DNA of 39,314 bases from an uncultured Rhodospirillales bacterium. Its GTDB lineage: Bacteria; Pseudomonadota; Alphaproteobacteria; Azospirillales; Azospirillaceae. The DNA lies in contig CAIOBP010000252.1 in assembly GCA_903856295.1 (NCBI GenBank), positions 1-39,314 of the forward strand, read 5' to 3'. Below, one piece after another: positions 1 through 39,314 of this stretch. A model generated the notes under the pieces. It was given only the letters and a program-made list of their open reading frames with translations. It ran no database searches and was not told the DNA's origin. How positions within the stretch are numbered: the first letter of the stretch is position 1; each line of letters starts with the position of its first letter. The translations under genes were made by a program, and so were the position numbers.

Positions 1-206
1 CCGACCACCGTGAGAGGGGTGGCGGCGGCGATGATCTCCTTGGTCACCGGGGTCTTGGAGCGGATGGCCACGCCAGCGGCATTGCCGATGATCGCCGGGA
101 GTTCATCGGGCTTGAGCTTGGTGTTGACGTCGACCTCGACGCCGCGTTCCTTGAAAATCTCAACCGCGCGCGGGCTGAGGCTGTCGGAAATCAGAACCTT
201 CGGCAT
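1..206 (-). CDS. serA: D-3-phosphoglycerate dehydrogenase, N-terminal part (cut by window edge)
   Basis: Only the first 68 codons are present; the gene continues past the left edge. The translation begins MPKVLISDSLSPRAVEIFKE and continues with the typical SerA N-terminal substrate-binding fold (GVEVDVNTKL, then VAIRSKTPVTKE). The family oxidises 3-phosphoglycerate to 3-phosphohydroxypyruvate with NAD, the first step of serine synthesis in the cytoplasm. The ATG at 206 has a GAGGGGA ribosome site about 10 bases upstream. It lies 79 bases after serC on the same strand, so the two are probably co-transcribed. The gap contains a 16-base GC palindrome (241-256) that could slow or partly terminate transcription. 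Identity is fairly sure from the N-terminus and the serC neighbour, but the NAD-binding domain is not visible here. Confidence 0.9.
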   Translation of the reverse strand, partial: MPKVLISDSLSPRAVEIFKERGVEVDVNTKLKPDELPAIIGNAAGVAIRSKTPVTKEIIAAATPLTVV

Positions 207-285
207 GTCTCGGGAATCCCCTCAAGGCCCCTCGCGCCCTCCGCCGCGCGCGGCGGGGGAGGGGGGAGGCACAGGTGTTGTTTTC

Positions 286-1422
286 TTACTTGGTGGCTTC
301 GGCGTAGGCCCAGTCGAGCCAGGGCAGCAGCGCCTGGATGTCGCTGGTTTCGACGGTGGCGCCGCCCCAGATGCGCAGGCCGGCGGGGGCATCGCGATAG
401 GAGCCGATGTCGTTGGCCACCCCTTCCTTTTCCAGGAGCGAGGCGATCTTCTTGGCCACATCGGCCTGGGCCTCAGGGGCCACCTTGGGATCGACGATCT
501 TCAGGCAGATCGAGGTGCAGGACCGGGTCGCCGGGTCCTTGGCCAGGAAGCCGGCCCAGGAACTCTTGGCCTGCCAGTCGGCGATCGCCTTGAGATTGGC
601 TTCCGAGCGCGCGACCATGCCGGCCAGTCCGCCCACCGACTGCGCCCATTTCAGGCCGTCGATGGCGTCTTCGACCGCGAGCATCGAGGGGGTGTTGATG
701 GTCTCCCCTTTGAAGATGCCCTCGTTGATCTTGCCGTCCTTGGTCATGCGGTAGAGCTTGGGCAGCGGCCACGCCGGCTTGTAACTCTCCAGACGCTCGA
801 CCGCGCGCGGGCTGAGCACCAGCATGCCGTGGGCGCCTTCGCCGCCCAGCACCTTCTGCCACGACCAAGTGCAGACGTCGATCTTCGACCACGGGATGTC
901 CATGGCGAACACCGCCGAGGTGGCGTCGCAAATGGTCAGGCCCTGACGGTCGGAAGCGATCCAGTCGCCGCCCGGTACGCGCACGCCCGAGGTGGTGCCG
1001 TTCCAGGTGAAGACCACGTCGTTTGCGAAGTCGGCCTGGCTCAGGTCGGGCAGTTCGCCATAGCCGGCGGTGAAGGCGCGGGTGTTCGGCAGTTTGAGCT
1101 GCTTGGTGACATCGGTGACCCAGTCCTTGCCGAAGGCTTCCCAGGCCAGCAGATCGACCGGGCGGGCACCGAGCAGAGTCCAGAGCGCCATTTCGACGGC
1201 GCCGGTGTCGGAGCCGGCGACGATGCCGAGCCGGTAGCCCTCGGGCAGACCAAGCACGGAGCGGGAAAGATCGATGACCTCCTGGAGCTTGGCCTTGCCG
1301 ATCTTGGCCCGGTGAGAGCGGCCGAGCGCGGCCTTCTCAAGGGCGGATAGCGACCAGCCGGGACGCTTGGCGCAGGGACCAGAGGAGAAATTAGGGTTGT
1401 TTGGCCGGATTGTCGGCTTCAT
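286..1422 (-). CDS. serC: Phosphoserine aminotransferase
   Basis: This 378-residue protein matches the alphaproteobacterial form of SerC, a PLP-dependent class V aminotransferase that converts 3-phosphohydroxypyruvate and glutamate to phosphoserine and 2-oxoglutarate. The N-terminus [15 protein letters not shown] and the segment [25 protein letters not shown] are typical. The PLP lysine is Lys190 in [14 protein letters not shown], and the cofactor aspartate is in [11 protein letters not shown] at about residue 166. The ATG at 1422 follows a GGAAGGGA ribosome site, and that site lies at the end of a predicted leader structure. SerA follows downstream on the same strand, giving the order serC-serA. 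The enzyme may also serve pyridoxal phosphate synthesis (4-phosphohydroxythreonine), as known for SerC in other bacteria; this is inferred. Confidence 0.96.
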
Positions 1423-1520
1423 CTGAAACTATCCCTTCCAGAATAGAGCGCCCCGGCGGGGGGGCGTGGCCCGCCGCGGACCCTACTCACTCGGAAGCCG
1501 CCGGTCAACCGGTTCCGATT
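1423..1520 (-). promoter_or_regulatory. Candidate serC leader RNA upstream of serC
   Basis: Read on the minus strand, three consecutive hairpins precede the serC ribosome site. The first is GGAA-CCGG-TTGA-CCGG-(CGGC)-TTCC at 1493-1516. The second pairs GGTCC with GGGCC across 1468-1482, with one G-U pair that exists only in RNA from the minus strand. The third is CGCCCC/GGGGCG at 1449-1466 and sits just before the ribosome site GGAAGGGA. Rfam describes a serC leader motif upstream of serC-serA operons in alphaproteobacteria whose last stem is close to or overlaps the ribosome site, which matches this position and architecture. The match to the family is from memory and was not scored. Confidence 0.6.
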
Positions 1521-1578
1521 TCCAAAGCCGGGCGGCCTTTGGCGGGGACAGGCTCAGGCTCAGGCCTGTTTCCCGGTG
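1521..1578 (-). repeat. Hairpin repeat after the chemoreceptor gene (copy 1)
   Basis: Read on the minus strand this is CCGCCAAAGGCCGCCCGG followed by CTTTGGAAATCGG, a degenerate copy of the module also seen at 10243-10366, 29014-29070 and 34368-34437. The hairpin core is at 1522-1542. It directly follows the stop codon of the minus-strand chemoreceptor gene and precedes the serC leader, so it is placed to act as that gene's terminator. Unlike the other copies its stem is imperfect (six pairs plus a bulge), and the preceding GC hairpin is reduced to repeats of GGCTCA. Confidence 0.6.
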
Positions 1579-1581
1579 TGT

Positions 1582-3909
1582 TTATCCGGCGCGTCGCTTC
1601 GGCTTGCCTTGCCCAAGCTGCTCCAGCACGCTGGTCATCAGGGTCAGGTGCGCGGTGTCCATGGGGAATTGCAGGCGGGTGCCGTGATCGGTCAGGCCGG
1701 CGATGCGCGCCTTGACCGGCTTGGCGACGCCTTCCAGAGACAGCTCAACCTGGGTTCCGAGCGGCTGGTCGATGCGGGTGTTGAGCCAGGCGCCGCCGAT
1801 GGAAATCTGGCTGGCCCGGGTGGCCACCTTGTTGCCGCCGATGTTGACATGGGCCGGGGCATCCACCGAAAGGCGATGGAACTCGTGCTTGGAGCCGGCG
1901 CCCTTGATCGCCGACAGGAAGTCCTTGACCTCGACGCTGAGTTTCTCGGATTGCCCGGCCATGGTGTCGGAGGCGGCGCGGACGTTGGCCGAGGCCGTGA
2001 TGGTCTGGTCGGCGGCGCTCCGGACCAGACTGATGCTTTGGGCGATTTCATCGGCGCTGGAGGAAACGAACTGGACATTGCGGGCGATTTCGTCGGTGGC
2101 GCTCTGCTGCTCGGTGATCGCCGCGGCGATTTCGTTGGTCGATTCGTGAATGTGGGTGATGGTCTTGCCGATCGCCTGCACGGACTCGACGGTGCTCGAG
2201 ATCGAATCCTGGATGCCGGTGATTTGTTGCGAGATATCGACGGTGGCCTTCTGGGTTTGCTGGGACAGCGACTTGACCTCGGAGGCCACCACCGCGAAGC
2301 CTTTGCCCATCTCACCGGCCCGGGCCGCCTCGATGGTGGCGTTGAGCGCCAGCAGATTGGTCTGGCTGGCGATGTTCGAGATGATGCCGATGATGTTGCC
2401 GATGCGCTCGGAGGCTTCGCGCAGCATTTCGACCTTGGCGATCACCTGCTTGGATTGTTCCGCCCCCTCGGCGGCAATATCGCTGGAGTTGTGGACCAAA
2501 TGGCTGATTTCGCCGATGGCGGCGGTGAGTTCCTGGGAGGCCGAAGCCACCGACTGGGCGTTTTCGCTGGTTTGGCCGATGGCGCGGGTGACGATGTCGA
2601 CCTGGGTGTTGGTTTCGGTCGACGCCTCGTTCATCGAGCGGGCGGTGGCGGCCATGGCCCCGGAGGCTTCCGACAGGCTGCCGAATACGCCCGAGACGCT
2701 GGAGCCGAACATGTCGATCAGCTCCTCGGATTCCTCCTGGCGGCGGCGCTTGGCTCGTTCCTCTGCTTCCTGGACCTGTTTGAGGCGCTCGTTCTCGATG
2801 GCGCTGTCCTTGAACACCTGAACCGCGCGGGCCATGTCGCCGATCTCATCGAGATTTTCGAGGGCGGGCACCTCGATGGCATGGTCGCCGGCGGCCAGGG
2901 TGGTCATGGTCTTGGTCATGCGGATGATCGGGCGCGAGATGCCGGCGCCGATCAGCCAGGCGATCAGGAAGCCACCGATGAAGACCACCGTCGAAAGAAT
3001 GACGGTGGTCTGGATGGTCGCGTCGATTCTGCTATCGACCTCCTGGTCCAACTTGGTCAGGCCGTTGCCGATGTCGGTGGTCAGGCTCGTGCTTTTCTTC
3101 TTGAGAGCTTCAGCCTGTTCGGCCAGTGTCTTGTTGGATATTTCATGATAGCTGTTGATGTAGCCGATCTGCTTTTCAAAGGTTGCGGACAATTCCAATA
3201 CCCGCTGCTGAACCTTGTCGATGCGGGTGCGCAGGGTCGGGTCGTCGACGCGGAGGAGGATGTCGGCGATCGACTTTTTCAGCCGCGCCATTTCCTCCTT
3301 GGCCTTGGCGGCGTCGTCGGCGTTGCCGCTGTTCTCAAACCGTCCGGCGTTGTAACGCAAGGCCCAGATCGCTTCCCGGGCCAGGCCGAGATAGTAGGCC
3401 AGCTCGAATTTTTCCGCCTGGGTGGCGGCGTCCATGGCGCGGGTGAGGTTGATCGCCGCCGACTCGGTATTCGGGGTGAAGCCGGTTTCGGTGATCCAGT
3501 CGCGCGCTTCGCGGATTTCCACCGCCTTGTGGGCGGTGGCGAAGTAGGTCTCGGTCAGCTTGCGCAGGTCGGCGTTCTGCTCGCGCAAGTTCGGCTCTTT
3601 CAGCGTGCGGTCCAGGGTGTCGAACGACCCCTTGATGACGCCGACCAGTTCCTCGGCCCGCTTGAATTCGGGCAGGCTGCCGGTCGTCAGGTAGATGTAG
3701 ATGTTCCGGCGCAGGCCGACGAGATTGCGCTCGATTCGCTGCACCTCCAGGGCATCGGCGGCATAGGCGACGTAATTGCTCTGAAACTCGGCGATGACGG
3801 TCAGGCTCCGGTACGAGATGACGGCCAGAATTCCCAACATCAACAGAATGATGGCGAAGCCGCCATAAATTCTCGTGCCGATGTAGATGCGGTTCAGCCA
3901 AGCGGTCAT
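1582..3909 (-). CDS. Methyl-accepting chemotaxis protein with PilZ-like C-terminal domain
   Basis: This is a 775-residue transmembrane chemoreceptor. A first membrane segment near residues 12-33 precedes a long, mostly helical periplasmic domain. A second segment near 305-330 leads to a HAMP domain ([19 protein letters not shown]). The signalling tip carries the canonical hairpin ([22 protein letters not shown], then [18 protein letters not shown]) that contacts CheA and CheW. Residues 675-752 resemble PilZ but are degenerate: the RxxxR motif is not evident and the D/NxSxxG motif reads QISIGG (Gln701). Azospirillum Tlp1 is a known receptor with a functional C-terminal PilZ; here c-di-GMP binding is doubtful. 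The ATG at 3909 is chosen because GAGGA lies 8 bases upstream; a TTG at 3924 would overlap the preceding stop. It follows the sensor kinase by 11 bases, suggesting co-expression. No CheR-docking pentapeptide is seen. Confidence 0.93.
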
Positions 3910-3920
3910 CGCGGGAGTCC

Positions 3921-5459
3921 TCAAGTGGAGGGGGGGGAAGACTGAGGAATGTGCAGCGTGAAGCGGGCGCCCCGGCCGGGCGTGCTGGTGGCGGAGATCG
4001 TGCCGCGCCAGTTCTGGAGAATGCCGTAAACCACGGACAGCCCGAGACCGGTGCCCTGGCCCAGCGGTTTGGTGGTGAAGAACGGCTCGAACAGGCGGGT
4101 GAGCACGGTTTCGTCCATGCCCGGTCCGTTGTCGCTGACCGTGATCACGCAGTAATTGCCGCCCTCGACTCCGAGCCGCGACGCCCGGTAGGGCGTGATG
4201 TGGGACAGGGAGGCCTCGACGGCGATTTCTCCCCGGCCCTGCATGGCCTGGGCGGCGTTGGTGAGCAGGTTGGTCATGATCTGGGTCATTTCGACGGCGT
4301 TGATCCGGCCGGTGCCGAGCGTGCCGTCGAGTCCGGATACCGAAACGGAAACCGTGGCCGGCAGCAGATCCCGCACGAACTCGACAGCCTCCGAGATCGT
4401 GGTCGCGAACTCCCGTTCGGAGGCGACGTCGGCGTCGGTATGGGAAAAGCGCAGGACGTTGCGCACGATGTCGCGGGCCTGCTCGGCGCTGAAGATCACC
4501 TTGGCGAGTCGTTTGGCGGCGCTCTCGTGCCGGGGGGCGATCTCGGACTGAACCAGTTCGGTGTAACTCAGGATCGGTTGCAGCAGGTTGTTGATTTCGT
4601 GGGCGACGCCGCCGGCAAGCTGGCCCAGGGCCTGCAAGCGCTGGCGGCGCTGGAATTCCTGCTGCTGGGCGCGCTTCTCGGTGATGTCGTTCTGAACGCC
4701 GATGTAGGCGATGATGCGGCCGCCGCGCACCAGCGGCGCGATCATCAGGGCGTTCCAGAACTGCGTGCCATCCTTGCGGTAATTGAGGATCTCAACGTCG
4801 CAAAACAGGCCGGCCTTGAGGCAGTCCGCGATTCGGCGGGTGGTGGCGGGATCGGTCTCGGGGCCCTCGAGAAAGTCGTAATTGCGCTCGATCGCCTCAT
4901 GCAGGGCGTAGCCGGTGATGCGGCTGAACGATTTGTTGACGTAGATCAGGGGCATGCCGGGACGCAGGGCGTCGGCGATCAGAATGCTGACCGGGCAGGA
5001 CTCGATGGTCGCCACCAGCAACTCGCTTTGGGCGATGCTGTCGCGCCACGCCAGTTCGCGCTGAAAGCTCTCGGTGACGTTGGTGCCCAACCCCCGGAAG
5101 CCGAGAAAGCCGCCATCGGCGTCGAAGCGCGGCTTGCCGCTGAGTCGCGCCACGATGGTGCGGTCGGGCGAGGCGACCAGACTGCACACCCGGCCGGAAA
5201 AGGGGTGCCGGAGCGCGAGTGCGTCCTCGATCTGGCTGTGATCGTCGCTGCTGCTGGCGGGGGGAGGGGTCAGAACGTCCGCGAAGAGTCGCCCGAGCAG
5301 ATCGCCGCGCCCCGCGCCGGCCAGCGGCTCATAGCGCTCCGACAGGAAGGTCAGATGGCCATCGCGACCGGTTTCCCACATCCATTCCTGGGAGAAATCG
5401 GAGACATCGAGCAGGCCGGCCAAATCAATACCCGACTCGGACTGGTCTCGAATATTCAT
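3921..5459 (-). CDS. PAS/LOV-like sensor histidine kinase lacking the LOV cysteine
   Basis: This 512-residue protein has no membrane segment and should be cytoplasmic. Residues about 20-135 form a first PAS-like domain. Residues about 145-262 form a second PAS domain very close to LOV photoreceptors: [38 protein letters not shown] and [12 protein letters not shown]. The LOV signature NCRFL reads NYDFL, with Tyr194 where the flavin-binding cysteine should be. The kinase core has the phosphoacceptor His287 in [15 protein letters not shown], an N box [11 protein letters not shown]1 SDNGPGM, F box LFEPFFTTK and G2 [12 protein letters not shown]. No receiver domain or cognate regulator is adjacent; the chemoreceptor gene follows 11 bases downstream. 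Flavin binding is possible, but classical cysteinyl-adduct photochemistry is excluded if this reading is right. The ATG at 5459 has a modest GGA ribosome site. Confidence 0.9.
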
Positions 5460-5522
5460 AGTGGGTCCGTTCGCATCTGCGAAATGAAGGTCTGCCGCAT
5501 CGACTCGCCGCGACTTGATCTA

Positions 5523-5550
5523 TTTATATGACGTGATGATGACAGAGCAA
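5523..5550 (-). promoter_or_regulatory. Sigma-70-like promoter for the kinase-chemoreceptor pair
   Basis: On the minus strand TTGCTC (5550-5545) and TATAAA (5528-5523) are separated by 16 bases, about 65 bases upstream of the kinase ATG. The surrounding stretch, roughly 5520-5575, is clearly AT-richer than the rest of the window, as expected for a promoter. No operator palindrome stands out. Confidence 0.45.
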
Positions 5551-5634
5551 TTTTCAAATTCCAAGCGTCATTTCGGCGCAGGCGCGATGTGCTCAATAGG
5601 TATCGGGGGAATTCCTTACTTGAAAGCCATCCGA

Positions 5635-5823
5635 TTATAAATTCAACGAGCGGCCGTAGGAGGCGGCGATTCGAGCCGCCTGGGTGGTGAGGTATCCGAG
5701 GGCGCGGGCGGTTTCATATACGGCGCGTTCAGCGGCGTCGGCCGCGATGTCGTCATGCAACCGGGAGCCGAAAAGCGCCGGCCGGTCGTCGTGGCAGAGG
5801 CGGATGCCTTGGTGAATGCTCAT
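5635..5823 (-). CDS. Small unknown protein, 62 residues
   Basis: I do not recognise a family. The ORF starts with ATG at 5823 preceded by AGGGGAGA about 6 bases upstream, a good ribosome site. The protein is mixed-charge and helical-looking, rich in alanine and arginine in its second half (ADAAERAVYETARALGYLTT, then QAARIAASYGRSLNL), with no membrane segment or cysteine motif. It sits between the kinase promoter and the cold-shock gene, all on the same strand. The strong ribosome site and plausible composition favour a real gene, but a 62-codon ORF in GC-rich DNA can arise by chance. Confidence 0.45.
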   Translation of the reverse strand: MSIHQGIRLCHDDRPALFGSRLHDDIAADAAERAVYETARALGYLTTQAARIAASYGRSLNL

Positions 5824-6155
5824 GCTGGTCTCCCCTGTTTCGCCGGAGATCGCGCCGTTTGCTTCCGCTGGGGGGAAATATGCCGGGCAGAGATTGCCGG
5901 GTGTTCGCTGCGGAGGAAACCGGCGCCTGGACCTTCGCGCTGCCGGTGTTCATTAGGCGTGCCGGGGCGCGAAGGATACCGACAGGGGGTGCATTTTCCG
6001 GACCAGCGCGGACTGGGTCCGGCGTGCTCCGCAGCCCGACAGGCGCGCCGGGGCGCCGTGGTTGCCCCGGGTGCGGCAATTTGCCGCCCGGGGCGTCACG
6101 GCACTTTGCCGCCTGGGGCGGTTGGGGCGTTGCCGCAGGTCAAGCCGGTCAAGCC
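5824..6155. other. Intergenic stretch without a recognisable gene
   Basis: No convincing coding region was found on either strand. Overlapping ORFs here lack ribosome sites and have arginine/proline-rich compositions typical of GC-rich shadow frames. The stretch contains short irregular repeats of GGGGCGTTGCC- and TTTGCCGCC-like words near 6060-6140. It probably holds the upstream region of the 62-residue ORF. Confidence 0.5.
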
Positions 6156-6197
6156 AAAAACCCCGCTCCGATTCGCGCACGAATCGGAGCGGGGTTT
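6156..6197 (-). terminator. Strong intrinsic terminator of the cold-shock gene
   Basis: A perfect 18-base inverted repeat (AAACCCCGCTCCGATTCG at 6158-6175 and its complement at 6180-6197, loop of 4) is followed on the minus strand by a T run (6160-6156). It lies 25 bases after the stop codon of the cold-shock gene, exactly where a rho-independent terminator is expected. Confidence 0.9.
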
Positions 6198-6221
6198 GGG
6201 TCTCGCGGGCCCGGCGGAGGT

Positions 6222-6818
6222 TTAGAGAACCTCGACGCGAACCGCTTCCGGTCCCTTCTGGCCCTGACGAACGGTCAGGCGCACCGGCTCGCCATCGGCG
6301 AGGGCGTGCAGTCCGGACCGCTCAAGGGCGCTGCGATGGACGAACACGTCCTTGCCGCCACCCTGGGGGGCCACGAAGCCGAAGCCCTTGTCGGCATTGA
6401 ACCATTTGACGGTGCCGTCAATGGTGTCGCCGCCCTGGTCGTCGTCATGACCGCCCCAGCCGCCGCCGCTCCGGGCGCCGCCGCCGCCGCGCGGGCTGTG
6501 CCCGAAGTCGCTGCGGGGAGCGGAACGCTGCGGACGGCCACCGCCGGAGCTGGCGGTCGAGGTGTCGACCGAGCTGATGGCCGCGACCTGCGGACCCTTG
6601 GGGCCGCTGGACAGATCGCAGATGATGGTGGCGCCTTCCGGCAGCGCATCATGGCCGGCGGCCTGGACCGCCGAGATGTGCAGGAAGGCGTCGGGTGATC
6701 CGTCCTCCGGCGTCACGAAGCCGAAGCCCTTGGTCGGATTGAACCATTTTACCGTGGCGCGCGCGCCGCTCTGGGTGATCGCGGGCGCAGAGAAGGAACG
6801 GGGAGAGCGGTCGTACAT
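6222..6818 (-). CDS. Double cold-shock-domain protein
   Basis: This 198-residue protein carries two complete cold-shock domains. The first is residues 20-84 (TVKWFNPTKGFGFVTPEDG, DAFLHIS) and the second 133-198 (TVKWFNADKGFGFVAPQGGG, DVFVHRSAL). Each has its RNP1 (KGFGF) and RNP2 nucleic-acid-binding motifs. The linker, residues 85-132, is rich in Gly, Ser and Arg and probably disordered. Cold-shock proteins bind single-stranded RNA or DNA and act as RNA chaperones; two-domain versions are common in alphaproteobacteria. The ATG at 6818 (MYDRSPRS) is chosen over the in-frame ATG at 6881, which would add 21 residues of unlikely sequence. A leader of about 100 bases separates it from the acetyltransferase gene, with a possible promoter TTGCAT-18-TGCTAC. 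A strong terminator follows. Confidence 0.92.
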   Translation of the reverse strand: MYDRSPRSFSAPAITQSGARATVKWFNPTKGFGFVTPEDGSPDAFLHISAVQAAGHDALPEGATIICDLSSGPKGPQVAAISSVDTSTASSGGGRPQRSAPRSDFGHSPRGGGGARSGGGWGGHDDDQGGDTIDGTVKWFNADKGFGFVAPQGGGKDVFVHRSALERSGLHALADGEPVRLTVRQGQKGPEAVRVEVL

Positions 6819-6926
6819 GTAATGTCTCGTCGAGTGGAAAGAACTGTGGGCGTAGCATGGCCTAACGGGCGCAATATGCAAGGACAGATTAATGCCTCAG
6901 CCGAAAGATATAATTTTTTGTGTCCG

Positions 6927-9656
6927 TCAGGAACCTTGCCCCGGGGGGACGGCGGCGTCCAGACGCAGCCGAACCTCAAGGACTCCGGGCTCGTCCGGGT
7001 TGTCGTGGCGGGAGAAGCGATAGTGGTTCGCGAGTTTGGTCATTCCGAGATTTTCTCGTAAAACTTCGGCGTAAACCTCGCCGATGCCGCGCTGGCGGGC
7101 GTAGGAAATGGTTTTTCCCATTAAAAGCGTCCCGAGTCCCCGATGAGTCTGACTGCTGCGAATCATCGGGGCGAACTCGGCGCGCTTGAGGTCCGGGTCG
7201 GCGATGAGATGGACGACGCCGAGAATCTCGGCGCCCAGATGGTCGGGGGTGATCAGGATGAAGGCCATCTCACGGTCGTAATCGATCTGGGTCATGCGCG
7301 CGGCGGTGTGGTGGGAGAGCCGGCGGGTCGGCGCGAAGAAGCGCAGGCGCAGATCCTCGGCGCTCATGGCCGCGATCATGAGGTGGAGCGCCGGTTCGTC
7401 CTCGGGCCGGATCGGCCGGATCAGGACCGGCGTGCCGTCGCGCAGCGTCGCCGCTTCCTCCAGCTGCTTGGGGTAGGGCTGAATGGCCAGCCGGGCGGCC
7501 CCGGGCTGGACCGGCGTCTCGATCCGGATGCGGGCGTTGAGCGCGAGCACGCCGACATGGCTGGCGAACAGCGGGTCGACCTCCAGCTCGGCGATTTCCG
7601 GAAAATCCGCCACCAGATGGGACATCTTGATCAGCGCCTGGGCGACGGCGTCGAGGTCCACCGCCTTGCGGCCGCGATAGCCGCGCATCAGCCGCCAGAC
7701 GCGGGTGCGCGCCATCAGGTCGTGGGCCAGGGTCATGTTGAGCGGGGGCAGGGACAGCGCCTCGTCTTCCAGGGCCCGGCCGCCGGTGCCGCCCTGGCCG
7801 AAGCGCAGCACCGGGCCGAACAGCCGGTCCTCGCTCATGCCGATCATCAGCCGCTGCGCCTCGCCGAGATCGGCCATGGCCTGGACGGTGAAAGCTTCCG
7901 GACTGACCGGCGGGTCCATCTCGGCGGCCTGGAGCAGCAGCCGGTCCGCCGCCGTCTGGACCTCCTCGGGGCTGCGCAGGTTGAGGATGACGTCGTTGAA
8001 ATCGGGGCGCTGGCTGAGGTCGGGCGAGCGTAGCTTCAGCACCACCGGCCGGCCGATCTCGCGGGCGGCGGCGGCGGCGGCCTCGGGGCTGGTCACCCGC
8101 CGGGTTTCGCCAACCTCGACGCCGTAGAGCCGGAGCACCGCCAGCGCCTCGGTTTCGCCCAGCCAGCGCTGGCCGGCGGCGAGTGCCTGGTCGATGATCG
8201 TTCGGGCCGCCGCTTCGTTGACCTCGAATTGATCGGGCACCGAGGGCGGGGTTTCCATCAGCAGTTCCTGGTTGCGATGGAATTCGACCAGTTGCAAAAA
8301 ACCGCGAATCGCGCCGTCGGGCGTGTCGTAGGAGGGAATGCGGTTGAGCGCGAACAGCCGGCGCGCCTCGACGGCCGCACCCTCGCCGAGCCAGCTGGTC
8401 AGCACCGGCCGGCGGCGGCCGTGGGGCTGGCGCTTGGCCACCTCGATCACCGATTGGGAAATCGCCGCGCCGTCGCCACTGGCCGAGGGCGTGTTCAGCA
8501 CCAGCACGGCGTCGTTGGTGCTGTCGCCGAGCAAGATCTCGAGGGTGTCGGCATAGCGCTTGGCGGTGGCGTCGCTGCCGATGTTCACCGGGTTGCCGTG
8601 GGACCAACTGGGCGGCAGCGCCTTGTTGAGCTTCTGCACGGTGTCGGCCGACAGACCGGCCAGCCGGCCGTCGCCGTCGATCAGGGTGTCGGTGGCCAGA
8701 ACCGCGATGCCGCTGCCGTTGGTGACGATGGCGAGGCGGCCGGGGCCGGCGGGAATGCCCGAGAAGGACACGCCGGTGCCCAGAGTCTGCACGGCGTCGA
8801 ACAGTTCCGACAGGCGATTGACCCGCAGGATGCCGGCGCGGCGGAAGGCGGCGTCGTAGACCTCGTCCGAGCCCGGCGGGGCGCCGACCCGGGCGCTGGC
8901 GCGGCAGGTGGCTTCCAGATTGCGCCCGGCCTTGATCACGATCACCGGCTTGTGCCGCGCCGCCGCCCGGGCCGCCGACATGAAGCGGCGGGCGCTGGTC
9001 ACCGCTTCGATATGCAGCAGGATCGCGCGCACGCTGCCGTCGGCCGCGAGGTAATCCATCAGGTCGCCGGCCTCGATGTCCACATGGTCGCCCAGGGCCG
9101 CGACGTGGGAAAAGCCGATGCCGCGTTCGCCCGCCCACTCGACCACGGCGCCGACCACCGTGCCGCACTGGCCGATCAACGCGATGTCGCCCTTGGCCGG
9201 GCGGGCCTGAATCAGGCTGGCGCTCAGGCCGAAGCCGGGAACCATCACCCCCTGGCTGCTGGGGCCGAGCAGGCGCAGCCGGTAGGGTTTGGCGGCGTCG
9301 AGCAGGCGCTGGCGCAGCGCCTGGGAGGGCAGGCCGCCGCTTTCGGCGCCGTCGGAGGTCAGAATCACGGCGCGGGTGCCGCGGGCGCCCAGTTGGTCGA
9401 TCAGCTCCGGCGCCTTGTCGAGGGGCGAGCAGACCACCGCCAGATCGGGCGCCATCGGCAGCGCCGCCACCGTGCGGTAGGCGAGTACGCCCTCGACCGC
9501 CATATGCTCGGCCGTAACCGGCATGATCGGTCCGCGAAAACCGCCATGGAACAGGTTGCGCGCCATCACCGAGCCCGGACAGCGCGGCGTGCCGCCGATA
9601 CCGACCAGGGCGATGGTCGCGGGACGGAGCAGGGCGTCGATGTTATGGATGGTCAT
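6927..9656 (-). CDS. Pat-type protein lysine acetyltransferase (acyl-CoA synthetase-like domain fused to GNAT)
   Basis: This 909-residue protein joins an ADP-forming acyl-CoA synthetase-like region (CoA-binding and ligase domains, residues about 1-460; ATP-grasp part about 470-700) to a C-terminal GNAT domain (about 735-905). The GNAT part has the acetyl-CoA loop QTHRGLGTLLM. In active synthetases the phosphohistidine sits in ASHTG; here the matching segment reads SARVG, with Arg256 at the histidine position, so synthetase activity is probably lost. Loss of that histidine is also known for Salmonella Pat and E. coli PatZ, which acetylate and inactivate acetyl-CoA synthetase. The same role is inferred here. 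The ATG at 9656 (MTIHNIDALL) is preferred to an upstream start at 9746 because the family begins there; its ribosome site is weak (GGGG). It looks monocistronic. Confidence 0.9.
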   Translation of the reverse strand: MTIHNIDALLRPATIALVGIGGTPRCPGSVMARNLFHGGFRGPIMPVTAEHMAVEGVLAYRTVAALPMAPDLAVVCSPLDKAPELIDQLGARGTRAVILTSDGAESGGLPSQALRQRLLDAAKPYRLRLLGPSSQGVMVPGFGLSASLIQARPAKGDIALIGQCGTVVGAVVEWAGERGIGFSHVAALGDHVDIEAGDLMDYLAADGSVRAILLHIEAVTSARRFMSAARAAARHKPVIVIKAGRNLEATCRASARVGAPPGSDEVYDAAFRRAGILRVNRLSELFDAVQTLGTGVSFSGIPAGPGRLAIVTNGSGIAVLATDTLIDGDGRLAGLSADTVQKLNKALPPSWSHGNPVNIGSDATAKRYADTLEILLGDSTNDAVLVLNTPSASGDGAAISQSVIEVAKRQPHGRRRPVLTSWLGEGAAVEARRLFALNRIPSYDTPDGAIRGFLQLVEFHRNQELLMETPPSVPDQFEVNEAAARTIIDQALAAGQRWLGETEALAVLRLYGVEVGETRRVTSPEAAAAAAREIGRPVVLKLRSPDLSQRPDFNDVILNLRSPEEVQTAADRLLLQAAEMDPPVSPEAFTVQAMADLGEAQRLMIGMSEDRLFGPVLRFGQGGTGGRALEDEALSLPPLNMTLAHDLMARTRVWRLMRGYRGRKAVDLDAVAQALIKMSHLVADFPEIAELEVDPLFASHVGVLALNARIRIETPVQPGAARLAIQPYPKQLEEAATLRDGTPVLIRPIRPEDEPALHLMIAAMSAEDLRLRFFAPTRRLSHHTAARMTQIDYDREMAFILITPDHLGAEILGVVHLIADPDLKRAEFAPMIRSSQTHRGLGTLLMGKTISYARQRGIGEVYAEVLRENLGMTKLANHYRFSRHDNPDEPGVLEVRLRLDAAVPPGQGS

Positions 9657-9900
9657 GGCGACCCCGGTTGGTGGCGCAGGAGCGCGGCACGTCTGGAAAC
9701 GTTCAGAGATGGCTGTCAGGTGACGGTTTCCCCCACCCCTTGTCAAGCCGCGGCATGGGGCGGGAGCCGGCCAGGCAGCGGCGGAAAAATGACGCCTCTT
9801 GACGTGCGCAGCAACCTATATGACTAATTGGCCGCTGGTGGTGCCCGCATATTGTTCGCCTAGCCAGGCTGCGGGGCCGTCTTGCTGAGGGGCGTCATGA

Positions 9901-10242
9901 ATGTATAACCGGTTTGCAATCGATGAATGGGTGATTATTCCCATTGGTGATAAGAAAACATTGCTCGGGCGCGAGGTTGGCACCACGTCTTATCGTGTCA
10001 CCAGCGAGGTCATTAAGATCGACACCACGAATCCGCCGCGCTGGGCCGCGACGAAGAGCGGATCTCATTATGATCTTCTCAACCGGGCGACCAGCATCGG
10101 CAAGTACGCTTATACGGCGGTTATGGATACATTGCTGAAGCGGGGCTATGCCGCCGAGGATGTCGCATATTTTCTTGTCGAGGCCGACCGCATCATCAAG
10201 ACCTGTAACACCGAAGAGGTCATCAGCATGTTCTTGAAGTGA
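9901..10242 (+). CDS. Unknown 113-residue protein, AT-richer than its surroundings
   Basis: I do not recognise a family. The ATG at 9901 is preceded by GAGGGG about 10 bases upstream; an overlapping ATG at 9897 stops at once. The sequence begins MYNRFAIDEWVIIPIGDKKT and looks globular: an N-terminal beta-rich half (RVTSEVIKIDT) and a C-terminal helical half (YTAVMDTLLKRGYAAEDVAY, then EADRIIKTC). There are no membrane segments. Codon use favours A/T at third positions far more than neighbouring genes (many ATT, GAT, AAG and TAT codons), suggesting recent acquisition or low expression. It is a lone plus-strand gene facing a minus-strand peptidase gene, and is followed by the largest copy of the hairpin repeat. 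Confidence 0.7.
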   Translation: MYNRFAIDEWVIIPIGDKKTLLGREVGTTSYRVTSEVIKIDTTNPPRWAATKSGSHYDLLNRATSIGKYAYTAVMDTLLKRGYAAEDVAYFLVEADRIIKTCNTEEVISMFLK

Positions 10243-10366
10243 ACGGGGTCTGGGGCCTGCGGCCCCAGTGGGGTCCAGGGGCAAAGCCCCTTGGTTGCCG
10301 AAGACAAGGCCAGGGGCTTCTGCCCCTGGACCTCGCCAAAGGCCGGCGGCCTTTGGAATCCGGGAC
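10243..10366 (+). repeat. Multi-hairpin repeat between convergent genes (copy 2, longest)
   Basis: Four hairpins follow one another: GGGGCC/GGCCCC near 10254-10266, AGGGGC/GCCCCT near 10277-10292, CCAGGGGC/GCCCCTGG near 10310-10329, and CCAAAGGCC/GGCCTTTGG at 10336-10356 with a 3-base loop. Shorter versions of the last two elements recur at 29014-29070 and 34368-34437. It fills the gap between the unknown plus-strand gene and the minus-strand M16 gene, so it is well placed as a two-way terminator. No T run follows on either strand. Confidence 0.75.
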
Positions 10367-11719
10367 TTAGGGCGTGGTGGCGACGCCTTCGGGCTGGCCG
10401 AGGACCAGGGTGGTGAATTTGGCCGGGTCGAGCAGGCGCTTGGCCACCCGCGCGACATCGGCAAGGGTCACGGCTTCGATCAGGCCGTTGCGGCGGTTGA
10501 GGTAGTCGATGCCGAGATTGTCGCGGCGGACCTGGAGCACCAGCCGGGCCGTCGCCGACGACGAGCTGAACTGGAGCGGGAACGAGCCGGTGAGATAGGT
10601 CTTGGCGTCGGCCAGTTCTTTTTCGGTGATGCCGCCCGCCGCCATGCGCGCCCATTCTGATTTGATCAGGGCCAGCGCCTCGCCGGCCTTGGCGTTCTTG
10701 GTCGAGCCGTTGACGATGATCAGCGCCGCGCGATCATACGGGTAGAGATAGCTGTAGACGCCGTAGGTCAGGCCGCGCTTTTCCCGGACCTCCTCGGTCA
10801 AGCGGGAGGAAAAGCCGCCGCCGCCGAGCACGTAATTCATGACATAGGCGGGAAACCAGTCGGGGTCGGCGCGCTTGACCCCCGGTTCGCCCAGCAGCAG
10901 AATCGACTGGGTCATCGGCCGCCGCATCACCAGCGTTTCGCCGCTGTGTTGGGGCTCGGTTTCGGCGACGACCAGGGGGGGGCACGACGTCGGCAGGGCG
11001 CCGAACAGCCGGTCGAGCGCCGGAGCCAGCGCCGATGGCGCGATATCGCCGGTCACCGAGACCAGCAGGCGATCGCGGCAGAAATTGGCCGCGACATAGC
11101 CACGCAGATCGTCGGCGGTCAGGCGGCTCACGGAGTCCACCGAGCCCAGCTCGTCGCGGCTGTAGGGATGGCCAGCGAATATCTGGGCGTAGAAGGCCTT
11201 GCGCGCCACCTTCGACGGGTCGGAGTCGCTCTGGCGGATTTCGCTGATCACCGCGGCGCGCACCCGTTCCACCGCGTCGGCGTCGAAGCGCGGGCGGGCC
11301 AGGGCCAGGGCCATCAGCTCCCAGGCCGAGTCCTGGTGCTCGGACAGGGTTCTGAGGCCGCCATAGAGGGTGTCCGGCCCGACCTGGAACAGCACCGAGC
11401 TGGCATCGTCCTGGAGTCTTTTGGCATACGCCTGACTGTCAAGATCGCCCGCGCCCTCGTCGAGCAGGTCGGAGGTGAGGTTGGCGAGGCCGCTCTTGTC
11501 GGCGGGATCGGCGCTGGCGCCGCCCGCGAAGGAGAATTCGACGGCGATCACCGGCACCTTGTGATCCTCGACCAGCCAGGCTTCGATGCCGCCGGGGCTG
11601 ACTACCCGTTGAATCTCAAGGGCTTCGGCGGTGCGGAGGGGCAGCGCCGCCGAAGCCGCGACCAGGGCCAGGGCGGATACCAGCCGGCGGACGGTGCGGG
11701 CGTTCACCATGGCGTTCAT
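10367..11719 (-). CDS. M16 family peptidase-like protein, non-catalytic type
   Basis: This 450-residue protein has the full M16 (insulinase/pitrilysin) fold but lacks the zinc site. Where HxxEH should be, the sequence reads GLANLTSDLLDEGAG. The C-terminal half keeps the conserved EEVREKRGLTYGVYSYLY segment that shapes the substrate cavity. The N-terminus has a signal-peptide-like hydrophobic stretch (residues about 11-32, ending near TAEALE), so it should be periplasmic. It overlaps the preceding catalytic M16 gene by four bases (ATGA), implying translational coupling. M16 proteins often work as a pair of one active and one inactive chain, as in mitochondrial processing peptidase and some bacterial heterodimers; that arrangement is inferred here. 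A second ATG four codons in is also possible. Confidence 0.93.
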   Translation of the reverse strand: MNAMVNARTVRRLVSALALVAASAALPLRTAEALEIQRVVSPGGIEAWLVEDHKVPVIAVEFSFAGGASADPADKSGLANLTSDLLDEGAGDLDSQAYAKRLQDDASSVLFQVGPDTLYGGLRTLSEHQDSAWELMALALARPRFDADAVERVRAAVISEIRQSDSDPSKVARKAFYAQIFAGHPYSRDELGSVDSVSRLTADDLRGYVAANFCRDRLLVSVTGDIAPSALAPALDRLFGALPTSCPPLVVAETEPQHSGETLVMRRPMTQSILLLGEPGVKRADPDWFPAYVMNYVLGGGGFSSRLTEEVREKRGLTYGVYSYLYPYDRAALIIVNGSTKNAKAGEALALIKSEWARMAAGGITEKELADAKTYLTGSFPLQFSSSSATARLVLQVRRDNLGIDYLNRRNGLIEAVTLADVARVAKRLLDPAKFTTLVLGQPEGVATTP

Positions 11720-13107
11720 TCTCCTTTGGCGGTGGTGGCGTCGGCCGGCAGCAATTGGCCGGTGACCCCGCCCTGGGCGCCGAGCACGGCGCGGGCGGCG
11801 GCATTGACCGCGGTGGTGGTGACGGCGGCGATGCGGTCGGGCCAGCTTTCGATGTCATCGATCGTGCGGCCGGTGGCCAGGGCCATGCCGATGGCGTAGG
11901 CCGGTCCCTGCAGGCTGTCGCGGGCGTAGACGGCGGCGGCGAGCATGCGCTTCTTGGCGGTGGCCACCTCTTCGTCGGTGACGCCGTCCTTCAGCAGCGT
12001 GTCGATCTCGGCGGTCAGGGCGAGTTCGGTTTTGCCGATCTCGCCCCCGGGCACCGGAGTGGCCTGGACTTCAAGGGTCGCGGCGCCGCGCGTGGTCGGG
12101 TTGTAGGACAGCCCGGCGCTCACCGCGATCCGCTGATCGACCACCAGGGAGCGGTTGAGGCGGCCGGTGGGGCCGCCGCTCATGATTTCCGTCAGCACCT
12201 CCAGGGCGTAGGCCTGATCGCTGTCGCCATGGGTGTAGGAGGGGGCGAGCACTTCCCGCACCACCGAAGGTTCGCGAATCTCGGAATCGTGCAGGATGAT
12301 CCGGCGCTCGGCGGTCAGGGCCGGGACCTCGAAGCGCAGGCGTTCGGGCACCGCGCGGGCCGGAATCGCGCCATAGGTCTTCTCGGCCAGCGGCCGCAGC
12401 TCGGCGGCGTCGATATCGCCGCTCACCACCAGGATGGCATTGTTGGGCGCGTACCACGTCCGGTAGAACGCTTCGGCATCCTCCCGGGTCAAGCCCTTGA
12501 TTTCATGCTCCCAGCCGATCACCGGCGTGCCATAGGGATGGTTGACGAACACCGTCGCTTCCAGCTGCTCCGAGAGGCGGTCGCCGGGCAGGTCGTCGGT
12601 GCGCTGGCGGCGCTCCTCCATCACCACGTCGCGCTCGGGATAGACCAGGGCGTCGGTGAGGCGGAGGTTGACCATGCGGTCGGCCTCCATGCCCATCACC
12701 AGCTCGAGGCGGTCGCGGGCGACATTCTGGAAGTAGGCCGTGTAGTCGAAGGAGGTGAAGGCGTTGTCGCGGCCACCGTTGCGGGCGACGATCTTGGAGA
12801 AGTCGCCGGGGCCGACGCTCGGGGTGCCCTTGAACATCAGGTGCTCAAGAAAATGCGCGATGCCGGACTTGGTCGGCGGGCAGTCATAGCCCCCGACCTT
12901 GTACCAGAGCATGTGGCTGACCACCGGCACCCGGCGGTTGGTTACCACCACCACCTGCAAGCCGTTGGCGAGGGTGAAGCTCTCGGGAAAATAGACGCCC
13001 TTGGCGACGGCGGGGGAGGGCGGCAGCGCCGTCGTGGCCAGAGTCAGGGCGAAGGCGGCGACAAGGCATCCGCGCTTGATGCCAAGGCGGAGAAGCGAGT
13101 CGGACAA
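11716..13107 (-). CDS. M16 family zinc metallopeptidase, catalytic type
   Basis: This 463-residue protein carries the inverted zinc motif HFLEH (His85, Glu88, His89) in GIAHFLEHLMFKGT. The third ligand region VVMEERR falls about 76 residues later (Glu164/165), as the family requires. The conserved NAFTSFDYTAYFQNV segment is also present. An N-terminal signal peptide (RGCLVAAFALTLATTALPPS) points to the periplasm. I place the start at the TTG at 13107 because AGGAGA lies about 7 bases upstream; an ATG 32 codons earlier has no such site and would bury the signal peptide. The non-catalytic partner overlaps its end by four bases. Substrates are unknown; protein or peptide turnover in the envelope is inferred. 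Confidence 0.93.
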   Translation of the reverse strand: MSDSLLRLGIKRGCLVAAFALTLATTALPPSPAVAKGVYFPESFTLANGLQVVVVTNRRVPVVSHMLWYKVGGYDCPPTKSGIAHFLEHLMFKGTPSVGPGDFSKIVARNGGRDNAFTSFDYTAYFQNVARDRLELVMGMEADRMVNLRLTDALVYPERDVVMEERRQRTDDLPGDRLSEQLEATVFVNHPYGTPVIGWEHEIKGLTREDAEAFYRTWYAPNNAILVVSGDIDAAELRPLAEKTYGAIPARAVPERLRFEVPALTAERRIILHDSEIREPSVVREVLAPSYTHGDSDQAYALEVLTEIMSGGPTGRLNRSLVVDQRIAVSAGLSYNPTTRGAATLEVQATPVPGGEIGKTELALTAEIDTLLKDGVTDEEVATAKKRMLAAAVYARDSLQGPAYAIGMALATGRTIDDIESWPDRIAAVTTTAVNAAARAVLGAQGGVTGQLLPADATTAKGE

Positions 13108-13172
13108 GGGCGGTCTCCTGCGGGGAAAGGGCCGGCTGTTCTCAAGGCATTGGGCTACGGGCGAGTCGGAGC

Positions 13173-13197
13173 CCGGCGCCTGACCTTCAGGCGCCGG
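13173..13197 (-). terminator. Hairpin between the DUF3035 lipoprotein gene and the M16 genes
   Basis: CCGGCGCCTGA (13173-13183) and TCAGGCGCCGG (13187-13197) form a perfect 11-base stem with a 3-base loop. It begins 11 bases after the lipoprotein stop codon. There is no T run, so it may be a weak terminator or an mRNA-stabilising hairpin that sets the ratio of the upstream genes to the M16 pair. Confidence 0.5.
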
Positions 13198-13207
13198 CGG
13201 CACCGCT

Positions 13208-13831
13208 CTAGAAAATCCCTTCCAGCGGCGCCTTGCGCTTGCGTTCGATGGTCGGCGTGCCGCCGGTGGTGACCGGCTTGCCGAGCGCGGCGTTGGTTTG
13301 CAGGCGCTTGGCCTCGGCGGCGGCGTCGACGGTGAAGGTCTGCGGTTCCTGCTTCTGCCAGAAGATCAGGCGATCGACCCAGCTCTTGTCGGCGTCCACG
13401 AGGTTGCGGGTTTCGGCGTCGATGGTGGCGCGGACGTTGGGCAGCGCGTTCTTCGCCCCGGCCTGGGTGAGAAACACCACCTCATCGGGACTGGCGGCCG
13501 ACTTGACGCGCTCGGCGCCCGGCGCCTGGGTGATGCCGAAGACGGTGCTGGAGGCGGCCTGGATGGTGCCGATCTCCTGTGGCCGGGGCGCGCCGGGGCG
13601 AGGCGGCCGGAGATTGAAATCCGGCGGCAGGCTCAGGGGCGGCTGGGTGACCACGGTGAATTCGTCGGGGGGCGCGTGATCGAGCCCGAAGGTCTGGCGC
13701 CAGCCGCTGCATCCGGCCAGCATCAGCGAGCCGGCGGCAAGGCAGGCGAGCGTCGCCGTGAACCGCCGGGCGGCCGGCTTGCGGTCAAGGGGTGCGGTCC
13801 GTTCCATCTTCCTGCGTCCGTTCCCGTTCAT
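13208..13831 (-). CDS. DUF3035 lipoprotein, BamF-like
   Basis: This 207-residue protein has a lipoprotein signal with lipobox LMLAGC (lipidated Cys about residue 41), followed by the DUF3035 hallmark DEFTVVTQPPLSLPPDFNLR. In Caulobacter a DUF3035 lipoprotein, BamF, belongs to the outer-membrane beta-barrel assembly complex. The remainder is charged and probably flexible. It lies 71 bases after lspA, whose product cleaves lipoprotein signals, and before the two periplasmic M16 genes. The ATG at 13831 has AAGG 7 bases upstream; an internal ATG at 13807 would shorten the N-region of the signal. The family call is good; membership in the Bam complex in this organism is inferred. Confidence 0.85.
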   Translation of the reverse strand: MNGNGRRKMERTAPLDRKPAARRFTATLACLAAGSLMLAGCSGWRQTFGLDHAPPDEFTVVTQPPLSLPPDFNLRPPRPGAPRPQEIGTIQAASSTVFGITQAPGAERVKSAASPDEVVFLTQAGAKNALPNVRATIDAETRNLVDADKSWVDRLIFWQKQEPQTFTVDAAAEAKRLQTNAALGKPVTTGGTPTIERKRKAPLEGIF

Positions 13832-13902
13832 GGCACTGCCTTAATGGTCTTGACTGGTCGCGCCGCGATCCGTTCCGATGGCGCCGGGGCTCCGGCAGAG
13901 TA

Positions 13903-14382
13903 TTACGACATTTCCTGCTGGCCGAACAATCCATCAATGAGGATCAGCGCGACGCCGACGGTGATTGCGCTGTCGGCGATGTTGAAGGCCGGCCAGTGCC
14001 AGCTGCCGACGTGGACGTCGATGAAGTCGGCCACCGCGCCCAGCCGCACCCGGTCGATGATATTGCCCAGCGCGCCGCCGATCACCAGCCCGAGCCAGAC
14101 CGCCGCCGCCGGTCTGGGATCGCGAATCATCCAGACCACCAGCAGGCCGATCACCGCCAGCGACACCCCGGCCAGGGCATAGGGCATGGCCTCGCCCGAG
14201 AACAGGCCGAAGCTGATGCCGTGGTTCCAGGTCATGACCAGATCCAGCCAGCCGGTGAGTTCGATGAACCGGGGCGGCTGCATCAGCTGGGTCACGACAT
14301 ACCATTTCACCAGCTGGTCGAGCGCGGCCATCGCGGCGGCGATGCCGAAGCCGAGGGTGAGGCGCGCGGAGGTGCTGCTCAT
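13903..14382 (-). CDS. lspA: Lipoprotein signal peptidase
   Basis: This 159-residue inner-membrane aspartyl peptidase (signal peptidase II) cleaves signal peptides from diacylated prolipoproteins. Four membrane segments are visible (about 10-28, 67-86, 94-107, 137-153). The conserved blocks are DQLVKWYV (residue 22), TWNHGISFG (51-59), GALGNIIDRVRLGAVADF and FNIADSAI, with catalytic aspartates Asp119 and Asp137. Length is normal for the family. Its ATG at 14382 overlaps the ileS stop codon (ATGA), so the two are translationally coupled. The ileS-lspA order is common in many bacteria. The DUF3035 lipoprotein downstream is a likely substrate. Confidence 0.97.
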   Translation of the reverse strand: MSSTSARLTLGFGIAAAMAALDQLVKWYVVTQLMQPPRFIELTGWLDLVMTWNHGISFGLFSGEAMPYALAGVSLAVIGLLVVWMIRDPRPAAAVWLGLVIGGALGNIIDRVRLGAVADFIDVHVGSWHWPAFNIADSAITVGVALILIDGLFGQQEMS

Positions 14383-17213
14383 GACACGGCTCCGACGCAG
14401 CGCGGGCACAGGGTCGGGTGCTCGGAATGCTCGCCGACTTCGGGCAACACCTTCCAGCAGCGGTCGCATTTGGCGCCGGAGGCCAGCTCCGCCACCGCCG
14501 CCACCCCCGGCGCGTCCTCCAGGGTGAAGGCGTTGGCCGGGGCGGGATCGGTGCTGATCCGCACCGCCGAGGTGATGGCCACGTCGTGGAAATCGCAGGT
14601 GGCCAGCAGCGCCGCGGTCTCGGCGTCGACATACACGATCGGATCGGCCTGGAGCGAGGAGCCGAACATCTTGTCCGCCCGCGCCCGTTCCAGCACGCCG
14701 GTGACCACCCGGCGGACCCGGCGGATGACGTCCCAGCGCCGGGCCAGCTTGTCGTCGCGCCACGCGCCCGGCACCTCGGGGAAGCTGCGCAGGTGTACGC
14801 TGTCCTCGGGAGCGCCGGTGGCGCCGGGCCGGGCCAGCCACGCCTCCTCGGCGGTGAAGCACAGAATCGGCGCCAGCCACGCGGTCAGGCACGAGAACAG
14901 CGTGTCCATCACCGTGCGCACCGAGCGGCGGCGCAGCTCTCCCGGGCGGTCGCAATAGAGCGCGTCCTTGCGGACGTCGAAATAGAACGCCGACAGCTCG
15001 ACCGAGCAGAAGGTGTGCAGGGCGGTGAACAGGCTGTGGAAGTCGTACGCCTCGATATAGCGGTGTACGTCGGTGTCCAGCTCGGTCAGGCGGTGCAGGA
15101 CCCAGCGTTCCAGCTCCGGCATGTCCGAGGTGTTGGTCACCCGTTCGTCCGGGGTGAAGCCGTCGAGTGCACCCAGCAGATAGCGCAGGGTGTTGCGCAG
15201 GCGGCGATAGAGATCGGCCTGGAACTTGATGATCTCGGGGCCGATGCGCATGTCCTCGGAATAGTCGCAGCCGACCACCCACAGGCGCAGGATGTCGGCG
15301 CCCTGCTGGTCGTACACCGCCTGGGGCGCGGTGACGTTCTTCAGCGACTTGGACATTTTGCGGCCCTGCTCGTCGAGCACGAAGCCGTGGGTCAGCACCG
15401 TGTCATACGGGGCGCGTCCGCGGGTGCCGCAGGATTCCAGCAGGCTGGAATGGAACCAGCCGCGATGCTGGTCCGAGCCTTCGAGATAGAGCGTCGCCGG
15501 CGAGCCCAACTCCTCGGCCCGGTGCTCGAGCACGAAGGCGTGGGTCGAGCCGGACTCGAACCAGACATCGACGATATCGAAGACCTGATCGTACGCCTCG
15601 GCGCTGTACGTGTCGCCGAGAAAGTCCTGGGCCGGGCGGGCGAACCAGGAGTCCGAGCCCTCGGCCTCGAAAATCGAGGAGATGCGCTCGAGCACCGCCG
15701 GATCGGTCAGCGGCTTGCCGTCGGCCTTGGCGGTGAACAGCGCGATCGGCACGCCCCAGGCGCGCTGGCGGCTGATGCACCAGTCGGGGCGGCCCGAGAC
15801 CATGGCGTGAATGCGGTTGCGGCCCTGGGGCGGCACCCAGCGGGTGTCGTCGATGGCCTTCAGCGCCGTGCCGCGCAGGTCGTTCTTCTCCATCGAGATG
15901 AACCATTGCGGCGTGGTGCGGAAAATCAGCGGCGCCTTGGAGCGCCAGGAACAGGGGTAGGAGTGCTCCAGGGTGCCGCGGGCCAGCAGCCCGCCTTTCA
16001 GGGTGATGGCGCCGATCACCGCGCCGTTGGCGTCGCCCTTTTTGCCCTCGGCGGTGTAGACCGCGCGGCCGGCGAACAGCGGCACCCGCTCCAAAAAGCG
16101 GCCATCCTCGCCGACGGTTTCCGGAACCTCGATGCCCCACTTGCGGCCGAGCTGGAAGTCGTCCTCGCCGTGACCGGGGGCGATGTGAACGAAGCCGGTG
16201 CCGGTCTCGGTGGTGACGAAATCGCCCGGCAGCAGCGGTACCTCGAAATCGTAGCCGTCGCCATGCAGCGGATGGTGGCAAATCGTGCCGGCCAGCGCCT
16301 CGCCGGGCAGGCGGTGCAGCAGGTTCCAGTCGGCGATGCCGGCGGCGCTGGCGGTGGCGTCGGCCAGGGCGGTGCAGACCACCAGGGTTTCGCCCGGCTC
16401 GGCCAAGCTGCCCTCGGCGACGGTGTTGACCCGGAACACGCCATATTCGAAGCTCGGGCCATAGGCGACGGCGCGGTTGCCGGGCAGGGTCCAGGGGGTG
16501 GTGGTCCAGATCACCACTTTGGTCCCGGCCAGCTCCGGCCGCGACGGCTTGAGCACCGGGAAGCGGACATTGACCGTGGTCGAGACGTGATCGTGGTATT
16601 CGACTTCGGCGTCGGCGAGGGCGGTCTTCTCGACCACCGACCACAGCACCGGGCGTACGCCCTTGTAGAGCCCGCCATTGACCAGGAACTTGTGAATTTC
16701 CCGGACGATCTGGGCCTCGGCGGCGTTGGTCATGGTGGTGTAGGGCCGCACCCAGTCGCCGGCGACGCCCAGTCGCTGGAACTCGGCAGCCTGTATGTCG
16801 ACCCATTTCTGGGCGAACTGGCGGCATTCGGCGCGGAATTGCAGGATCGGCACCTGATCCTTGTCCCGCCCGGCCTTTCTGTATGTCTCCTCGATCTGCC
16901 ATTCGATCGGCAGACCGTGACAGTCCCAGCCCGGCACGTACGGTGCGTCGTAGCCCATCATCTGCCAGGAGCGGTTGATCACGTCCTTGAGGATCTTGTT
17001 GACCGCGTGGCCGATATGAATGTTGCCGTTGGCGTAGGGCGGGCCGTCATGCAGGATGAACTTGCGCCGTCCGGCCGAGGTCTCGCGCAGGCGCCGCTGC
17101 AAGCCGGTGTCGGCCCAGCGCTTCAGGAGTTCGGGCTCTTTGGTGGGCAGCCCCCCCCGCATGGGAAAGCCGGTGCGCGGCAGGAACACGGTGGGGCGAT
17201 AATCACGGGACAT
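14379..17213 (-). CDS. ileS: Isoleucyl-tRNA synthetase
   Basis: This 944-residue class I synthetase charges tRNA-Ile and edits misactivated valine in the cytoplasm. The ATP-binding HIGH motif is residues 66-69 (PPYANGNIHIGH) and KMSKS is residues 619-623 (EQGRKMSKSLKN). The CP1 editing insertion lies between them, with TTTPWTLPGNRAVAYGP visible. The C-terminus has the zinc-binding CDRCWKVLPEVG...CPRC segment typical of bacterial-type IleRS, the form usually sensitive to mupirocin. The ATG at 17213 opens MSRDYRPTVFLPRTGFPMRG, the normal start. The stop overlaps lspA. The 150-base gap to the small genes upstream on the same strand probably contains its own promoter. Confidence 0.98.
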   Translation of the reverse strand: MSRDYRPTVFLPRTGFPMRGGLPTKEPELLKRWADTGLQRRLRETSAGRRKFILHDGPPYANGNIHIGHAVNKILKDVINRSWQMMGYDAPYVPGWDCHGLPIEWQIEETYRKAGRDKDQVPILQFRAECRQFAQKWVDIQAAEFQRLGVAGDWVRPYTTMTNAAEAQIVREIHKFLVNGGLYKGVRPVLWSVVEKTALADAEVEYHDHVSTTVNVRFPVLKPSRPELAGTKVVIWTTTPWTLPGNRAVAYGPSFEYGVFRVNTVAEGSLAEPGETLVVCTALADATASAAGIADWNLLHRLPGEALAGTICHHPLHGDGYDFEVPLLPGDFVTTETGTGFVHIAPGHGEDDFQLGRKWGIEVPETVGEDGRFLERVPLFAGRAVYTAEGKKGDANGAVIGAITLKGGLLARGTLEHSYPCSWRSKAPLIFRTTPQWFISMEKNDLRGTALKAIDDTRWVPPQGRNRIHAMVSGRPDWCISRQRAWGVPIALFTAKADGKPLTDPAVLERISSIFEAEGSDSWFARPAQDFLGDTYSAEAYDQVFDIVDVWFESGSTHAFVLEHRAEELGSPATLYLEGSDQHRGWFHSSLLESCGTRGRAPYDTVLTHGFVLDEQGRKMSKSLKNVTAPQAVYDQQGADILRLWVVGCDYSEDMRIGPEIIKFQADLYRRLRNTLRYLLGALDGFTPDERVTNTSDMPELERWVLHRLTELDTDVHRYIEAYDFHSLFTALHTFCSVELSAFYFDVRKDALYCDRPGELRRRSVRTVMDTLFSCLTAWLAPILCFTAEEAWLARPGATGAPEDSVHLRSFPEVPGAWRDDKLARRWDVIRRVRRVVTGVLERARADKMFGSSLQADPIVYVDAETAALLATCDFHDVAITSAVRISTDPAPANAFTLEDAPGVAAVAELASGAKCDRCWKVLPEVGEHSEHPTLCPRCVGAVS

Positions 17214-17369
17214 GAGGCGATACTGTCGGCAGGTTAACGGGATCGCGTAACGCGACGGGCGATGGTAGCAGCGCCGGCCTGCCGGTCAAAGTGCGAATGT
17301 GACGGTCGGAGTTATGAATCACCCCGGAGCCGGAGTCCTTGCCCCCGGCCCCAGGGCACCGGGACGGGA

Positions 17370-17450
17370 TCAGCGGCGCGAGGGGCGGTCGTCCCACAGC
17401 AGCAGTTCGACCGCGAAGACCACGCCGAGAATGATGATCAGCAGGTTCAC
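17370..17450 (-). CDS. Tiny single-pass membrane peptide, 26 residues
   Basis: Read from a GTG at 17450, the peptide is M/VNLLIIILGVVFAVELLLWD followed by DRPSRR. It is one hydrophobic helix of about 18 residues with a positively charged tail. The GTG overlaps the stop codon of the preceding 57-residue gene (GTGA), and a GGAG sequence lies 8 bases upstream. That coupling, together with the clean membrane-peptide profile, argues for a real gene although it is too short for routine ORF calling. I do not recognise a family. Such peptides (KdpF- or CydX-like in size) usually stabilise a larger membrane complex, but no partner is evident here. Confidence 0.5.
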   Translation of the reverse strand: MNLLIIILGVVFAVELLLWDDRPSRR

Positions 17451-17620
17451 CGGTCATCTCCGGTGTTGGCGAGGTCGGCGACCCGGAATTGCAGTTCGGC
17501 GTAGTGGCAGAGCCAGCCGATCCGTTCCGCGGTGTCGGCGGCGCGCTCGGCCTTGCTCAGGGCCTGTTTGGCGAGGTGGCGCAGCAGGGCGTCGGGAGCC
17601 TGGGAAGCGAGGGCGGTCAT
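17447..17620 (-). CDS. Small unknown helical protein, 57 residues
   Basis: From the ATG at 17620 the protein reads MTALASQAPDALLRHLAKQA, continues as an amphipathic helical sequence (LSKAERAADTAERIGWLCHY) and ends VADLANTGDDR. No membrane segment is seen. AGAGG lies about 10 bases upstream of the ATG; in-frame upstream ATGs would add 11-16 residues (MVIATMFIPGNRGIHI) but lack a good ribosome site. Its stop codon overlaps the start of the 26-residue membrane peptide, so the pair form a compact unit upstream of ileS. The family is not recognised. Confidence 0.6.
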   Translation of the reverse strand: MTALASQAPDALLRHLAKQALSKAERAADTAERIGWLCHYAELQFRVADLANTGDDR

Positions 17621-17775
17621 GATGTGAATTCCTCTGTTTCCGGGAATGAACATGGTGGCGATCACCATTATTCCAGGGCAGGAGCAAATCCCATGCCGGG
17701 CGGTAACGCCGGGATTCCGCCGCGGTTCGGCAGGAAGTTCCAGGACGGAGCGGCAGTTTTTGCCGCGCCGGCCGC

Positions 17776-18402
17776 TCAGCTCCGGTTGCCGCAGCCGGTG
17801 AGGAACAGGTCGACGGCGGCGCGGACGTGGCGGTCGAGTTCGGCCTCGTCGACGCTGTCGCGCACCCCGAGCAGCCGGCACAGTTGCAGATGGCTGCGGA
17901 TCATGCCGGCGAGCAGAACGGCGCCGGTGTGGGGATCGGCGACCGTGAGTTTGCCGCGGGCGGTGGCCCGCTCGAGGTAGCCGGCGAGCACGCGCAGGGT
18001 CGTCGCCGGCCCGGCCTCGTAGAAGGCGCGGCCGAGTTCGGGAAAGCGCGGCGTCTCGGCCACCACCACCCGGTAGGCGGAAAGCGCCTGGGGTGAGAGC
18101 ACCAGTGTCAGCAGGGTGCGGCCGATGCGGAAGAGGGCCTCGCGCGCCGGCAGAGTGTCGACCTCGCCATCGTCGACAGTCGGGGCGATGCGGCGGCACT
18201 CGGTGGCGATGATCGCGGAAAACAACTCGGCCTTGCTGGCGAAGTGAGCGTAGAGCGTCGCCTTGGAAACCCCGGCCGCGCGGGCCACCGCCTCCATCGA
18301 GGTGGCGCCGTAGCCATGCTCCAGAAACAGCCGCCGCGCAGCCTGCACCACCAGTTCGGCCTTGGTGGCCGGCGGTTCGGCGGTCGGTTGGGCTGGCGCC
18401 AT
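17776..18402 (-). CDS. TetR/AcrR family transcriptional repressor
   Basis: This 208-residue regulator has the TetR DNA-binding domain at residues about 15-62 (AARRLFLEHGYGATSMEAVA, AAGVSKATLYAHFASKAELF). The C-terminal ligand domain resembles the AefR-like TetR_C group (YRVVVAETPRFPELGRAFYE). TetR proteins repress until a small molecule binds. The gene diverges from an EmrA/EmrB-type efflux pair, and a perfect palindrome (18509-18525) lies in between, so it very likely controls the pump and perhaps itself. The ATG at 18402 (MAPAQPT) is preferred to an upstream start at 18471, which would add 23 arginine/proline-rich residues; the ribosome site is not strong for either. Confidence 0.93.
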   Translation of the reverse strand: MAPAQPTAEPPATKAELVVQAARRLFLEHGYGATSMEAVARAAGVSKATLYAHFASKAELFSAIIATECRRIAPTVDDGEVDTLPAREALFRIGRTLLTLVLSPQALSAYRVVVAETPRFPELGRAFYEAGPATTLRVLAGYLERATARGKLTVADPHTGAVLLAGMIRSHLQLCRLLGVRDSVDEAELDRHVRAAVDLFLTGCGNRS

Positions 18403-18508
18403 GGCGGGGTCCGGAGGGAGGAGGGGCGGGAAACGTCCGCCCTCTCTGACACAAGCCGGCCGGCGCCGCAATCGCGGGTGCCGGGAGTGTGCGTTGCGAA
18501 AAACGCAA

Positions 18509-18525
18509 AACTGAACCGTTCAGTT
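18509..18525. promoter_or_regulatory. Candidate TetR operator between regulator and efflux genes
   Basis: AACTGAACCGTTCAGTT is a perfect 8-1-8 inverted repeat, the size and spacing typical of TetR-family operators. It lies 44 bases before the first efflux gene start and 106 bases before the regulator start. A second perfect repeat, TGCGTT/AACGCA (18490-18507), adjoins it. The two together may cover the promoters of both divergent transcripts. Confidence 0.7.
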
Positions 18526-18569
18526 CAGCTTGACCGCCGAGTCGGTGGCGGGCATCCTCGCGGAGAACG

Positions 18570-19619
18570 ATGGGCGGGGAGGCGGCGATGGCCGGAGCGG
18601 GGCGCAAGCGGGTGGTGCTGGGGGGGCTAGCCCTGGCGGCGCTGCTGGGGGGGGCGAACGCCGGCTGGGGCTGGTGGACCGAGGGCCGTTTCCTCGAGAC
18701 CACCGAGGATGCCTATATCCTGGCCGACATCGCGCCGATCAGCGCCAAGATTTCGGGATATGTCCGCGACCTGCCGGTCGGGAACAATCAGCCGGTCAAG
18801 ACCGGCGACGTGCTGGCGGTGCTCGAGGACAGCGATTATCGCGCCCGCGTCGATCAGGCGGCGGCGGGGGTGGCGGCCCAGCGGGCGGCCCTGGCCTCCA
18901 ACGATGCGCGGCTGGCCTGGCAGCGTTCGGTGATCGAGCAGGCCCGCGCCGGGGTGGTCTCGGCCGAGGCCGAGTTGCGCCGGGCCGCGCTGGAGCTGGA
19001 GCGCACCCGCTCCCTGACCGCCGATGCCTGGGCGACCCGGCAGCGGCTGGAGGTGGTCACCGCCGATCACGCCAAGGCGGTGGCGGCCCTGAGCCGGGCC
19101 AAGGCGGCGCTGACCGCCGAATCCGATCAGCTGGGGGTGATTCAGGCCCAGCGCCGCGAGGTCGAGGCCGGGTTGCAGCAGGCCGAGGCGCAACTGGTGC
19201 TGGCGCGCACCGATCTCGGCCATACCGTGGTCCGGGCGCCGATCGACGGTGTGGTCGGCAATCGTCTGGCGCAACTGGGGGTGCTGGCCCGACCGGGCTT
19301 GCAGTTGATGGTGGTGGTGCCGCTGGGCGCGCTGTATGTCGACGCCAATTTCAAGGAAACCCAGCTGCGGCACATGCGGCCGGGACAGTCGGCGCGGGTC
19401 AGCGTCGACGCTTTTCCCGATCTCGACCTCGCCGGCACGGTCGGCAGTTTCGCCCCGGCCAGCGGGTCGCGCTTCAGCCTGCTGCCGCCCGAGAACGCCA
19501 CCGGCAATTTCACCAAGATCGTCCAGCGGGTGCCGGTGCGGATCTTCCTGCCGCCCTCGTCCGGGTTGCGGCCGGGGCTGTCGGTGGTGGTGAGCGTCGA
19601 TACCCGGGGAGGCGGCTGA
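18570..19619 (+). CDS. EmrA/HlyD-type membrane fusion protein of an efflux pump
   Basis: This 349-residue periplasmic adaptor is anchored by one N-terminal membrane segment (residues about 14-33). It has the split barrel-sandwich (lipoyl) domain (ISGYVRDLPVGNNQPVKTGD at about 61-80; HTVVRAPIDGVVGNRLAQ at about 221-238) around a long coiled coil (about 90-215). A beta-barrel region follows (LYVDANFKETQLRHMRPGQS). This is the EmrA type that links an inner-membrane MFS pump to an outer-membrane channel. The efflux transporter gene starts two bases after its stop. The ATG at 18570 has GGAG close upstream; an ATG six codons later also has a GGAGG and cannot be excluded. No TolC-type gene is present in the window. 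Repression by the divergent TetR protein is inferred. Confidence 0.92.
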   Translation: MGGEAAMAGAGRKRVVLGGLALAALLGGANAGWGWWTEGRFLETTEDAYILADIAPISAKISGYVRDLPVGNNQPVKTGDVLAVLEDSDYRARVDQAAAGVAAQRAALASNDARLAWQRSVIEQARAGVVSAEAELRRAALELERTRSLTADAWATRQRLEVVTADHAKAVAALSRAKAALTAESDQLGVIQAQRREVEAGLQQAEAQLVLARTDLGHTVVRAPIDGVVGNRLAQLGVLARPGLQLMVVVPLGALYVDANFKETQLRHMRPGQSARVSVDAFPDLDLAGTVGSFAPASGSRFSLLPPENATGNFTKIVQRVPVRIFLPPSSGLRPGLSVVVSVDTRGGG

Positions 19620-19620
19620 G

Positions 19621-21165
19621 ATGGACGGCAAGCCGGTCGGGTTTCGGGAGTGGGCCGGGTTTATGACCATGGTGGTCGGGATGTTCATGGCCATCCTCGA
19701 CATCCAGATCGTTTCCAGCTCGCTGTCGGAAATCCAGGCCGGGCTCTCGGCCAGCGCCGATGAAATCAGCTGGGTTCAGACCTCCTATCTGATCGCCGAA
19801 GTGATCATGATCCCGTTTTCGGGCTTCCTGTCGCGGCTGTTGTCGACGCGGGTGCTGTTCTCGCTGTCCTGCGCCGGCTTCACGCTGATGAGCCTGGCCT
19901 GCGCCTGTTCCAGCTCGCTCGGCGGCATGGTGGTGTTCCGGGCGGCCCAGGGTTTCATCGGCGGCGCCATGATTCCGACCGTGTTCTCGACCTCGTTCCT
20001 GCTCTTTCCCGTGGAGAAGCGGCCGCTGGTCGGCGTGGTGATGGGGTTGGTCGCGACCATGGCCCCGACGCTGGGGCCGACGCTCGGCGGCTGGCTGACC
20101 CAGCATTATTCCTGGCACTGGCTGTTCCTGATCAACATCGTGCCCGGCTTGTTCGTCACCGTGACGGTGTGGAAGCTGGTCCATGTCGATCATCACGATT
20201 ATTCGCTGCTGGACGGCTTCGACTGGCTCGGGCTGTTTCTGATGGCGCTGTTTCTCGGCAGCCTCGAATATGTCGCCGAGGAGGGGCCGCGCAACGAATG
20301 GCTGGAGGATCGCTCGATCCTGACCCTGACCACGGTGATGGTGGTTTCGGGCGCGCTGTTCTTTTGGCGGGTGCTGAGCGCGCGGAATCCGATCGTGCAA
20401 CTGCATGCCTTCGAGGACCGCAACTTCGCCTTCGGCTGCATCTACAGCTTCATTCTCGGGGTCGGGCTTTACGGCTCGGTCTATCTGATGCCGCTGTTTC
20501 TGGCCCAGGTGCGCGGGTTGAACAGTCTTCAGATCGGCGTGATCATGATCGTCACCGGAGCCTTTCAATTCCTCTCGGCGCCGCTGGCCGGAGCGCTCTC
20601 CAAGCACATGGATTTGCGCCTGATGATGGCTTGCGGCTTCGGGCTGTTCTCGCTCGGTCTGTGGTTCAACAGCCAGCTCACGGCGGACTCCGATTTCAAC
20701 GAGCTGTTTCTGCCCCAGGCGCTGCGCGGGGTGTCGCTGATGCTGTGCTTCATTCCGATCAACACCCTGTCGCTGGGCCGGCTGCCTCCCGACAAGCTCA
20801 AGAACGCCAGCGGTCTCTATAATCTGATGCGAAATCTCGGCGGGGCGATCGGGCTGGCCGTGATCAACACCCTGGTGCTCCATCAGGCGGCGCTGCACTT
20901 CAACCGGCTGGGCGAGCAGATCAATCTGGCGCGGCCGGTGGTTCAGGGGCTGGTCGATCAGCTGTCCGCCCGCTTCGATGCCCTCGGGCTGACGAACCCC
21001 GACGGGGCCGCCATGGCCACCCTGGTCCAACTGGTCAAGCGCGAGACCCTGGCCATCACCTATGGCGACTGTCTGCTGGTGATGGCCGGGGTGTTTCTGT
21101 TCGGCCTGCTGACCATGCCGATGATTCACAGCGCCCGCCCGGGCGGCAGTGGCGGTGGGCATTGA
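19621..21165 (+). CDS. EmrB/QacA-type (DHA2) multidrug efflux MFS transporter
   Basis: This 514-residue inner-membrane protein has about 14 membrane segments, as in the DHA2 drug:proton antiporters. The first helix carries the family pattern MAILDIQIVSSSLSEIQAGL, followed by SWVQTSYLIAEVIMIPFSGF. The motif C region of helix 5 reads MAPTLGPTLGGWLTQHYSWH. It works with the EmrA-like adaptor encoded two bases upstream to export hydrophobic toxic compounds across both membranes with an outer-membrane channel. The ATG at 19621 follows a GGAGGCGGCTGA ribosome region overlapping the adaptor's end. The next gene converges on it with only 19 bases between stops. The actual substrate cannot be told from sequence. 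Confidence 0.94.
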   Translation: MDGKPVGFREWAGFMTMVVGMFMAILDIQIVSSSLSEIQAGLSASADEISWVQTSYLIAEVIMIPFSGFLSRLLSTRVLFSLSCAGFTLMSLACACSSSLGGMVVFRAAQGFIGGAMIPTVFSTSFLLFPVEKRPLVGVVMGLVATMAPTLGPTLGGWLTQHYSWHWLFLINIVPGLFVTVTVWKLVHVDHHDYSLLDGFDWLGLFLMALFLGSLEYVAEEGPRNEWLEDRSILTLTTVMVVSGALFFWRVLSARNPIVQLHAFEDRNFAFGCIYSFILGVGLYGSVYLMPLFLAQVRGLNSLQIGVIMIVTGAFQFLSAPLAGALSKHMDLRLMMACGFGLFSLGLWFNSQLTADSDFNELFLPQALRGVSLMLCFIPINTLSLGRLPPDKLKNASGLYNLMRNLGGAIGLAVINTLVLHQAALHFNRLGEQINLARPVVQGLVDQLSARFDALGLTNPDGAAMATLVQLVKRETLAITYGDCLLVMAGVFLFGLLTMPMIHSARPGGSGGGH

Positions 21166-21184
21166 GCGCGGGGGAGCGCGGGGG

Positions 21185-23590
21185 CTAGCGGGGCCGCAGT
21201 TCGGTGGTGGCGAGGGGGGCGCCGGCGCTGACGGCGCCGAGGGCGACCATCGAGCCGCTTTGCCAGGATTGCACGAAATCGCCGTAATAGGGCGAGAGCG
21301 GATTGCCCGACTGGCCGGTGGCGATCATGAACAGCGACTGATCGAGATCGGCGAGATTGTAGACGGCGCGCAGGCCCGGCCCGTGAATGTCGGCGAAGGG
21401 CGCCTCCTCGTCGGCGACCGCGCTGGCGCCCTGGTTGAGGGTGAAGGCGTCGCCGTCGGCCGGAACCCCGAGGGCGAACAGCCAGCCCAGGCCGGGAACC
21501 CGCCGGAACAGCGGATGGGAGAGCGCCGCCTGATGCTCGTCGCCCCAGCGCCACCCGGCCGGGTCCTGACCGTGACGGGCGGTCAGCTCGCTCACCGCGG
21601 ATTCCAGGCTGGTGCGCAGCAGGTCGGAGCAACTGCGGGAGGCGGGGCGGCCGGGCAGATCGCACCAGGCCGGGGTTTCGGTCAGGATGTGCTCGACCAC
21701 CCGGGGATGCAGGCCCCAATACTCATGGAACATCGGCCCCAGCCGTTCGGCGAACAGCGCCCGGTTCAGCTCGCGCAGCCACCATGAGAAGATCAGCGGC
21801 GCCGGCTGGTCGCGCCGGACTTGCAGGTTCCAGGAGCGGAGCAGCGCCACCGCCTGCCGGGCGGTGCGCGAGAAGGTGTCGGTATCCGCGCCCGGCTGGG
21901 GCAGCATCAGGGACAGCAGGCGGCGGGCCGGCAGATTGGCGATGTCCTTCTGCATGGCCACGCCGCTGGTCACCGAATATGGCCCGGCCTTGTCGAGCAG
22001 GCTATTGATCCGCTCGAAGCGCGCCGGATCCGGCCAGCGCGCCGCCAGCAGATGCGGATAGTCCGGCCCGGCCGGAGCATTGTTGGCGTTGACGAAGCGT
22101 CCCGAGGCCGGATTGACCGCCTGGGGCAGCGCCTCGAAGGGCACGGTGCCGGTCCATTCCCAGGCGCCGCTCCAGCCCGGCACCGGCAGCAGGCCGTTGC
22201 CGCGCGTCCGGACCGGCACCAGACCGGGCGAGATGAAGCCGATGCTGCCGCCGGTATCGGCGTAGAGGAAATTGACCTGGGGCGTCTGATACAGGCGCAG
22301 CGCCGCCGTGAAGCCGCTCCAGTCGCGGGCGCGGTTGAGGCGGAAGAACGCTTCGGAGCTGGTGTCGGCACCGGACAGCCCGGTGAAGGCCAGCGCCATG
22401 GCGAAGCCGGGGGTGGTCTTGGGGTTGGCGAGCGGGCTATCGTCGGGCAGGATCGGGCCATGCCGGCTCGAGCGGATGGTCACGGTCTGGCTGCTGCCGT
22501 CGCGCAGCCGGATGCTCTCGGTGCGAACCTCGAACGGCACCGCGCCGAGAGGGGAGTCGTAGCGCGCCGGATCGTCGCCGTTGATGCGTTCGACGAACAA
22601 ATCCTGGGTGTCGCTGCCGGTCGAGGTCGCGCCCCAGGCGATGGTGCCGTTGTGGCCGAGCAGGTGAAACGGCACGCCGGGGACGGTGGCGCCGGTCAGG
22701 GTCAGCTCCGGGGTTTCCAGGCGGGCGAGATACCACAGGATCGGCGCTTGCAGGCCGAGATGGGGGTCGTTGGCCAGCACCGGCTTGCCCGTAGTGCTGT
22801 GGGCGCCGTCGACCACCCAGGCGTTGGAGGCGGTGGCCGGGCCGAGCGGCGCGGGCAGGGCGGCGGCGACGCGCTCGGCGAGGGCGGCGAAACGCTCCCC
22901 GGTCGCCCCCCCGGCGTCGGCCAGGGTCGCGGGGCCGCCGCCGGGCGGAAAGATGTCGTTGAGCTGGCGGGTGGTCAGCACCGGCATCAGGCGCGAGCGC
23001 AGCAATTCCTCACGGAAATTGCCGCTGAGCTGGAGCGCCTGGAGCTTGCCCCAGACCAGCGTGTCGGCCGGGCGCCACGGCTCCGGGCGATAGGCGAGCA
23101 GCTGGAACTCGACCGGCAGCGGCCCGGTCCAGGTGTCCAGGCAGAAATTGACTCCGGCGGCGTAGGTGTCGAGAGCCATGCGCACCTCGGGGGCGAGAGC
23201 GGCATAGCTCGATTCGGCGAGGCGGTAGAGGCCGAGGGTGCGCATCGAGCGATCGGAGCGCAACGCCCAGTCGCCGAGCGCGCCGGGCATGATTTCCGCC
23301 AGCCGGCCGGCCCCGAGCCGGCGGGTCATGTCCATCTGCCACAGTCGGTCCTGGGCGTGAACGTAGCCCAGCGCGAAATAGGCGTCGTTCATGGTCGCGG
23401 CCTGGATGCGCGGCACGGCGTGGATGTCGCGGACGATCCGCACCGGCGCGCTGAGATCGGTCGCCGTCAGGGTCCGGCCATAGTCGGGCAGGCCGGTGAG
23501 CAGCCATCGCCAGCCGCCGGCCAGAACCAGGGCGGGCACCACCAGCACGATCACGACCGCCGCGATGGCGGGGCGTTTCAGTCTGCGCAT
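21185..23590 (-). CDS. Penicillin acylase family Ntn-hydrolase
   Basis: This 801-residue protein is a precursor of the penicillin acylase/acyl-homoserine lactone acylase type. A hydrophobic N-terminal segment (residues 9-26) acts as a signal or anchor. The A chain carries ALGYVHAQDRLWQMDMTRRL. Self-cleavage should occur before Ser255 in ATASNAWVVDG, making that serine the N-terminal nucleophile of the B chain. The conserved LANDPHLGLQAP and GHNGTIAWGATSTGSD segments follow. Family members hydrolyse amide bonds of beta-lactam side chains, quorum-sensing lactones or other N-acyl compounds; the substrate here is unknown. No quorum-sensing genes are nearby. The ATG at 23590 fits the signal sequence. 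It ends 19 bases from the convergent efflux gene. Confidence 0.93.
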   Translation of the reverse strand: MRRLKRPAIAAVVIVLVVPALVLAGGWRWLLTGLPDYGRTLTATDLSAPVRIVRDIHAVPRIQAATMNDAYFALGYVHAQDRLWQMDMTRRLGAGRLAEIMPGALGDWALRSDRSMRTLGLYRLAESSYAALAPEVRMALDTYAAGVNFCLDTWTGPLPVEFQLLAYRPEPWRPADTLVWGKLQALQLSGNFREELLRSRLMPVLTTRQLNDIFPPGGGPATLADAGGATGERFAALAERVAAALPAPLGPATASNAWVVDGAHSTTGKPVLANDPHLGLQAPILWYLARLETPELTLTGATVPGVPFHLLGHNGTIAWGATSTGSDTQDLFVERINGDDPARYDSPLGAVPFEVRTESIRLRDGSSQTVTIRSSRHGPILPDDSPLANPKTTPGFAMALAFTGLSGADTSSEAFFRLNRARDWSGFTAALRLYQTPQVNFLYADTGGSIGFISPGLVPVRTRGNGLLPVPGWSGAWEWTGTVPFEALPQAVNPASGRFVNANNAPAGPDYPHLLAARWPDPARFERINSLLDKAGPYSVTSGVAMQKDIANLPARRLLSLMLPQPGADTDTFSRTARQAVALLRSWNLQVRRDQPAPLIFSWWLRELNRALFAERLGPMFHEYWGLHPRVVEHILTETPAWCDLPGRPASRSCSDLLRTSLESAVSELTARHGQDPAGWRWGDEHQAALSHPLFRRVPGLGWLFALGVPADGDAFTLNQGASAVADEEAPFADIHGPGLRAVYNLADLDQSLFMIATGQSGNPLSPYYGDFVQSWQSGSMVALGAVSAGAPLATTELRPR

Positions 23591-23695
23591 GGCCCGTTTT
23601 CGCCCTTCCTTGCTCCCGGACAGTCTCAGGACGCAGCTTACCCCCGGTGGGCGGGCGGGAGCAAACCGGCAGCGCCGACAGGCCGGGCGCCGGCG

Positions 23696-24076
23696 TCAGT
23701 CGGCAAGGCCGCTCTCGGACAGGCCATCGCCATCGGCCGGGTCTTCATTCGAGCGGTAGTCCTGCAAGCGGGTGGCGCGCAGGCCGCGCACGCCGTGGCT
23801 GTCGATCAGCCGCTGCCAGGACAGGAACTCCTCCACCGACAGCGTGTAGCGCCGGCAGGCTTCGTCGAGACTGATCAGTCCGCAGCGGACGCCCTCGACC
23901 ACCTCGGCCTTGCGCCGCATCACCCAGCGTTTGGTGCCGGGCGGCGGCAGATCTTGCTCGGTCATGGGCAACGGGCCCGAACGCAGGGCTTCCTGTCCGC
24001 CCGAGGAGCCGGGCGGCGCGATGGGGGATGATGCTGTGCTGCGGCCAGACGGCAGGCCGATATTCCGGGAAGACAT
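23696..24076 (-). CDS. sciP: SciP-like regulator (DUF1153), CtrA inhibitor family
   Basis: This 126-residue protein ends with the SciP/DUF1153 domain (residues about 44-110): LPPPGTKRWVMRRKAEVVEG, EACRRYTLSVEEFLSWQRLI and GLRATRLQDYR. In Caulobacter SciP is a helix-turn-helix protein that binds CtrA and DNA and blocks CtrA-dependent transcription in swarmer cells. Related alphaproteobacteria keep it without an essential cell cycle role. The ATG at 24076 has GGAG 7 bases upstream, giving a 37-residue low-complexity N-terminal extension; an internal ATG at 23965 gives the short Caulobacter-like form but lacks a ribosome site. TTAACCAT and a second TTAA lie upstream, compatible with control by CtrA itself. 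Symbol assigned by family. Confidence 0.9.
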   Translation of the reverse strand: MSSRNIGLPSGRSTASSPIAPPGSSGGQEALRSGPLPMTEQDLPPPGTKRWVMRRKAEVVEGVRCGLISLDEACRRYTLSVEEFLSWQRLIDSHGVRGLRATRLQDYRSNEDPADGDGLSESGLAD

Positions 24077-24093
24077 GGGGGCACTCCACCCAG

Positions 24094-24127
24094 CCAGGGA
24101 ATTCGTCGCGCCAGGGAATTCGTCGCG
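24094..24127. repeat. Exact 17-bp tandem duplication upstream of sciP
   Basis: CCAGGGAATTCGTCGCG occurs twice head-to-tail (24094-24110 and 24111-24127) with no mismatch. It lies between the sciP ribosome site and the TTAACCAT motif, so it would be in the 5' leader or core promoter. Perfect identity suggests a recent slippage event. A separate, unrelated 17-bp duplication lies upstream of the aminotransferase gene at 39064-39097. Confidence 0.9.
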
Positions 24128-24139
24128 ATGGAGCCGAGC

Positions 24140-24157
24140 TTAACCATGAGCGTTTAA
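24140..24157 (-). promoter_or_regulatory. Candidate CtrA-type motif upstream of sciP
   Basis: TTAACCAT (24140-24147) is followed after 10 bases from its TTAA by a second TTAA (24154-24157). CtrA sites in alphaproteobacteria have TTAA half-sites, ideally spaced by 7 bases, or a TTAACCAT half-site. The spacing is therefore not canonical, but in such GC-rich DNA the two half-sites together just upstream of a CtrA antagonist gene are noteworthy. Confidence 0.4.
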
Positions 24158-24194
24158 CAAATGCCTAAACCCGGCCTGCGTCAGGTTGTCCTCC

Positions 24195-24210
24195 CCGGGC
24201 CGACGCCCGG
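24195..24210 (-). terminator. GC hairpin directly after the SPFH gene
   Basis: CCGGGC (24195-24200) and GCCCGG (24205-24210) pair with a CGAC loop, starting two bases beyond the SPFH stop codon on the minus strand. No T run follows, so it is a weak or rho-assisted terminator at best. Confidence 0.35.
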
Positions 24211-24212
24211 AT

Positions 24213-25106
24213 TTACTCCCTAACGGCCGGCGCCACTTTTCCGGCGGGCGGGATGCTGATCAGTGGTGTTGCGCTCATGCTGGCGGGCAGCACGATGGTG
24301 GCGGTGCCGCCGCTGCGCGCGAACAGCCTGAGCGATTCGTTGGCCTCGTGCTGGAGGTATTCCGGAGTCAGGCTGTGATTGATCGCCTCGTTGGCCTTGG
24401 CGATGCCCACCGCTTCGGTCAGGCGGATTTCCGCCTCCTTCTGGGCGATCTTGGTGCGGATTTCCATGGCTTCGAGTCGCTTCTGCTGGTTCACCGCATC
24501 CTGGATCGCCTGTTCGATCGCGGGATCGGTGACCACGGTGCGCACCACCACCCGGGTCACCTGGAAGGTTCTGGGGTCGTTGGCGTCCAGCTCCCGTTGC
24601 AGCCGCGCCTCGACATGGGCGCTGATTTGCTCCCGCTGCTGATGGACCTGGAGGCTGTTGATCATGGCCACCTCCTGGTAGATGGCGTTGCGCGCGAGGG
24701 TCTGCACCAGCCGGTAGCAGGGTCCCATCACATGGGTGCTGTCGGCCAGCGCTTCGCTCTGGTTGGCGTATTTGATCACCAGGGGCGCCACCCGGCCGGG
24801 CATGACGCGGTAATAGACCGTGACGTCCATGTGCCGGATGAACAGATTGTCCGCGGCCTTGGGGGTCAGGTTGTCGATCAGCACCGCGATTTCCTTGGTC
24901 GAGTATTGATCGACCGAGGCCAGCGGCGCGGCATAGAGGCCGGGCTGGATTTCCTGCATCGCCACCGTGCCCCACCGGGTTTCGATGCCGACATTGCCGG
25001 TCTCGATGGTGCCCACCGTGGCGGCGGCGAGGGTGACGAGAGCGATGCCTCCGGTCACGATAACGTCCAGCCATGGTCCGAGCTGCATGGCGAGTGCGGT
25101 GAACAT
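24213..25106 (-). CDS. SPFH (Band 7/prohibitin-like) membrane protein
   Basis: This 297-residue protein has one membrane segment near residues 15-38 (VIVTGGIALVTLAAATVGTI). An SPFH domain follows (GNVGIETRWGTVAMQEIQPG, VDQYSTKEIAVLIDNLTPKA, IRHMDVTVYYRV). A charged, coiled-coil-like helix runs about 205-255 (NQQKRLEAMEIRTKIAQKEA). Family members such as HflK/HflC and prohibitins form large rings at the inner membrane and scaffold proteases or lipid domains; the role here is unknown. The ATG at 25106 (MFTALAM) is chosen for its GGAGG 6 bases upstream; the frame extends 55 codons further but with non-coding-like sequence. It diverges from the TpsB gene and precedes sciP on the same strand. Confidence 0.9.
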   Translation of the reverse strand: MFTALAMQLGPWLDVIVTGGIALVTLAAATVGTIETGNVGIETRWGTVAMQEIQPGLYAAPLASVDQYSTKEIAVLIDNLTPKAADNLFIRHMDVTVYYRVMPGRVAPLVIKYANQSEALADSTHVMGPCYRLVQTLARNAIYQEVAMINSLQVHQQREQISAHVEARLQRELDANDPRTFQVTRVVVRTVVTDPAIEQAIQDAVNQQKRLEAMEIRTKIAQKEAEIRLTEAVGIAKANEAINHSLTPEYLQHEANESLRLFARSGGTATIVLPASMSATPLISIPPAGKVAPAVRE

Positions 25107-25343
25107 CGGTGTCCTCCGTTGGCGGCGGGAAACGCGGAAAATCCGGCCGGCCGGGGCGGGGTTCCCAGCCGATCGTCGCAGGGTGGCATGGTTCCGGGGC
25201 GTCGTCCAGCCTTGCGATTTTCTCCGGGAGACTCTTTGTTCTGGGCTGAGGCCTCCGGATTCTGCTAACACGGTCCGTTGACTGCGGGCCGGAGCAACCG
25301 GGTGATCGGGACTGTGGAGGCGGTGGTGCGGTATCCCAGGGTC

Positions 25344-27029
25344 ATGGACGGCAGCTTGATGTCACGGTGTTTTTCCCGGCTGCTCGCGGCCGCGCTGGGC
25401 GTTCTGGCCTATTCGGGCGCCGTCGCCGCCCAGTCCCTGCCGCCCTCGGTCGCGCCCGGGCGTTTGGAGCAGCGCTTCGAACGGCCGGCGACGCCCCAGT
25501 CGCTGCCGCCGGTCGAATTTCCCGCTCCCGAGCAGGCGCCAGCGCCCGACAAGGCCGGCGCGATCCGGCTCGTGTTGCGGGATCTGGTGTTCGATGGCGG
25601 CACGGTCTATGCGGCGGCGGAGCTGCTGCCGCTGTATCAGAGCCTGCTCGGCCAGCAGATTTCGCTGCTGGACCTCTACAAGGTCCGCGACGCCATCACC
25701 GCCAAGTACCGCAGCGAGGGCTATGTGCTGTCGCTGGCGGTCATTCCGGCCCAGCGCATCGCCGGCGGCGTCGTCCACATGGCGCTGGTCGAGGGCTACG
25801 TCAGCGTCGTGCGCTTCGAGGGGCCGTATACCGACGGCTTCGGCATCCTCAACGATTATGCCAGGCGAATCCGGGAGGCGCGGCCGCTGCGTTCGGCGGT
25901 GCTCGAACGTTACGTCATGCTGATGGACGATTTGCCGGGAATCTCGGTGCACACGGTGCTCAAGCCGGCGAAGAGCGGCGAGGCCGGTTCCGATCTCACG
26001 GTGGTCATCGAGCGCAAGCCGGTGGGCGCCAATGTGACGCTGGACAATCGCGGCACGCCCTCGGTCGGTCCGTTCCAGCTCGATGCCTCGGTCGACCTGA
26101 ACGATCAGTTCGGAGTGTTCGACCAGACCTCGATCCGGGGCATCATCGCTCCCCACGTCGACGAATTGCGCTATCTCGATCTCAGCCACACCGAACTGCT
26201 CGGCCTGGATGGCACCACCTTGGTCGTCGGCGCCCGGCGCAACTGGTCGATTCCCGGCAGCACGGTCGCTCAGTACGGGATCAAGAGCGAAAGCTCGACG
26301 TTGCACACCGGTCTGGCCTATCCGCTGATCCGCAGCCGCTCCGAAACCCTGCGGCTGACCGGCGACTTCACCCTGCGCAACAGCTGGACCCACGCCAACG
26401 GCGCGCCGATCAGCACCGATCGCGTGCGGATGGTCAGCTTCGGGACCAGTTGGGACATCTCGGACTCCTGGCAGGGCAGCAACCTGTTCCAAGCCGGATT
26501 CGGTCAGGCCGTCGGCGGCATGGGCGCTTATGTTTCCGACAAGAGCCGGCTGGACACCCAGCTGACCTTCTCCAAGGTCACGGCCTCGGCGCAGCGGGTG
26601 CAGCCCTTGCCCGGCAATTTCAGCGTGCTGTTGGCGGCGGACAGCCAGTACACCCCGAATAAGCTGGTTTCGGCGGAGCAGTTCGGTGTTGGCGGCAAGA
26701 CCTATGGCCGGGGCTTCGATTCTTCGGCGATTACCGGCGACAAGGGCGCTTCCTACAAGGGCGAGCTTCAATACACCCCGGGTGTCGAGGCGACGTGGCT
26801 GAAATACGTTCAGTTGTACGGTTTCGGAGATTACGGCAAGACCTGGAATTACGTCGACGACCGCAGCGAAACCTTTCAATATCTCGGTTCCGCCGGTGGC
26901 GGTCTTCGTCTTGGTCTGGGTGAGCGGGTGAGCGGCAATGTCGAGTTCACCACGCCGCTGACCTGGAAGACCACCACCAACGAAAATCCGGGATCGCGGG
27001 TCTATTTCAGTCTGTCGGCCCGGTATTGA
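25344..27029 (+). CDS. Two-partner secretion outer-membrane transporter (TpsB; ShlB/FhaC/HecB family)
   Basis: This protein of about 561 residues has a signal peptide (SRLLAAALGVLAYSGAVAAQ), a proline-rich linker, a POTRA-like periplasmic region (IRLVLRDLVFDGG; YKVRDAITAKYRSEGYVLSL) and a C-terminal beta-barrel ending in SRVYFSLSARY with the aromatic last residue typical of outer-membrane barrels. The barrel segment GGKTYGRGFDSSAITGDKGA corresponds to the VRGY/F motif of FhaC loop 6. Such proteins secrete one large TpsA adhesin, haemolysin or enzyme. No TpsA gene is in the window. The start at 25344 is chosen for AGGG 6 bases upstream; 25359 is an alternative. An adenylate cyclase gene follows 61 bases downstream on the same strand. 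Confidence 0.92.
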   Translation: MDGSLMSRCFSRLLAAALGVLAYSGAVAAQSLPPSVAPGRLEQRFERPATPQSLPPVEFPAPEQAPAPDKAGAIRLVLRDLVFDGGTVYAAAELLPLYQSLLGQQISLLDLYKVRDAITAKYRSEGYVLSLAVIPAQRIAGGVVHMALVEGYVSVVRFEGPYTDGFGILNDYARRIREARPLRSAVLERYVMLMDDLPGISVHTVLKPAKSGEAGSDLTVVIERKPVGANVTLDNRGTPSVGPFQLDASVDLNDQFGVFDQTSIRGIIAPHVDELRYLDLSHTELLGLDGTTLVVGARRNWSIPGSTVAQYGIKSESSTLHTGLAYPLIRSRSETLRLTGDFTLRNSWTHANGAPISTDRVRMVSFGTSWDISDSWQGSNLFQAGFGQAVGGMGAYVSDKSRLDTQLTFSKVTASAQRVQPLPGNFSVLLAADSQYTPNKLVSAEQFGVGGKTYGRGFDSSAITGDKGASYKGELQYTPGVEATWLKYVQLYGFGDYGKTWNYVDDRSETFQYLGSAGGGLRLGLGERVSGNVEFTTPLTWKTTTNENPGSRVYFSLSARY

Positions 27030-27090
27030 ACGCCCCGCCTGTTTTGGCAGGGCCTTTCCATTCGGTGCAATCGGCTAGCGGGAGAGCGAA

Positions 27091-29013
27091 GTGAGCAAGG
27101 TCCGCCGCGTCATAACCGAACTCGCGTTGCTGGGAGCGGTGGTGTGCTTCTCCCTGGCGCTGCCGCGTTTCTTCGTGCCGGTCGCGGCGATCGAGAACTG
27201 GATCTCCGATCTTTTCGCCGTGTTCACCACCGCGCCCGAGTCGCAGAATCAGGATGTCGTCGTTCTCACCCTCACCGAGGACACGCTGGCGCAGTTTCCC
27301 TATCGCTCGCCGGTGGATCGGGCCTTTCTGGCCGAACTGGTTCGCACCGTCGATCGGGCCGGCGCGCGGGCGATCGGTTTCGACGTGCTGTTCGACCAGC
27401 CGACCGAGCCCGAAAAGGATGCGCTGCTGGCCCAGGCCTTCCGCGATGCGAAGTTGCCGATCGTCGCCGCCTGGGCCGGTGCCGGCGCCGGTCTGACTCC
27501 GGCCCAGAGCGCCTATCTCGCCGATTACACCCGGCCAGTGCATCCCGGCCTCGCCAATTTGCGCAAGGATGACCGTGACGGCACGGTGCGTGAAATCCTG
27601 GCCCCCGAGGAGGGCCGTTACTGCCTGCCCTGCGAGGTGGCCCGGACCATGGGCAAGGCGGTGCCCGGGGATACGGCGCCGATCGTCTACCGGCGCGGTC
27701 CCGACGCCGCCACTCCGGCGATTCCCGCCTATCCGGCGCATATCGCCGCCGCGCTGCCGCCCGAATGGCTGCGGGGCAAGGCGATCATGGTCGGCTCCGA
27801 TCTGCCCCAGGAGGACCGTCACCGCACGCCGTTCGCCGCCGCCTTCGGCAATCGCGAGGGCACGATTCCCGGGGTGTTCATCCATGCCTTCGCCCTGGCC
27901 CAGTTGATCGACGGCCGCGCCCGGCCGTCCTGGACTTTCACCGACGCCGCGGCGCTGACCGCCGTCACCGCCGGGGCCGGAATGGCCATCGCGGCGTTGT
28001 CGCTGCCGCTCGTCGCGACTCTGGGGCTGGCGCTCGGAGCGCTGGCGCTGCCCTGGGTCGGCGGCTTCCTCCTCGCCTATGCCGGGGGACCGGTGGCGGC
28101 GCCGCTGGCGCCGTCGCTGGCGTTGGTGCTGGCGGTCGGGTTCGGCAGCGTGCTCGCCGGGCGGCGGCGGCTGGCCGAGACCCGGTTCATCGAGTCGGCG
28201 TTTCAGCGCTACGTCTCGCCGGCGGTGCTGGCCGAGATCAAGGCGGATCCGGGCAAGCTGCGTCTTGGCGGCGAGCGGCGCGAGCTGACCTTCGTCTTCA
28301 CCGACATCGCCGGCTTCACCACCCTGTCCGAGCGCCTGCCGCCGGATCAGGTGGCGGCGCTGCTCAACAGCTATCTCGACGGCATGAGCGCGATCGTGCT
28401 CACGCATCTCGGCACCATCGACAAGTTCATCGGCGACGCCGTGGTCGCGCTGTTCGGCGCGCCGGTCGCCCACGAGGACGATCCCGACCGCGCGGTATCC
28501 TGCGCTCTGGACATGAACGCCTTCGCCGCCCGTTTCCGCGCCGAGCATGCCGAGGCCGGCTTCGGCCAGACTCGAATCGGCGTCAACAGCGGCCCGGCGG
28601 TGGTCGGCAATTTCGGCGGCAGCGCCCGCTTCGACTACACCGCCATCGGCGACACCGTGAACACCGCCGCCCGTCTCGAAGGTCTCAACAAGTATCTCGG
28701 CACCTCCATCGCCGTCGGGGGCGAGGCGATGGGGCGTTGCCACAGGCACCGCTTTCTGCCGGTGGCCGAGGTGGTGCTCAAGGGCAAGCATGTGGCGATT
28801 CCGGTGTTCCTGCCCCTGACGCCCGATGCCGACGAGGCTTTTTGCGCAGCCTACCGTGAGGCTTACGCCAAACTCGTGGTCTCGGACCCGGCCGCGCCTA
28901 CCCTGCTGGCCGCTCTCGCCGAGCGCTGGCCCGACAGCCCGCTGCCGGCGCTGCACCTCAAGCGCCTCGCCAAGGGCGAGACCGGCGCCGTCATGGTCAT
29001 GGAAGACAAGTAG
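27091..29013 (+). CDS. CHASE2-domain class III adenylate cyclase
   Basis: This 640-residue inner-membrane protein has an N-terminal membrane segment (about 9-30) and an extracytoplasmic CHASE2 sensor (about 35-285, with DRAFLAELVRTVDRAGARAI and GFDVLFD). Three closely spaced membrane helices follow (about 290-360), then a cytoplasmic catalytic domain (about 395-545). Metal-binding Asp405 (FVFTDIAGFTTLSE) and Asp449 (DKFIGDAVVALFG) are present, with the purine-contacting Lys445. Thr517 in FDYTAIGDTVN takes the place of the usual aspartate, as in class IIIb cyclases. Transition-state Asn524 and Arg528 (NTAARLE) are intact. It should therefore make cAMP from ATP. The start is a GTG at 27091 with GGGAGA upstream. 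Its position after the TpsB gene suggests co-expression. A hairpin repeat ends the unit. Confidence 0.95.
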   Translation: MSKVRRVITELALLGAVVCFSLALPRFFVPVAAIENWISDLFAVFTTAPESQNQDVVVLTLTEDTLAQFPYRSPVDRAFLAELVRTVDRAGARAIGFDVLFDQPTEPEKDALLAQAFRDAKLPIVAAWAGAGAGLTPAQSAYLADYTRPVHPGLANLRKDDRDGTVREILAPEEGRYCLPCEVARTMGKAVPGDTAPIVYRRGPDAATPAIPAYPAHIAAALPPEWLRGKAIMVGSDLPQEDRHRTPFAAAFGNREGTIPGVFIHAFALAQLIDGRARPSWTFTDAAALTAVTAGAGMAIAALSLPLVATLGLALGALALPWVGGFLLAYAGGPVAAPLAPSLALVLAVGFGSVLAGRRRLAETRFIESAFQRYVSPAVLAEIKADPGKLRLGGERRELTFVFTDIAGFTTLSERLPPDQVAALLNSYLDGMSAIVLTHLGTIDKFIGDAVVALFGAPVAHEDDPDRAVSCALDMNAFAARFRAEHAEAGFGQTRIGVNSGPAVVGNFGGSARFDYTAIGDTVNTAARLEGLNKYLGTSIAVGGEAMGRCHRHRFLPVAEVVLKGKHVAIPVFLPLTPDADEAFCAAYREAYAKLVVSDPAAPTLLAALAERWPDSPLPALHLKRLAKGETGAVMVMEDK

Positions 29014-29070
29014 CGCCGAAGGCCAGGGCGCCGCCCTGGACCCGCCAAAGGCCGGGGGCCTTTGGATACC
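29014..29070 (+). repeat. Hairpin repeat between convergent cyclase and mogA genes (copy 3)
   Basis: CCAGGGCG/CGCCCTGG near 29022-29038 is followed by CCAAAGGCC (29045-29053) and GGCCTTTGG (29057-29065), the same two-hairpin module as at 10310-10366. It lies right after the cyclase stop and before the mogA stop on the opposite strand, well placed as a two-way terminator. No T run is seen. Confidence 0.75.
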
Positions 29071-29601
29071 CTAGACTTTGGGGCGGAAGGCCTTGATCAC
29101 TGCCGGGTTGGTTTCCAGGAGCGGGCCGCCGATCAGGTCGATGCAGTAGGGGATGGCGGCGAACACCGCGCCCAGGCATTCGGCGATCGCCGTCGGTTTT
29201 CCGGGCAGATTGAGGATCAGGCTGCGGCCGCGAATGCCGGCGGTCTGGCGGGACAGGATCGCGGTCGGCACCGATTTCAGGCTGGCGGTGCGCATGGCCT
29301 CGCCGAAGCCGGGCATCATCTTGTCGCACACCGCCTCGGTCGCCTCGGGGGTGACATCGCGCGGCGCCGGGCCGGTGCCGCCGGTGGTGACCACCAGCGG
29401 GCAGCCGCAGGCGTCGCACAACTCGGCGAGGGTGCGTTCGATCTCGGGCTGTTCGTCGGCGATCAGGCGGCTTTCCGGCTGCCAGGGCGTGGTCAGGATG
29501 CGGTTCAGCTCCTCGATGATCGCCGGTCCGCCCCGGTCGACATAGACGCCCTTGCTGGCGCGGTCGGAGATGGTGACGATGCCGATCCGGACGATGCTCA
29601 T
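29071..29601 (-). CDS. mogA: Molybdopterin adenylyltransferase
   Basis: This 176-residue protein belongs to the MogA/MoaB family and is closest to MogA: TTGGTGPAPRDVTPEAT, MMPGFGEAMRTASLKSVPTA, AILSRQTAGIRGRSLILNLP and the C-terminal LETNPAVIKAFRPK. MogA adenylates molybdopterin, making the AMP-activated form to which molybdate is then added. The ATG at 29601 (MSIVRIGIVT) is preferred over an in-frame start 17 codons upstream because the family starts there and GGAG lies about 9 bases upstream. It is divergent from moaD-moaE across an 85-base gap that must carry both promoters. Together they cover two consecutive steps of molybdenum cofactor synthesis. Confidence 0.93.
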   Translation of the reverse strand: MSIVRIGIVTISDRASKGVYVDRGGPAIIEELNRILTTPWQPESRLIADEQPEIERTLAELCDACGCPLVVTTGGTGPAPRDVTPEATEAVCDKMMPGFGEAMRTASLKSVPTAILSRQTAGIRGRSLILNLPGKPTAIAECLGAVFAAIPYCIDLIGGPLLETNPAVIKAFRPKV

Positions 29602-29686
29602 ATGCCTGCGCTCCTGAAACTCTTTCCCGCCGCCGCCGCGATCCGTTACCATCGGCGAGCGCCACCACTATAGTCGCAGGACGCCG

Positions 29687-29938
29687 ATGAAGCTGCTCTA
29701 TTTCGCTTGGCTGCGGACCAGGATCGGGTTGGCCGGAGAAGAGGTCGACCCGCCCGCCGGGGTGCGCGACGTCGCCGGCCTGCTGGCTTGGCTCGCCGGG
29801 CGTGGTCCCGGTTACGCGGCGGCGCTGGCCAATCCGGCGCTGGTCCGGGTCGCGGTCAATCAGACCTATGTCCGTCCTGGCCATCCGCTGGCGGCGGGGG
29901 ACGAGGTCGCCCTGTTCCCGCCGGTTACCGGAGGCTGA
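29687..29938 (+). CDS. moaD: Molybdopterin synthase sulfur-carrier (small) subunit
   Basis: This 83-residue ubiquitin-fold protein ends in the double glycine required for thiocarboxylate formation (ALFPPVTGG). The start MKLLYFAWLRTRIG and the VNQTYV...L..GDEVALFPPV pattern are typical of MoaD. After activation by MoeB it carries sulfur to MoaE for dithiolene formation on the pterin. The ATG at 29687 has AGGA 6 bases upstream. Only six bases separate it from moaE, whose ribosome site overlaps the moaD stop, so the subunits are expressed together. Confidence 0.96.
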   Translation: MKLLYFAWLRTRIGLAGEEVDPPAGVRDVAGLLAWLAGRGPGYAAALANPALVRVAVNQTYVRPGHPLAAGDEVALFPPVTGG

Positions 29939-29944
29939 TCCGCC

Positions 29945-30394
29945 ATGACCGTACGTGTCCAGATCGAGGATTTCGATGTCGGCGCCGAGTTGGAGGCGCT
30001 GGGGCGGGCCGATGCCGGGATCGGCGCCGTGGTCAGCTTTCTCGGGCTGGTGCGGGAGTTGGCCGGGGCGGCACCGCTGGTCGCCCTCGAGCTGGAGCAT
30101 TATCCCGGCATGACCGAGCGCGAGCTGGAGGCGCTCGAAGCCGAGGCCCGGCGGCGCTGGCGGCTGTCGGGCTGCCTGATCGTGCATCGCCACGGCCGGT
30201 TGGCCCTGGGGGATCGCATCGTGCTGGTGGCGGTGGCCAGTCCGCACCGCGCCGATGCTTTCGCCGCCTGCCAGTTCCTCATCGATTGGCTGAAGACCCG
30301 CGCCACCTTCTGGAAACGCGAGGAAACCGCCGAGGGCGGCCGCTGGGTCGACGCCCGCGCCGAGGACGACCAAGCCGCCGCCGCTTGGGAGTAG
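29945..30394 (+). CDS. moaE: Molybdopterin synthase catalytic (large) subunit
   Basis: This 149-residue protein matches MoaE. The blocks GAVVSFLGLVRE, LELEHYPGMTERELE, VHRHGRLALGDRIVLVAVAS and HRADAFAACQFLIDWLKTRA are all present. Active-site lysines are Lys117 (LKTRA) and Lys124 (FWKRE). MoaE with thiocarboxylated MoaD converts cyclic pyranopterin monophosphate to molybdopterin in the cytoplasm. GGAGG overlapping the moaD stop is its ribosome site. Downstream, CGCTCT and AGAGCG (around 30410-30442) could form a weak stem before the convergent small gene. Confidence 0.97.
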   Translation: MTVRVQIEDFDVGAELEALGRADAGIGAVVSFLGLVRELAGAAPLVALELEHYPGMTERELEALEAEARRRWRLSGCLIVHRHGRLALGDRIVLVAVASPHRADAFAACQFLIDWLKTRATFWKREETAEGGRWVDARAEDDQAAAAWE

Positions 30395-30433
30395 GGCGAC
30401 GCTCGGAAATAACCGCTCTGTAACTATTTGTTT

Positions 30434-30757
30434 TTAGAGCGCCGGGGTACGGAGGCGGCTGTCTTCGCGCAGCTCGGCCCAGGATTCCGCCGCCCGTCTG
30501 ACCGCCTCGGTCAGGTCGTCGGCCGTGCGGTAGCCGTGGGCTTCGTCCATCAGGCTGGGAATCAGGCTGAAGAACAGGCATTCCCGGACCAGACTGCCCG
30601 GAACGCCGCGCGCCGCGCCCTCCTGGTCCAGGTCGAGCAGAATCTCTCCGGCCAGATTGATCGCGGTGTCGCTCTGCTCCGGCGTGGGGCCATTGGCGTT
30701 GGCGGGCTTGAGGCAGCAGATGCGGCTCATTGCGTGCTCTTGTGCTCCGTTCCTCAT
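30434..30757 (-). CDS. Unknown small protein, about 107 residues
   Basis: I do not recognise a family. The body reads MSRICCLKPANANGPTPEQS, then a likely helical region (DTAINLAGEILLDLDQEGAA and RECLFFSLIPSLMDEAHGYR), ending in AESWAELREDSRLRTPAL. A vicinal Cys-Cys pair near the N-terminus is notable. No membrane segment is obvious. The ATG at 30757 has GGAG 8 bases upstream; a later ATG at 30730 (MSRICC) is an alternative, giving 98 residues. It lies 138 bases after the orphan response regulator on the same strand and converges on moaE. Codon use is like the neighbours, so it is probably a real chromosomal gene. Confidence 0.65.
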   Translation of the reverse strand: MRNGAQEHAMSRICCLKPANANGPTPEQSDTAINLAGEILLDLDQEGAARGVPGSLVRECLFFSLIPSLMDEAHGYRTADDLTEAVRRAAESWAELREDSRLRTPAL

Positions 30758-30895
30758 GAGGTCGACTCCCGGCGCCGTTCGGGCGCGCTCCATCCTCACC
30801 GGTATGGTACCAATGTGCGGATTCCGGAGGCGAGAGGGTATTGGTAAATGTGAGTACGCACTGATGATTACAGCGGCCCCGGCCCGGGCTCGCGG

Positions 30896-31546
30896 CTACC
30901 GGTTTTGCAGGGCGATGCGGACGGCCTGGGCACGGTTGGCGGCGCCGATGCGGCGGTACAGGCTGCGCAGGTTGGCCTTGATCGTGACCTCCTGGAGGCC
31001 GATGCGGCGGCCGATTTCCTTGTTGGTCAGTCCCTCGACCACCAGGGCGAGAATCTCGCGGTCACGGGGCGAGAGGCCGTCGAGCGGCAAGGCGGCGCGG
31101 CCGTTGGCCTCGCGACCGCCGGTGTCGGAGTCGGCGCTGTAATCATCCTCGGCGATGGCGCTGGAGGGCAGATAGGTTTCCCCCGAGAGCACGAGCCTGA
31201 GGGCGTTGACCATCGCCGCGCCGCTCACGGTTTTGGAAATGAAGCCGGAGGCCCCGGCCTGAACCGCGCTCAGCACGGTCTCCCGCCGGGAATCGCCGGA
31301 GAGAATCACCAGCGGCACGTCGGGATGCTCGCCATGGAGGGCCTCGACACCGCGCATGCCGTTCATCCCCGGCATCGAAAGGTCGAGCAAAATCAGGCGC
31401 AAATCCTGGGCTGAGGTTGCGGCGCCCTGGGTTTCGCTGAAATTGGCGGCTTCAAGAATGGCAACGTCGTCCCCCAATTCTCGCAGGAACGGTTTCAACC
31501 CCTCACGAAGCAGCTTGTGATCGTCGGCAACTAGTATTTCCAGCAT
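30896..31546 (-). CDS. NarL/FixJ-family response regulator (orphan)
   Basis: This 216-residue protein has an N-terminal receiver domain (MLEILVADDHKLLREGLKPF) with acidic pocket Asp8/Asp9, phosphoacceptor Asp55 in LILLDLSMPGMNG and the conserved lysine in GFISKTVSG. The C-terminal LuxR-type helix-turn-helix reads LSPRDREILALVVEGLTNKE, GRRIGLQEVTIKANLRSLYR. Family members are transcription factors switched by a histidine kinase; none is encoded nearby. The recognition helix has Asn where His is common (TIKANL instead of TVKxHV). The ATG at 31546 fits the family start, although the GGAGG is about 17 bases upstream, so the ribosome site is poor. An acidic, unstructured linker (SAIAEDDYSADSDTGGREAN) joins the domains. 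Its target is unknown. Confidence 0.93.
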   Translation of the reverse strand: MLEILVADDHKLLREGLKPFLRELGDDVAILEAANFSETQGAATSAQDLRLILLDLSMPGMNGMRGVEALHGEHPDVPLVILSGDSRRETVLSAVQAGASGFISKTVSGAAMVNALRLVLSGETYLPSSAIAEDDYSADSDTGGREANGRAALPLDGLSPRDREILALVVEGLTNKEIGRRIGLQEVTIKANLRSLYRRIGAANRAQAVRIALQNR

Positions 31547-31720
31547 GTGTTTATTCTGAGTCCTCCCAAGCCATCCTGACGAGGGGATCGCGCCTGGATA
31601 GTAACCCGCCAGATTCTTCCTATCCGCGAGTATATCACCATCCCCGATTATCCTGCCAGCGATATCGCTACCGGTCCCGGTTCGTGATGTCCGGGTATTC
31701 CCAGTTTGTCCCCAGTTCGA

Positions 31721-31749
31721 TTGACAGGGCGGGGGGCAAATCCTATGGT
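31721..31749 (+). promoter_or_regulatory. Sigma-70-like promoter for etfB-etfA-hbd
   Basis: TTGACA (31721-31726) and TATGGT (31744-31749) are separated by 17 bases, ending 31 bases before the etfB start codon. The -35 is a perfect consensus and the spacing optimal. This would give a short leader of about 25 bases. The stretch upstream (31560-31720) has mixed composition and shows no gene. Confidence 0.7.
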
Positions 31750-31780
31750 GCCTCGGGTTCCGCCGGCCAAAGGGTGACCG

Positions 31781-32530
31781 ATGAAAGTCCTTGTTCCCGT
31801 CAAGCGTGTCGTCGACTACAACGTCAAAATCCGCGTCAAGCCGGATGGTTCGGGCGTCGAGACCGCCAACGTCAAGATGTCGATGAATCCCTTCGACGAG
31901 ATCGCCGTCGAGCAGGCGGTGCGCCTCAAGGAGGCCGGCACCGTCACCGAGGTGATCGTGGTCAGCCTGGGCATTCAGGCGGCGCAGGAAACCATCCGCA
32001 CCGCGCTGGCCATGGGTGCCGACCGGGGGATTCACGTGGTCACCGATCTTGAGCTGCAGCCGCTGGCGGTGGCCAAGGCGCTGAAGAAGATCGTCGAAAC
32101 CGAAAAGCCCGACCTGGTGATTCTGGGTAAGCAGGCCATCGACGACGACTGCAACCAGACCGGCCAGATGCTGGCGGCGCTGCTGGGCTGGGCCCAGGGG
32201 ACCTTCGCCTCGAAACTGGAGATCGCCGGCGGCCACGCCACCGTCACCCGCGAGGTCGATGGTGGTTTGGAGACGCTGCGGCTGACCATGCCGGCGGTGA
32301 TCACCGTCGATCTGCGCATGAACGAGCCGCGCTACGCCTCGCTGCCCAACATCATGAAGGCCAAGAAGAAGCCGATCGCGGCGATGTCGCCGGCGGATCT
32401 CGGCGTCGATCTGGCGCCGCGCCTCAAGACGCTGAAGGTGGCCGAGCCGCCCAAGCGCCAGGGCGGGGTCAAGGTCGCCTCGGTCGAGGCGTTGGTCGAG
32501 AAACTCAAGAACGAAGCGCGGGTGATCTGA
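31781..32530 (+). CDS. etfB: Electron transfer flavoprotein subunit beta
   Basis: This 249-residue protein begins [20 protein letters not shown], the classic EtfB start. It continues with [53 protein letters not shown] and the signature [16 protein letters not shown]. The beta subunit binds AMP and, with EtfA, forms the heterodimer that takes electrons from acyl-CoA dehydrogenases and passes them to ETF-quinone oxidoreductase. AAGGGTG upstream is the ribosome site. The etfA gene follows after one base. Confidence 0.98.
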
Positions 32531-32531
32531 C

Positions 32532-33467
32532 ATGGCCATCCTGGTTATCGCCGAACATGACAACGCCGCGCTCAAGTCGGCGACTCTGACCACCCTCGGC
32601 GCCGCCGCCAAGCTGGGCGGGGACGTGCATCTGCTGGTTGCCGGCTCCGGCTGCGCCGCCGTCGCCGAGGCCGCCGCCAAGGTGGCCGGCGTGGCCAAGG
32701 TGCTGCTGGCCGACGCGGCGGACTACGCCAACGGTCTCGCCGAAAATCTGGCGCCGCTGCTGGTCGGGCTGGCCCGGGGCGGGTACAGCCATCTGCTCTT
32801 TCCCGCGACCTCGGCCGGCAAGACGCTGGCGCCGCGGGTCGCCGCCTTGCTCGATGTCGCCCAGATTTCCGAGGTGATCGCCATCGACGGTCCCGACACC
32901 TTCCAGCGGCCGATCTACGCCGGCAACGCCATCGCCACCGTGCAGTCGGCCGACGCCATCAAGGTGCTGACCGTGCGCGGCACCGCCTTTCCGGCGGTCG
33001 CGGCCACCGGCGGCGGCGCCACGGTCGAAGCGCTGGCTTCGGCGGGGGATGCCGGCCTGTCGGTGTTCGTTGGGCAGGAGCTGTCGAAGTCCGAGCGTCC
33101 GGAGCTGACCTCGGCCCGGGTCGTGGTGTCGGGCGGGCGCGGCGTCGGGTCGGCCGAGAACTTCAAGGTGCTGGAGGCGCTGGCCGACAAACTCAACGCC
33201 GCCATCGGCGCCTCGCGCGCGGCGGTCGATGCCGGCTACATCGCCAACGACGCCCAGGTCGGGCAGACCGGCAAGGTGGTGGCGCCGGAGTTGTACATCG
33301 CGGTCGGCATCTCGGGGGCGATTCAGCATCTCGCCGGCATGAAGGACTCGAAAGTGATCGTGGCCATCAACAAGGACGAGGAGGCGCCGATCTTCCAGGT
33401 CGCCGACTACGGTCTGGTCGCCGATCTCTTCAAGGCGGTGCCGGAGCTGACCCAGTTGCTGGGATAA
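32532..33467 (+). CDS. etfA: Electron transfer flavoprotein subunit alpha
   Basis: This 311-residue FAD-binding subunit starts [20 protein letters not shown]. The C-terminal FAD domain is unmistakable: [60 protein letters not shown] and [18 protein letters not shown]. It partners EtfB and holds the flavin that cycles between acyl-CoA dehydrogenases and the quinone pool. The gene is one base downstream of etfB, and the hydroxyacyl-CoA dehydrogenase gene follows 27 bases later. Confidence 0.98.
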
Positions 33468-33494
33468 GCCGGTTCGAAAAGCAGAGGTTGTGCC

Positions 33495-34367
33495 ATGATT
33501 GAGAAGATCGGCGTTATCGGCGTCGGCCAGATGGGGACGGGAATCGCCCAGGTCTGCGCCGTCGCGGGCTATCAGGTGCGGTTGCTGGACATTTCCGCAA
33601 CCACCCTGGCCAAAGCCGCCGCCAAGATCGCGGCCAACCTCGAACGCCAGGTGAGCAAGGGCAAGCTCAAGCCCGAGGAGCGCGACGCCGCCTGCGCCCG
33701 CATCGTCACCGGCACCGACTACGATGTCTTCGGCGATTGCGATCTCGTGGTCGAGGCGGCCACCGAGAACGAACCGGTCAAGCGCGAAATTCTCAAGAAG
33801 CTGTGCGTGCATCTCAAGCCGACGGCGTTGATCGGCACCAACACCTCGTCGATTTCCATCACTCGGCTGGCCGCCGTCACCGACCGGCCGCAGAAGTTCG
33901 TCGGCCTGCACTTCATGAATCCGGTGCCGGTGATGCAGTTGGTGGAGATCATCCGCGGCATCGCCACCGACGAGGACACCTTCGCTCAGGCCAAGGATGT
34001 GGTGGCCAAGCTGGGCAAGACCGCCGCCAGTGCCGAGGATTTCCCCGCCTTCATCGTCAATCGCATCCTGCTGCCGATGATCAACGAGGCGATCTATACC
34101 CTCTATGAGGGGGTGGGGACGGTCGGGTCGATCGATCTGGCGCTGAAGCTCGGCGCCCATCACCCCATGGGGCCGATGCAACTGGCCGATTTCATCGGTC
34201 TCGACACCGTGCTCTCGGTGATGCAGGTGCTCTACGAGGGGCTGGCCGACAGCAAGTATCGCCCGTGCCCGCTGTTGGTCAAATATGTCGAAGCCGGCTG
34301 GCTCGGCTGCAAGACCGGCAAGGGGTTTTACGACTATTCGCAGGACCCGCCGGTGCCGACGCGGTAG
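33495..34367 (+). CDS. 3-hydroxybutyryl-CoA/3-hydroxyacyl-CoA dehydrogenase
   Basis: This 290-residue protein has an N-terminal NAD-binding motif GVGQMG (residues 9-14). Catalytic His139 is in [19 protein letters not shown], with the conserved NTSSISIT segment just before it. The C-terminal helical domain ([40 protein letters not shown]) is complete. Length equals the single-domain bacterial enzymes of butyrate and acetoacetyl-CoA metabolism (Hbd/PaaH/MmgB type), so it oxidises or reduces short-chain 3-hydroxyacyl-CoA. The etfB-etfA-hbd run implies a link to beta-oxidation or butyryl-CoA metabolism, possibly also polyhydroxyalkanoate precursors. The ATG at 33495 opens the family's usual start. 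The hairpin repeat follows the stop. Confidence 0.95.
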
Positions 34368-34437
34368 GGGGGGAAGGGGCTCAAGGTCAGGGCGCTGCCC
34401 TGGCCTGCCAAAGGCCGGGGGCCTTTGGAAACCGGCT
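34368..34437 (+). repeat. Hairpin repeat between convergent hbd and glycosyltransferase-like genes (copy 4)
   Basis: CAGGGC/GCCCTG near 34389-34402 is followed by CCAAAGGCC (34408-34416) and GGCCTTTGG (34420-34428), then GAAACCGG. Order and orientation match copies at 10310-10366 and 29014-29070. It is placed right after the hbd stop and can also end the converging minus-strand gene. Confidence 0.75.
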
Positions 34438-35328
34438 TTATAGGGGGGTGAAGGTTTTGCCCCAGGTGGCCCGTTCGATGGCGCGGCGGGAGAAGGGCGC
34501 GGCCTGATCGTAGGCGCGGGTCCGGTTGTCGGAAACCAGCAGGTTCGAGTGGTCGGGGACGCAGTAGGTCCGGCTGTCGGGCCACTGGTCCCGGCCGTAG
34601 CTTTGGCCGTCGGCGCCGGCAACCAATGTCCGCAGGCCCTGGGCGGCCAGAAAGCGGCTGAACCCGGTGTGGCCGCATTCGAGGCTCAGGGCGTCGCGTT
34701 TGTCGGTCGGAATTGGCCGCTGGCCGGTGAAGGCGGTGAACAGAGCGCGCCGGACCAGAAAGCCATTCGACCGCAAATGCGGGTTGGGGAAGCCGGGAAA
34801 CCAGGATCGGCCCTGAAGGGACTGCTTGGGATAGCGCAGCAGATAAAGCCGCAGCCCGGCGGTCAGCCCCTTGAGCGCCCCCTTGTGTCGCCAGTAATCG
34901 GCGATGGTCGGCGCCAGAAAGCGAAAAACCGGGATGTTGGTGCCCCAGGAACCGGTGGCGCCCACCGCTCCGACATCCTGCGCTTCGGCGGCCCGGTGCA
35001 GATGCGCCAGCCAGCCATCGGCGCAAATCCGGCTGTGGCTGTTGAGGCAGCACAGCCAGGACTGATCCAACAGGCCGGCGGCACGCGTGTAGGCGCCCCA
35101 ATCCAGCCCGTCGTCTGGGAGCCCGATCACCCGCGCCGCCGCGTCGCGCGCCCGGTGCTCGACGGTCTCACGGCCCGCAATCCCGTCCCAGCCCTTGAGA
35201 ATCACCACCAGCTGGTGGGGGTGCTCCGCCGGATGGTCCTGATAAGACTGAAAAAACGCCTCGGCGGCTTCCAGGCCGGCCCCTGTGCCGCGCGCGAGAT
35301 ACACAACCGCCGTGTCGTTCTCCGTCAC
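34438..35328 (-). CDS. Glycosyltransferase-like protein of unknown specificity
   Basis: The 296-residue protein has no membrane segment or signal peptide. The pattern is that of a GT-A-like fold: an N-terminal beta-strand/helix region (LVVILKGWDGIAGRE), DDGLDWGAYTRAAG where a substrate is often bound, then WLCCLNSHSRICADGWLAHL and VGAVGATGSWGTN, and later PNPHLRSNGFLVRRALF. Similar sequences are annotated as glycosyltransferase-like in Rhodospirillales, but I cannot assign a sugar or product. The start GTG at 35328 has GGAG 8 bases upstream; a GTG seven codons earlier is less well supported. It sits downstream of glpX on the same strand but beyond a strong hairpin, so it may be transcribed separately. 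Confidence 0.6.
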   Translation of the reverse strand: MTENDTAVVYLARGTGAGLEAAEAFFQSYQDHPAEHPHQLVVILKGWDGIAGRETVEHRARDAAARVIGLPDDGLDWGAYTRAAGLLDQSWLCCLNSHSRICADGWLAHLHRAAEAQDVGAVGATGSWGTNIPVFRFLAPTIADYWRHKGALKGLTAGLRLYLLRYPKQSLQGRSWFPGFPNPHLRSNGFLVRRALFTAFTGQRPIPTDKRDALSLECGHTGFSRFLAAQGLRTLVAGADGQSYGRDQWPDSRTYCVPDHSNLLVSDNRTRAYDQAAPFSRRAIERATWGKTFTPL

Positions 35329-35361
35329 CCCGAGCACTCCAAGAAACACCGGTACCGGGGT

Positions 35362-35380
35362 CCGGGGCCGCCGGCCCCGG
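35362..35380 (-). terminator. GC-rich hairpin after glpX
   Basis: CCGGGGCC (35362-35369) and GGCCCCGG (35373-35380) form a perfect 8-base stem with a 3-base loop. It lies 47 bases past the glpX stop and just upstream of the glycosyltransferase-like gene. It resembles the first hairpin of the long repeat at 10254-10266. There is no T run. Confidence 0.5.
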
Positions 35381-35427
35381 CGGCGATCAGGGGCCGCAGC
35401 TCCTGACCGCCGAAGGTTCCCGCCGTC

Positions 35428-36408
35428 TTACGCCGCCGGGTTGGTCTTGACCGTGAAGTTATGGTGCGCCTCGATATAGCGCACGGTGCCGGTCTGGGAG
35501 CGCATCACCACCGAGTGGGTGTAGGCGCCGCCGGCGAAGCGGCGGACACCGCGCAGGAAGCTGCCGGTGGTGACGCCGGTGGCCGCGAACATGACATTGC
35601 CGTGGGCGAGATCGTGAATCTCGTACTTGCGGTTCAGGTCCTTGACCCCCCACTTGGCGGCCCGGGCCTTTTCGTCGTCGTTGCGGAACAGCAGCCGGCC
35701 CTGCATCTGGCCGCCGATGCACTGCAACGCCGCCGCCGCCAGCACGCCCTCGGGGGCGCCGCCGGAGCCGACATACATGTCGACGCCGCTATCGGGCTGG
35801 GAGGTGGCGATGACGCCGCTGACGTCGCCATCGGTGATCAGCTGAATGCGGGCGCCGGTCTCGCGCACCTTGGCGATCAGTTCACGGTGACGGTCGCGGT
35901 CGAGGATGCACACCAGCAGGTCGGAGACCTCGCAGCGCTTGGCCTTGGCCAGACTGCGCAGATTGGTCATCGGGCTCTCGTCGATGTCGACCACGCCCGC
36001 CGGCAGGCCGCCGCCGACCGCCAGCTTGTCCATGTAGACGTCGGGGGCGTTGAGGAAGCCGCCCTGATCGGCGAACGCGATCACCGCCAGCGCGTTGGGG
36101 CCGCCCTTGGCGGTGATGGTGGTGCCTTCCAGCGGGTCGAGCGCGATGTCGACCCGAGGACCCTTGCCGAGACCGACCTTCTCGCCGATGTAGAGCATCG
36201 GCGCCTCGTCGCGCTCGCCCTCGCCAATCACCACCGTGCCGTCGATATAAAGGCTGTTGAGGGCGGTGCGCATGGCGTCGACCGCGGCCTGATCGGCGGC
36301 CTTCTCGTCGCCCCGGCCCATAAGCAGCGAGGCCCGCAGCGCCGCGGCCTCGGTGACGCGAACCGCTTCAAGCGCCAGATTGCGGTCCATCCTCATATCT
36401 CCAGACAT
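35428..36408 (-). CDS. glpX: Fructose-1,6-bisphosphatase class II
   Basis: This 326-residue protein is the GlpX type, which dephosphorylates fructose-1,6-bisphosphate in gluconeogenesis (and, in some photosynthetic bacteria, also sedoheptulose bisphosphate in the Calvin cycle). Metal-binding segments IGEGERDEAPMLYIGE (residues 61-76) and ALDPLEGTT (Asp91, Glu94) are intact, as are LITDGDVSG and GSGGAPEGVLAAAALQCIGG. The ATG at 36408 (MSGDMRMDRN) has GGGAG upstream; a second ATG at 36390 with GGAG about 8-10 bases upstream is possible. It follows hom by 37 bases on the same strand, forming the run alaC-hom-glpX, which is common in Rhodospirillales, where recJ often comes next; recJ is not here. 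Confidence 0.97.
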   Translation of the reverse strand: MSGDMRMDRNLALEAVRVTEAAALRASLLMGRGDEKAADQAAVDAMRTALNSLYIDGTVVIGEGERDEAPMLYIGEKVGLGKGPRVDIALDPLEGTTITAKGGPNALAVIAFADQGGFLNAPDVYMDKLAVGGGLPAGVVDIDESPMTNLRSLAKAKRCEVSDLLVCILDRDRHRELIAKVRETGARIQLITDGDVSGVIATSQPDSGVDMYVGSGGAPEGVLAAAALQCIGGQMQGRLLFRNDDEKARAAKWGVKDLNRKYEIHDLAHGNVMFAATGVTTGSFLRGVRRFAGGAYTHSVVMRSQTGTVRYIEAHHNFTVKTNPAA

Positions 36409-36445
36409 CCTTGTCGTCTCCCGGCTGGTCTTGTTTAAGAGGGGG

Positions 36446-37732
36446 TCAGAATTGTTCGATTCGAATCATGCGCGGCGGTTCGAGCAGCGAGTCCTGCTCG
36501 GCGATGAGCGCGAGCGCGCGCTGCATCGACGCCTCCTCGGCATCGTGGGTGGTCAGCACCAGCGGCACCTTTTCGCCCGGCGAGCGCTCGTCCTGGAAGA
36601 CCTTGGCGATCGAGACCCCGGCCTCGCTGAGCGCCTTGGCCACCGCCGCCAGCACGCCGAGCTGATCGCGGACCATCAGGCGCAGATAGTAGGCTCCGGT
36701 GCGCACCGACAGCGGCGCCGGCTCGAGCGGATCGAGCGCCGCCACCGGCACCCCGAACGCCGCCGAGGCGCGCCCGGCCGCGATATCCATGACGTCGGCG
36801 ACCACCGCCGAGGCGGTGGGGGCGGAGCCCGCGCCCCGTCCGACCAGCATCACCTTGTCGACGAAATCGCCGACGATGGTCACGGCGTTGAACACGCCCT
36901 CGACTCCGGCGATCGGCGCGTCCACCGGCACCAGACAGGGGTGAACCCGCTGCTCCAGCACATCCCCGGAGCGCCGGGCGATGCCGAGCAACTTGATGCG
37001 GTAGCCCAGAATCTCGGCGTATTTCATGTCGAGCGCCGAGACATGGCGGATGCCCTCGACATTGGCCGGAGCGAAGCGCACCGGGCAACCGAAAGCCACC
37101 GAGGCCAGAATCGCCACCTTGTGGGCGGCGTCGATGCCGTCGATGTCGAAGGAGGGATCGGCCTCGGCATAGCCCAGGGCCTGGGCGTCGGCGAGCACGG
37201 CGTTGAAATCCAGCCCCTCCTTGCGCATCCGGGTCAGGATGTAGTTGCAGGTGCCGTTGAGGATGCCGTGGACCTCGAGAATGCGGTTGGCCGCCAACCC
37301 CTCGCGCAGGGCCTTGATCACCGGAATGCCGCCGGCCACCGAAGCCTCGAAGCCCAGGAACACGCCCTTGCTCTCGGCCAAAGCCGCCAACTCGGCGCCG
37401 TGATAGGCCAGCATCGCCTTGTTGGCGGTGACCACGTGCTTGCCGGCCCCGAGCGCGGTCTGGCAGACCTTGAGCGCGATGCCGTGGGCGCCGCCGATCA
37501 ACTCGATCACCAAGTCCGCCTCGCACTCGGCGGCCATGGTCACGGCGTCGGGATACCAGCGGAGTCCGGTGAGATCCAGGTCGGGCGGCGCCACCAGCGC
37601 GCTCACCGCCACCAGTTCGACCCGGCGGCCGACTCGCTTTTCGATCAGCCCGGCCTGCTGCTGCAACAGCCGTACCGTGCCGCCGCCGACAATGCCCAGC
37701 CCGGCGACGGCAACCTTGAATGAAGAGGTCAT
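36446..37732 (-). CDS. hom: Homoserine dehydrogenase
   Basis: This 428-residue protein has the NAD(P)-binding motif GLGIVGGGTV at residues 11-20. The catalytic domain includes ILNGTCNYILTRM and ALGYAEADPSFDIDGIDAAHK, the homoserine dehydrogenase signature. A C-terminal ACT domain (residues about 350-425, YYLRLMVRDQLGVLAAVAKA) suggests feedback control, probably by threonine. It reduces aspartate semialdehyde to homoserine for threonine, methionine and isoleucine synthesis. The start ATG at 37732 overlaps the aminotransferase stop codon (ATGA), so the two are translationally coupled. The glpX gene follows 37 bases downstream. Confidence 0.97.
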   Translation of the reverse strand: MTSSFKVAVAGLGIVGGGTVRLLQQQAGLIEKRVGRRVELVAVSALVAPPDLDLTGLRWYPDAVTMAAECEADLVIELIGGAHGIALKVCQTALGAGKHVVTANKAMLAYHGAELAALAESKGVFLGFEASVAGGIPVIKALREGLAANRILEVHGILNGTCNYILTRMRKEGLDFNAVLADAQALGYAEADPSFDIDGIDAAHKVAILASVAFGCPVRFAPANVEGIRHVSALDMKYAEILGYRIKLLGIARRSGDVLEQRVHPCLVPVDAPIAGVEGVFNAVTIVGDFVDKVMLVGRGAGSAPTASAVVADVMDIAAGRASAAFGVPVAALDPLEPAPLSVRTGAYYLRLMVRDQLGVLAAVAKALSEAGVSIAKVFQDERSPGEKVPLVLTTHDAEEASMQRALALIAEQDSLLEPPRMIRIEQF

Positions 37733-38988
37733 GACACTACCTTGCTCCGCGGATCGGAAATCATCTGGGCCCGAGTCGCGGGATCGGCGGCGGCCAGCGT
37801 CGTCGCCGTGCTGCTGGAGAGGAACAGCTTGATGTTGCGGCAGGCCTGACGGATGCGCTGCTGATTCTCGACCAGGGCGAGCCGGACGTGGCCATCGCCA
37901 TATTCACCGAAGCCGATGCCCGGCGACACCGCGACCTTGGCGTACTGGAGCAGCGCCTTGGAGAATTCCAGCGAGCCCATATGGGCGAACTGGGGCGGAA
38001 TCGGCGCCCAGGCGAACATGCTGGCGGGTGGGCTCGGCACCTTCCAACCCGCCGCGGCCAGCCCCTCGATCAGCACGTCGCGGCGCGCCTTGTAGAGCGC
38101 GCGGATTTCGGCGACGCAATCCTGCGGGCCGTTGAGCGCCGCCGCCGCCGCGACCTGGATCGGGGTGAAGGCGCCGTAATCGAGATAGCTCTTGATCCGG
38201 GCCAGAGCCCCGATCAGCTTCTTGTTGCCGACCGCGAAGCCGATGCGCCAGCCCGGCATGTTGTAGGTCTTGCTCATCGAGGTGAACTCGACGGTGACCT
38301 CGCGCGCCTCCGGAATTTCCAGCACCGAGGGCGGCGGCTTGTCTTCGAAATAGATTTCGGAATAGGCGATGTCCGAGAGGATATAGATGCCGTGCTTGCG
38401 GCAGAACTCGACGATCGGCCGGTAGAAGTCGAGATCGACCACCTGGGCCGTCGGATTCGAGGGGTAGTTGAGCACGAGGGCGATCGGCTTGGGCACGCTG
38501 TGCTTCACCGCCCGCTCCAGGGTCTCCATGAACGAGTAGTCCTGGCCGACCGGCATGTGGCGAATCGCGGCGCCGGCCAGGATGAAGCCGAAGGGATGAA
38601 TCGGGTAGCTGGGATTGGGCACCAGAATCACGTCGCCGGGGCTGGTGATCGCCTGGGCGAGGTTGGCCAGCCCTTCCTTCGAGCCGATGGTCACCACCGC
38701 CTCGGACTCGGGATCGATCGCGACGTTGAAGCGGCGCTTGTAGTAGGCCGACAGCGCCTTGCGCAACCCGGGGATGCCGCGCGAGTTGGAGTAGCGGTGA
38801 GTCTTGGGATCCTGCACCGCCTCGATCAGCTTCTCGACGATGTGCGGCGGAGTCGGCTGGTCGGGGTTGCCCATGCCGAGATCGATGATGTCCTCGCCGG
38901 CGGCGCGGGCGCGCGCCTTCATGGCGTTGACTTCCGCGAACACGTAAGGAGGCAGTCGCTTGATGCGGTGGAATTCGAGGTCGCTCAT
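37729..38988 (-). CDS. AlaC-type class I/II aminotransferase (alanine/glutamate-pyruvate)
   Basis: This 419-residue PLP enzyme resembles E. coli AlaC and related alphaproteobacterial aminotransferases upstream of hom. The start MSDLEFHRIKRLPPYVFAEV and the block DIIDLGMGNPDQPTPPHIVE are typical. Active-site residues are Asn178 (NYPSNPT), Asp206 and Tyr209 (LSDIAYSEIYF), the PLP lysine Lys240 (TSMSKTYNMPGW) and Arg248. It probably makes alanine from pyruvate; older annotations sometimes call the group LL-diaminopimelate aminotransferase. The ATG at 38988 has GGAG 6 bases upstream; a longer frame from 39075 adds 29 residues that run into the tandem repeat region. Its stop overlaps the hom start. 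Confidence 0.9.
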   Translation of the reverse strand: MSDLEFHRIKRLPPYVFAEVNAMKARARAAGEDIIDLGMGNPDQPTPPHIVEKLIEAVQDPKTHRYSNSRGIPGLRKALSAYYKRRFNVAIDPESEAVVTIGSKEGLANLAQAITSPGDVILVPNPSYPIHPFGFILAGAAIRHMPVGQDYSFMETLERAVKHSVPKPIALVLNYPSNPTAQVVDLDFYRPIVEFCRKHGIYILSDIAYSEIYFEDKPPPSVLEIPEAREVTVEFTSMSKTYNMPGWRIGFAVGNKKLIGALARIKSYLDYGAFTPIQVAAAAALNGPQDCVAEIRALYKARRDVLIEGLAAAGWKVPSPPASMFAWAPIPPQFAHMGSLEFSKALLQYAKVAVSPGIGFGEYGDGHVRLALVENQQRIRQACRNIKLFLSSSTATTLAAADPATRAQMISDPRSKVVS

Positions 38989-39063
38989 TGGTGCTCCGGA
39001 GCCTGGATAGCCCGTTTCTCTCTCGTCGGGCAATTCGGATCGATACTGTCGGGCGGATACTGC

Positions 39064-39097
39064 GATGCCCGACATGTCTTGATGCCCGACATGTCTT
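39064..39097. repeat. Exact 17-bp tandem duplication upstream of the aminotransferase gene
   Basis: GATGCCCGACATGTCTT occurs twice head-to-tail (39064-39080 and 39081-39097) without mismatch. Each unit contains the palindrome ACATGT, so two regulator half-sites or sites at a 17-bp pitch are possible. It lies 76-109 bases before the aminotransferase start, in the likely promoter region of the alaC-hom-glpX run. Confidence 0.9.
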
Positions 39098-39182
39098 ATG
39101 GCGCTTCGCGGCGAGGGCCGGTCCCGGCGCCTTTCATCTCACATTCTGCGAGTCTCCGAAAGGTGCCGCAGCCGGAAAATGA

Positions 39183-39314
39183 TCAGCGCTGCCCTCTCTT
39201 TTTATCGGCGTCCTTGACCGTCGCGGCCTTTGCGCCGGGGGTGGGGGGCGGCACCGGCGGCTGAGGCGCCACCGCCTTGAGGGCCGCGTCGGCGGCGCGG
39301 GCGGCCTCGCGGTC
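39183..39314 (-). CDS. C-terminal end of an unidentified protein (cut by window edge)
   Basis: Reading in from the right edge on the minus strand, 43 codons precede a TGA at 39183-39185. The tail is rich in Ala, Pro and Lys (DREAARAADAALKAVAPQPP, then VPPPTPGAKAATVKD), ending DKKRGQR. Such low-complexity tails are typical of the ends of envelope or regulatory proteins, but no domain is visible and the product cannot be named. The codon pattern (G/C in third positions) supports real coding. The stop lies about 195 bases before the aminotransferase start on the same strand. Confidence 0.55.
   Translation of the reverse strand, partial: DREAARAADAALKAVAPQPPVPPPTPGAKAATVKDADKKRGQR

Follow-up and report, generated by a model that had tools for sequence, protein, structure and literature searches.

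A LOV-derived PAS domain with tyrosine at the adduct-cysteine site and altered flavin contacts in a bacterial sensor histidine kinase

The window analyzed here, a stretch of 39,314 nucleotides, encodes a sensor histidine kinase (Table 1) with a second PAS domain derived from that of a genuine LOV photoreceptor. The preferred reading, held at a probability of about 0.6, is that this is a former LOV input domain without adduct photochemistry and, to judge from its pocket residues, with weakened or changed ligand binding. Under this proposal, the protein would be a soluble orphan kinase in which the LOV-derived domain lost, within the genus, both FMN-phosphate arginines and the adduct cysteine (replaced by Tyr here, Phe in the nearest ortholog and Leu in the paralogs). 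FMN binding would probably be weak or absent, and selection would keep the domain as an input and dimerization module. The signal could arise from a change in the pocket, which might hold another ligand or a loosely held flavin, or from the partner PAS domain, and, as in YF1/FixL, would reach His287 along a coiled-coil linker that is in register. Because the thiol is missing, established LOV chemistry implies that the cysteinyl-adduct photocycle should no longer be possible; loss of photochemistry is very likely, and weak or changed ligand binding is likely.

Table 1. Coordinates in the window of the kinase, its domains and pocket residues, and the adjacent chemoreceptor-like gene (AsLOV2 equivalents in brackets).
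Feature	Position	Strand	Evidence
Sensor histidine kinase, 512 aa: PAS, LOV-like PAS, HisKA, HATPase	3921..5459	-	ORF/translation, Pfam, syntenic ortholog in G050
First PAS domain, residues about 28-130	5070..5378	-	Pfam PAS/PAS_4 (28-121 / 30-130); 57% identity to G050; fast evolving
LOV-derived PAS domain, residues 145-262	4674..5027	-	Pfam PAS_9 (168-261); PDB LOV matches by sequence and fold; pLDDT 95
HisKA, residues 278-342, phospho-acceptor His287 (AHEINN)	4434..4628	-	Pfam; DIT-to-His spacing 29
HATPase_c, residues 389-506	3942..4295	-	Pfam
Tyr194 at LOV adduct-cysteine site (C450)	4878..4880	-	Alignments; Phe in ortholog
Asp195 replacing FMN-phosphate Arg (R451)	4875..4877	-	Alignment
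Glu198 replacing FLQG Gln (Q454)	4866..4868	-	Alignment
Ala211 replacing F-alpha Arg (R467); Trp here in FAD-PAS domains	4827..4829	-	Alignment
Asn226, isoalloxazine contact kept (N482)	4782..4784	-	Alignment
Asn236, isoalloxazine contact kept (N492)	4752..4754	-	Alignment
Gln256, active-site Gln kept (Q513)	4692..4694	-	Alignment
Chemoreceptor-like protein (HAMP, MCP signal, PilZ)	1582..3909	-	Pfam; order kept in G050; ATG at 3909

Sequence and fold searches agree on the origin of the second PAS domain, with LOV proteins making up all of its best 50-60 PDB matches by either route. The sequence matches include Chloroflexus CagFbFP, Chlamydomonas phototropin LOV1 and aureochrome (E about 1e-20 to 4e-27), and the AlphaFold model of the domain (pLDDT 95.1) retrieves only LOV structures among its top 50. 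The domain shares ∼45% identity with true LOVs, and its score is 141 bits on a profile for which only Cys-bearing LOVs from beyond this genus were used. Of the further PAS regions of the same genome (G000) tested on this profile, the best, a Cys-bearing LOV-like domain, reaches 131 bits and the rest at most 91. An earlier reading of the DNA letters alone (the sequence-only reading) had called the domain LOV-like, and these searches bear this out, placing it with LOV proteins and not with generic PAS domains.

A second LOV-like histidine kinase of this genome (L002:1501-1851; G000:C103:21839-22189) keeps the cysteine (RSCGFLHGTDTD) and has Ile for the active-site Gln (TIGVISD), a pattern shared with Gln-deficient LOV receptors (PMC9098866). 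The genome also has another flavin-based blue-light receptor family, represented by a short BLUF protein at G000:C157:4140-4412, and no photosynthetic reaction center gene was found in the genus. Met replaces the Cys in a LOV-like domain of Methylococcus capsulatus (L072:6001-6354), which possibly belongs to the redox sensor MmoS.

Pocket residues are given here in AsLOV2 numbering, which we take to map through Cys450 to residue 194. Tyr194 aligns with the adduct cysteine of the PDB LOV domains and of YtvA in YF1, exactly where the sequence-only reading had put it, and the cysteine of the NCRFLQ motif is accordingly absent. The same reading had seen nearly the whole LOV pattern preserved; this is true of the motifs, including YIGVQNDIT, but not of the pocket, where three further positions differ. 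Both phosphate arginines (R451, R467) are lost to Asp195 and Ala211, and the FLQG Gln has become Glu198. The isoalloxazine contacts N226, N236 and Q256 are kept, as are N449 (N193), L453 (L197) and G511 (G254). In the alignment, the pocket thus retains its ring contacts and has lost those to the phosphate and ribityl groups. Residue 211 is neither the Arg that is the key to FMN nor the F-alpha Trp that is the key to FAD, and the PAS domains L003-L006 of the same genome carry Trp at this position. A survey of PAS domains lists Arg, Cys and Asn as the conserved FMN residues and the F-alpha Trp as the FAD determinant, and 57% of its LOV cluster carries the Cys (PMC10468136).

Loss of the arginines is associated with loss of the cysteine. 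Among 135 non-redundant LOV-like domains drawn by similarity to the Tyr194 domain, both arginines are missing in 12 of the 41 Cys-less members versus 2 of the 94 that bear Cys (Fisher p about 1e-5, with shared ancestry ignored). The two Cys-bearing exceptions (L105, L130) suggest that the phosphate arginines may be dispensable, and they count against the preferred reading. So does an engineered LOV variant in which the FLQG Gln is replaced by Glu (Q89E), which still binds FMN according to the title of PDB 9u5n. In the LOV protein W619_1, whose arginine cluster is intact, flavin occupancy is only about 10% (PMC5314338), which means that loading is not decided by phosphate contacts alone.

Phylogenetic analysis of the LOV kinases places the cysteine loss within this genus, which forms one clade (100/100). 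A Cys-bearing copy from congener G047 (RNCDFLHG) branches first and is sister (95/82) to the Tyr/Phe and Leu types, from which it follows that the cysteine was lost inside the genus. The nearest outgroup kinases (L020-L022, L025-L027) all carry Cys, which is likely the ancestral state. The Tyr kinase pairs (100/99) with its syntenic ortholog in congener G050, which has Phe at the adduct-Cys site, a LOV-like domain 79% identical to the Tyr194 domain, and the same three isoalloxazine contacts. The other branch is the Leu type (G047, G048, G049), with Q513 replaced by His, N482 by Gln and N492 by Cys. These kinases (L048 in G047, L046 in G048, L047 in G049) share a consistently remodeled pocket in which all three ring contacts are lost, suggesting a new ligand or none. 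The Cys-bearing copy of G047 already has Asp for the Arg after the Cys site, so loosening of the phosphate site may have preceded the loss of the cysteine. That copy (L045:3276-4874), which also has His for the FLQG Gln and YWA for FWN next to its Asp after the Cys, may itself be an unusual photoreceptor. Tyr or Phe in the RN-x-x-FL motif is rare: a class-wide search for the DNA pattern RN[Y/F]xFLxGxxTD matched only this genome among 385. The scan of genome contigs yielded no relative nearer than 51% identity, and the close orthologs come solely from a separate genome search.

The kinase ORF (5459..3921, minus strand) starts with ATG, and no membrane segment is apparent in its product, the most hydrophobic 19-residue stretch falling within the LOV-like domain. 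The protein qualifies as a HisKA sensor histidine kinase through His287 and both Pfam domains, HATPase_c being intact. Between G000 and G050, dN/dS is about 0.12 in the LOV-like domain, 0.17 in HATPase and 0.11 in the HisKA region, and about 0.37 in the first PAS domain. The LOV-like domain is under purifying selection and is maintained rather than decaying. The LOV-kinase part also aligns to YF1, a YtvA-FixL fusion, with E 1e-38, and its DIT-to-His linker is exactly 7 residues, one heptad, shorter than that of YF1. A signaling coiled coil is expected to stay in register when linker lengths differ by whole heptads. Together, purifying selection and a linker one heptad off YF1 argue that the LOV-like domain still has a job. 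An intact kinase core and a functional sensor of an altered input had both been proposed for this protein; the former is confirmed, and the latter gains support from the LOV ancestry, the Cys-to-Tyr change, the intact kinase and the maintenance of the domain by selection. It would be improbable, although several ligand residues are lost, that the domain is a decaying relic without a sensory role and that the first PAS domain, or nothing, controls the kinase: the LOV-like domain is better conserved than the first PAS domain, is free of frameshifts and keeps its linker register.

A further observation against the preferred reading is that N226, N236 and Q256 are all kept, whereas the Leu-type paralogs lost all three, which hints at continued binding of a flavin ring in the Tyr/Phe type. 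Beside the preferred reading, one rival stays in play at a lower probability: the domain could be a Cys-less flavin sensor of the LOV* kind, holding riboflavin, FMN or FAD through these residues. In this reading, a change of redox state, or photoreduction that yields the neutral semiquinone, would protonate N5, flip Gln256 and switch the kinase. Beyond the complete set of ring contacts and the active Gln, the domain has the conserved Tyr and Trp donors, such as W235, Y184 and Y227, of a known electron-transfer pathway (PMC5645311). YF1 and VVD continue to signal by photoreduction when their Cys is missing, and the natural BAT-LOV* binds FAD, FMN or riboflavin and changes shape on reduction (PMC4682037). 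Against this stand the loss of both arginines, the two acidic residues near the phosphate/ribityl site, and the possible crowding of the flavin face by a large aromatic side chain in place of the Cys. BAT-LOV*, itself a modest flavin binder, shows that photoreduction may be poor even in such proteins.

A direct role for the tyrosine is harder to sustain. The sequence-only reading had suggested that Tyr194 might quench a neighboring flavin by electron transfer, and a selected functional replacement acting as donor or quencher would have the right position and a precedent, Tyr being able to donate electrons to flavin in LOV proteins (PMC5645311); the rarity of the motif in the class also speaks for it. 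However, the syntenic G050 ortholog has Phe, which lacks the redox-active phenol, the related Leu-type copies have Leu, and the idea presupposes flavin binding, which is putative here. Given the Phe of the ortholog, the redox activity of a Tyr is not a conserved feature, and the quencher suggestion, which finds no support, appears still less probable than outright decay. That the residue is a tyrosine probably matters little. More speculative than any of these, and very unlikely, is a riboflavin or other phosphate-free flavin that forms with Tyr194 and Gln256 a BLUF-like Tyr-Gln-flavin proton-coupled switch controlling the kinase.

Genomic neighborhood analysis ties the kinase to the chemoreceptor-like gene, which begins 11 nt past the kinase stop codon; the two likely form one operon. 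The gene order M16 peptidases, acyl-CoA ligase, cold-shock protein, kinase, chemoreceptor and the gene at 286-1422 is common to G050. None of the chemoreceptor homologs in the other congeners adjoins a kinase of this type, so that G000 and G050 are the only genomes in which the pairing is seen. Among the neighboring window genes tested, in a scan up to 21.2 kb, no response regulator turned up, so the kinase looks like an orphan. The chemoreceptor-like protein (1582-3909) ends in a PilZ domain of the c-di-GMP-binding type and has several paralogs in the genome. The window also encodes, at 6222-6881, a protein whose two cold-shock domains are connected by a linker rich in Gly and Ser.

Cys-less LOV-like domains are common, and Tyr alone is no surprise. 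A 2015 paper described them and named Ala, His and Pro among the replacements; Tyr was not found named as a Cys replacement in its searchable text (PMC4682037). In literature searches, no work on a naturally occurring Tyr at the LOV Cys site turned up, and in a PDB search with a CagFbFP sequence given Tyr at this site, the best five alignments showed only Cys, Ala and Gln variants. The filter for LOV* proteins in PMC4682037 requires the absence of Cys and at least 9 other conserved residues, those named in its text being G59, N61, R63, F64, L65, Q66, N94, N104 and Q123. The Tyr194 domain keeps 6 of these 9 named residues and falls outside the filter, with E191 for G59, D195 for R63 and E198 for Q66.

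The domain resembles haloarchaeal BAT-LOV* in its LOV fold and sequence, its replaced Cys and its retained active-site Gln; BAT-LOV* takes up more than one kind of flavin, although the expressed protein does so only modestly (PMC4682037). Unlike LOV* proteins, which were chosen because they retain almost all of the remaining LOV residues and have Pro, Ala or His at the Cys site, it has Tyr there, also loses R+1, Q+4 and R+17, and its flavin binding is putative. The LOV histidine kinases of the YF1/FixL type share the order of LOV-like PAS domain, heptad-register coiled-coil linker and HisKA-HATPase, but the present kinase lacks the adduct Cys, has an extra N-terminal PAS domain, and has no response regulator found next to it. 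FAD-binding redox PAS domains (NifL, MmoS, Aer) are likewise placed near a signaling output and share common ancestry with LOV; their diagnostic F-alpha Trp is Ala211 here. The PAS kinases of the RE356/MS367 cluster, relatives of the LOV histidine kinases, are also alphaproteobacterial and carry an aromatic residue, Trp, at the LOV Cys site, but they are 17-24% identical to the EL346 LOV domain and have HWE/HisKA2 kinase modules, whereas the present domain is ∼45% identical to true LOVs and precedes a HisKA module (PMC10359499). Alphaproteobacterial PAS kinases that do not act as LOV photoreceptors, many of them with Trp at this site (PMC10359499), are a precedent for the preferred reading. 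The kinase described here is a further, more derived example of the known Cys-less LOV-like domains. Within the genus, a single kinase scaffold provides a small natural series: Cys in a G047 copy, Phe in G050, Tyr in this genome, and Leu together with a remodeled pocket in G047-G049. Such a series is useful for testing the path from photoreceptor to non-photoreceptor and the order in which Cys, phosphate arginines and ring contacts disappear along it.
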